This document shows, one piece after another, positions 1 through 40,586 of a DNA stretch of 40,586 nucleotides. Position numbers and translations under genes: made by a program. The number at the start of each line of letters is the position of its first letter. Position 1 is the first letter of the stretch. This DNA is from a virus. The notes beneath the pieces are model-generated. The model was given only the letters and a program-made list of their open reading frames with translations, ran no database searches and was not told where the DNA came from. The DNA lies in the IMG/VR virus record IMGVR_UViG_3300048586_000111, positions 1-40,586 of that record. The stretch is one strand, 5' to 3'.

Positions 1-127
1 TCGGGGAAGTAGGCCCCGGTAATGACGTTCCAATCACCCTCAAGCCACGCTTTCACAAGCTCAGGGCTGCCAACCTCCTTAAGACGATTCACATACTCCG
101 GGTCTACCCGCATAAGTATCTGGTTGT
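1..127. repeat. Left copy of 127-bp terminal redundancy
   Basis: Bases 1-127 are identical to 40460-40586. The repeat lies inside the terL coding sequence and keeps its frame. The most likely origin is a de Bruijn assembler closing a circle with k = 127, so the DNA is circular or circularly permuted. A real short direct terminal repeat inside terL is much less likely. Confidence 0.9.
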
Positions 128-722
128 CCGTCACTCGCGCCGGTATAAACATGCGCGTAGTGCCCTCAGGCGTTGTGATTAGCTCGAAGCCCTGCGGGTG
201 GTGGTCAATGAAGTAGTCTTTTACTGCGTGGTGTCCGGGGCCACCGGGGTTTGCAGTAGCTCTAATACGCTTATGCGTCACCTGACTGTCGGTGCCCCGC
301 ACACAGGCTTTTAGTTTCTTGTATCCCTCCAGCGTCGGCCAGTTACCTAGCTCGTCCCAGCCAACCCAGCTATACTCATGGCCCTGATACTTGCTGGCGT
401 CGTCTACGGTGTCAATGTGACGCATCTTAAGAGTAGCGCCAGTGGGGAAGGTAAACGTCCGGTCGCTAATCTTCCACGAAGCACCCAAGGGCAGATACAT
501 TTCCTTGGCTTGCTTGATTAGTTCCTCAAGCTCAGGGAAGCTACGGCGAAAGATGATACCGGCCCATCCGGGGCCTTGGGGCGTGTCCTGCAAGTAGTCG
601 CCAAGCAGGAACGACGTTTTACCGCCGCCCCGCGCCCCGCCGTATAGGATTTCGTCTACAAAGCGGGCACTGATAGCTAGGGACTGCGGCCCCGGCTGCG
701 GCGTCCATAGCTCGGCTGTCAC
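1..722 (-). CDS. terL: Terminase large subunit, N-terminal part (gene split by the window ends)
   Basis: ATPase half of the DNA packaging motor, which translocates DNA through the portal and cuts it. Reading down from a GTG at 722, the product shows a Walker A motif YGGARGGGKT at residues 27-36 and a Walker B motif WVGWDEL at about 119-125. The GTG start overlaps the stop of the small subunit gene (GTGA at 719-722), indicating translational coupling. The frame is open to base 1 and continues exactly in the same frame at the other window end through the 127-bp redundancy, giving about 502 residues, a normal TerL size. The break is an effect of linearising a circular contig, not a truncation. 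Confidence 0.95.
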   Translation of the reverse strand, partial: MTAELWTPQPGPQSLAISARFVDEILYGGARGGGKTSFLLGDYLQDTPQGPGWAGIIFRRSFPELEELIKQAKEMYLPLGASWKISDRTFTFPTGATLKMRHIDTVDDASKYQGHEYSWVGWDELGNWPTLEGYKKLKACVRGTDSQVTHKRIRATANPGGPGHHAVKDYFIDHHPQGFELITTPEGTTRMFIPARVTDNQILMRVDPEYVNRLKEVGSPELVKAWLEGDWNVITGAYFP

Positions 723-1339
723 AGCGACCAGTCATCCGGGTTGTAAGTATTAAGGGGCGTGTGGGCTGCCGCCGGGGGTGACGGCAGCCCTTCGCGGGGG
801 TCGAATTCAGCAGTGGCTACAGCGTCCTTAACGCTGCCCATTACTACTTCTCCCTCTATTGCGGCATCACCAAGCGCCCTCTGCGCCAGCGTATGCTGCC
901 TCTGTGCCACCCATTCCTCGTATGAGGATGCGCGGGGCATCACGTTCACGTTCACCGATACTGGCGACCGTTGCGCGGTAGCGGCGTCTGTGTTGAAAGC
1001 GGGCACTCGTGCCTTGAGTAGCTGGCTGAGTAGGCCGTCGGAGTATACCTTGCGCTGGCCTACCACCAAGCCCTGATAGTATACGTCCTCCTTAATACCC
1101 TTCACCGCGCGCTTGTAGGCCACGCTCTCTAGGGACTGCCAGCCGATGATTTGGGCCTCACGGACGCGGTTATACGCCTCGGGGTCGGCTGCCGTCCACA
1201 TGTGGACTTGGCGCAGGGGGACGCGGATACGGCGGGCAGCCGAAGGGAGGTCGCCATGACACGCAATCAGGGCTTCCTCAAGTGCCTCTAAAACCTCAGG
1301 GGTTCGGGCAAACGCCGTGGGTGATAGCTCGCCAAGCAT
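719..1339 (-). CDS. terS: Terminase small subunit
   Basis: A 206-residue protein directly upstream of, and overlapping, the large terminase gene. It should recognise packaging-site DNA and stimulate TerL. The N-terminal third (about residues 10-60) looks like a helix-turn-helix segment: a helix with ALEEALIACHGDLPSAARRI followed by VPLRQVHMW. The middle is charged and helical, and the C-terminal 60 residues are low-complexity, ending in an acidic and aromatic tail (DDWSL) that may contact TerL. The ATG at 1339 has no clear Shine-Dalgarno sequence; the bases just upstream are pyrimidine-rich. It is the first gene of the leftward virion unit. The assignment rests mainly on position and domain layout. 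Confidence 0.8.
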   Translation of the reverse strand: MLGELSPTAFARTPEVLEALEEALIACHGDLPSAARRIRVPLRQVHMWTAADPEAYNRVREAQIIGWQSLESVAYKRAVKGIKEDVYYQGLVVGQRKVYSDGLLSQLLKARVPAFNTDAATAQRSPVSVNVNVMPRASSYEEWVAQRQHTLAQRALGDAAIEGEVVMGSVKDAVATAEFDPREGLPSPPAAAHTPLNTYNPDDWSL

Positions 1340-1415
1340 AGGGGTAGCTTAAGGGGGGCCGGGGGGATTTTCAAGGGTATTTTTTCAGAAAATTTTTGGG
1401 GCGGGGGCGTGTTTT

Positions 1416-1480
1416 GCGGGTATGTTTCTACGGTATTTTTTATACGGGGGCGGCGGGTATGCTACGGTATTTTTATACGG
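1416..1480 (-). promoter_or_regulatory. Paired direct repeats with -10-like cores, candidate leftward promoters or operators
   Basis: Two near-identical copies occur at 1416-1447 and 1453-1480. Read leftward, each contains CCGTATAAAAA(A)TACCGTAG and then CATACCCGC. Each core is close to palindromic (CGGTAT..ATACGG) and includes a TATAAA box. The pair lies 75-140 bp upstream of terS, where the promoter of the virion unit is expected. For the copy at 1453-1480 a weak -35 (TTAGTC) lies 16 bases upstream of TATAAA. They could be tandem promoters or binding sites of a phage activator. Confidence 0.5.
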
Positions 1481-1647
1481 TATAGGTTTTACTGACTAAT
1501 TTATACTAGGCAACTTTTACTGTTTATTTTGGGGATTTATATGAGAGTGCGCTAGGCCCACAAGTGGGGGCGGCCTGCCGTCGAGGGGGCTGGGGGGTGG
1601 TAGCCTTAATGCGACTGATTTGCACTAGTATTAAGACATGCAGGCCA

Positions 1648-1662
1648 TGATACGTTGTATCA
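1648..1662. promoter_or_regulatory. 15-bp palindrome, candidate operator
   Basis: TGATAC-GTT-GTATCA is a perfect inverted repeat with 6-bp arms and a 3-bp centre, the typical form of a dimeric repressor site. It lies in the divergent control region. No repressor gene was recognised. Confidence 0.4.
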
Positions 1663-1701
1663 TCACATGGCAAGGAACAAACAAGGAACAAGGGACAGGA
1701 C

Positions 1702-1721
1702 ATGTTACATACCAGTAACAT
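1702..1721. promoter_or_regulatory. Inverted repeat ATGTTAC-N6-GTAACAT, candidate operator
   Basis: Perfect 7-bp arms separated by six bases, 40 bp from the preceding palindrome. A further perfect 14-bp palindrome, TTGCAGCGCTGCAA, follows at 1747-1760. Three different dyads in about 110 bp of non-coding DNA suggest protein binding sites or structured RNA. Confidence 0.4.
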
Positions 1722-1930
1722 TTTACATAATAACCATTATCGGACATTGCAGCGCTGCAACAGGCCAGCCGGGGAGGGTAAGGCCCCCATGCCCTGCCGA
1801 TACGGGCCAAGCGGGCAAGGGTATTAATACAGGCCAGCCCTTGCCACGTGCTGCCCCGATACCCGCCAGCAGGGCCAGCAAGTAACCGATACCAGCCATC
1901 AAGTATTTGTGCGCGCTATACTTGGGCAAC

Positions 1931-2250
1931 CTTAATTCTTCTCCAAACGTTTCAAGAATAATCAATTCTTCTAGTATCGTTCGGAGAACCCCGTCCCTAT
2001 GTCTATTTTAATTCTTCTAATATTCCAAACTATACTAGTTTATTTTGAGAATTAGAGAAGAATTGAAATCCCCTATTTATTTATAAATAGGGGGTTATTC
2101 TTCTAATATTCCGATACTGCCTAAGCCATGCTCAAGCCGATACGGTATAATCAATTCTTCTCATATCGTTTCAAGAATAATCAATTCTTCTCATATCGTT
2201 TCAAGAATAATCAATTCTTCTCAAAAGGCCCCGCGCCATCAATTCTTCTC
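1931..2250. repeat. AT-rich direct-repeat (iteron-like) array, candidate replication origin
   Basis: An AT-rich patch in a GC-rich genome. A 30-bp unit (TAATCAATTCTTCTCATATC plus GTTTCAAGAA) occurs at 2148-2177 and 2178-2207, with a 16-base partial copy at 2208-2223. A diverged copy lies at about 1948-1981. The core ATTCTTCT recurs near 1934, 1966, 2011, 2097, 2153, 2183, 2213 and 2241, with one inverted copy near 2056. A 16-bp segment ATTCTTCTAATATTCC is repeated at 2011-2026 and 2097-2112. Regularly spaced direct repeats in an AT-rich, non-coding, divergent region are typical of initiator-binding origins. Repressor sites are the main alternative. Confidence 0.6.
2070..2093. repeat. 24-bp perfect inverted repeat inside the iteron region
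   Basis: Arms CCCCTATTTAT and ATAAATAGGGG are separated by only TT, so it can extrude or form a tight hairpin. The flanks extend the symmetry imperfectly: AGAAGAATT on the left faces ATTCTTCT on the right. It sits between the outer copies of the direct-repeat array and could be part of an origin or a bidirectional terminator. Confidence 0.6.
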
Positions 2251-2681
2251 ATAACAGCAATATACAAGTTTCGGTCATGCCTCCCCCACGTCTCATAAGT
2301 ATCAATCATGTCTGGCAGGCCATGCCTGTATTGCATAGCTCCCGCCCTGAGCCATGCCGGAACAAAACGTGAAAACCCCATACAGCGCCAAAAGGCCCCC
2401 GCTAGGTGTCGGGATACCGGAAAGCCCCTGAAAGCGCTCCACGGGCCTCTAATCGCCTTCTAGCGTGTCAAGATACTAAATCGGGGCTGACAGGCTTGCC
2501 CCGTGCTATCCCCTGCCCCGGCTGCTGCCCCCTCCCCACGTATGCGCGCAGTGTAAGACAGTCTGGCGCTAGGGGGGCTTGACCGCCCCTCGCAATGCCA
2601 TTAAAGCCGCTATGCGGCGTTGATTTGAGCCGCCGGGCGCTAGCCATGCCCCCGCAACCTGCCAGCCTGAAAGGCCCGAAC
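2251..2681. other. Non-coding leader of the early unit
   Basis: About 430 bases without a convincing gene on either strand. It contains a small hairpin GCCGC-TAT-GCGGC at 2607-2619 and a stray GAAAG-containing sequence near 2425 that resembles the leader used before the next three genes. I could not find a convincing sigma-70 promoter here. The best match is TTGACC at about 2579 with a poor -10. Confidence 0.4.
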
Positions 2682-3392
2682 ATGACTGCTACCGAACCGA
2701 CTGCCGCCCCCGCCCCTGCCACGTTTGAAACGCGGGAGGCTTGGCTGTGGGCGTTTGTAGACGCTGCCCGCCCCTACTTTGACGCCCTTAACGCTAGCAT
2801 CCCCGAAAACATCCGTGTCAGTGTCGGGCACATGTCTACGGGGTATCGGTCGCGCGCCATTGGCGAAACATACTCCCCGCACATGTCGGCAGACGGGCAT
2901 TATGAAATTTTCATCAGCCCTAAGAATATTGAGGCTGCCCGCATTGCGGACGTGCTGACCCATGAATTGATACATACTGTCTGCTGGTCAGACGGCCACG
3001 GGCGCGAATTCGGACGTATCGCGCGGGGGCTTGGCTTGGCTGGCCCTCTCACTGCCACGCATGGCGGGCCAGACTGGTTTGCATGGGCTGCCCCGATACT
3101 AGAGGCCCTTGGCCCTATCCCCTATGCGCCCATGCTGGACATGCCGGGGGCTGCTGCCCCGCGCGACCCTCAAGCCCCGGCAGCCCCCGGCGCTACCCCT
3201 GCCCCCACGCCCCCCACGGCTGGCGGGTATATGCCCCGCAAGAAAAAGCCGACTTTTGCCCGCAAGGTGCATTGCCCCGACTGCGGATGGACGGCGCGCG
3301 TGTCGGCTGTTCACATTGACCGTCACGCCTACTTGACGTGCCCTGCCCCTGATTGCGGCGGGGTTATGATTGCGGAAGCCCGCAAGTCTTAA
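2682..3392 (+). CDS. SprT-like zinc metallopeptidase
   Basis: A 236-residue predicted zinc-dependent peptidase. Residues 94-98 are HELIH, the gluzincin-type HExxH motif, followed by WSDGHG with a likely third ligand at H106. The C-terminal part carries a zinc-ribbon pattern (HCPDCG, then CPAPDCGG) after a Pro/Ala-rich linker. SprT/Spartan proteins cleave DNA-bound proteins, and many phages carry SprT-like genes of unknown target. I chose the ATG at 2682 because AAAGG lies 7 bases upstream within a 12-bp leader (2666-2677) that recurs before the next two genes; an in-frame ATG at 2595 is less likely. It is the first gene of the early unit and is followed by a GC-rich hairpin at 3400-3424. Confidence 0.85.
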   Translation: MTATEPTAAPAPATFETREAWLWAFVDAARPYFDALNASIPENIRVSVGHMSTGYRSRAIGETYSPHMSADGHYEIFISPKNIEAARIADVLTHELIHTVCWSDGHGREFGRIARGLGLAGPLTATHGGPDWFAWAAPILEALGPIPYAPMLDMPGAAAPRDPQAPAAPGATPAPTPPTAGGYMPRKKKPTFARKVHCPDCGWTARVSAVHIDRHAYLTCPAPDCGGVMIAEARKS

Positions 3393-3399
3393 TGCACAT

Positions 3400-3424
3400 G
3401 GGGAGGGCAGCCTAAGCCCTCCCC
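3400..3424 (+). terminator. Intergenic hairpin, partial terminator or processing site
   Basis: GGGGAGGGC and GCCCTCCCC form perfect 9-bp arms around a 7-base loop just after the SprT stop codon. No T tract follows, so it may attenuate transcription or protect the 3' end of the transcript rather than stop it fully. Confidence 0.5.
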
Positions 3425-3462
3425 TCCCCTGCCATCCCTGCCCTACCTGAAAGGCCCTCCCC

Positions 3463-4758
3463 ATGACTTCACCTGCCCCGACAATCCCCGCTGTTGCTGC
3501 CCTGCTGGCCAGTCTTAAGGCTTCCGGCTTCAATACCGCTGAACCCCTAGACAGTAACGCCCGCCTTACCCCTAACCAACAGGGGCTTATGTTGGACATG
3601 TGCGAGGCCCTTGGCCTGTCACGTGAAGCCGCAAACGCCCTGCGGCAGTCGCAACATGTGGCCCTGTTCAATGTGGCCAAGGCGAACCCTAGCAGCGCCC
3701 GCGCGCTTGCCCTGCGGCTGGCAACCCGCCCCGGTATGCCCCCCATTATCCCCGCTGCCACGCCCGCCCCGGCTGCTGGCCAGCCCGCCCCCGTCGATAC
3801 TGGCGCGATAGCTGCCCTTGCTGCTGCGGAGGCTGCCCGCATTGTCCTAGACGATACCCGCCCCCGGCTTGACGCTATGGCGGCAGAATTGACCAGTATT
3901 AAGAGCGCTGCCCCGCTGCTGGTGACTGTGGCCCTTGCTACCCCCGGCAACCCCTCCCCCGCCCCTAGCGCCCCCATGCTGGCCCATGCCCTGTTCCCGC
4001 GCGTGGTGAAGCTTTGCCAAAGCCCCCGCATATCCCCCTTGCTTGTCGGGCCTGCTGGTAGCGGCAAGAGCAAGCTTGCGGAGCAAGTAGCGGAGGCCCT
4101 TGGGCTGCCGTTTTTCGAGGCTGCCAAGGTGCAATCCGAATTTGCCTTGCTTGGCTTCATCAATGCTACTGGCCAAGTCGTGCGGACGCCCTTTCGTGAA
4201 GCTTGGGAACATGGCGGCATGTTCTTTCTTGATGAAATCGACGCCAGTAACCCTAGCGCCTTGACTGCCCTTAACGGGGCCTTGGCCAATACCATTTGCC
4301 CGTTCCCCGACATGAACGTGAAACGCCATCCTAACTTCCGCTGCATTGCGGCTGCCAATACTATCGGCACGGGCGCAACCCGCCAATATGTCGGACGCAA
4401 CCCGCTAGACGGGGCAACCCGTGACCGCTTTTACTTTGTGCAGATGGAATATGACTTGGCCCTAGAGCGTGCCCTTGCCCCCGTGAAGGCATGGGGCCTG
4501 CTGATACAGGCTATCAGGGTTGAGGCTGCCGCCCTTGGCTGGCAAGTCATTATCAGCCCGCGCGCCACTATCGCCGGGGGCCTTGCCCTGCTGGCAGGTG
4601 AAACTGTGACGGATGCTCTTAATGCTACTGCCCTGAAAGACTTGGACGGGGAGCAACAGACTAAGCTGTTTAATCGCTTGTATCTGCCGGAACATGAGCG
4701 CGCTATCCTGTCGGAAATCGACGCCCTGTCTAACCCTATCCTGTCGGCTGTTGCCTAA
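3463..4758 (+). CDS. MoxR/CobS-type AAA+ ATPase
   Basis: A 431-residue ATPase. The Walker A motif GPAGSGKS spans residues 196-203, the Walker B motif FFLDEID has D257 and E258, and a sensor-1-like Asn lies in CIAAANT. The first 190 residues are an extended Ala/Pro-rich region with a helical segment. The ATPase core resembles MoxR and CobS proteins, which form rings and work with a VWA-domain partner to remodel a target complex or insert a metal. The following gene is a candidate partner. The ATG at 3463 follows CCTGAAAGGCCC at 3446-3457. The target is unknown. Midas-type nucleoside triphosphatases are an alternative family name for the same fold. Confidence 0.88.
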   Translation: MTSPAPTIPAVAALLASLKASGFNTAEPLDSNARLTPNQQGLMLDMCEALGLSREAANALRQSQHVALFNVAKANPSSARALALRLATRPGMPPIIPAATPAPAAGQPAPVDTGAIAALAAAEAARIVLDDTRPRLDAMAAELTSIKSAAPLLVTVALATPGNPSPAPSAPMLAHALFPRVVKLCQSPRISPLLVGPAGSGKSKLAEQVAEALGLPFFEAAKVQSEFALLGFINATGQVVRTPFREAWEHGGMFFLDEIDASNPSALTALNGALANTICPFPDMNVKRHPNFRCIAAANTIGTGATRQYVGRNPLDGATRDRFYFVQMEYDLALERALAPVKAWGLLIQAIRVEAAALGWQVIISPRATIAGGLALLAGETVTDALNATALKDLDGEQQTKLFNRLYLPEHERAILSEIDALSNPILSAVA

Positions 4759-4783
4759 CCCCTGCCCCCTGAAAGGCCCCGCT

Positions 4784-5710
4784 ATGCTGTATGACTTCCG
4801 CCCTTCAACCCGCTTCAACCCTGCTAGCGCCCGCTACTGGTTTGATAGCCTCCCCGAATTGCAGCGCTGGCTAGAGGAAACGCCCGCGACATGGCAGCGC
4901 CGCGATAGCGAGCGCTCCCGCCCCTCCCATGACTGGGATTTGGGCTTGGGCTGGCAGGGTGCATTAAGACTAGCGCGCGAGGGCGATACGGAAGGGGCGG
5001 ACGCTATCCGCGCCATGCTGGCGGATTATGCCGCAACCCTCCCCGCGCGTGACGCCCTGCCATCCGACGCCCATGCGGTTGCCGGGTATCATGTGGACGT
5101 GCCCCATTACCTGACAGGGCAGCCCGATTGCATGATTGCCCCCGCCCCCATGCCGGAAACAGGGCGCGGGCGCGTGGTGACACTGGCTGTTAGTATTAAT
5201 GCTACTGCCGATATCGACGCTGGCCCCATGCGCCGCTACGGCATGGCCCTTGCCCGCAAGGTGTATGACTTGGAGGCAGCCGGGGAGCGCGTGGAAGTTA
5301 TCGGCTGTTTCGTGTCGGAAGTATCCGGGGCGCGCGTGTCGGTCGCATGGCGCGTGAAGGCAGCCGATAGGGATTTAGACTTGCCCGCCCTTGCCTTTGC
5401 CATTGGCCACCCTGCCATGTTCCGGCGCATTGGCTTTGCCGTGCGGGAGCGCTTGCCCTTTCATGACGTGCGGGAGGATAGCAGCTACGGGCGCAGCAAG
5501 CCCGCGCGGCTGGCCGACTTGATGCTAGACGGCAGCACACAAGCCCCCGCCTACCCGGTAGCGATACTTAACGGCATGAACCGTGCGGACGTGCTGGCCC
5601 CCACTATTGCCAAAGCCATTAAGACAGTCGGGGAAAGCGTAGACGCTGCCCTGTCCCTTGCATACGGGGATACGGAAGGGGAGGAACAGGCAGCCTCCGG
5701 GGGCTGGTGA
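4784..5710 (+). CDS. DUF7192-like protein, possible degenerate VWA partner of the AAA+ ATPase
   Basis: A 308-residue protein. Around residues 125-175 it has a strand VTLAVSINATADI, then a helix with RRYGMALARKVYDLEAAG, then RVEVIGCFVSEVSG. This order matches a VWA/Rossmann-type fold and resembles what I remember of the phage DUF7192 family. The metal-binding DxSxS motif of true VWA domains is not present; INAT stands in its place, so metal binding is doubtful. The N-terminus (LPELQRWLEE, W-rich) is family-like. It starts at the ATG at 4784, preceded by the third copy of the shared 12-bp leader (4768-4779), and is followed by a strong terminator. Together with the ATPase it looks like a CobS/CobT-style pair. 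The family name is from memory and unverified. Confidence 0.65.
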   Translation: MLYDFRPSTRFNPASARYWFDSLPELQRWLEETPATWQRRDSERSRPSHDWDLGLGWQGALRLAREGDTEGADAIRAMLADYAATLPARDALPSDAHAVAGYHVDVPHYLTGQPDCMIAPAPMPETGRGRVVTLAVSINATADIDAGPMRRYGMALARKVYDLEAAGERVEVIGCFVSEVSGARVSVAWRVKAADRDLDLPALAFAIGHPAMFRRIGFAVRERLPFHDVREDSSYGRSKPARLADLMLDGSTQAPAYPVAILNGMNRADVLAPTIAKAIKTVGESVDAALSLAYGDTEGEEQAASGGW

Positions 5711-5752
5711 CGCCCCCGCCCCGGCTGGCCAGTATCCCCGCCCCCCGCCTCA

Positions 5753-5803
5753 GGCCCTAGCGTGATTGCCCGATTTTGTGCAATCGACGCTAGGGCCGTT
5801 TTT
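5753..5803 (+). terminator. Strong rho-independent terminator
   Basis: The left arm GGCCCTAGCGT-GATTGC (5753-5769) pairs with GCAATC-GACGCTAGGGCC (5780-5797), interrupted by one bulged base, and is followed by GTTTTT. It is the best intrinsic terminator in the window and closes the three-gene block that starts at 2682. Confidence 0.9.
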
Positions 5804-6102
5804 CTGCCCGCTGAGGGCCATTTGCACAATCCGGCCTCCCCATGCCGCCCTCTCCCCTATCGCGCGCCAGTGGCCAGCCCTGCCAGCCCTTGCCCCGCCT
5901 CCCCTGCTGCCCTCCCCCGTCACCTGCCCCGGCTGGCCAGCCCTGCCCCCTGCCCTCCCCGCCCCGGCTGCCCCCTGCTGGCCAGTATTAAGGCCCCTGC
6001 CATGCCGCTTGACAGTATCGGCAGCCCCCGCTATCCTGCCCCCGCCAGCCCTCCCCCGCTTCCTCCCCCGGTGGCTAATGGAGGGCTGGCACCTGCTGAT
6101 GA
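5804..6102. other. C-rich, apparently non-coding stretch
   Basis: About 300 bases dominated by CCCTGCC and CCAGCCC runs with few purine tracts, and several copies of CTGGCCAG (near 5724, 5933 and 5978). Open frames cross it, but they translate to Pro/Ala-rich low-complexity sequence without a ribosome binding site. I see no gene. Strand asymmetry (C far above G) is marked. Confidence 0.5.
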
Positions 6103-6120
6103 CAATGGAAAGGAACCCCA

Positions 6121-6291
6121 ATGGACGGTCTTAATAGTGCCTACTACGCAATGGAGGCACGCTTGCAATCGTGGGCTGACATGGCCAGCGAGGAACAGCT
6201 ACGCAATCTGGTCAAGCTGCTGATTGAAACCAACCGGGTAGACGAGAACCGGACGCTAGCCCGCATGGTCAAGGTGAAAACGGACGCTTGA
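6121..6291 (+). CDS. Small protein of unknown function
   Basis: A 56-residue product beginning MDGLNSAYYAMEARLQSW, with a helical, charged body (SEEQLRNLVKLLIETNR) and a basic end. It is preceded by a good AAAGGAA site inside the leader CAATGGAAAGGAACCCCA, which is copied exactly before the next gene. Codon use and ribosome binding site support it, although it is short. It resembles small helical early phage proteins, but I do not recognise the family. Confidence 0.7.
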   Translation: MDGLNSAYYAMEARLQSWADMASEEQLRNLVKLLIETNRVDENRTLARMVKVKTDA

Positions 6292-6302
6292 CAATGGAGC
6301 CG

Positions 6303-6321
6303 GGGGCTATACTGTAGCCCC
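6303..6321 (+). terminator. Intercistronic hairpin
   Basis: GGGGCTA and TAGCCCC form perfect 7-bp arms around TACTG, just after the stop codon at 6291. There is no T tract, so it is more likely an attenuator or RNA-stability element than a full terminator. Confidence 0.45.
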
Positions 6322-6358
6322 TGGCCCTTGTGCCGCCTGTCAATGGAAAGGAACCCCA

Positions 6359-6604
6359 ATGGATAATGGATACTACCCGGAAACCCGGTATCACGTGCTG
6401 ACCGCCAACCCTGACCTGTCACCGCTGGCCGTGTATGAAATCGACCGTGGCCAGTTTGCCACTATCACCGATGCCAAGGTGCTGGCCGATGAACTGGCCG
6501 AAATGGGCGAGCCGTCGCAAATCGAGCGCCGCGAATGGCGGGAGGTTCGCCATCATGCGGTATGGACGCCCGCCAAGCGCCCCGCCCCGGTCAAGGGGTC
6601 TTAA
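6359..6604 (+). CDS. Small protein of unknown function
   Basis: An 81-residue product. The sequence YHVLTANPDLSPLAVYEI, then a helix KVLADELAEMG, then basic residues (ERREWREVRHH) suggests a small alpha/beta fold. The start codon lies in the second exact copy of a 23-bp leader (6341-6363), with AAAGGAA as ribosome binding site. The paired leaders imply that this gene and its upstream neighbour are translated at matched levels. Function unknown. Confidence 0.75.
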   Translation: MDNGYYPETRYHVLTANPDLSPLAVYEIDRGQFATITDAKVLADELAEMGEPSQIERREWREVRHHAVWTPAKRPAPVKGS

Positions 6605-6607
6605 GAC

Positions 6608-6751
6608 ATGTTGCAGCTTATCGGCCTTGTCGTGGTCGTGGGCGTTGTAGGGTGGCTGGTTGTCACCCTATGGCCCGTCCTGCTGTTCCTCGCCCTATGC
6701 TTCGGGGTGCTGGTGGTTGTCGGCATACTTATGGGGCTGGCAACGCGCTAG
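6608..6751 (+). CDS. Very small membrane protein
   Basis: A 47-residue, almost entirely hydrophobic product (MLQLIGLVVVVGVVGWLVV..., then LLFLALCFGVLVVVGILMG) that can form one long or two short transmembrane helices. The ATG lies 4 bases after the stop of the preceding gene (TAAGACATG). Holin-like size and character make it one candidate for the missing lysis function, but it lies among early genes and nothing specific proves that role. Confidence 0.6.
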   Translation: MLQLIGLVVVVGVVGWLVVTLWPVLLFLALCFGVLVVVGILMGLATR

Positions 6752-6766
6752 CCAAGGGAGGTATTA

Positions 6767-6958
6767 ATGGCATCGTTCTTTTTCCTGCTGGCCATCGTGT
6801 GCGGTATCGTCGGGGCTGCGTATGTCGCAGACGGAGAGCGCACAGGGCAAGCGCATACGTCCAAGACGGGCGGCGGGCTGCTGTGCTTCGCCGCTGCGTT
6901 CCTAGTCATGGCCCTGCTGCTTACCATTGCGGGGGTGCTTGCCAATAATGGAGGCTGA
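6767..6958 (+). CDS. Small membrane protein with two predicted transmembrane helices
   Basis: A 63-residue product: transmembrane helix 1 at residues 3-21 (FFFLLAIVCGIVGAAYVA), a short hydrophilic loop (DGERTGQAHTSKTGG), and transmembrane helix 2 at about 38-58 (LCFAAAFLVMALLLTIAGVL). The start is set by GGGAGG followed by TATTA directly before ATG. It is adjacent to another tiny membrane protein, and the pair could be a holin/antiholin-like set or membrane-directed early proteins. Function unknown. Confidence 0.7.
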   Translation: MASFFFLLAIVCGIVGAAYVADGERTGQAHTSKTGGGLLCFAAAFLVMALLLTIAGVLANNGG

Positions 6959-6959
6959 C

Positions 6960-7226
6960 ATGTCGCGCAATCGCTACCCGTCCCCGGATACTGACAAGGT
7001 GGACGCTGCCTTGCTCACTGCCATCACCAAGATGGAAATGGGTATTAATGGTGTTGTGAACTCCAAGAACCGCAATGACGCAATGGACGAACTGCACCAC
7101 ATACGCCGCGCTGTCACTGCCGCCAAGGAAGCGCGCAACGCACTCAGGGAGCTACGGGAGAACGAAAAGCGCTTGCGCGCTGCTGTCGCTCACTGGCATG
7201 AGAAGGCCAAGGAAAGGGCCGTGTGA
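6960..7226 (+). CDS. Helical protein of unknown function
   Basis: An 88-residue product. From about residue 40 to the end it is a continuous charged helix (MDELHHIRRAVTAAKEARNALRELRENEKRLRAAV), likely a coiled coil. I chose the ATG at 6960 because GGAGG lies 5-6 bases upstream; an ATG at 6948 is closer to the previous gene but lacks that spacing. The stop overlaps the next start by one base (TGATG). Function unknown. Confidence 0.72.
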   Translation: MSRNRYPSPDTDKVDAALLTAITKMEMGINGVVNSKNRNDAMDELHHIRRAVTAAKEARNALRELRENEKRLRAAVAHWHEKAKERAV

Positions 7227-7564
7227 TGAACTTAATACTATTCAGTCCCGATGACTACCCCGGCATATCGGCGGCGGGCCTGCTGGTCTGCCACCACTAC
7301 GCCATGACCGAGGGCAGGCCATACAACCCCGCCTGCTACTGCGGAACGTGCGAGGCGCGGGGCAAGGAAATGGCTGAGGAACTGGTAGCTGTCGCCGGTA
7401 GCATGGAGACTGCGACCGAGCGCATGTTCTACTATCTTAATACCCTTAGCATGTGCCCAATACGCTGCGGCGATTGGGAGGGGGCCGAACGCTTCGTAGC
7501 GGTCTGGCTGGAAGCATACAAAGCAACATTAATGGAGGCCGCCCCTGTGGCGGGAAACGCATGA
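7226..7564 (+). CDS. Cysteine-rich protein of unknown function
   Basis: A 112-residue product starting MNLILFSPDDYPG. The segment CHHYAMTEGRPYNPACYCGTC contains H and C residues that could bind zinc (C-H-H ... C-x-C-x-x-C). The second half is helical. It is translationally coupled on both sides: one-base overlap with the preceding stop, and ATGA overlap with the next gene at 7561-7564. I do not recognise the family. Confidence 0.7.
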   Translation: MNLILFSPDDYPGISAAGLLVCHHYAMTEGRPYNPACYCGTCEARGKEMAEELVAVAGSMETATERMFYYLNTLSMCPIRCGDWEGAERFVAVWLEAYKATLMEAAPVAGNA

Positions 7565-7920
7565 AGCTGCCCACTGAACAGGAAGTAGCCGCCCGCAATC
7601 TGGAACTAGCCCGCATCCGGGTTGACACGTGCCGGGAGGATTTCAGACGCGCCAGCGTGGCCCTGTCGGCTGCCAAGCGGGCGCTAGTAACGGCAGAACT
7701 GGAAAGCGCCAAGCTCACCCCGCACCCTTGGGCGGGAATGGAGGTCTACCGCCTGATGGGCGGTAAGGACGTGCGGCACCGCATGGAAACGGGCAAGGTG
7801 TCGCTCATGGAAACGCCCGACCCGAACGCCTCACATATTTCTGTCGGTATGTGGTATGTGAGGCTTGACAACGGTAGCGCCGCATGGTTAGACGGCAACT
7901 GGAAGCCGGAACTGTTCTAG
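7561..7920 (+). CDS. Hypothetical protein with an N-terminal coiled coil
   Basis: A 119-residue product. Residues 5-55 form a charged helix (EVAARNLELARIRVDTCREDF), and the C-terminal half is probably beta-rich (VYRLMGGKDVRHRMETGKVSL, then SVGMWYVRLDNGSAAWLDG). The ATG at 7561 overlaps the previous stop in ATGA, which favours it over longer in-frame alternatives. Function unknown. Confidence 0.72.
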   Translation: MKLPTEQEVAARNLELARIRVDTCREDFRRASVALSAAKRALVTAELESAKLTPHPWAGMEVYRLMGGKDVRHRMETGKVSLMETPDPNASHISVGMWYVRLDNGSAAWLDGNWKPELF

Positions 7921-7974
7921 CTTCTGGCACAACCCCCGACCGGATTGACCGGTCTTAATACTGGAGAGAATGAC

Positions 7975-8655
7975 ATGGCAACTGCTGCACCTGCCCTCGA
8001 AGCTGCCCCGGCTCCTGCCCCGGCTCCCGTCGATGACCCCAACGTGTTCACGTTTGAACTGGAAGGCTTCGTGCCCTCCGTCTCGCTGAACCTTGCCAGC
8101 ATCCCGCAAGAAATCCGTATGCACCTGCTCAAGAGCGCGGTGCGGGCGTATGTCGCCAACCGGGTTTCGACCGCCGCCGCCAAGGTCAAGAAGGAAAACG
8201 AGCCTTGGGACAGGTATGATGCTGCGGTCAAGAATGACCCGCTGCAATCCATCGTCCCGGCCCCCACCACGCCGCGCACGACTGCCGACTATACGGCCAT
8301 CGCTACCGGGGCTGTCACTGCCCTGTATGAAGGCAACATCGGACGCCGGACGCCGGGCGGCAAGGCCAAGGAACTGCGTGACCCGCTGGTGACGCAAATC
8401 ACCAAGGCCGTCATTGCGGAGGTCTACGAGAAGGGCCGCGCTGCCGACCCGAAATACAAGTATCCGACCGCCATGAAGGAAGTCGGCTCCGATGGTCTGG
8501 CCTACCTCAAGGCCAAGATTGCGGAGAAGGTCGCAGCCGGTGCGGACGCCGCTGCCCTCAACGCCTTCCTCGAACAGCGGTATGTCAAGCCCGCGCGCAT
8601 CATGCTCGGGCTGGATACCCCCGGCAAGCTCAAGGATGCTGACGGCATCCTGTAA
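7975..8655 (+). CDS. Conserved-looking phage protein of unknown function
   Basis: A 226-residue product. The first 22 residues are Ala/Pro-rich. Then FTFELEGFVPSVSLNLASIP and a helical body with basic patches follow (VSTAAAKVKKENEPWDRYD; GRRTPGGKAKELRDPLVTQI), and it ends in LEQRYVKPARIMLG. It starts at the ATG at 7975, preceded by CTTAATACTGGAGAGAATGAC, with GGAGA as ribosome binding site. Lys-rich helices suggest nucleic-acid contact, but this is only inference. It is followed by a clear terminator hairpin, suggesting that the small-gene transcript ends here. Confidence 0.8.
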   Translation: MATAAPALEAAPAPAPAPVDDPNVFTFELEGFVPSVSLNLASIPQEIRMHLLKSAVRAYVANRVSTAAAKVKKENEPWDRYDAAVKNDPLQSIVPAPTTPRTTADYTAIATGAVTALYEGNIGRRTPGGKAKELRDPLVTQITKAVIAEVYEKGRAADPKYKYPTAMKEVGSDGLAYLKAKIAEKVAAGADAAALNAFLEQRYVKPARIMLGLDTPGKLKDADGIL

Positions 8656-8677
8656 CCTCTCAGCGTAGGGCTGGCTT

Positions 8678-8713
8678 GGGCGGCAGTAGCAATACTGCCG
8701 CCCTTGTCTTGTT
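8678..8713 (+). terminator. Rho-independent terminator with GCAA tetraloop
   Basis: GGGCGGCAGTA and TACTGCCGCCC form a perfect 11-bp stem capped by the GNRA loop GCAA, followed by TTGTCTTGTT. It ends the transcript of the preceding gene cluster. Confidence 0.85.
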
Positions 8714-8718
8714 AGGGT

Positions 8719-8916
8719 ATGACATGGCTAGTATTAATACTCCTACTAGTAATCTGTATTAAGAGCGCCCGTGCCCTCGAAGATTTTTTGCCGAACCCTC
8801 TTGACCCCCTACGGGGAGAGGGCTATCAAGTGGTTTCGTGCGAGGGGGTTAGTCCTTTCACCCTCGCGCTAGGTAGGCAAGCGAAGGCAGGCGCGACCCT
8901 ACTAGGTCGGGAATAG
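8719..8916 (+). CDS. Possible small membrane or exported protein
   Basis: A 65-residue frame starting MTWLVLILLLVICIKSARA, a plausible membrane anchor or signal sequence, followed by a less structured tail. The ribosome binding site is weak (TTAGGG) and the gene stands alone between two strong hairpins. The tail has no family resemblance that I can see. A non-coding structured RNA covering 8719-8965 is a real alternative. Confidence 0.4.
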   Translation: MTWLVLILLLVICIKSARALEDFLPNPLDPLRGEGYQVVSCEGVSPFTLALGRQAKAGATLLGRE

Positions 8917-8926
8917 GCCCCTGACC

Positions 8927-8965
8927 CGCCCCCGGTTAGAGTGTCCCAAGCACTCGCCGGGGGCG
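8927..8965 (+). terminator. Two-tier hairpin upstream of the primase-helicase gene
   Basis: The outer stem CGCCCCCGG / CCGGGGGCG (9 bp, perfect) encloses an inner stem GAGTG / CACTC around a 7-base loop. There is no T tract. It is either a termination or attenuation element or part of the leader of the gene at 9028. Confidence 0.55.
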
Positions 8966-9027
8966 CTCCCTTCAAGGCCGATAACATACTGCCTAGCTGA
9001 ACACCGAGGGAGCCTAGCCCGCCTGCC

Positions 9028-11484
9028 ATGCCGTCGCCCGACTTCAATACACTTGTCGAAGCCCTCAGGGAGCTATACCCGGCTGGCAGTGTGATAGAGG
9101 TTCGCAGGCTGTCCACATACAGGGGCGTGAATGACGTGGGGTATTTCAATGACCCCGTGCTAGCCGCCAACGTCATCACCCATAGCGACCATGACGGCAT
9201 CGCTGGCACATACGCCACTCTTAATCCTGTTCCCATAGACGCCCTTGCCCGGTGCGCCAACCGTATGACTTCGGTGCGGTCAAGCAACGGCATGTATGTC
9301 AATGACCGTGAGATTGAGGCGCGGCGGGGGCTCTTAATGGACTTCGACCCTAAGCGCCTGTCCGGTATTTCCAGCACAGACGAGGAACACGAGGCCGCGC
9401 TAGACCTGATGAAGCGCACCGCCAGCGACCTGACTTTCCTGCATGGCTTTCCCGTGCCCTTCCTGATTGATAGCGGCAATGGGGGGCATATACGGTATAT
9501 TACGGAACCCCTGCCCAATACCGATGAAATGGCGCAACTGTTCCGCACCTTCCTGCATACCGCTTCTGGCTTGTATTCAAACGACAAGGTGAAGCTGGAT
9601 ACCGAAATGTGGAACGCCTCACGTATCGCCCGTGCCCCCGGCACAGTGGCGCGCAAGGGCGAGCATACCGAGAACCGACCACACAGACTGTCCCGCCTGC
9701 TACAGAAGCAAGACCCGCTGGACATTCTCACGCTTAAGCACATTAAGAGCTTTATCGAGACAGTCACCAACAAGCCGGTAGTTTACGCGCCAAAGGCCAA
9801 ACCCGGTATCACTCCCGGCACTCCCCTGTATCCCGCTGACGAGGCCATATACAGGCGTCTTAATGACGTTGCCAAGGCGCGTGTGCATGAGTGGGTGCCC
9901 CGGCTGCTGGGGGATATCGCGCGCCCTGCTAATGGAGGGCAGGGCTACCGTATATCAAGCGAGGACTTGGGCCGCGACCTAGAAGAAGATATCTCGATTG
10001 TTCCTGAGGGTATTAAGGACTTCGGGGTAGCTGACATGGGCGACGAGCGGGAGGGACGCCGAACCCCTATCGAGCTAGTCTCGCAGTTGCTTACCAATGG
10101 AGACAAGGCCGCTGCGGCTCGTATGCTGTCGGCTACTCTTAATACTCCTATCAATGAATTCGAGGGACACGCCATCGCGCCCCCGCAGCCCAAGGCCCCT
10201 GACCCCCAAGGCCCTGCTATCCCCGGTGGCACAGTGGCCATCGACCCCTACACCCTTGGCGAGCCTGCACAGTATGCCAGCGTTACGCGGGCGGATACGG
10301 CTACAGTGGTGGACACCCCTACTGACTACGTAATCAAGAACGTGCTGCCCGCTGGCAACCACATAATCCTGTCTGCGAAGCCCAAGATGGGTAAGACCAT
10401 ACTTGCCATGCAGATGGCCCTGTGCGTGGCTCACGGGCTTCCGTTCCTTGGCCGTAAGGTCAAGCAAGGCGCTGTCCTGTATGTGGCCTTTGAAAGCTCT
10501 GCAATCCAGTTTAACCGCGACTTGCGGGAGCAACGGGACGCCCTGTTTCAAGCCCTAGACGTGGACATGACCGCTGCCGAGAGCAACGCCATTATAGCGC
10601 AGTATATACACGTGCTATGCCCCGAGCATAAGGCCAATAAACGGGTGCGCGACGGCACTGCCGGTATCGCTGAAATCATCCATCACGCTGAGAGTATTAA
10701 TGACCTTCAGCTTGTAGTGGTCGATATCATCCGCGACCTGTGGGAAAAGCGCAACATCGTGTCCCGTGACCTAGTAGAAATGCAGCGGGAGCAGATAATG
10801 GAGGTCGGGCGCATCGCCTCCGTTACCGGGGCAGCGCTATTAAGCCTCCACCATGAGCGCAAGAGCAACGCCAACGATAAGGACATGCTAGACGCCACTG
10901 AGAGGGCTGGCGGCACATCGGCCATTACCAGCGCGACGGACGGTAACTGCTACATACTTGGCTACAAAGACCCCTCCAGTAATGGAAAGCAGCCCCCGCG
11001 CGCTTTTGAGGGGGTGCTACGTAATGGCACCTTTAAGCGTATGGTGATGGACTACCTTTGCACCACGTATGTTGACGAGGATGGGGACGAGCAGCCGCGC
11101 AAGGGGGTATTCTACCGTATGCCGGATGATACGGAGGTTCCGTTGAGCAAAGAGAGTAGCGCCGCTGGCCGCAAGCGTAACGAGGTAGTCGAAATGTCTA
11201 TTATCAACATTGTGGTGGACAAACAGCCTATCACGATGGCAGGCGTGGCCAACATTCTTAATACTCCCGTGCAGAATATCCGTCACGTCATACGGCGCAT
11301 GGTGGATGAAGGCAAGATACGGGAGAACGAGGTCATACAGCGGGGGCCGAACGTGCCCGCTACTGGCAGGCTGCCAGCCCTGTTGACCGCCGTGGGGTGG
11401 AAAACGACTTTCGACGGCCAACTAGTGCTTGACAGGCCGACCGAGATACCGCAGCTTCCCGATTTGATGGCGGCTGCGATATAA
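9028..11484 (+). CDS. Primase-polymerase/helicase fusion protein
   Basis: An 818-residue replication protein. The N-terminal part has archaeo-eukaryotic primase-like motifs: MDFDP with D105 and D107, SGNGGH at 149-154, and D191 in DTEMWNASRIARAPGT. The C-terminal half is a RecA-fold helicase of the RepA/AAA_25 type, with Walker A PKMGKT (G455, K456, T457) and Walker B VVVD with D566. The last 110 residues carry a winged-helix-like segment (PITMAGVANILNTPVQNIRH). It would unwind and prime DNA at the fork. The ATG at 9028 has only a distant GGAG. It stands alone between terminator-like hairpins and the small-gene run, and should work with the polymerase at 15126. Confidence 0.88.
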   Translation: MPSPDFNTLVEALRELYPAGSVIEVRRLSTYRGVNDVGYFNDPVLAANVITHSDHDGIAGTYATLNPVPIDALARCANRMTSVRSSNGMYVNDREIEARRGLLMDFDPKRLSGISSTDEEHEAALDLMKRTASDLTFLHGFPVPFLIDSGNGGHIRYITEPLPNTDEMAQLFRTFLHTASGLYSNDKVKLDTEMWNASRIARAPGTVARKGEHTENRPHRLSRLLQKQDPLDILTLKHIKSFIETVTNKPVVYAPKAKPGITPGTPLYPADEAIYRRLNDVAKARVHEWVPRLLGDIARPANGGQGYRISSEDLGRDLEEDISIVPEGIKDFGVADMGDEREGRRTPIELVSQLLTNGDKAAAARMLSATLNTPINEFEGHAIAPPQPKAPDPQGPAIPGGTVAIDPYTLGEPAQYASVTRADTATVVDTPTDYVIKNVLPAGNHIILSAKPKMGKTILAMQMALCVAHGLPFLGRKVKQGAVLYVAFESSAIQFNRDLREQRDALFQALDVDMTAAESNAIIAQYIHVLCPEHKANKRVRDGTAGIAEIIHHAESINDLQLVVVDIIRDLWEKRNIVSRDLVEMQREQIMEVGRIASVTGAALLSLHHERKSNANDKDMLDATERAGGTSAITSATDGNCYILGYKDPSSNGKQPPRAFEGVLRNGTFKRMVMDYLCTTYVDEDGDEQPRKGVFYRMPDDTEVPLSKESSAAGRKRNEVVEMSIINIVVDKQPITMAGVANILNTPVQNIRHVIRRMVDEGKIRENEVIQRGPNVPATGRLPALLTAVGWKTTFDGQLVLDRPTEIPQLPDLMAAAI

Positions 11485-11521
11485 TGGGGCGCTGTTGCCC
11501 TTAATACTAATGGAGAATGAC

Positions 11522-11917
11522 ATGAGTGGTGTTCTTGAACGTATGCAAGCCGACATTGCGGAAATCCGCGTAGCGCTGCAAGCGCTTGCCGCTGGCAAGG
11601 TGCAGCCCGCCGTGACCGCCCCGGCTGCCATGCCTGCCCCTGCTGCCCCGGATGCCTTCGGTATGGGCGTTGCCGCCCCCGCCCCGGCCCCTGCCGTGCA
11701 AGTTACCAACGAAATGATTACCGCGCTCGTGCAGCCGGTGCTGGCCAACGAGGCCATCCGTGGCGCGCTGCAACAGGAGCTTGCGGCGATGGGCATTGCC
11801 CGCCTGCCCGATACCCGGCCTGACCAGTATGCCGAGGTCTACAACCGGTTCAAGGCCGTGATTGACCGCCATACGGCTGCTGCCCCGGCTGCTGCCCCCG
11901 TCACCGGTATCATCTGA
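11522..11917 (+). CDS. Hypothetical protein with Ala/Pro-rich linker
   Basis: A 131-residue product: an N-terminal helix (LERMQADIAEIRVALQALA), a long Ala/Pro linker (about residues 28-58), and a folded C-terminal part with LPDTRPDQYAEVYNRFKAVI. GGAGA precedes the ATG with good spacing, inside the recurring CTTAATACTAATGGAGAATGAC leader type. The stop overlaps the next start (TGATG). The layout suggests an oligomerising helix tethered to a small domain. Function unknown. Confidence 0.75.
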   Translation: MSGVLERMQADIAEIRVALQALAAGKVQPAVTAPAAMPAPAAPDAFGMGVAAPAPAPAVQVTNEMITALVQPVLANEAIRGALQQELAAMGIARLPDTRPDQYAEVYNRFKAVIDRHTAAAPAAAPVTGII

Positions 11918-12153
11918 TGGGAGAGGTCATTCATCCTGCCCCCGCCGTGTTCACGCCTGATGAACTGGCAGCGGACGCCATCTTGCGCTACTTCCATTAC
12001 GAGCATTTGCCGGAAGCGCTCAAGACGGTATCCAAGCCGTTCTGTGACATGGCGGCTATGATTGTGCGGGAGCTTCCGCGCAATGCCGAACGCACCGTGG
12101 CCCTCCGCAAGCTGCTGGAGGCCAAAGACGCCGCCGTGAGGTCGCGCGTCTAG
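11917..12153 (+). CDS. Small helical protein, possibly Acb2-like cyclic-nucleotide sponge
   Basis: A 78-residue product. The pattern FHYEHLP, then SKPFCDMAAMIVRELPRNAE, then RTVALRKLLEAKDAAVRS, forms two long helices. It is close to a family common in phages, and it resembles my memory of Acb2, the anti-CBASS protein that binds cyclic oligonucleotide signals (F-x-Y near the N-terminus, P-x-S/N-x-E-R-x-x-A-L-R-K-L-x-E-A near the C-terminus). The relation is inferred by eye and not proved. It is translationally coupled to the preceding gene and followed by a strong hairpin. Confidence 0.75.
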   Translation: MGEVIHPAPAVFTPDELAADAILRYFHYEHLPEALKTVSKPFCDMAAMIVRELPRNAERTVALRKLLEAKDAAVRSRV

Positions 12154-12162
12154 TGCAAGAGA

Positions 12163-12195
12163 TACCCCGGTATGGTGCGGCTACATACCGGGGTA
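12163..12195 (+). terminator. Perfect 12-bp stem hairpin between small genes
   Basis: TACCCCGGTATG and CATACCGGGGTA are exact complements around a 9-base loop. AAACCT follows rather than a T tract, so it may be a 3'-end stabiliser or attenuator placed just ahead of the ribosome binding site of the acidic protein gene. Confidence 0.6.
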
Positions 12196-12225
12196 AACCT
12201 AGCCGCTAAAGGAAGGAGTATTAGT

Positions 12226-12393
12226 ATGGCTGAAAACGAAACGCCGGAAACCGACGTGACCGAGGATACCGCTGTGGCCGAGGCCGTGGCGGCTGCTGAG
12301 GAAGCGGAAGGCCCGGATGACGAAGCCGAGGACGAAGCCGAGGACGAAGCCGAGGACGGCGACGACGAGGCCGAGGACGAGGACGACGAATAA
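12226..12393 (+). CDS. Extremely acidic small protein
   Basis: A 55-residue product. The C-terminal half is almost only D, E and A (repeats of EDEA), and the N-terminus is also acidic (MAENETPETDVTEDTA). GGAAGGAG followed by TATTAGT ATG gives a strong ribosome binding site. The charge resembles DNA-mimic anti-restriction or nucleoid-targeting phage proteins, but it is disordered-looking and lacks a mimic fold. It could equally be a flexible binding partner of a basic protein. The repetitive codons (GACGAAGCCGAG) suggest expansion by slippage. Confidence 0.7.
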   Translation: MAENETPETDVTEDTAVAEAVAAAEEAEGPDDEAEDEAEDEAEDGDDEAEDEDDE

Positions 12394-12452
12394 GCCGTAA
12401 CCCGGCAGCGGTTGCCGGAACGGTATCACCCTTAATACCATTGGAGGTATTG

Positions 12453-12689
12453 ATGGCTTTTGTGCAAGCATCGCCGGGTAAGCCCGTCCCGGCAGCCGCA
12501 GGCCCCGCCAACGCATCGGTATCGACGCCGCAGGCTTCGACCCAGCCGGTGCAGTCGTGGCTTGTTCCCGCTACCCGGCAGGCCCCGCCTGTGGCCAACC
12601 CCAACGCGGGCGGCACTGGCGGAACCGTTGTCGCGCCGAACCCGGCACCGGCACCGGAACCCGCCCCTGAACCCGAACCGGTCATCTAA
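12453..12689 (+). CDS. Pro/Ala-rich protein, probably disordered
   Basis: A 78-residue product of low complexity with a Pro-Ala-Glu tail (APEPAPEPEPVI). It starts at the ATG at 12453 after GGAGGTATTG. A small hairpin, CCGGCA-N5-TGCCGG, lies upstream at 12402-12418. It belongs to a chain of three short acidic or low-complexity genes just before the recombination module. Function unknown. Confidence 0.6.
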   Translation: MAFVQASPGKPVPAAAGPANASVSTPQASTQPVQSWLVPATRQAPPVANPNAGGTGGTVVAPNPAPAPEPAPEPEPVI

Positions 12690-12700
12690 GGGAGGCAGGT

Positions 12701-12817
12701 ATGGCAGAGCCGCTTTTTGAATACTTCGGTATCGAGCTTCACGGCTATACCGTGGTAATCGCCAGCGAGGAACCTACCGAGCCTCCCGCAGACGAACCTG
12801 AACTGGAACTGGAATGA
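12701..12817 (+). CDS. Tiny acidic protein
   Basis: A 38-residue product: a short beta-like part (LFEYFGIELHGYTVVIASEE) and an acidic, proline-containing tail (EPTEPPADEPELELE). GGGAGG precedes the ATG by 7 bases, and the stop overlaps the start of the DUF2800 gene in ATGA (12814-12817), which supports its reality despite its size. Function unknown. Confidence 0.65.
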   Translation: MAEPLFEYFGIELHGYTVVIASEEPTEPPADEPELELE

Positions 12818-13977
12818 CGGCAGCCCCGCACATGTTAGCACACGCATACAATCGTCCACCTTCGGCGGCGAAGCGCTGGCTGAAATGTGCGGGGTCTGTC
12901 GCCCTGTCTCACCTGTATACCAGCGTAGACAGCGAGCAAAGTCTTAAGGGCACTGAGGTTCATGCCCTGATAGACAGTCACCTGAATTGGGGTATGCCGA
13001 TTGACCATCCCGACCCCGATATGGAGGAATGTGCAAAGCTGGCTGTAGAGTGGTTTCTCACCTACCTTAATATGTATAAGAAGAAGCAGGGCAGCGCAAC
13101 CCTGTATGTAGAGCAGCGGCTTGACATTCCCGAGACGGGAGAATTCGGCACGTGTGACGGCGTGATTGTTGCGCCAGAAATCCTACACGTTATCGACTAT
13201 AAGAACGGCTACGTGCCGGTCGAAATACATCTGAATGAGCAGCTAATGCTGTATCTGCTGGGAGCTATCGCCAGATGGGGCGAAAGGCCGCGATACCGCA
13301 TTACTATCATCCAGCCCAACTACGAACACAAGGACGGCGCTGTTCGCACTATGGACATTACGGAGGCCGACTTGGTAGCCTTCCGTATACAGGTAGCGGA
13401 AGCGCTTGTGCGAACCGATACGGTCGCTGGCCCCCACTGCAAGACGACATACTGCCCGCATCGTGGCAACTGCGAAGTCTTTGCAGGATGGATACAAGAG
13501 AACCTTAAGCTTGGCTACTACCCGAGCGACGCCACTGCCATGTCGGATGACGTGCTTGCGGAGGCGCTTGAACAGGCCGAGCTATTGCAGGGCTGGCGCG
13601 ACCAGCTACGCGGCGAGGCCATCCGGCGCATACTGCATCAAGACAAAGCCATTAAGGGCTACAAGCTTGTGCGCGCCAAGAAAGACCGCAACTTTCGAGA
13701 CGACGAGGCCCGCAAGGAGGTATTTGATACCCTTAAGAGCCTTGGCGCTACAGACGATGACCTGCACGACCGCAAGCCTGTATCCGTTGCTGGCGTGGAG
13801 CGAGTGGTCAAAAAGATATTCAAGAAACAGGGCCGGGGGGCGTGGCAGAAAGGCATGGAGGCCGTATGCGGGCCTGACAAGCTGGAAACACAGGCCATGT
13901 CCCTTACCTTGGAAAAGACCATTGACGGTAGAAAGGAGTATAAGAAGGGTAGCGAATTCGATGCGTTGAAGCTGTGA
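12814..13977 (+). CDS. DUF2800 / RecB-like PD-(D/E)XK nuclease with probable Fe-S cluster
   Basis: A 387-residue protein. It begins with the conserved S-x-x-x-R-W-L-x-C-x-G-S pattern (C25), followed by GTEVHALIDSH, a D in GTCDGVIV, and HVIDYKNG, the PD-(D/E)XK core, then NEQLMLYLLGA. C209, C214 and C220 (HCKTTYCPHRGNC) together with C25 fit an AddB/Cas4-type four-cysteine iron-sulfur cluster. The family usually lies next to DUF2815 and a family A polymerase, as here, and probably processes DNA ends during recombination or replication. The C-terminal part is charged and helical. Confidence 0.88.
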   Translation: MTAAPHMLAHAYNRPPSAAKRWLKCAGSVALSHLYTSVDSEQSLKGTEVHALIDSHLNWGMPIDHPDPDMEECAKLAVEWFLTYLNMYKKKQGSATLYVEQRLDIPETGEFGTCDGVIVAPEILHVIDYKNGYVPVEIHLNEQLMLYLLGAIARWGERPRYRITIIQPNYEHKDGAVRTMDITEADLVAFRIQVAEALVRTDTVAGPHCKTTYCPHRGNCEVFAGWIQENLKLGYYPSDATAMSDDVLAEALEQAELLQGWRDQLRGEAIRRILHQDKAIKGYKLVRAKKDRNFRDDEARKEVFDTLKSLGATDDDLHDRKPVSVAGVERVVKKIFKKQGRGAWQKGMEAVCGPDKLETQAMSLTLEKTIDGRKEYKKGSEFDALKL

Positions 13978-14017
13978 ATTAACAAGTAGGCAAATTAACA
14001 AATTAAGGAGCATTAAG

Positions 14018-14713
14018 ATGGCATACCCGTTGAGCGGTGGCAAGCCCACCTTTCACTCTTTCATCACCCCCATTGGGCTGATACTGCACACGTATCACGA
14101 CAAGCCCATGCTCAAGACCAATGAGCAGACCAAGAAGCCGATACTTGACCCTGACGGCATCCAAGAGGCCGAATACAAGGTCACGGTGGCTTGGCAGAAA
14201 GAGAAGATGGCCGAACTGAGCGAGCTTATCGCTATGGCCCATGCCGTTAAGGCGGAAGCATGGCCTGAGAGCGTTAAGCCGGGTGCCTTCTTCGCGCTGG
14301 AACCGTTCTTTCGTGATGGCGACAACCCGGCGCACAACACCAAGGGCCGTGAATACCTGCGCGGACGGGTATACCTGAACTTCAAGCAGAAGGCTATCCC
14401 CGTCAAGAACCCGACTACGGGGCAGGTGACGTATACCGGTGGCCCCGGCATTGTCGGCCCCTACGGGGAAGATATCATGCCGCTGGATATCTACGGCGGT
14501 TGCACCGGTCGCGTTTCGGGCATCATGTTCGGGACGGAATACATGGGCCGCAACTTCATTTCCACGCGCCTCAACAACATTCAGAAGTATGAGGACGGCG
14601 AGCGCGTGGGCGGGGTGCAGCGGCCCGACGCCAAGGAACAGTTTGGGGCTCTTAAGACAGGTGCCCCTACCAGCGCCTTTGGCGGCGGCTTCAACACCGG
14701 TGGCCTGCTGTGA
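14018..14713 (+). CDS. DUF2815 single-stranded DNA-binding protein
   Basis: A 231-residue protein. The sequence, including FFALEPFFRDGDN, then REYLRGRVYLNFKQKA, then DIYGGCTGRVSGIMFG and a Gly-rich C-terminus (AFGGGFNTGGLL), matches the OB-fold DUF2815 family that accompanies DUF2800 and PolA in many phages. It should coat ssDNA at the fork and in recombination intermediates. GGAGCATTAAG directly before ATG is a strong ribosome binding site. The leader has two copies of AATTAACAA, an AT-rich enhancer-like stretch consistent with high expression. Confidence 0.88.
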   Translation: MAYPLSGGKPTFHSFITPIGLILHTYHDKPMLKTNEQTKKPILDPDGIQEAEYKVTVAWQKEKMAELSELIAMAHAVKAEAWPESVKPGAFFALEPFFRDGDNPAHNTKGREYLRGRVYLNFKQKAIPVKNPTTGQVTYTGGPGIVGPYGEDIMPLDIYGGCTGRVSGIMFGTEYMGRNFISTRLNNIQKYEDGERVGGVQRPDAKEQFGALKTGAPTSAFGGGFNTGGLL

Positions 14714-14874
14714 AGTATACCCACTGGAAAAACGACCCCATGAACCGCACGATGAAGCGGGATAGCAAGAGCGCCCGCCGCCATCGGCCCCCCGGTGCGC
14801 CGGTATACAAGAAAGGCAGCATGAAACCGGCTGCCAATCAACCAGCGGATAACCGCAAGAAGAAAGGCAAGTAA
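14710..14874 (+). CDS. Small basic protein with GTG start
   Basis: A 54-residue, very basic product (MKRDSKSARRHRPPG; ends NRKKKGK). It has a GTG start overlapping the stop of the ssDNA-binding protein gene (GTGA) and its stop overlaps the next start (TAATG), so it is held between two coupled genes. The charge suggests nucleic-acid binding. No family recognised. Confidence 0.7.
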   Translation: MKYTHWKNDPMNRTMKRDSKSARRHRPPGAPVYKKGSMKPAANQPADNRKKKGK

Positions 14875-15122
14875 TGCTGACACGCGATGAACAACTGGCA
14901 ATCGACCAACTGAATACCACGCACTATACGGTATTCGAGACGAACATGAAGCAGGTGAATGGCGGGTATGTGGTGACGCATGTTACCCGCTACACCACGG
15001 ATGATGGCATCATTGAAGGCCAGCATGTCGAAACCTTCGTGTCGGAAAGCCGTAGCGGCGTGCTGGATATCATCAAGGGTATCTACAGCGCCAAGGAAAC
15101 CGACACACGCAAGGGCCGGTAA
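14874..15122 (+). CDS. Small protein of unknown function
   Basis: An 82-residue product with alternating beta-like sequence (HYTVFETNMKQVNGGYVVTH; EGQHVETFVSES) and a helical, basic C-terminus. Its ATG overlaps the preceding stop, and it ends 3 bases before the polymerase gene, so it is co-translated with replication proteins. Function unknown. Confidence 0.75.
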   Translation: MLTRDEQLAIDQLNTTHYTVFETNMKQVNGGYVVTHVTRYTTDDGIIEGQHVETFVSESRSGVLDIIKGIYSAKETDTRKGR

Positions 15123-15125
15123 GCC

Positions 15126-17282
15126 GTGAACGTTCCGCGTATACATATCGACTTCGAGACACGTTCGCTGATAGACTTGCGGACGCGGGGTGCTGATGTA
15201 TACGCGGAACACCCGTCTACAAGTATCTTAATGGTATCCATCATTGCTCCCGGCGTCAAGGGCGTTCGGGACTTCATGGCTGACCCTGCATACCGCAGCA
15301 GCATCTACCCGGCATTGCCGCTGGATGACCCCATGCTGCACTGGTATGCACCGCCCATGCCTGATATCATTAAGAGAGCCCTTGAAGAAGGCTGGACGTT
15401 TGTAGCCCATAACGCACGGTTCGAGCAGACCATATGGTATAATATCTGCCACAAGCGCTGGGGCTGGCCAATGCCTAAGCGATGGTCATGCACCGCTGCT
15501 AGAGCCCGGTATTGGGGGCTTCGCGCCTCGCTGGAAGGCGCTGGCAGCGACCTAGAGCTTCACATACAGAAGGAAGCGCAGACAGGCGAGAGCTTCATTA
15601 AGACTTTCTGCATACCGCGCAAGTATAAGGGGGCCAAAAAGAACGGCATAGTAGTGCAGCTATGGGCAGAGCCCCATGAGCTACCGGACATGTGGGCCAA
15701 GGGGCTTCACTACTGTCTTGTGGACGCTGAGGTAGAGCAACTGATTGACGAGGCGTTGCCAGACCTGCCACCGTTCGAGCAAGACGTGTGGGATATGGAC
15801 TTTGCCATTAATACACATGGCGTCCCTATCGACGTGGACAACGTGCAGAAGGCTATGCACTTCTCGGAATACTATACTCAACATGCCGTGCAGCGGTTTA
15901 ACGCGATTACCAGCGTAAACCCCACTCAGCGCGACCGCGTGTTAGAGTATCTTAATGAGCGCGAGGAAATGGCGGATAAGCCGCTAGATGACCTTCGCAG
16001 CAAGACCCTACAGCGCCTTGACGTGTCGGCACTACCAGAGGAATTGATAGACGTTATCAACATACGCCTTGACTGTAGCCGTGCTAGTATTAAGAAGCTT
16101 GAGGGCATGAGCAAGGCGGTGTCAGCGGACTACCGCGCACGTGGCACATTCCTCTACTATGGAGCGCACACAGGCCGATGGTCGGCCAAGCGTATGCAGA
16201 CGCACAACTACATTAGGGGTAATGCCAAGACCGCACAAAGCATGTTTGAGTATCTGGACAGCGACGTGTGGGAGCGTGGCCTTAGCAACAATGGCCTGCC
16301 AGTATGGGCCAACGTGGGCGACCTGCTGTTTCCAAGGCCCCTCAAAGCCCTGTCGCACTCCATGCGGGGTTTCATTAAGGCACCTGAGGATACGGTGATA
16401 TTCGCCGGGGACTACGCTCAGATTGAAGCCCGTGTGCTGGCGTGGCTGGCAAACTGTGAAAGCCTACTGCGGAGCTTCCGCGAAGGCGAAGATGTGTATG
16501 TGCGGTTTGCAGCCGACCACATGTATCGGCGCGACTATTGGGACTACTTCTATGAGACGGGCAAGGTAAGGCCCGAATTCGCGGAGGAACGCCAGCGCGC
16601 CAAGTCCGCCGTGCTAGGGGCTGGCTTCCAGCTTGGAGGCCCCGGCTTCCAAGCATACTGCGATAACATGGACATATTCATATCGGAGCTAGAAGCCAAG
16701 CAGATTATCGCTACCTACCGGGACGCTTACCCCGAGATTAGCGATTGGCACCACGGACTATGGGCGCGTATGCAGTATTGCGCCATCGAAGCCGTCAGCG
16801 ACGAGAGCAAGCCGGTATACCTGCATGGCACTGCCATTAAGTTTCACGTGCATAGGCTGGACAGCGAGCGGTGGTGGCTACTGATTACGCTACCAAGCGG
16901 ACGCCATATCGCTTACTACCGCCCGCGCGTGGAGATTGGCGGCAAGTGGAACAAGCCCATACTGTCCTACCGCACGGAATGGATGGGCAAGACATACCGG
17001 GAGCAAACATATGGGGGAAAACTCACCGAAAACGTCGTGCAGGCGGTCGCTAGAGACATTTGCTCTACGGGTGCTCTTAATGTGTATCGTAGTGGCTACA
17101 GTGTATTCGCTCTTATACATGACGAAATCGTTAGCCTTGCACCTAAACGAACTATCGAAGGTAGTGGAGGTCTTAAGGAAGCTGTAGCTATGTATAACGA
17201 CTTGCTACTGTCGCTTCCCGACACTTACGCAGGGCTACCGCTGAACGCGGAGAGCAAGTGGCTTATACGGTATGGCAAATAG
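15126..17282 (+). CDS. Family A DNA polymerase with 3'-5' exonuclease domain
   Basis: A 718-residue replicative polymerase. Exonuclease motif I is DFE at residues 9-11, and further exonuclease motifs follow in the first 220 residues. Polymerase motif A is DYAQIEAR (D429). Motif B is RQRAKSAVLGAGF, with R489, K493 and F501. Motif C is HDE at 665-667. The residue matching E. coli F762 is Leu497, and the position matching Y766 is Phe501. The start is GTG at 15126, placing the exonuclease Asp at residue 9. No 5'-3' exonuclease domain is present. It works with the primase-helicase and DUF2815 protein. Confidence 0.96.
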   Translation: MNVPRIHIDFETRSLIDLRTRGADVYAEHPSTSILMVSIIAPGVKGVRDFMADPAYRSSIYPALPLDDPMLHWYAPPMPDIIKRALEEGWTFVAHNARFEQTIWYNICHKRWGWPMPKRWSCTAARARYWGLRASLEGAGSDLELHIQKEAQTGESFIKTFCIPRKYKGAKKNGIVVQLWAEPHELPDMWAKGLHYCLVDAEVEQLIDEALPDLPPFEQDVWDMDFAINTHGVPIDVDNVQKAMHFSEYYTQHAVQRFNAITSVNPTQRDRVLEYLNEREEMADKPLDDLRSKTLQRLDVSALPEELIDVINIRLDCSRASIKKLEGMSKAVSADYRARGTFLYYGAHTGRWSAKRMQTHNYIRGNAKTAQSMFEYLDSDVWERGLSNNGLPVWANVGDLLFPRPLKALSHSMRGFIKAPEDTVIFAGDYAQIEARVLAWLANCESLLRSFREGEDVYVRFAADHMYRRDYWDYFYETGKVRPEFAEERQRAKSAVLGAGFQLGGPGFQAYCDNMDIFISELEAKQIIATYRDAYPEISDWHHGLWARMQYCAIEAVSDESKPVYLHGTAIKFHVHRLDSERWWLLITLPSGRHIAYYRPRVEIGGKWNKPILSYRTEWMGKTYREQTYGGKLTENVVQAVARDICSTGALNVYRSGYSVFALIHDEIVSLAPKRTIEGSGGLKEAVAMYNDLLLSLPDTYAGLPLNAESKWLIRYGK

Positions 17283-17329
17283 GTATTAAGGGGGTTGACA
17301 ATCCTTTACAAATGCTGAACCGCCCCCCA

Positions 17330-17357
17330 TTGACAGGGCAAATGAATGTGATAGGGT
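17330..17357 (+). promoter_or_regulatory. Sigma-70-like promoter for the exported-protein genes
   Basis: TTGACA (17330-17335), a 16-base spacer and TAGGGT (17352-17357), with TGTGA just before the -10 giving extended -10 character. It lies 35 bp upstream of the signal-peptide gene at 17392. A second TTGACA at 17295 has no matching -10. This suggests host-polymerase transcription independent of the upstream replication genes. Confidence 0.6.
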
Positions 17358-17391
17358 CAAGCTTCCGGCCAACGTCTAGGGAGACAATGCC

Positions 17392-18177
17392 ATGAAAACG
17401 CTCAACATTCTCGCCGCCGCCCTTGCCTCGGTGAGTGCTTTTGCCGCACCCGTCGCCGCACAGTCGGCAGCCGTGGACGCTACCACTCAATCGCAATCAA
17501 AATCCGTTTCCGGCAGTAGCAGCCAGTCCGGTAGCGCCAGCGACCAGACGCAGGGACAGGTGCAGGGCCAAACGGCCATCGGCACTGTCGGCCAGCAGGC
17601 TACCAATCAGCAGGGGGTGGCGGTTTCCAATACCTTCAACTCCACCAACCGTAAGTTTACGGAAGTGAACACCAATGCAGCCGTGCCGCTGGCGGCTTCT
17701 TCTTCCTTTAGCTCTGATTTCTGCGGTGCTACTGCTTCTGGCGGCGTTTCAGCCGCCCCCATCGGTATCAGCATCGGCGGCGCAAAGCCCGTGTATGACA
17801 AGAACTGTCAAGGGCTGCGCCGTGCTGAGAAATTCGGTATGGCAGCCGCCAACGCGCACAACATGGGCCAGCATGAACTTGCCGGTCGCCTCATGTCGCT
17901 GATGATTTGGAGCATCTGCACCAGCGATACTGAGACGTATTCGGAAGGTCGCGCCGACAAGTCCAATACGCCGTCCGCTACCGAACAAGCCTGTAGCTCC
18001 ATGCTGTTGCTCGGTAACGCTACCCTGCCGACGCCTACCGCTGGCCAGCCCGCTCCCGCGCCCGCCTCTCAGGCTGCTATCAGCCGGAACGGCAGGCCGA
18101 CGCCGGAAGCTGTGTCGCGCGCTACCGATGACAAGCGGCAGCAGGTGGCGTCCCTTAATCCCGCTGGCATCCCCTAG
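17392..18177 (+). CDS. Exported protein with Sec signal peptide, function unknown
   Basis: A 261-residue product with a clear signal peptide (MKTLNILAAALASVSAFAA; likely cleavage after APVAAQ). The mature N-terminal part is Ser/Gln/Gly-rich (about residues 28-85). A conserved-looking domain follows, with FCGATASGG, then IGISIGGAKPVYDKNC, then LRRAEKFGMAAANAHNMG, and four or more cysteines that could form disulfides in the periplasm. The C-terminus is Pro/Ala-rich. I recall similar exported proteins in other phages and prophages of Gram-negative bacteria, but not a known function. It has its own promoter and lies between the polymerase and nuclease/helicase genes, like an inserted moron. Superinfection exclusion or envelope change is possible. 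Confidence 0.8.
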   Translation: MKTLNILAAALASVSAFAAPVAAQSAAVDATTQSQSKSVSGSSSQSGSASDQTQGQVQGQTAIGTVGQQATNQQGVAVSNTFNSTNRKFTEVNTNAAVPLAASSSFSSDFCGATASGGVSAAPIGISIGGAKPVYDKNCQGLRRAEKFGMAAANAHNMGQHELAGRLMSLMIWSICTSDTETYSEGRADKSNTPSATEQACSSMLLLGNATLPTPTAGQPAPAPASQAAISRNGRPTPEAVSRATDDKRQQVASLNPAGIP

Positions 18178-18178
18178 A

Positions 18179-18231
18179 CGCCAAGCCGGGTAGGGGCCGC
18201 TGCGTCTTGGCGCACAGGTAGCAGCGGCCCC
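18179..18231 (+). promoter_or_regulatory. Predicted H-type pseudoknot 1 in intergenic leader
   Basis: Stem 1 pairs CGCCAAG (18179-18185) with CTTGGCG (18206-18212). Stem 2 pairs GGGGCCGCTGC (18193-18203) with GCAGCGGCCCC (18221-18231). The stems interleave (A-B-A'-B') with loops of 7, 2 and 8 bases, a feasible H-type geometry. The two stems could instead be mutually exclusive, as in an attenuator. Confidence 0.6.
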
Positions 18232-18241
18232 GTAACCGATA

Positions 18242-18284
18242 CCTAGTGGTGCTAGGGACAGCCACTAGGCGAAACAGTGTCCCT
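18242..18284 (+). promoter_or_regulatory. Predicted H-type pseudoknot 2 just before the ribosome binding site
   Basis: Stem 1 pairs CCTAGTGG (18242-18249) with CCACTAGG (18262-18269). Stem 2 pairs AGGGACA (18254-18260) with TGTCCCT (18278-18284). Loops are 4, 1 and 8 bases, and the last loop is A-containing (CGAAACAG), a classical pseudoknot layout. It ends 7 bases before AGGAG (18292-18296) and 18 bases before the ATG at 18303, so it can affect translation of that gene. Confidence 0.6.
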
Positions 18285-18302
18285 TAATACAGGAGACAAG
18301 AC

Positions 18303-18695
18303 ATGAAGCATGTTCTGGTTCTGGCCCTCGGGCTTCTCTCGCTTGCCGTCGCCCCCATCGCCCATGCCGCTGACGCGGGCTTTGCCCTCGGCACCGGACA
18401 GGTCATTTCCGAAAGCGGCGCATCGGCGGCATCCAACGGCGGTTCGTTCTCGGCGCTCGCCGGTATCACCGCACAGGGCTCGCAGGCCGGTTCGTTCTCG
18501 ACCGGTGGCGCTGGCCTGTTCTTCAACAACAACAACACTCAGGCCCTCAGCGGCCAGACCTCGGGCTCGTCGCAGTCGGGCTTCTCGGCCTCGCTGGGTG
18601 TCGCTACCAGCGTCAACGGCAACGTGGCGCAGGGCGTCGGTCAGTCGGGCGCGCTCGGCAACCTGACCACGCTCTACGGCTTCATCGTTCCGTAA
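18303..18695 (+). CDS. Small exported Gly/Ser-rich protein
   Basis: A 130-residue product with signal peptide MKHVLVLALGLLSLAVAPIA-HA (cleavage near residue 22). The mature part is Gly/Ser/Asn/Gln-rich (GGSFSALAGITAQGSQAGSF; FFNNNNTQAL; GQTSGSSQSGFSA) without cysteines, so it looks like an amyloid-like or outer-membrane-associated low-complexity protein. AGGAG lies 6 bases before the ATG. Its leader contains two predicted pseudoknots, and a terminator follows at 18737. Function unknown. Together with the gene at 17392 it forms an exported-protein pair. Confidence 0.8.
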   Translation: MKHVLVLALGLLSLAVAPIAHAADAGFALGTGQVISESGASAASNGGSFSALAGITAQGSQAGSFSTGGAGLFFNNNNTQALSGQTSGSSQSGFSASLGVATSVNGNVAQGVGQSGALGNLTTLYGFIVP

Positions 18696-18736
18696 GCCGG
18701 CCCTTGCGCTGATAAGGCGCTTGTGCTACATCATGG

Positions 18737-18770
18737 GGGCCGGATACGGGAAGTCGTATCCGGCCCTCTT
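18737..18770 (+). terminator. Rho-independent terminator after the exported-protein pair
   Basis: GGGCCGGATAC and GTATCCGGCCC form a perfect 11-bp stem with an 8-base loop, followed by TCTTAAT. The tail is only moderately T-rich. It separates the exported-protein genes from the nuclease/helicase genes. Confidence 0.7.
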
Positions 18771-18796
18771 AATACCAGCAGTCTAGGGGACTTGCC

Positions 18797-19006
18797 ATTA
18801 ATACTCCTGCTCAACCGGTCGCGCCGACCGCGCTACACCGCCATCTAACGCCTGCCAAGACGTTAGCCGTCACCTTTTCCAGCGAAAAGCACATGCGGAA
18901 CTACCGCTCCATGCTCTACAGCATCAACAAGCAGGGCAGCTTTCGCTACCGGACAATCCGTGATGAAACGCAATCCTACGGTATCATCATTTGGAGGATG
19001 AAATGA
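18797..19006 (+). CDS. Small basic protein with probable non-canonical ATT start
   Basis: The frame ends in MRNYRSMLYSINKQGSFRYR, then TIRDETQSYGIIIWRMK, and its stop forms an ATGA overlap with the next gene (19003-19006), strong evidence that it is translated. The only in-frame ATG (18893) gives 37 residues and has a weak ribosome binding site. The frame stays open and protein-like back to 18773, and an ATT at 18797 lies 6 bases after AGGGGA, which would give 69 residues starting with the peptide INTPAQPVAP. The basic strands (FRYRTIRDETQ..GIIIWR) suggest a small nucleic-acid-binding domain. The start remains unresolved. Confidence 0.6.
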   Translation: MNTPAQPVAPTALHRHLTPAKTLAVTFSSEKHMRNYRSMLYSINKQGSFRYRTIRDETQSYGIIIWRMK

Positions 19007-19269
19007 CCCTGCTGAAAGACGACAAGCTGCCCAATAAAGCCAAACGTCTTATGACTGTCGTGGACGCCGTGCTGAACGAGCCGGGGCTACCGCCGAACAC
19101 ACTGGCTGTTCTGGTGCTTGTAGACAAATCAGGCAGCAGGCCGGAAATACACGTCACGCAAAACTGTGACCCGGATGAAGCACAGGCCATCATGGCTACT
19201 GTTGGCTCAAAGGCGGTAGAGGCCATCAAGCGTGAAATCGCCATCCGAGAGGCAGTCAAGAAGCATTAA
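19003..19269 (+). CDS. Small protein of unknown function
   Basis: An 88-residue product with a strand-helix layout (TLAVLVLVDKSGSRPEIHVTQ, then CDPDEAQAIMATVGSKAVEA) and a charged C-terminal helix. It is coupled on both sides (ATGA upstream; stop and next ATG share one base at 19269) and has GGAGG 5 bases upstream. The position between a small basic protein and the VRR-NUC nuclease suggests a role in DNA processing, but no motif shows one. Confidence 0.75.
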   Translation: MTLLKDDKLPNKAKRLMTVVDAVLNEPGLPPNTLAVLVLVDKSGSRPEIHVTQNCDPDEAQAIMATVGSKAVEAIKREIAIREAVKKH

Positions 19270-19592
19270 TGTATCTTGAGACAGACATTGAAAAGCGCCT
19301 TAAACAGCGCCTTGAGGACTACGGCTTTATGGTATTAAAGCTAACCACTCCGGGGCGTATAGGCGTGATGGACAGGATTATACTCAGGCCAAAGTATAGC
19401 CCCGGCCCTCCGATGTTTGTAGAGCTTAAGCGAGACAAGAAGAAGCTACGGCTGATACAGCAGGTCATAGCAGATGATTGGGCCGCACGGGGCTGCATTA
19501 TCCTACCGCCGTGCATCGGTATGGAAGCTGTAGAGAAGCTGTGTGACAAGCTGATACGGGAGGTTGCTGCTGACTATGCTTTCTTCTCTTGA
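19269..19592 (+). CDS. VRR-NUC domain nuclease
   Basis: A 107-residue, single-domain PD-(D/E)XK nuclease. The catalytic pattern is GVMDRIIL with D35, then FVELKR with E52 and K54, and a conserved Gln in LRLIQQ (Q64). Stand-alone VRR-NUC proteins in phages act on branched DNA such as Holliday junctions. The gene overlaps the start of the SNF2-type helicase, a constant pairing in phage replication modules with DUF2800, DUF2815 and PolA. Confidence 0.9.
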   Translation: MYLETDIEKRLKQRLEDYGFMVLKLTTPGRIGVMDRIILRPKYSPGPPMFVELKRDKKKLRLIQQVIADDWAARGCIILPPCIGMEAVEKLCDKLIREVAADYAFFS

Positions 19593-21246
19593 CGTTCCGT
19601 ATCGTATTAGCGACGGGAAGCCAATGCGCCCGTATCAGCTACGGGCTGCCAGCGCCATCTTGAAAGGCAATGGCCGGGACGGCACCGCCTTTATCTGTGA
19701 CATGGGGCTAGGCAAGACAGCCGCCGTGCTACAGGCCATCGCTGAACTGTTCAACTGGAACGTCATACAGCGACCGGTATTAGTAGTAGCGCCTATTCTC
19801 GTGTGCGAGACGGTATGGAGGCAGGAAGCCGCCAACTGGAACTCCACCCGCCACCTAACCTTCTCGCTGATACGCGGCACCAAGTTTCGGCGCAACTTTG
19901 CTCTTAATACACAAGCCCACGTGTATTTGGTCAACCCGGAGCTACTAGACTGGCTGCACACTCAGCTACGCGGGGAATGGGGCTTCTTCGACATGCTTGT
20001 GGTCGATGAAAGCAGTATGTTCAAGTCGCACACGTCCAAGCGCTTCAAGCTGCTGACTAACTACGGTAGCCGGAAGGCAGCGCGCGACGAACACGGAAAT
20101 ATCATCCGCGACGAGACAGGCAAGTATCTTAAGGAAGGCCCGCACCGGTTCAAGCGCACCGTCATTATGACAGGGACGCCAGCCCCTACTAGCCTTCTCA
20201 ACCTATGGTCGCAGGTATACCTGCTTGACCACGGCAGGCGCTTGCACTCCGAATTTGAGACATACCGCGACCGCTACTTTGCCAAAGAATATCAGGTAGC
20301 GGAGCATACATTTAAGTTTGGAGTATCGCCAGACGAATTCGAGAGCCGCCCCGAGTGGATGCCCAAGGATGGCGCACCCGTCCGTATCCACGAGCATATA
20401 GCAGATATTGCGGTAGAGCTTAATGCTGCTGACTACGGCGTGTTGCCCGACACTATCGGGGACGCCAGCAAGGGGCCTGTGCCGCCGACGCACCTGCATT
20501 ACGTGGAGCTTCCAGCGGACATACGCACCATGTATGACCGTCTTGAGAAGGAAGCGCTGGTAGAGCTTGGCAAGGACTTCATCATGGCCGCGAACGGCGG
20601 CGCTAAGTCTGGCATGTGCCATCAAATCACGAATGGCTTTCTATACAAGACTGACGAGAATACTAACCGCCAGACTACCGAGCATTTGCACGACTTGAAG
20701 CTGCACAAGCTGCTTGACGTGCTTGAGCGTATTAATAGCCATGTCATTATTGCCTACTGGTTCGTCGCGGACAGGGAGCGCATCATTGACTTTCTTACCT
20801 CCAAGGGCCTCCCCGTATCCTCTCTATCCGGTAGGAACGCCTCTCAGGTTATCGACCGCTGGAATAAGGGCCAAGTCCCCATCCTGCTACTGCACCCGCA
20901 ATCAGCAGGCCACGGGCTCAACCTCCAACATGGCGGCAATAACATCATATGGTATAGCCAGATATGGAGCCTCGAACGCTACCTCCAAACCAACGCTCGC
21001 ATCGCGCGGTCTGGCCAAGGTAGCATTGTGGGTATTCACCATATCGCTGGTCTTAAGACTATTGATGAACTGATGCTGATGACATACCTCGAACGAGGCG
21101 ACAACCAATCCAAATTCAGGGCCGCGCTCAAGCGCTATCAAGTCATGCGGGGGTGGGCCGTTGACGATGCCTCACAGTCTGGCAGCGGCGGGCAAGGGGA
21201 AGCGTTAATGGGGGGTCTGGTGTCATCCGGCCTTCCTGAGCTTTAA
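19576..21246 (+). CDS. SNF2-family DEAD/H-type helicase
   Basis: A 556-residue superfamily 2 helicase. Motif I is DMGLGKT (G46-K47-T48), motif II is VVDESS (D144, E145), motif III is MTGTPAP, and motif VI is QTNARIARSGQ near residue 480. It probably remodels replication forks or protein-DNA complexes. It overlaps the VRR-NUC gene. The ATG at 19576 follows GGGAGG at 19558 by 12 bases; a TTG at 19564 is too close to that site. The C-terminal 25 residues are Gly/Ser-rich. Confidence 0.93.
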   Translation: MLSSLDVPYRISDGKPMRPYQLRAASAILKGNGRDGTAFICDMGLGKTAAVLQAIAELFNWNVIQRPVLVVAPILVCETVWRQEAANWNSTRHLTFSLIRGTKFRRNFALNTQAHVYLVNPELLDWLHTQLRGEWGFFDMLVVDESSMFKSHTSKRFKLLTNYGSRKAARDEHGNIIRDETGKYLKEGPHRFKRTVIMTGTPAPTSLLNLWSQVYLLDHGRRLHSEFETYRDRYFAKEYQVAEHTFKFGVSPDEFESRPEWMPKDGAPVRIHEHIADIAVELNAADYGVLPDTIGDASKGPVPPTHLHYVELPADIRTMYDRLEKEALVELGKDFIMAANGGAKSGMCHQITNGFLYKTDENTNRQTTEHLHDLKLHKLLDVLERINSHVIIAYWFVADRERIIDFLTSKGLPVSSLSGRNASQVIDRWNKGQVPILLLHPQSAGHGLNLQHGGNNIIWYSQIWSLERYLQTNARIARSGQGSIVGIHHIAGLKTIDELMLMTYLERGDNQSKFRAALKRYQVMRGWAVDDASQSGSGGQGEALMGGLVSSGLPEL

Positions 21247-21313
21247 GCGTCTGGCGGGCAGAAAAACCGCCGTAGCGTTGATGTGTAATTTTCGTGCGCC
21301 AAGGAGCAATAAA

Positions 21314-21499
21314 ATGTCCGTTCAGATACCTAATCCGGTTCCCCGCTTCGGTCGGCTACGGGTAGACAGGGTGCCATGCGAAGTATGCCGTGGTAGGGGT
21401 AAGGTGCCGGTCTTGCTGGTATTCAGCAAGACGTGCCCCGTATGCGACGGCACAGGGCTTAGGTGGGTATTTGTAACCAAGGCCGCGAATGAACTCTGA
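21314..21499 (+). CDS. Small zinc-finger protein with DnaJ-type CxxCxGxG motifs
   Basis: A 61-residue product. Two CxxCxGxG motifs (CEVCRGRG and CPVCDGTG) about 25 residues apart form one DnaJ-like zinc finger without any J domain. The ATG at 21314 follows AAGGAGCAATAAA. Its end overlaps the next gene by 11 bases. Such fingers can bind protein or nucleic acid, and the partner is unknown. Confidence 0.75.
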   Translation: MSVQIPNPVPRFGRLRVDRVPCEVCRGRGKVPVLLVFSKTCPVCDGTGLRWVFVTKAANEL

Positions 21500-21884
21500 G
21501 GCTACAGTAGCGTGGGAGCGTTTCGCCCGTATGCGGCTAGAAGGTCGTAATGACTTAACGTATCGGGCGTATGACCTATTGACGCCACTGCGGATGCACT
21601 CGGAGCTACCACAGCTATTCAAGATTGCTGGCGTCCAACATGCCGAGGACGAAAGCGAGTATAATACGCTGCTGAGGCTACAGCGCCAGTTTATGAATTG
21701 GGGGTTCGGCGTCCAGTCTATCGACTACATTAAGACACTTCTCACCGAATACCAGTCATACCGGCGCTGCAAGGACAAGAACCGGGCAGCCCGCTGGCCC
21801 TACCGGTCAAACGATGAAGTCCAGCGCTTGTATGCTGAGAACGCGGAAGCTATTAAGAGGCTTTCCGCTTCCGCGTCCGCTTGA
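21489..21884 (+). CDS. Last gene of the rightward unit, function unknown
   Basis: A 131-residue helical, charged product (MNSEATVAWERFARMRLEGR; LRLQRQFMNWGFGVQSIDYI). Its stop at 21882-21884 lies inside the coding end of the opposing virion gene (21853), a 32-bp convergent overlap containing part of a perfect inverted repeat. I recognise no family. The position downstream of helicase and zinc-finger genes suggests an accessory replication role. Confidence 0.75.
   Translation: MNSEATVAWERFARMRLEGRNDLTYRAYDLLTPLRMHSELPQLFKIAGVQHAEDESEYNTLLRLQRQFMNWGFGVQSIDYIKTLLTEYQSYRRCKDKNRAARWPYRSNDEVQRLYAENAEAIKRLSASASA
21841..21876. terminator. Inverted repeat in the convergent gene overlap, candidate bidirectional terminator
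   Basis: ACGCGGAAGC (21841-21850) and GCTTCCGCGT (21867-21876) are perfect 10-bp arms around a 16-base loop, in the codons that end both opposing genes. Neither side has a long T tract, so rho-independent action is uncertain. Confidence 0.5.
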
Positions 21885-22446
21885 CCGGGGCTGGTGGTGC
21901 GGCGGCAGGGGCAGCAGCCGGTAGCGGATACGCAAACGGCGGGCTTACCCACCAATCAACATAATCTTGCGTCTGCATGTTGATAAGCGTGACCGTATAC
22001 ACATAGTCGCCAGCTACAGGGAGGCCACCGCCGCGCGGGGTTTGCGCTGGCGGCGAGTAGGGTGTAGCTGGAAACTGGCCAAGATTATCAGGCGCAGCCG
22101 ATACTACTACTTGTCCGTTCAGCCAGTCACCATTAAAGACCCCTGCTGCCGAGCCTACCGCCCTGATACCGATTTCAATGTCAATAGTTTCATCAACATC
22201 GGCATAGTAGGCTTTCATTTCGTCTACCCACGGCTGCTTCGGCCACTCGTTTACCGTAAGAGTAACGTTGGTAGGCGTAACAGCTACGGACGGCGGAACG
22301 GTCATCGGAGGCGGCAGCTTCCAATCCGGTGCCGGGGGAGGCGGCGCTACGCCCTTTTGCATCCACGCCTGCGTATTGCTGTTCTTGTAGCCGAACAGCC
22401 ATTCGCCATACTGAGGCCGCGTGGGGTCGGGCACAAAGTCGTTCAT
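21853..22446 (-). CDS. Last virion-unit gene, probable tail or accessory structural protein
   Basis: A 197-residue product starting MNDFVPDPTRPQYGEWLFGYK, with a proline-rich stretch (PPPPAPDWKLPPPMTVPP), beta-like sequence in the middle and a basic end (KRTRKRKAS). It follows the fibre and lipoprotein genes in one transcript and overlaps the lipoprotein gene by 4 bases (ATGA). A role in tail-fibre decoration is inferred from position only. Confidence 0.7.
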   Translation of the reverse strand: MNDFVPDPTRPQYGEWLFGYKNSNTQAWMQKGVAPPPPAPDWKLPPPMTVPPSVAVTPTNVTLTVNEWPKQPWVDEMKAYYADVDETIDIEIGIRAVGSAAGVFNGDWLNGQVVVSAAPDNLGQFPATPYSPPAQTPRGGGLPVAGDYVYTVTLINMQTQDYVDWWVSPPFAYPLPAAAPAAAPPAPVKRTRKRKAS

Positions 22447-22661
22447 TTCGGGGTGCCTTCCGTAGTCTTAGTAGATGACACGGCTTTGTCCACGTCTACC
22501 TCTTTGGCGTTGTCGCGCACGTTGGTAATCGTGATAGACGACTTGCAAGAGATAAGGCAAGCGGGATTAGCAGGCCCCTTACCTGCCACGTTCGGCCCGT
22601 CTTGGGTAGCGCTACTGGCAGCGCACCCCGTCAGCAGAAGCATGGCGGCAATCAACCTCAT
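22443..22661 (-). CDS. Small lipoprotein, candidate outer-membrane spanin subunit
   Basis: A 72-residue product with a type II signal (MRLIAAMLLLTGCAASS; lipobox LTGC, lipidated C13). The mature part is short, with two further cysteines (PACLISCKSS) and a charged tail. Phage lipoproteins of this size are often o-spanins (Rz1-like) that help disrupt the outer membrane at lysis. No i-spanin partner is overlapped or adjacent, so a different envelope role is possible. The end is coupled to the gene at 22446. Confidence 0.75.
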   Translation of the reverse strand: MRLIAAMLLLTGCAASSATQDGPNVAGKGPANPACLISCKSSITITNVRDNAKEVDVDKAVSSTKTTEGTPK

Positions 22662-23200
22662 GGCGGCGTCCCCTGTTGAACGTTCATGGAGATACTGGCC
22701 GTATCAATTACTGTAGTCTGGCCAGCAATGCGGAATTCCAGCGTGAAGGCCCCGGTATCGAGGCCGGGGCTGCTGAGAGATAGCGACCACGAGCGCGTAG
22801 TAGACAGCGCTAGCCACTGCCCGAAAGCCGCCCCGCCCCATGCCGCGCCCGAGCCGGGGGCTGCCGTAACGGTCGCCCGCACTTCAAGCTGTGCAGCGCC
22901 GGATGCAGGGTTGGCATACTGCCCGCTTGGCCCCGGAGGGCCTTGGCTAGACGAGTAGTTACCGCTGGCCAGCAGGTTCAGTTGGCATACCGCAGCACCG
23001 CCAAGCTCAATAGCATTAAGAGCAATGTCAGGCATTGTTACGGTAATGTTCGACTTACCGTAAAACTGTGAGAAGCTGATTTGCGGGCCTGCTGGCAGGT
23101 TTGGCTTGCCACGGAACCACGACAATGGGGTAGGCGTGGGGGCTCCCCACTCCGTCCGAAACATGGACATAGACAGCGGGCCGCTACCCGGTATAGCCAC
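22658..23200 (-). CDS. Tail-associated protein with ISFSQFYG-type motif
   Basis: A 180-residue product. The N-terminal GSGPLSMSMFRTEWG and ISFSQFYGKS elements match a small repeat often found in phage tail and fibre-associated proteins (GPISLSDIR..E, ISLSDFYG). The rest is beta-rich (VTVTAAPGSG; SLSLSSPGLDTGAFTLEF). It overlaps the end of the fibre gene by 17 bases. Probably a fibre cap, adaptor or chaperone. Confidence 0.7.
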   Translation of the reverse strand: MAIPGSGPLSMSMFRTEWGAPTPTPLSWFRGKPNLPAGPQISFSQFYGKSNITVTMPDIALNAIELGGAAVCQLNLLASGNYSSSQGPPGPSGQYANPASGAAQLEVRATVTAAPGSGAAWGGAAFGQWLALSTTRSWSLSLSSPGLDTGAFTLEFRIAGQTTVIDTASISMNVQQGTPP

Positions 23201-25235
23201 GGTTCGATACCTTTGCGTTCAAGTCCTTGATGGCTTCAATGAAGTAAGCCGCCAAGCCGCCATAGTTGACCGAGTAGTGGCCCCGGTCATCCATGTGGAC
23301 AAGCTCAGGTGCCACCTTGATAAGCTCTTGCGCGATGACGCCAGCAGACTTGCGCTTGCTGCTAATATGCTCGAAGGTCACGCCCTCCATTTCGCATACC
23401 GCTTCAAGGCCCCGCGCCCGACGCACGTTAGTCTTAAAGCGCTCGTCCGAGAAGGCGGTAATATCGCCAGCAGCAACGATTGCACCGCCTATAATAAGGT
23501 TTCCATTTGCCCCCATGCTGGCAACTTGCGTCCCGCCAACAAAGAACAGTATTGGCTTGGCACAGGCAAATTGGAACTCGTTAGCCGCCGCTTGCATTGT
23601 CGCAAGAACCGCATCACCGGCGGCGTTTTGAAAGGTCATAAGCGGCTGTGCAGCCCTCATTACTAGCTTTTGGTCTACTCCCGTGTTTTGCAGCAACATT
23701 AGCCCATTGCTATCGATACTAATAGCACTGGTGCCGTTTTCACGAACAATAATAGTGCCCGCTGCCCCGCCTTGAATAAAAGTCGAAGCGCCGCTAACGC
23801 CAAGCCTCGTAGCCCCGCCAATTCGATATACGGTAGCGTTGACAGGGCCTTTCGCCTCTACTACTCCAGCAGCCGTAATACGCATACGTTCGGTAGACGG
23901 ATTGCCCGTAAAGAACAACAGAGCACCATTAGTATCTACCGGGCCATACAGGTGAGTGAATGGAACCCCGCCGTCACCGAGAACAAAAGACAGTCTTGCC
24001 GAAAACTGGTCAAAATTCTCGGATACGGAGCCAAGCCGTAGGCTAACGTCGCCTCCGATACCGACGTTTTGGTATACGTCCAGCATCTTCTGAGGGGCAG
24101 GATTGCCGATACCAACTGTGCCTGCTGCGGTGATAGTTACCCTAGTCCCGCCAGCAGTGCCCAGCAACAGCGGCCCCCCAGCGCGCTGGTTCATAACAGT
24201 CATGCCGGTAGCCAAATTGTTTACAAAACCGGTCTGAACAGAGGCGTCTCCGTTAGTAAACGCAATAGCGCCATCGTTGTTTTGTATCCGAAGCCCGATT
24301 GCGTTCGTGCCAATGAAAACAGGCGCGATAGAGCTAGTGAGCGCTATCGTGTTTTTGGCGTATAGGTCTTTGGTAACTGTAAGGTCGCCAACAGCGGAAA
24401 CAGTGCTACCGAAAGATGCCGCACCAGTAACACTCAGATTTAGTAGCGTTACCGCACCTGTAACGTTGACAGGCCCGCTAAGGGTTGTTTGACCCGATAC
24501 ATTAATACTTGCAGCAGTCAAACCGCCGGACAGCTCTAGACTGGTGCCAGTAACCGGCCCGCTAAACGCGCCGCTAACGGACGAGATACCGCCGTTGTGG
24601 ATAGTCCTATCGGTGAAGGTAGAAATGCCGGTAACGCCAAGCGTTCCAGCGATAGTAGCGCCCCCGCCGATGCCAAAGTTATTACCGATAATGTTACCGG
24701 TAGTGGTGAGAGACGCAGCGGTAAGCGCGCCACTGAACGCACCGGTAGTAGCCTCAATACCGCCGCTGTGCGTTGTCTTGCCGGTAAAAGTGGACGCCCC
24801 CGTGACAGACAGTGTGCCGGGGACAGACAGGTTGCCGGTGAATACCAGATTGCCGCCAACAGTCACGTCGCCAGTAGAAGTAATACCACCACTGACAGCA
24901 AGCCCGGCTGCCGTCCACAGCCCCCGCTGAACACCGGCAATAGACACGCCAAGCTGCCCCGGCGACGGAGAGAAGTAGCCGGATAGTGGGTCAAGAACCG
25001 AAGTCATGGTAGGCTGTGCAGCGCTACCGCCCGCAACCCCACGAATGGGGTTGCCATTCATATTAAGAGCACCAGACATAGGCACTACGCCGTTGCGTAG
25101 GAACGTCTGGTTAAAGCCCTGTGCGAAGTTGTCGTCCTCTTGGTCGTGACGGTCAGCAACGATACGGATACCGTTGTCCCTGTCCTGCTGCCAGCTATGG
25201 ACGCGCGTAAAGTTGCCGCTACCGTCAAAAGGCAT
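23184..25235 (-). CDS. Tail fibre with C-terminal S74 intramolecular chaperone
   Basis: A 683-residue trimeric-fibre-like protein. The N-terminus (MPFDGSGNFTRVHSWQQDRD) is the family's virion-attachment region. Residues of about 100-330 are repetitive Gly/Thr/Ser-rich collagen- or beta-helix-like sequence (GNLSVPGTLSVTGASTFTG, etc.). The last 88 residues are a peptidase S74 domain, with SDERFKTN and GVIAQELIKVAPELV, which cuts itself off after trimer folding; the Ser of SDER is the expected nucleophile. ATG 25235 after GAGGAACAGTAAG is chosen over an upstream alternative. It sets host range. Confidence 0.9.
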   Translation of the reverse strand: MPFDGSGNFTRVHSWQQDRDNGIRIVADRHDQEDDNFAQGFNQTFLRNGVVPMSGALNMNGNPIRGVAGGSAAQPTMTSVLDPLSGYFSPSPGQLGVSIAGVQRGLWTAAGLAVSGGITSTGDVTVGGNLVFTGNLSVPGTLSVTGASTFTGKTTHSGGIEATTGAFSGALTAASLTTTGNIIGNNFGIGGGATIAGTLGVTGISTFTDRTIHNGGISSVSGAFSGPVTGTSLELSGGLTAASINVSGQTTLSGPVNVTGAVTLLNLSVTGAASFGSTVSAVGDLTVTKDLYAKNTIALTSSIAPVFIGTNAIGLRIQNNDGAIAFTNGDASVQTGFVNNLATGMTVMNQRAGGPLLLGTAGGTRVTITAAGTVGIGNPAPQKMLDVYQNVGIGGDVSLRLGSVSENFDQFSARLSFVLGDGGVPFTHLYGPVDTNGALLFFTGNPSTERMRITAAGVVEAKGPVNATVYRIGGATRLGVSGASTFIQGGAAGTIIVRENGTSAISIDSNGLMLLQNTGVDQKLVMRAAQPLMTFQNAAGDAVLATMQAAANEFQFACAKPILFFVGGTQVASMGANGNLIIGGAIVAAGDITAFSDERFKTNVRRARGLEAVCEMEGVTFEHISSKRKSAGVIAQELIKVAPELVHMDDRGHYSVNYGGLAAYFIEAIKDLNAKVSNRGYTG

Positions 25236-25236
25236 C

Positions 25237-27402
25237 TTACTGTTCCTCGTCAAAAACGGCAGGTGAACCCGGATACATCATATTTGCCACGCCCACGCCA
25301 GCCCCGGAGCCTACAAGGTTAGCAGGTGCAGCGCGCCGCTTTGCCCTACGCTGCGCTTCCCTCAGGGCCTTTTGCTCCATACGGGTCAAGTCACCCGGCT
25401 TTGCAGTCCTACGCATGAGCGCCAACATGGCCGGGTCAACAACCGCTTGGTTAGCACCGCGAGCCGCAGCAGCGCCATACCGAGTAGTATTAAGAAGCGC
25501 GTTAGCAACCATGCCGGGGCTTCCTGTCACCACGCCAGCGCCCGCGCGCCCCGCGTTACCGAGGGCAATCAGCCTGTCGCTCTCGAATTGTTCCGCAGCA
25601 GCAAGGTTACGGCTAGTAGCCGAGTTGCCAAGGCGCTGTTCGGTAAGCACGCCCTGCCGCTCTGCCGAAAGCCAATCCTCAAGCCTCTTAGTGCCCCCTT
25701 GCCCGCCCATGATGAAGTCTACGACTTCACGGGCTTCCGGCTGATTAGGGTCATTAAGAGCCCCGCGCAGCTTACGGTATGCGGCCCTGTTACCGGTTTC
25801 ACGGAACAGCCGGTCAGCAAGCACCCCGCGAACGGCGTTCACGTCATCGGGGTGGCTAATCTGCCGTATGGCGTCCATAGTTTCGCGCGGCTTAGTAAAG
25901 ATACCACCAGCAATCTTCTCTGCTTCCACGATGGCGCGCTCTTTCGCAAGCCCCCGAGCCTGATAGTCCAGTATGCTGGCATAGTCGGGATTTTGCTTGC
26001 GGAGCCCTTCACGCAGCGCGTCAAACTGAGCCCGCAGCGCTGCCGCTTGATTGCCTTCGCCAGCCTTATACAGTTGATTGATACGCTGGCGATAGAGCCG
26101 CAACGTTTCATCAATCACCCGTGCCGTAGCAGGCTCACCGGCCTTAGGGGCGCGGAAATTGGGGTTAGCGTTGATTGTCTCAACAGCTTCCTTGTAGAAC
26201 TGGCGGAAAGTCCTATCAGCCGGATTGCCGGGGGCGACACGCGCCGTAAGAGCCTTGTTCTGCTGAGGCGTAAGCAGGAAAGGCTTGTCAAGCGGGCCTC
26301 CCGGCGCATACTGGCCTTCGCCTACAGCTTTGCGGGCCTGTTGCGTTGTGCGAAGCGTCTCAGCGGTAGTAGCACCACTATTAATACCGCTTATATCTTC
26401 AATCACGTTACGGAGCCTACCGCCGCGACGGTCTGCGCGCGATACAAGAGCGTCCTCTAGCTCTTGCGCGCCTTTTGCGCCCCTGTCTGTCAGCGTTCGC
26501 ATGGCGTCCCGAGTGGTGCGGGAGGCGTCCGCCAGTATCGGTTCAGCGCCTTGCTGGTTCATGGCGGCAATACGGCTTTCAGCAGCACTAATACTACCAC
26601 CACGCTTGACCGCTTCAATCACCTGTTCTTCGGCGGCTGCGCGGCCTTCAAGAGCGCGTTCGATACGCCCTTTCTGACCCTGTGCCAGTCGCCTACCATA
26701 CGTGAGAGCGCTTGATGCTACCGGGGCAGCAAACCCCAGCCCCGCGCCAATCGCTGTTCCCCAGCCCGCGCCACCGGCAAACCGTTCAGCAACGTCTTTG
26801 ACGTTGGTAAGGTCTTGCGAATTGAGAGCAGCCGTAATACCGCCGATTGTTCCGCCTTGTGCGCCGCCACGTGTCAGGTATTGACCGACACGGCCAAGCT
26901 GCGACTTGCCAGCGCCTTCAAGAACCTTGTTTACCCCCTTAACGGCAAGGTTGCCGCTACCGGTAGGCACAAGCATACCGCCCGCAAACTCAGCAGCTTC
27001 CCCGGCAAAGCCTTCGGTATCCCTACGCAGCTTGGCCTCACGCCGCCGCGCTGGCAGGATAGCGCGGTCATAGTTTTCCCTGAACCCGCCCTTGCCGCTG
27101 AGTGTATCAATAGCAGCGTCTACGCCAGCTTCGATACGGGGACGTTGCCCTAGCAGCAGGCCATTCTGTATGCGCCTCAGATAGCTGGCGTCCCTCTTAA
27201 GAGTATCGCCCACTGCATCGGTATAGCGCCCCAGCATACCCTTGCGCGGCACACCCGCTTGGCGCGCTTCGGTGCGGGTTGCGGGCGCTGCGCCTACCGG
27301 GGCAGATACGCCATACTCCCGCATAAGCTGCGAGCGCCGTGCAGCAGGCACGTCATCGGGTATTTCAATCACGTCCCCATTCTTGGTCTTGTAGATAGGC
27401 AT
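25237..27402 (-). CDS. Internal virion / DNA ejection protein
   Basis: A 721-residue product. The start (MPIYKTKNGDVIEIPDDVPA) is followed by long Ala/Arg-rich helical regions, a Gly/Ala hydrophobic stretch at about 145-230 (GGAQGGTIGGITAALNS; GGAGWGTAIGAGLGFAAPVA), and a basic C-terminus (KRRAAPANLVG). This resembles podovirus internal proteins that leave the head with the DNA and form a channel in the envelope. It lies between the two other large internal proteins and the fibre gene, as in P22- and T7-like gene orders. No enzyme motif seen. Confidence 0.8.
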   Translation of the reverse strand: MPIYKTKNGDVIEIPDDVPAARRSQLMREYGVSAPVGAAPATRTEARQAGVPRKGMLGRYTDAVGDTLKRDASYLRRIQNGLLLGQRPRIEAGVDAAIDTLSGKGGFRENYDRAILPARRREAKLRRDTEGFAGEAAEFAGGMLVPTGSGNLAVKGVNKVLEGAGKSQLGRVGQYLTRGGAQGGTIGGITAALNSQDLTNVKDVAERFAGGAGWGTAIGAGLGFAAPVASSALTYGRRLAQGQKGRIERALEGRAAAEEQVIEAVKRGGSISAAESRIAAMNQQGAEPILADASRTTRDAMRTLTDRGAKGAQELEDALVSRADRRGGRLRNVIEDISGINSGATTAETLRTTQQARKAVGEGQYAPGGPLDKPFLLTPQQNKALTARVAPGNPADRTFRQFYKEAVETINANPNFRAPKAGEPATARVIDETLRLYRQRINQLYKAGEGNQAAALRAQFDALREGLRKQNPDYASILDYQARGLAKERAIVEAEKIAGGIFTKPRETMDAIRQISHPDDVNAVRGVLADRLFRETGNRAAYRKLRGALNDPNQPEAREVVDFIMGGQGGTKRLEDWLSAERQGVLTEQRLGNSATSRNLAAAEQFESDRLIALGNAGRAGAGVVTGSPGMVANALLNTTRYGAAAARGANQAVVDPAMLALMRRTAKPGDLTRMEQKALREAQRRAKRRAAPANLVGSGAGVGVANMMYPGSPAVFDEEQ

Positions 27403-27403
27403 G

Positions 27404-29467
27404 TTACCTTACTACCTTTCTATTCGACCATTGCTCGAAAGTGATTGCGGCATCCGGGTTGACTTGGCCCCTACGGAACAGCGGTATTTCACGCTGATAC
27501 TGCTGCCAAGAGCGCGTGAACCTCTGGATGCGGTCAAGGTCACGCGACTGTAGCACGTCAAGCTCCAGCGTGTTGTATTCGGAGGCGCGACGGCCTGTAG
27601 CCCTACTGATTTGGGCCATGCGCCTGATAAGCGCCGGGTCGCTATCCGCGCCGACAGGTGTAGACGAAAGGATAAAGGCCCGGTCAGCATCCGAGATACC
27701 GGCCCCAAGCCTACCGCCAAGCTTGGCCAGCGTTTCTTCCGACCGCAGCGCGTTGATTTCAGCAAGGTCAGCGCTATACTTACTGCGAAGCTCACCAGCA
27801 AGGCCCGCACGGGTCAAACCGCCGGTAAGCGTCCGGTCAGTAAGCTCAAGCAGCCTGTCACCGTTGTATACTTGACGGTTGCCGCGTTCGATATTGGCCG
27901 CAAGCTCTGCCTGTTCTTCACGCCCGCGGGCCGACCACAGATACCGTTCGGAGTAGTCGGGCGGTGGCTTGGCTGCGTCGATAGCCCCGCGAAGCTCTGC
28001 AAGCCCGTAGCGCCCCTGATTGCGGATACGCTCAAGCTCAAGGTCGCGGTTGTATGCAGCAGCATCCTGAGAAGCGCGGATGCGCGCCTCTTGGTTGTTA
28101 GTATTACGAGCCTGCGCGGCAGCAAGGTTCTGCTGATAGCCGATGTTGTCGCGCTGAGACATGTTCTCGTCGCGCTGTAGCTGCGCCCGAGTATCTTCAT
28201 CAAACGCTTCCGGCGTAGTGTAGTTGGCCAGAATGGCAGCCCGTTCGGTAGCGCTCAGGTCGTCATCCGCACCGAGTATCGCATTGGCGATTTGCAGACG
28301 CCGAGAGCGCACACGGTCGCCAAAGGTAGGCGCTTGCGGAAGCGCCTCGTCTTGCGGTAGCGCGGGCACTTGCTCTTTCAAGGCATCTACATTAATATCA
28401 CCACCCTCGCTACCGGACGCGCGGGCTGCAAACGACTGCGAACCGCTCATTACTCGGTTAACGTAGTCCTTAGTGGTATCAACCACGCGACCGTTGACGC
28501 GGGTAACGGGCAGGTAGTCTGTCCAATGGCCACCCTTAGTAGCAGCGCGGCGCGTAGCCCTCCGCACAGCGCCGGGGCCAGCGTTATACGCGGCAACAGC
28601 TTTCTCAATGTCGCCAAAGGTATTGAACTGCTGCTCGAAGTATGCTTCCCCAAGCTGCATGTTATACTCAGGGTCATTACGATACTTATTGGCGTCCCAC
28701 GGAAGGCCCGCCAAACGGGCAGCCTCCGGTGCGGTATCGGGCATGACTTGTGCGGGGCCTACAGCGCCAAGGGGGCTGTCCTTAAAGCCACCCCGCCCAT
28801 CCGGCACCGCTTCCTCCGGTATCACGGCTTGGCGGAAAAATGCGCGAGTATCCGGCCTAGCGGATTGTGCGCCCCGGCCCCCGAAGGCCGGGGCCTGCGT
28901 AGGGTTTGGCGGCGGCACCTGCTGGAAGCTCGCCGGGGCCATCTGCGGGGCTTGGGGGGCCATCTGAGGGGCTTGGGGGGCCATCTGAGGCACGGGCTGA
29001 TAGCCGGGAGGGGCCGTCATGGGGCTAGGAGCCCCGCCAGACGGCGAAACGTTGCCGGGGGAGGGTTGACCACCCGGAAGGCCACTAAGGGCCTCAGCGA
29101 CCGACGCCAGCGGGTTGGCGGGCTGCGGCACGGCTGCCGCCCGTTCCTCTGCCGCATTGGCCAGTTGGGCGGCAAGGGCTGCCTGTTCCGCCACGGCAAG
29201 GCGCTCATTCTGTGCGCTGTAGCGCTCCCGCTCTTTCTTACCGAGCAAGCCGCCAGCAATGCCGCTACCGAGCCGAGACAGGCCCTCCGCGATACCCCAG
29301 CCACCGGAAGCCACCGGGGCCGAATTACCGCCTTGCTCCATGAGCGCGCCAGCAAGCTGCACACGCGGGTCAGCCTTGTATGAGGCGGCTACCGTGGGGT
29401 TGGTGAGCATGAAGGTGCTAGCAGCAATCTGCCGCTTTTGCTCGTCAGTAAGCGGCCTAGCTGCCAT
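27404..29467 (-). CDS. Internal virion protein with lytic transglycosylase-like (SLT) domain
   Basis: A 687-residue product. At about residues 205-350 lies an SLT fold: SPLGAVGPAQVMPDTAPEA, then LGEAYFEQQF, then AVAAYNAGPGAV. The catalytic Glu would be expected shortly before SPLG; candidate glutamates are in IPEEAVPDG, but the usual E-S-G motif is not clear, so activity is uncertain. It should open the peptidoglycan locally during DNA ejection. Before the domain there is a Gln/Pro-rich linker with three QMAPQAP repeats. The C-terminal half is charged, helical sequence. It starts at ATG 29467 after GGGAGG and overlaps the preceding gene by 11 bases. Confidence 0.85.
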   Translation of the reverse strand: MAARPLTDEQKRQIAASTFMLTNPTVAASYKADPRVQLAGALMEQGGNSAPVASGGWGIAEGLSRLGSGIAGGLLGKKERERYSAQNERLAVAEQAALAAQLANAAEERAAAVPQPANPLASVAEALSGLPGGQPSPGNVSPSGGAPSPMTAPPGYQPVPQMAPQAPQMAPQAPQMAPASFQQVPPPNPTQAPAFGGRGAQSARPDTRAFFRQAVIPEEAVPDGRGGFKDSPLGAVGPAQVMPDTAPEAARLAGLPWDANKYRNDPEYNMQLGEAYFEQQFNTFGDIEKAVAAYNAGPGAVRRATRRAATKGGHWTDYLPVTRVNGRVVDTTKDYVNRVMSGSQSFAARASGSEGGDINVDALKEQVPALPQDEALPQAPTFGDRVRSRRLQIANAILGADDDLSATERAAILANYTTPEAFDEDTRAQLQRDENMSQRDNIGYQQNLAAAQARNTNNQEARIRASQDAAAYNRDLELERIRNQGRYGLAELRGAIDAAKPPPDYSERYLWSARGREEQAELAANIERGNRQVYNGDRLLELTDRTLTGGLTRAGLAGELRSKYSADLAEINALRSEETLAKLGGRLGAGISDADRAFILSSTPVGADSDPALIRRMAQISRATGRRASEYNTLELDVLQSRDLDRIQRFTRSWQQYQREIPLFRRGQVNPDAAITFEQWSNRKVVR
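28932..28992 (-). repeat. Short in-frame tandem repeats (7-residue QMAPQAP units)
   Basis: A 21-bp unit (GGGGCTTGGGGGGCCATCTG + A as written on the plus strand) is repeated almost exactly between about 28932 and 28992, giving QMAPQAP three times in the internal virion protein. The flexible linker probably joins the N-terminal region to the SLT domain. Confidence 0.8.
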
Positions 29468-31226
29468 AATTCCAGACCTCCCGATAGTCTACCATGTCAT
29501 ACCCGGCAGGGTGCTTCACCACACCTTGAGGACATACAGTAGCGAACTCGTCAGCCATGCAGCCAAGATACCGCACAGTATCCCCAATATAAGCATACGT
29601 ATATGCCCTAAGCCCATTGGCCAACTCCCCGATAGCCTTAATGCTATGCTTGAGCCTACGGTCGGACGCCATGATAGCGGCCCCGCCAAGTTGGCCAGCC
29701 AGACCAAAGATACTGCCGAGGCCCGCGTTACGCGCTGCCTGCTGTTGCTGGTATACTTGCATCTGGTTGTTAAAGTTGTTTTGCACGAGCCCCGAGTAGT
29801 CCACGGGAGCCACGTTTACCGCTGCGTAATCGGCAAACTGTGGGTTCTGGACGCCGCCGCCAGTGCCCATCAAAGCGGCAATGTCATTAAGAGGCATGTT
29901 GCGTAGATACGCCGCCTCTTGTATCTGCTGTTGCCGTGCCTGATTGGCAAACTGCCCTTGCGCTGCCGATTGAGCAAAGCCCTGCTGCTGCGCTTGATTG
30001 CCAAACGCTGCTAGGGCTGCATTACGGGCAGCCTCTTGCTGTGCTGCCGCGTTACCAAACATAGCCGCGTCTTGGTTCTGTTGGTTCTGCTGCGCTTGCG
30101 CTTGATTGGTAAACGCACCGCCCTGTAGGTTCTGGCCAAATTGCTGCTGCTGTGCCTCGTTACCAAAGCCAGCGCGGGCAGCGTTTTGCGCCTCAGCTTG
30201 CGCCTGTGCTGAGTTACCGAATTGCGCGCCAGCAAGGTTCTGCTGATACTGCTGTGCCTGCGCTTGGTTCCCAAACCCGGCTCTTGCGGCGGCTTGGGCT
30301 TCGGCCTGCGCTTGCGCCTGATTTGCAAAGGCCCCTTGCGCCTGTGTCTCACCGACACCTTGCTGCCTACCGGCCAACGCCAGCCCGAACAGCCGCGACT
30401 GTTCGCCGCTACCCGCTTGGATACCGGAGAAGGTCGCCTGATTGTATGCGTCTGTCCGCTGCCGGGCCATCTGGTCAAAAGCGCGCCGGTAGGCTTCGCT
30501 GTTCTCGGATACACCCTTGGCTGCCAGTTGTGACGCAAGTTGCCGCTCCTGCTGTTGCCATTGCGGGTCAAGGCGGCTTGTCGCTTGCTGATACACGGCA
30601 TCTTGCACTCGCCGCGCTTCGGCCCCAAAGTCATTAATACCCGGCAGCGCCGATGCGCCGCTAAAGTCCAGCGACTTTTGCACGTCGCCGCCCGAGCCAT
30701 ACCCTGTTTGAATGTTCCCAGCGTTTGCTACCTGACGCTGAATGTCGCCGCCGGAAGCGTAATTGGTATTAATGCTACCAGCATTGCCAACTTGCGTTTG
30801 GATTTGCCCGCCCGCATCGTAGCTGTTCCTGATAGGCCCACCGGCATTGTAGCCCGTCTGGATTTGACCAGCATTAATACCAGTCTGCAACGGCACCATG
30901 CCCTCATAGGTAAAGGGCTTGGACTGCGCTTCTGCTACCCTGCTGATGTTGTCGCCAGCGAGCCCCGACAGGGCTTGCGACACCTGCATTTGTTGCTCGT
31001 ATAGCTTCTGCTGTTCAGGGCTATACGTCTGGCGGCTCTCATACCGAGGCGTTCCATCGGCGTTCGTGCCGATTTGATTGAATACCAATGCGCCTTGAGG
31101 CGTGTATTGGTTGATACGGTTGAGGTTCGCATTGGCTACCGCAGTTTCGCGGTTCATCGCCCCCTGTGCTTGTGCAGTAGCAACAGGGTCGGGGGCGGCG
31201 GGGGGTTTCGGGCTAGACTTCCCCAA
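29457..31226 (-). CDS. Large Gln/Ala-repeat virion protein with C-terminal S74-like domain, TTG start
   Basis: A 589-residue product. The N-terminus (MGKSSPKPPAAPDPVATAQA) is a family signature, followed by Gly/Asn/Gln repeats (GQIQTGYNAGG) and then a long coiled-coil-like section with repeats of AGFGNQAQAQ type (about residues 290-450). The last 70 residues contain SDRRLKHSIKAIGEL and MADEFATVCP, an S74-like chaperone domain without obvious complete autocleavage residues. The start is TTG at 31226, with AGGAGG 7 bases upstream; an ATG at 31230 is out of frame. It is probably an internal or tail-tip virion protein. Confidence 0.82.
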   Translation of the reverse strand: MGKSSPKPPAAPDPVATAQAQGAMNRETAVANANLNRINQYTPQGALVFNQIGTNADGTPRYESRQTYSPEQQKLYEQQMQVSQALSGLAGDNISRVAEAQSKPFTYEGMVPLQTGINAGQIQTGYNAGGPIRNSYDAGGQIQTQVGNAGSINTNYASGGDIQRQVANAGNIQTGYGSGGDVQKSLDFSGASALPGINDFGAEARRVQDAVYQQATSRLDPQWQQQERQLASQLAAKGVSENSEAYRRAFDQMARQRTDAYNQATFSGIQAGSGEQSRLFGLALAGRQQGVGETQAQGAFANQAQAQAEAQAAARAGFGNQAQAQQYQQNLAGAQFGNSAQAQAEAQNAARAGFGNEAQQQQFGQNLQGGAFTNQAQAQQNQQNQDAAMFGNAAAQQEAARNAALAAFGNQAQQQGFAQSAAQGQFANQARQQQIQEAAYLRNMPLNDIAALMGTGGGVQNPQFADYAAVNVAPVDYSGLVQNNFNNQMQVYQQQQAARNAGLGSIFGLAGQLGGAAIMASDRRLKHSIKAIGELANGLRAYTYAYIGDTVRYLGCMADEFATVCPQGVVKHPAGYDMVDYREVWNYGS

Positions 31227-31235
31227 TCATGCCTC

Positions 31236-31715
31236 CTAATGCGTCGTCACGGCTTCCGGTTCCGGTTCGGGTTCCGCTTCATCTTCCGGCTCAACTGGCT
31301 GAATATATTGACATTCTGACGCCAGATAGCCGTAAATGAGGGCATCCTTAACGCCATCATAGCCGAGCCTGACAGTCCCCTCAAGCTTAAATCCAAGGCC
31401 CTCCAAAAAGCCCCGAGCGCGCTTGTTGTTCTTGCGCGTAATACTGGTGCAGCGGACACACCCAAGCTGCACAAATATGTATGTGAACACAGCGCGCATG
31501 ACGTTATCCCGCCAAGCAGCGCTTGTCTCCGTAGCGCATGAAATCTGACAGTCGTGCCCGCGATAGTCCGAAATGACTACACCGGCGACAAACTCGCCAG
31601 TATCATTAAGAACAGCCATTGCTTGATACATGCCGGGGACAAAAGACACCCCAGCCTTTTCGCCAACATACTGGCCTACAAGCTCTGTCTTGTCACCTGC
31701 GGGAACAACAATCAT
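31236..31715 (-). CDS. GNAT-family acetyltransferase-like virion-unit protein
   Basis: A 159-residue product with GNAT features: FVAGVVISDYRG, then TSITRKNNKRARGFLEGLGFKLEGT, where R-K-N-N-x-R-A-x-x-F-x-E-x-x-G-F is the acetyl-CoA binding and dimer end of the fold. The C-terminus is acidic (EPEDEAEPEPEPE). Such enzymes are common between the tail genes of podoviruses, and their substrate is unknown. The ATG overlaps the previous stop (ATGA at 31712-31715). Confidence 0.85.
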   Translation of the reverse strand: MIVVPAGDKTELVGQYVGEKAGVSFVPGMYQAMAVLNDTGEFVAGVVISDYRGHDCQISCATETSAAWRDNVMRAVFTYIFVQLGCVRCTSITRKNNKRARGFLEGLGFKLEGTVRLGYDGVKDALIYGYLASECQYIQPVEPEDEAEPEPEPEAVTTH

Positions 31716-33277
31716 CCGAGTAGCCCTTGCGCCTTTTCAAATACATGCTCAGTTGCGAACCATTCAAGGCTAGCACCCTTAAGACTACCTTGTAGCCAGT
31801 GAGAGCCAGCTACTCCGTATACACCGAACGACTGTATCCAACGCTGCGTATACGGGTCAAAGCCCCAAAAGTCCAAGTCCCAATACGCTTCATCCCACTC
31901 AGCGCCGCTAGTAGGCGCAATAGGCGATGAAGGCGCAAGCGGTCGCGTTTCCACGTAGTCCACTGACATGTTCGCAGACAGGACTACCGGCGCTTCCGAC
32001 TTGACTAGGAATTGAGCCCACTTGAAATGCTTATACTGCGGAGTGCCAAAGTAGTTGTAAGCTTGCTTGGCGCTCCACTTAATGTCACTACCGTTGTCGG
32101 CTTGGCTCTCGTCGCACAGCCGCACCGAACCGTCTTGCCGCCCAAGATACAGCCGCTTATTAGCGACCGCGAAACAAAGTCCATCCCACTCACGGGACGT
32201 AAACCGACACCACGCCATAGTTGTAGTATTCATCACAAAGTGAAAATACTGACCGGTTCTGGTCGGGCTGCCGGGGGCCGAAACAAGTAGCCATCCGCCA
32301 AGCGGATACATGGCCATGCACCACCCGTAGTTATCGCGGTAGGCATTAAGGCGCGTCAAGATATCGCCAAGCTTTGACGTGAGCGCCGTAATCTCTAGGC
32401 GGGTATCCGCCAGCTTCTTGATTTGCGAAAACTGAATAGCGCCGTCAACAGTCAGCACAATCAAGTCACCCGCGTAGTCAAGAACGCATTTACGGCCAAT
32501 AGGCTCGCTTGCCTTGTATCGCCCGACAAGCTGCCACAGGTCAACATCACCGGGGTCTGTTCCAAAAAACATCAAGTATTCACCACGACTTGTAATGAAT
32601 ACTATGTAGTCGTTCGGGCCGTCACCAGCATCTTCCGAGTATGTGGCGATGGCTTGCAGGTAGCCGCCAGACTTGCAAAGCTGCCCAAGGTCAAAATACT
32701 CCGCAGCGCCTTGGATAGCGCCCGGTTGCAGGTAGTAGAACCCCAGCATGTTGCGCGAAGCAAAGAACAGCCGCCCTTGATAGGACGATACAAAATTCAG
32801 TTCATTCGGGGACGCATCTGTGCCGGTAATCGCAAGGTTGGCCAGCGCCGAGCCATCATAAGACATAGGCGTGTCTTGGCCAGTAGTGATGATAAGAAAC
32901 TGCGCGTTGTCCGCAACAGTCGAAAACATGATTGCTACTGTTTCATCACTATTAAGGTTATCTTTGAGGGATACCGGCGTGTCCTTGACTTTAACATTGT
33001 AGACATGCGGCTTTGCAAACGCTAGTAACGTGTCGTCTACGTCGCCAGCAAATACTTCCAGCGAGGCCACCGGCCCCGAAAGGCCCTTAACATGCTCCAC
33101 TATGCCCTTACGGACGCGGCAGGTTGACGTGCCGGGAAACACGTTGTCAAGCTCATAGGCGTCAATCTCAGCCATGTTTGCAAGGCTGTCACGGCCATTA
33201 AGGCCCCCTACCGGAGCGGGAGTAGTGCGCGGCTCCGACCGCTGCCCCGTCTGCACTTCCACGCGCTCATACAGCAT
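31712..33277 (-). CDS. Tail nozzle / stabilisation protein (gp10-like, beta-propeller)
   Basis: A 521-residue, beta-rich product with repeated Trp/Tyr/Gly motifs spaced through the length (SSYQGRLFFASRN; YIVFITSRGEYLMFFG; ECLVLTVDG-like strands; AVANKRLYLGRQDGSVRL). The start NGRDSLANMAEIDAYELDN is a hallmark of this nozzle-type family. It lies after the gp4-like adaptor, so it should extend the tail below the portal, as P22 gp10 or T7 gp12 do. GGAGTATAAGCC before the ATG is a good ribosome binding site. Confidence 0.8.
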   Translation of the reverse strand: MLYERVEVQTGQRSEPRTTPAPVGGLNGRDSLANMAEIDAYELDNVFPGTSTCRVRKGIVEHVKGLSGPVASLEVFAGDVDDTLLAFAKPHVYNVKVKDTPVSLKDNLNSDETVAIMFSTVADNAQFLIITTGQDTPMSYDGSALANLAITGTDASPNELNFVSSYQGRLFFASRNMLGFYYLQPGAIQGAAEYFDLGQLCKSGGYLQAIATYSEDAGDGPNDYIVFITSRGEYLMFFGTDPGDVDLWQLVGRYKASEPIGRKCVLDYAGDLIVLTVDGAIQFSQIKKLADTRLEITALTSKLGDILTRLNAYRDNYGWCMAMYPLGGWLLVSAPGSPTRTGQYFHFVMNTTTMAWCRFTSREWDGLCFAVANKRLYLGRQDGSVRLCDESQADNGSDIKWSAKQAYNYFGTPQYKHFKWAQFLVKSEAPVVLSANMSVDYVETRPLAPSSPIAPTSGAEWDEAYWDLDFWGFDPYTQRWIQSFGVYGVAGSHWLQGSLKGASLEWFATEHVFEKAQGLLG

Positions 33278-33280
33278 GGC

Positions 33281-33991
33281 TTATACTCCGAATTGACGGG
33301 GAACCCAGCCCTCAGTAAGCGGCCACATGTCACCGGGCGGATGCCCGCCAACATCAAGCTCACCGCTAGCAAGATACTGTGCAAACCGCTGATTAAGCGT
33401 TCCGAGGTATTCCGCCATTTCAGCAGTAAAGTCAAGCCCCTTCTTCTGCCGCCAGCGCCATGCCAGTGCCAGTTCAATCAGGTCTTGGTCAACAAGCGGA
33501 ACGTCGTTGTCCTGAGTAAACTGAGTGACAGGGTTGCCGTTTGCGTCCACAGCGATGTTCTTCGTGATATACATAAACACGAGGTCGCTAGGGCTTGCCG
33601 GAGTAGGGGCCACTATGAAATTCTTGCCTACCGGGTCAACGCGGAACGACAAGCCCCAATCGAGGCTGTTGTTAAGCGCCCGCCGATACCATTGGATAGG
33701 CGTGAGAGAGCCCTTAAGCTGGTAATACTGGCTAGCATTAACAGCAGAGGGCGAAACAAGGTGGTGAAAGTCCGCTGGCAGCGGGTATTCCGATTGACCG
33801 GCTACCGTAGTAAACCCATGCTCTCGCATGAGAATAGGCCAGTCTTTCTTGAACGACACGTTACGCAGGGCGGTATTAGCCAGCGCAAACGACTGCCGCA
33901 TGTTCTGGTCTTGCGACGTAGCAACAGCAGTAGTAGGCGCTGGCCAGCCGTTGCTGTCCATCACGTTCTTAACGATGTTGAACAGCGACAT
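33281..33991 (-). CDS. Head-tail adaptor / tail tubular protein (gp4-like)
   Basis: A 236-residue product with an N-terminal helix (FNIVKNVMDSNGWPAP), then ALRNVSFKKDWPILMREHGF, then SEYPLPADFHHLVSPS and a final WRQKKGL helix. The pattern W-x-x-L-x-x-x-x-x-x-x-T-V-x-G-x-x-x-Y-P-L-P-x-D-F is typical of the podovirus adaptor that binds under the portal (P22 gp4, T7 gp11 type). GGGAG lies 6 bases before the ATG. Confidence 0.85.
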   Translation of the reverse strand: MSLFNIVKNVMDSNGWPAPTTAVATSQDQNMRQSFALANTALRNVSFKKDWPILMREHGFTTVAGQSEYPLPADFHHLVSPSAVNASQYYQLKGSLTPIQWYRRALNNSLDWGLSFRVDPVGKNFIVAPTPASPSDLVFMYITKNIAVDANGNPVTQFTQDNDVPLVDQDLIELALAWRWRQKKGLDFTAEMAEYLGTLNQRFAQYLASGELDVGGHPPGDMWPLTEGWVPRQFGV

Positions 33992-34002
33992 AGCTTACTC
34001 CC

Positions 34003-34665
34003 TTAGATTGCGGGAAGCGGGCTACCGGGCGCGGCGGCAGTAGCCACCTTTTCGACCTTTTTGCCCTTTTCCAGTTCTGCGATACGGGCGTTTGCCGTCA
34101 GCAGGTCAGCCTTAAGCTGCTGCACTTCGGCTTCTGCCTTGGTAGCGCGGTCGGTCATTTCCGACAGGCCGCTGTCTCCAGCCGCCGCTGCCAGATACGA
34201 CTTGGCTTGCTCCCGCATAGCCCTACCGCCGAGCCCCAACACGTCCAAGCGGCTATCAGGCAGTTCTGCCACCGCTTCGACAGTATAGATATTGGCCGCT
34301 GCAAGAGTAGCGGCAAGCCCGCGGTCGATACGCGGCCACTCCTTGAGGGGCGTTCCGCCGAGGTCGGAGCCTTGCTCGTTCGCCTTAAAGCGGTCGATTT
34401 GCTCCTTGTAGAGTTGATACTTGAGCGAGCGCTTGTAAGGCTGTGCAACGCCAAGTGCCTTAACACTCTGCTCTGCCCATGTGCGCTCAAGCTCGAAACG
34501 TGGCGTAGACGTGCGCTGCCCCGGCGTAATCACGTCCACCATGAGGACAGTATCGAAGATGGGACGCCCTTCTGCGATAGAAGCCGTTTCGTTCTTGGCG
34601 GTATCGTAGAAGAAGCGAAGGATAGTGCCATCCGGCCCCTTCATCATGCCCTCAGTTTCTTGCAC
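34003..34665 (-). CDS. Head-region protein with helix-hairpin-helix-like and coiled-coil segments, GTG start
   Basis: A 220-residue product with GTG start at 34665 after AGGAGTATTAAGAC. The N-terminal 110 residues are beta-rich. Then LAAANIYTVEAVAELPDSRL and LGLGGRAMREQAKSYL resemble a helix-hairpin-helix, and a C-terminal coiled coil (ATKAEAEVQQLKADLLTANA) ends in an Ala/Pro tail. It lies immediately after the capsid gene, as in P22-like phages, where a head-completion or accessory role is likely. A hairpin separates it from the capsid gene. Confidence 0.75.
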   Translation of the reverse strand: MQETEGMMKGPDGTILRFFYDTAKNETASIAEGRPIFDTVLMVDVITPGQRTSTPRFELERTWAEQSVKALGVAQPYKRSLKYQLYKEQIDRFKANEQGSDLGGTPLKEWPRIDRGLAATLAAANIYTVEAVAELPDSRLDVLGLGGRAMREQAKSYLAAAAGDSGLSEMTDRATKAEAEVQQLKADLLTANARIAELEKGKKVEKVATAAAPGSPLPAI

Positions 34666-34691
34666 GTCTTAATACTCCTTGCTGTGGAGTA

Positions 34692-34715
34692 GGGGCCGAT
34701 ACGGATACCGGCCCC
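34692..34715 (-). terminator. Hairpin after the capsid gene, probable attenuator
   Basis: Stem GGGGCCGATA against TACCGGCCCC (one mismatch) with a 4-base loop, directly after the capsid stop codon. No T tract follows in the leftward direction. It may reduce transcription of downstream genes relative to the capsid, or protect the capsid mRNA. Confidence 0.5.
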
Positions 34716-34727
34716 TCCCCCTTTGGG

Positions 34728-35696
34728 TTAGTCCTTGAGGACGCCTTGGAAGCGCCGCCCGTTGGTGGTCATGTTGCCCGCCCACCCAATCAGGCGCACG
34801 AAGGCGTCCTGATTGTTGGTATACCGGTCGGGCGAAAGCGGCACGTATTGCCTGTCGGTATGCGGACGCATGAAGATGTAGTCCGTATTCAGGAAATACA
34901 TGTGCTTGGCCGGGCAGAAGCCACCCTGCCCGCCGTCGAACACCACGTCAGCAGACATATACTTGAGGCTTTCAAAGCCTGCCTGTGCCATCGCCGGCGA
35001 AGTGAACCGCTGTTGCGGCAGAAGCGAATTCCAGTAGAGCGAGTAGAATTCGTCATCCGCCACCACAAGGTCGGGCTTGTCCGTCCCCCGCACCAGCTTG
35101 AGCCAGATACGGTTCATGTAGGACAGGAAGTTGGTAGTCGTCGGCGCCGCACCACCATCGGTAGTAGCGTCGAATACCACGTTCTTCCAGAAAGCCCACG
35201 TCGCAGCGTCGATTTCACCGACCGTCCCGGTGCCAGTATCGGACACCAGCAGGCCGAGGCCACCGATGGACTTGCCAGCGCCCGCCGTGCCATCGCCGTA
35301 GACGGCTTCCGCCATCTTGTTCTGCATGGTCTTTTCGGCGTTGTTGATGCGGGCTTCCAGCAGGTCAATCATACGCTCCTGACCGCTGTTCTGGAGTTCT
35401 TCGAGGCCCGACATGGTAACAGCGACACTGCACTGCTTCCAGTCGAATTCAGCCGCCGTCAGCACGTCAGACGGGCTGATGTTCAGGGTATCATACCCCG
35501 AATACCACGTGAACGTCACGTTCTCGTCGTATTCGAGTTCCTGCATGATACGGGTGCCCCCGCCAGCAGGCCGAATTTTCCCCTTGCTCTCCAGACGCGC
35601 CAGTAGCGCGTTGTTCTTGGTGACGTTATCCGCCAGCTTGCGCGAGCGATTTTCGAGCGTCGTGGTGACGATTTCGGTAACATTGGGCGAAGCCAT
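34728..35696 (-). CDS. Major capsid protein
   Basis: A 322-residue coat protein of HK97-fold type. Its pattern (TTLENRSRKLADNVTKNNAL, then RPAGGGTRIMQELEY, then TWYSGYDTLNISPSDVLTAA, SGLEELQNSG) is that of a large phage capsid family with no separate delta domain cleavage signal. GGAAGGATTAAGAC before the ATG gives a strong ribosome binding site, as expected for the most abundant virion protein. It lies next to the scaffold gene, in the normal portal-scaffold-coat order. Confidence 0.92.
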   Translation of the reverse strand: MASPNVTEIVTTTLENRSRKLADNVTKNNALLARLESKGKIRPAGGGTRIMQELEYDENVTFTWYSGYDTLNISPSDVLTAAEFDWKQCSVAVTMSGLEELQNSGQERMIDLLEARINNAEKTMQNKMAEAVYGDGTAGAGKSIGGLGLLVSDTGTGTVGEIDAATWAFWKNVVFDATTDGGAAPTTTNFLSYMNRIWLKLVRGTDKPDLVVADDEFYSLYWNSLLPQQRFTSPAMAQAGFESLKYMSADVVFDGGQGGFCPAKHMYFLNTDYIFMRPHTDRQYVPLSPDRYTNNQDAFVRLIGWAGNMTTNGRRFQGVLKD

Positions 35697-35709
35697 GTCT
35701 TAATCCTTC

Positions 35710-36960
35710 CTATTCTTGCTGCGCGGCAAAAGCCGACACGAGTTCTTCACGGAGGCTTCGATTTGCGTTGTTCGGTGCCTTGCCGACGCCTGATACTGGG
35801 CCACCACTAATGGATTTTGCCGCTGCTCTTGCGCGCGCCGCTTCTGCTACCGCCTTATCCCGCAATGCGCGCTGCGCCTCTTGCTGTATACGCTCGCGGA
35901 CTGCCACGTTTGTATAACAAGCAAAGTCGTAAGCGGCTTGCAGGACTTCTTGGCCGGATAGCCACGGCTGCTGCTGCTTGATAACAGCAATGTGACGCTG
36001 CAATTCCGGCACTACTTCCGAAAAATACGGTCGCAGTGGTTTACCGGTAGCATCCTTCGCGTCCATGAATTGCTGGACTTCCCGAAGGTTCGCCGCTTGT
36101 TGCTGTTGCTGCTGCTGAGTGAGTTGCCCTGTAAGAAGTGTCTTAAGCTGCACAATCTCCTGTTGCAAACCGTTGAGGCGCGGGTCAACCGGGGCCTGCT
36201 GTTGCAGGGCGTCCCGTTCATCCAGTAGCGCGTCAAGGTCAAGCCTGTGTTGGTCTGCAAACCACATCACAAACTCGCCCGGACTTCTACCAGCGAAGTC
36301 TGACAGCGAGAACAGTTGATTGATAGCAGCAAAGGTATTACTACCTTGCTGCGCCCATGCCTCACGGCGCGGGCCAATCAGTTGCTCTAACTGCTCATAC
36401 TCGTTAAAGAGTTGACTGCGCTGCTCTACAGCCTCCATTGTCCGCTCGACAAACTGCCGAGTTTCCGCCGGGAGCGCTGCAATCTGTTCCCGCTCGATAG
36501 CGGTAAGGCGGTTAGCCCAAGGTGTATTAAGAACAACCGGCTGTTGCTCTTGCTGCTGTCCTTGGTCGCCAGTATTCTGAGACGCCATCATGGCGTCAAT
36601 GGCCTCTTGGCTGGCAAACGTGCCATCCGGGTTGTGCCAGCGGTTGCCGACCTTCACCAGCGCCGGGGCATCGGCGTTAGGGGCCTCGCCAGAAGGCCCC
36701 TCAGGCTTGATTTCAGCCCCGTCTGGCGTCGGATTGGCCTTGGGGGCCTCCCCACCCTTAAAGGCATCCGAGAGCGTGTCCCTGAGCGATTTTGCCGGGG
36801 CCTCTGGCGCGTCCGGTGCGGGGGCATCCGGGGCCGGGGCGGTCGCGCGGCTTAGTTGCTCGGGCGGGAGGTCGCTACCGTGATAGGGCACAGCATCGGA
36901 GGACTGACCGTTGAGGTCAGATACAATATCAACACCCATGCTGCTGTCCAAACCCGGCAT
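35710..36960 (-). CDS. Scaffolding protein
   Basis: A 416-residue, acidic and helical product. The first 170 residues are Ala/Pro/Asp-rich and likely disordered. A central helical region has long Gln tracts (GQLTQQQQQQQAANL; NGLQQEIVQLKTLLTG), and a basic C-terminus (ARAAAKSISGG; NANRSLREELVSAFAAQQE) fits coat binding. It lies between portal and coat genes and should direct procapsid assembly. The start has GGAGGGAATTAATAT before ATG. Identification is by position and composition. Confidence 0.8.
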   Translation of the reverse strand: MPGLDSSMGVDIVSDLNGQSSDAVPYHGSDLPPEQLSRATAPAPDAPAPDAPEAPAKSLRDTLSDAFKGGEAPKANPTPDGAEIKPEGPSGEAPNADAPALVKVGNRWHNPDGTFASQEAIDAMMASQNTGDQGQQQEQQPVVLNTPWANRLTAIEREQIAALPAETRQFVERTMEAVEQRSQLFNEYEQLEQLIGPRREAWAQQGSNTFAAINQLFSLSDFAGRSPGEFVMWFADQHRLDLDALLDERDALQQQAPVDPRLNGLQQEIVQLKTLLTGQLTQQQQQQQAANLREVQQFMDAKDATGKPLRPYFSEVVPELQRHIAVIKQQQPWLSGQEVLQAAYDFACYTNVAVRERIQQEAQRALRDKAVAEAARARAAAKSISGGPVSGVGKAPNNANRSLREELVSAFAAQQE

Positions 36961-36963
36961 ATA

Positions 36964-37359
36964 TTAATTCCCTCCAAGTTGACGAATGGCCCGCACAATG
37001 TCGTGACCAGTAACACGCGGCGCGGCCTGCGTATGTCTCTTAATGCTACCGGGCTTCATGTCCCCTGCCTCGACAACGCCGTGCCTGTTCATATGCTCGC
37101 GGTGCTGCGACCTACTGGTAACATGGCTGCCGTCGATTGGGGATACATACGCCAGCTTGTCGGGCATGACATACGCGGAAGGCTCACCCGCGCCGTCCCA
37201 AGTGCCGCCAAAGTCGGGGTGCAGGTGCCACCTACTGTCCACGCCCATGTAGCATTTATACTTGGGAATAGAGCGAGTATGACCCTTAACAGTCACATAC
37301 GATTTGCGCCCAACGTGGTCGGGCGGAAAGTCGTATAGGTTAAGGTCACTCGCTGTCAT
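36964..37359 (-). CDS. Small virion-unit protein of unknown function
   Basis: A 131-residue product (MTASDLNLYDFPPDHVGRKS; HPDFGGTWDGAGEPSAYVMP; HTQAAPRVTGHDIVRAIRQL) lying between portal and scaffold and overlapping the portal end by 14 bases. H-, W- and D-rich segments could form a small fold. Its position suggests a procapsid or head-accessory role. No family recognised. Confidence 0.7.
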   Translation of the reverse strand: MTASDLNLYDFPPDHVGRKSYVTVKGHTRSIPKYKCYMGVDSRWHLHPDFGGTWDGAGEPSAYVMPDKLAYVSPIDGSHVTSRSQHREHMNRHGVVEAGDMKPGSIKRHTQAAPRVTGHDIVRAIRQLGGN

Positions 37360-39643
37360 CGTCTGGCTCGTCTACCTCAGTGGCCTTGGCCTCGTCAATA
37401 TCAAGCTTGCGCTCTGTGTGTTCGGCCTCACGTTCCTCTTTGCGCTCGGCCTTGTCAAGCTCCCGTTCAGCCCGTTCCGCGTCACGTTCCTCACCCATGA
37501 TGCCAAGCGCCAGCTTCCGCTTGTCAAGGGCTAGGCGTTCGCGGTCAATCTGCAACTGTGCCATACGGTATTCATGGTCGCGCTGCGCTTGGGCTGCGTC
37601 GGCTTGTTCCTTCCGCTTCGCCGCCTCAGTATCCGCCTGTAGCTTTGCAGCAGCTATCTTTTCATCGGAAGCTGCCTTAATTTGAGCCACTTGCGCCCGC
37701 GACTGCGCCACCACCTGAGCAGTAGCGGCGCTGTCTCCACCTTTGCTCTCGCCCTCAGGCGGCTGTGGCGGGGCAGCCAGTAGCTTTTTCTGGAAGTTTT
37801 CAAACTCCTTCTCCAGCGGGCGCGCGGCAGTAAACGTCCGCAGCGTGAACATCATAATACCTGCCAGCAGCCCGCGCATGTCGGGATACTGCAAAGCCAT
37901 CGGGCCTGCCTGCTGCAAGAAAGCGCCCATGCTGTTCAGGAATTGCATCCGGTCAGCACGTTCCTTACTTTCATCCGGTAGGATTGTGCTGTCTGTTTCG
38001 ATACCAAGTGCGGCGCACCGCAGCTTTTCCGACCGGACAAGCTGGATAACCTGTTTGGCTACCGCCATCATTTGCTCGCCGCGCGTAGGCTGGGGAGGCT
38101 GGCCAGCCTGCATAGCCGCCATACGGGCTTGCTGTTCTTCTGGTGTCGGCGGAGGTATGGTGACGCCAGCATACAGCAGCAGATTTTCGTCGGTATAGTG
38201 TTCCGCCGCAATCTCTACCATAATGCGGATAACGTCGCGGATGAAGCGCTGCACTTCCCGCTGCATGTCCCGCAAACGGCCACCGGCCCACTCGTTCTTG
38301 ATTTGTTGAGCGCCAAGCGTCTCGCTGGCCTTCGATACTCCCCGCACAATGTCCGAGAAGCCGGTAATCTCGTATATTTCGTTCTTACAGATTTCCCGCT
38401 GCTGGTAAAGCTGCGTAAGCACGTTCACTACCATTTCGATAGGAACCCACTGCACAGCGCCAGTAATACCACCATTGCCAGTGAAGGACGCCCAATCCTG
38501 CACCGGTATCATCTTGTTGCCGGGGCCGTCCAGCACGTTTGCCAAGTTCTCTTGGCTGCCGTCATAGAGGCCGCGAACCTTAAGGGCTTCAGTCAGGTAG
38601 CGGATACGCTCGGTCAGCCGGTCAAGCTCGGCTGCCTGCGGCATATACTGACTGTAGAGCGCCTTCGGGACAAACGTATCAGTAGCCCACACAGCCCGTA
38701 GTGGGCGTGGGCACGGCCAGAAGCCTTCGAGCCTCAGCGGGTCGTCGATTTCTTCCAGCACGTCATCCGGGTATTCCTCCGAATACCAGATGACCTTACG
38801 GTTCACCTTGTCCCAAATCTCGTAGATAATAGCCTGCTGCTTCGGGTTGTTGCTCGCTTGGTTCGACGAGCGCCCGTTAGCAGTATTCTTGTCTTGCGCG
38901 TTGTAGCTGTATAGCAGCTTGGAGGCTTTTTCGGCCCCAAACCGCTTCTCAGCTTGCTTTTTGGTATAGAACACGCGGCGGGATACCCACGGTATCTCAT
39001 GCCAGTGGCGACCGGGGCCGGTCAGGAAGTCTCGGTAGAACACGTAGTCAAGGGCAATACCCTGTGACTTTAAGACTTCTTCGGCCTCGGTGTCGTTCGC
39101 TACCGCCGATGTGGTGTTGGTAGGGCCGGGAGGGGCCAGTGAGCCGGGGCGCGGCGTCATCAGGTCGCGGGGCTCGGCGGGCGGTGCGGGCACAAACTCC
39201 GGGTCATAGCGCACCCAAACTTGGCCTAGCCCCGGCAGCACGTAGTCAGATACTACGTTCTGCATCACATAGTCGAAGTCCAGCCTGTCAAGCGAATACT
39301 GGCCAACCTGCTCTAGCATTGCGGCGGCATATACCTTAGTGGCATCTTCGGTATCGGTCTGCCGCGTCTTGGCCTCGACTTTCGGCGTCTGGCCATACAG
39401 GGACGGCTTAATCGTCTCTGTGCTGGAATACAGTATGTTGTATTTGTCGCCGTTCGAGCTATTGGCCCGCACGCTCTCCAGCATGAAGCGACGGTATACG
39501 CGGTCGCCGTCTTGGTGGAACTGGTCATACCGCTTTTCGGCGCGGGCAATCTCATTCTGCCAGTAGGTCTTACGGTTGCTCTCGGGCAGCGCCTTACCCT
39601 TTGAATTGTCGGGGTATTTTGACGAGGGCGGGGCCGATGCCAT
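37346..39643 (-). CDS. Portal protein
   Basis: A 765-residue product, the size of P22-type portals. The N-terminal RAEKRYDQFHQDGDRVYRRF, then NILYSSTETIKPSLYGQTPK, is a family signature, and the crown/clip region extends through WVSRRVFYTKKQAEKRFG. Residues of about 650-760 form a long charged coiled coil (barrel helix extension) rich in K, E, R and Q. The ring of twelve at one capsid vertex is the channel for DNA and the docking site for TerL. It lies downstream of terL. Confidence 0.92.
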   Translation of the reverse strand: MASAPPSSKYPDNSKGKALPESNRKTYWQNEIARAEKRYDQFHQDGDRVYRRFMLESVRANSSNGDKYNILYSSTETIKPSLYGQTPKVEAKTRQTDTEDATKVYAAAMLEQVGQYSLDRLDFDYVMQNVVSDYVLPGLGQVWVRYDPEFVPAPPAEPRDLMTPRPGSLAPPGPTNTTSAVANDTEAEEVLKSQGIALDYVFYRDFLTGPGRHWHEIPWVSRRVFYTKKQAEKRFGAEKASKLLYSYNAQDKNTANGRSSNQASNNPKQQAIIYEIWDKVNRKVIWYSEEYPDDVLEEIDDPLRLEGFWPCPRPLRAVWATDTFVPKALYSQYMPQAAELDRLTERIRYLTEALKVRGLYDGSQENLANVLDGPGNKMIPVQDWASFTGNGGITGAVQWVPIEMVVNVLTQLYQQREICKNEIYEITGFSDIVRGVSKASETLGAQQIKNEWAGGRLRDMQREVQRFIRDVIRIMVEIAAEHYTDENLLLYAGVTIPPPTPEEQQARMAAMQAGQPPQPTRGEQMMAVAKQVIQLVRSEKLRCAALGIETDSTILPDESKERADRMQFLNSMGAFLQQAGPMALQYPDMRGLLAGIMMFTLRTFTAARPLEKEFENFQKKLLAAPPQPPEGESKGGDSAATAQVVAQSRAQVAQIKAASDEKIAAAKLQADTEAAKRKEQADAAQAQRDHEYRMAQLQIDRERLALDKRKLALGIMGEERDAERAERELDKAERKEEREAEHTERKLDIDEAKATEVDEPDDDSE

Positions 39644-39672
39644 AGCGGTTTCCTAGTCCTTTCGGCGGCACA

Positions 39673-40586
39673 TTACAGGCCGTAATCCCCTCTGGCAAGG
39701 GCTGAATTTGCCCTGTCCTTGAATAGCTGGTTCAGGGTCACGTCTTGCAAGGTAGCAGGCGGGGGTGCTGCCGGTTTCGGCTTCGGTCTGGCCCACGGGC
39801 GCGACATACAGCCGTATCTTAAGCTATCCGGCGCATGGTCGTCGCCAGTAGTGTCGCAGTCCTCGGGGTCATGCTTATCATGCTGCAAGGCCGGTAGCGT
39901 CCGTATCAGGTGCGGACATGTATTAAAAATGTATATCATGGGAGTGCCTACGCCGCCATTCACGTCGGGGTCGGCGTCGATACCAGTAAGACGCTCCCGT
40001 ATCGCGCCCCACCCCGGTAGCCGGGTATTGTCAGCAGGGCGGAAGTGGACGCCAGCCCTCGCCATGACTTCGGCATGTGACGGCCCGCCATCCTGCTTAA
40101 AGGCGCTAGGGTCAAGAACGCGGTATGTGATTTTCTCGCCGTGTGGCGTCCGTTGCAGAATACCTTGCGCCACGCGGGACGCAGGCCACCGCAGGCCGGT
40201 ATTAATCATCCCCGGCACCCCGCCATACCACTCACGGAACACGACTAGGGCTCCCTTAGGTATCTGCCGCATGGGCACAGGCCCGTTTAGGTCTGGCAAG
40301 GCAGCCCTAATCCGGGTATCAGGTATGCTCACAGTGCCGTCGCTTACGGCTATCCAGTGGAACGCGAACGGGCTACTGCTGCCCCAATCGCCCGACATGA
40401 ACCGCATCCAGTGCCGGGGCACCGGGAACGGCGGTATCACATGCTCGGCTGTGCTGAATTCGGGGAAGTAGGCCCCGGTAATGACGTTCCAATCACCCTC
40501 AAGCCACGCTTTCACAAGCTCAGGGCTGCCAACCTCCTTAAGACGATTCACATACTCCGGGTCTACCCGCATAAGTATCTGGTTGT
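39673..40586 (-). CDS. terL: Terminase large subunit, C-terminal part (gene split by the window ends)
   Basis: This part continues the ATPase part at 1-722 through the 127-bp redundancy. The RNase H-like nuclease domain shows FMSGDWGSSSPFAFHW (first catalytic Asp in GDWG), LDPSAFKQDGGPSHAEVM, and DDHAPDSLRYGCM near the end, the expected final acidic motif. It ends at TAA 39673-39675, 29 bp before the portal gene. An in-frame ATG at 40572 is internal, not the start. Confidence 0.95.
   Translation of the reverse strand, partial: NQILMRVDPEYVNRLKEVGSPELVKAWLEGDWNVITGAYFPEFSTAEHVIPPFPVPRHWMRFMSGDWGSSSPFAFHWIAVSDGTVSIPDTRIRAALPDLNGPVPMRQIPKGALVVFREWYGGVPGMINTGLRWPASRVAQGILQRTPHGEKITYRVLDPSAFKQDGGPSHAEVMARAGVHFRPADNTRLPGWGAIRERLTGIDADPDVNGGVGTPMIYIFNTCPHLIRTLPALQHDKHDPEDCDTTGDDHAPDSLRYGCMSRPWARPKPKPAAPPPATLQDVTLNQLFKDRANSALARGDYGL
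40460..40586. repeat. Right copy of 127-bp terminal redundancy
   Basis: Identical to bases 1-127. It closes the contig into a circle of about 40,459 bp within terL. Confidence 0.9.

Follow-up and report, generated by a model that had tools for sequence, protein, structure and literature searches.

Two consecutive H-type pseudoknots predicted between two exported-protein genes of a phage, with a possible role in translation initiation

Consecutive H-type knots within one RNA are found at the 3′ ends of plant viruses and in tmRNA, and the preQ1 and SAM-II riboswitches use H-type pseudoknots next to the ribosome binding site (RBS). To our knowledge, very few pseudoknots have been described in the mRNA leaders of phages. 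The operator of gene 32 in T4 and RB69 is a pseudoknot followed on its 3′ side by an unstructured UUAAA/RBS stretch (PMC535899), and ColIb-P9 repZ requires a pseudoknot upstream of the RBS for its translation (PMC8383071). In the Listeria phage PSA, +1 frameshifting occurs at proline codons that adjoin either a stimulatory pseudoknot or a stop (PMC5009743).

The locus considered here lies in a virus record of IMG/VR (IMGVR_UViG_3300048586_000111, positions 1–40,586); this whole stretch of 40,586 nt is referred to as the window. Two predicted H-type pseudoknots, PK1 and PK2, follow each other in the spacer between two of its genes, an arrangement of leader pseudoknots for which a phrase search of the open-access literature returned no description. 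A search of the window with all 4227 Rfam families likewise gave no match at the gathering threshold, xrRNA families included, and the matches at E ≤ 10 were chance ones far below threshold.

The gene pair and its 125-nt spacer

The + strand of the window carries a replication module (DNA polymerase A, a Gp2.5-like single-stranded DNA-binding protein, an exonuclease, and a helicase) and the − strand a structural module (portal, major head, and tail fibre). The polymerase has 27 relatives in IMG/VR, and the nearest named phage by this protein is Rhodoferax phage P26218, at approximately 33%. In the window and its relatives, a variable insertion site separates the polymerase from a VRR-type nuclease; the exported-protein gene pair (Table 1) was absent at this site from all polymerase relatives inspected. 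Gene 1 gave no PHROG match and no Pfam match above the cut-off, the gene 2 product was without family match in either collection, and the AlphaFold models of the two proteins were uninformative (pLDDT 38 and 35). We read the pair as a moron-like accessory cassette. Ahead of gene 1, a sigma70 promoter (TTGACA..TAGGGT) was suspected by eye, but the promoter scan did not find it.

Two observations concern the far end of the cassette. After gene 2, the repeats CCGGCCC, GGGCCGG, and CCGGCCC at 18697–18768 can pair in two mutually exclusive ways, one of which gives the terminator-like hairpin, and an attenuator is possible at this position. The gene that follows the cassette (18797–19006) has an apparent ATT start (INTPAQPV...) behind a Shine-Dalgarno-like stretch, TCTAGGGGAC; its homologue in the relative L009 has an ATG start.

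Table 1. Positions in the window of the gene pair, the strands of PK1 and PK2, and associated features
Feature	Position	Strand	Description
Gene 1	17392-18177	+	261 aa, S/Q-rich, signal-peptide-like N terminus; predicted exported; UAG stop
PK1 stem 1, 5′ strand	18179-18185	+	CGCCAAG; starts 1 nt after the gene 1 UAG stop
PK1 stem 2, 5′ strand	18193-18203	+	GGGGCCGCTGC
PK1 stem 1, 3′ strand	18206-18212	+	CTTGGCG
PK1 stem 2, 3′ strand	18221-18231	+	GCAGCGGCCCC
PK2 stem 1, 5′ strand	18242-18249	+	CCTAGTGG
PK2 stem 2, 5′ strand	18254-18260	+	AGGGACA; resembles Shine-Dalgarno AGGAGACA
PK2 stem 1, 3′ strand	18262-18269	+	CCACTAGG
PK2 stem 2, 3′ strand	18278-18284	+	TGTCCCT; alternative partner is the Shine-Dalgarno (hairpin of −6.6 kcal/mol)
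Shine-Dalgarno of gene 2	18291-18296	+	AGGAGA, read from sequence
Gene 2	18303-18695	+	130 aa, S/G/Q-rich, signal-peptide-like N terminus; predicted exported; ATG start
Terminator-like hairpin	18735-18768	+	14 bp, CTCTTAAT tail, weak U tract; closes the cassette
PK3	12163-12206	+	H-type pairing, 12/7 bp, loops 2/0/4

An earlier note on this DNA had placed two independent A-B-A′-B′ pairings with perfect stems at 18179–18284, within the 125-nt spacer between two predicted exported-protein genes and with the second knot just before the RBS of gene 2; the coordinates, the stem lengths, and the setting were all borne out. PK1 spans 18179–18231, with stems of 7/11 bp and loops of 7/2/8 nt, and PK2 spans 18242–18284, with stems of 8/7 bp and loops of 4/1/8 nt. 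The loop lengths of both look compatible with H-type geometry. The 3′ end of PK2 lies 6 nt from the Shine-Dalgarno and 18 nt from the ATG of gene 2.

Departure from chance and recurrence in relatives

Perfect Watson-Crick H-type pairings in which both stems reach at least 7 bp number three in the 40.6-kb window, where 0.22 would be expected and the maximum in 100 shuffles was 2. The third of these, PK3, was absent from the earlier note and lies just ahead of the RBS that serves an acidic ORF of 55 aa (12227–12393). Energies were computed with a conservative Dirks-Pierce-like penalty and set against the best nested fold: PK1 is iso-energetic with it (−32.3 vs −33.0 kcal/mol), and PK2 (−19.5 vs −13.7 kcal/mol) and PK3 (−30.1 vs −22.2 kcal/mol) are both favoured over it. 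Nested folding of the leader alone is also strong (z = −4.66). When the leader was subjected to dinucleotide shuffling, 1 of 5000 sequences reached the stacking energy of PK2 alone. Since intergenic DNA can be expected to contain strong hairpins on other grounds, the count was also conditioned on the hairpins as given: among 42 with a stem of at least 9, loop-flank helices of at least 7 bp were expected 0.315 times and seen three times (Poisson P of about 0.004). The shuffles, the window count, and this conditional test together support the earlier contention that chance is unlikely to account for the interleaved stems. PK1, PK2, and PK3 are real, non-chance features of the sequence, on hairpin-conditional evidence that is moderate and not overwhelming.

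Among the collections searched, only two IMG/VR phages, L002 and L003, also carry the gene pair, and no homologues of the pair were found by blastn and tblastn in phages and plasmids or by genome contig scans. Both appear to be of a different phage type from the window, the polymerase relative in the 49.8-kb contig being only 31% identical, and their homologues share 51% (gene 1) and 47–50% (gene 2) amino acid identity with the window's pair. Their spacer, at 68 nt and without obvious sequence similarity to the window leader, contains a 12-bp hairpin with the loop UGGGGUC, of which GGGUC can pair with a GACCC tail; in L002, 18 nt separate the end of this loop-tail helix from the ATG. The pairing is suggestive only, because 109 of 5000 shuffles (approximately 2%) match it. 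The CC of GACCC is also part of a weak Shine-Dalgarno hairpin (−2.4). Of the 68 spacer positions, 2 distinguish L002 from L003 and neither falls within a helix, as against approximately 11% at fourfold sites; so few differences do not allow a test of constraint. The spacer of these phages seems, from its sequence, to keep the architecture in part, as one hairpin with a loop-tail helix, not tandem; the tandem arrangement was seen in the window only.

The generality of such helices was surveyed in 20 other loci, namely the polymerase relatives plus L002 and L003, where no enrichment was found (50 loop-flank helices of at least 6 bp vs 41.5 expected; 10 of at least 7 bp vs 8.2). The idea that related phages are generally enriched in loop-tail pseudoknots was accordingly rejected; when only long stems were considered, a weak excess was left, most of it due to the window itself. 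A hairpin ahead of the RBS does recur in relatives (L008 and L017), the knot being lineage-specific. Some single leaders nonetheless come close to the arrangement of the window: that of L017 combines a 15-bp hairpin and a 6-bp loop-tail helix, 22 nt ahead of an ATG. The conservation of PK3 in orthologous leaders was similarly rejected, as L008, the nearest relative to carry the PK3 gene, shows two plain hairpins at that place.

Two further pairings of this kind were noted. At 8727–8762 of the window, in the spacer before the primase-helicase gene, TTAATAC/GTATTAA repeats give a 7-bp hairpin and a 7-bp loop-tail helix. In Rhodoferax phage P26218, a 10-bp hairpin and a 6-bp loop-tail helix occupy positions 5870–5921, with the 3′ strand of the helix lying between the Shine-Dalgarno and the ATG of the DNA polymerase gene.

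As a separate observation, a motif centred on TTAA, whose flanks differ by lineage, is strongly enriched throughout the window, on both strands, and in the relatives L008–L024. The window contains 105 copies of [AC]TTAA[GT] vs 7 of [GT]TTAA[AC], and 41 of TTAATAC vs 2.6 expected. In L009, TTTAAAG occurs 69 times (both strands counted) vs 1.9 expected in 22 kb, and the same form is present in L017, L019, L022, and L023; ATTAAT is the form in L010, L011, and L015, and ATTAAA that in L008. Phage P26218 displayed no enrichment of the TTAA-centred motif. Because synonymous codon pairs follow the motif (CTT-AAT 19 vs CTT-AAC 2; CTC-AAT 1 vs CTC-AAC 7), it looks to be selected at the DNA level; a codon-pair effect is a possible alternative, most in-gene sites sharing one frame.

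Proposed role in gene 2 expression and rival readings

As possible roles, the earlier note had offered a translational switch, an exonuclease-resistant RNA, and an element sensing a small molecule or a protein. The structure of the leader is well supported, and from its layout we infer a role in the expression of gene 2: with a probability of roughly 0.4, the two consecutive pseudoknots may constitute an intercistronic mRNA element that sets gene 2 expression at translation initiation. PK2 would form before the Shine-Dalgarno is transcribed and, once formed, would prevent sequestration of the Shine-Dalgarno by its 3′ strand (UGUCCCU), UGUCCCU being able to pair either with AGGGACA in the knot or with AGGAGACA in the Shine-Dalgarno region, the two being mutually exclusive. 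Gene 2 would be ON with PK2 formed and OFF with PK2 disrupted. It is this alternative pairing of the PK2 3′ strand that suggests a repZ-like ON-switch, a step that is weakly supported. In favour of the proposed role in gene 2 expression count the non-chance pairings, the loop-tail pairing in the spacer of L002 and L003, and the distances from stem 2 to the ATG, which are alike in the PK2 of the window (18 nt), L002 (18 nt), and PK3 (20 nt). Several results count against it: the Shine-Dalgarno hairpin is barely unusual, since 247 of 5000 shuffles (5%) match it; when PK2 is masked, the model still pairs the Shine-Dalgarno, now with coding sequence; PK3 has no Shine-Dalgarno competitor comparable to that of PK2; the L002 pairing has its chance level of approximately 2% and a weak Shine-Dalgarno hairpin; and PK1 ties with a nested fold.

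PK1 may add a second element to this scheme. As the gene 1 stop is so near PK1, a terminating ribosome would cover the first strand of the knot, and ribosomes that finish translating gene 1 would unwind stem 1 of PK1 and could in this way couple the two genes. The full tandem regulator, in which PK1 senses ribosomes finishing gene 1 and PK2 holds the gene 2 Shine-Dalgarno open, is doubtful.

The main rival to a switch, and one that fits the data nearly as well, is an element of mRNA stability, whereby the knots block exonucleases or the passage of RNase E/J and lengthen the life of the gene 2 message with no switching; in a variant of the same proposal, protection falls on the gene 1 message at its 3′ end. 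A GC-rich structure of high stability, placed between two genes that share a transcript, would suit such a role, the homologous operon of L002 and L003 likewise has a long hairpin at that place, and a hairpin before the RBS recurs in L008 and L017 even without the knot. A simple hairpin would nevertheless suffice for protection, and the extra 7-bp helices would need another reason. We regard a stability role as possible, if tentative.

It is rather unlikely that the structures are ordinary strong hairpins whose extra loop-flank complementarity is fortuitous and functionless. The near-expected number of loop-flank helices across the 20 loci and the absence of PK3 from the closest relative with an orthologous gene would agree with this, but the three helices of at least 7 bp on 42 hairpins, two of them in one 125-nt spacer, and the 1 in 5000 frequency among shuffled leaders speak against it.

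That an RNA-binding protein of the phage or its host, for instance the Gp2.5-like single-stranded DNA-binding protein, binds the knots and represses translation in the manner of T4 gene 32 would be an improbable explanation by analogy. It draws on the T4/RB69 operator precedent (PMC535899), on the presence of a gene for such a protein in the window, and on the UUAAUAC that comes after PK2; the regulated gene is, however, not that of the binding protein, and there are two knots instead of one.

Recoding is more improbable still. Pseudoknots that stimulate recoding usually lie about 5–9 nt from the shift or stop codon. PK1 could be taken to promote UAG readthrough, which would add 22 aa to gene 1, or +1 frameshifting at its terminal CCC UAG, the pseudoknot that follows recalling the Listeria phage PSA precedent (PMC5009743). 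The proposal was rejected on spacing, because PK1 starts 1 nt past the stop, within the ribosome channel; the homologue of gene 1, moreover, ends in CGC TAA, without a slippery codon. Least credible is a small-molecule riboswitch, which has no specific support: the H-type pseudoknots of preQ1 and SAM-II next to the RBS offer a parallel, yet Rfam gave only chance microRNA and sRNA matches even at E ≤ 10, no conserved core is common to the window and L002/L003, and the gene concerned is exported and non-metabolic.

Comparison with described pseudoknots

Should the element be functional, it would illustrate by what means phage-borne pairs of accessory genes adjust the unequal expression of their members from a single transcript, and a tandem-pseudoknot regulator, if true, would be a cis-acting RNA of a new class, located in accessory gene cassettes. 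The tandem knots of plant-virus 3′ ends and tmRNA differ from those of the window in location, size, and role. The preQ1 and SAM-II riboswitches share with the leader an H-type topology near the RBS, but here there is neither an Rfam match nor a conserved core, and the Shine-Dalgarno lies outside the knot. The T4/RB69 gene 32 operator, too, is a pseudoknot in a phage leader, and it likewise precedes an unstructured RBS stretch that contains UUAA elements; the knots of the window have larger stems and are in tandem, and gene 2 encodes a predicted exported protein and not the single-stranded DNA-binding protein that would bind. As in ColIb-P9 repZ, the predicted PK2 lies directly upstream of the RBS, where it is proposed to be the translation-permitting state, and an upstream reading frame ends just before the knots. 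The window departs from repZ in having two knots, no known antisense RNA, and a full exported-protein gene in place of a short leader peptide. The knots described here are best regarded as a variation on leader pseudoknots, outside any named family.
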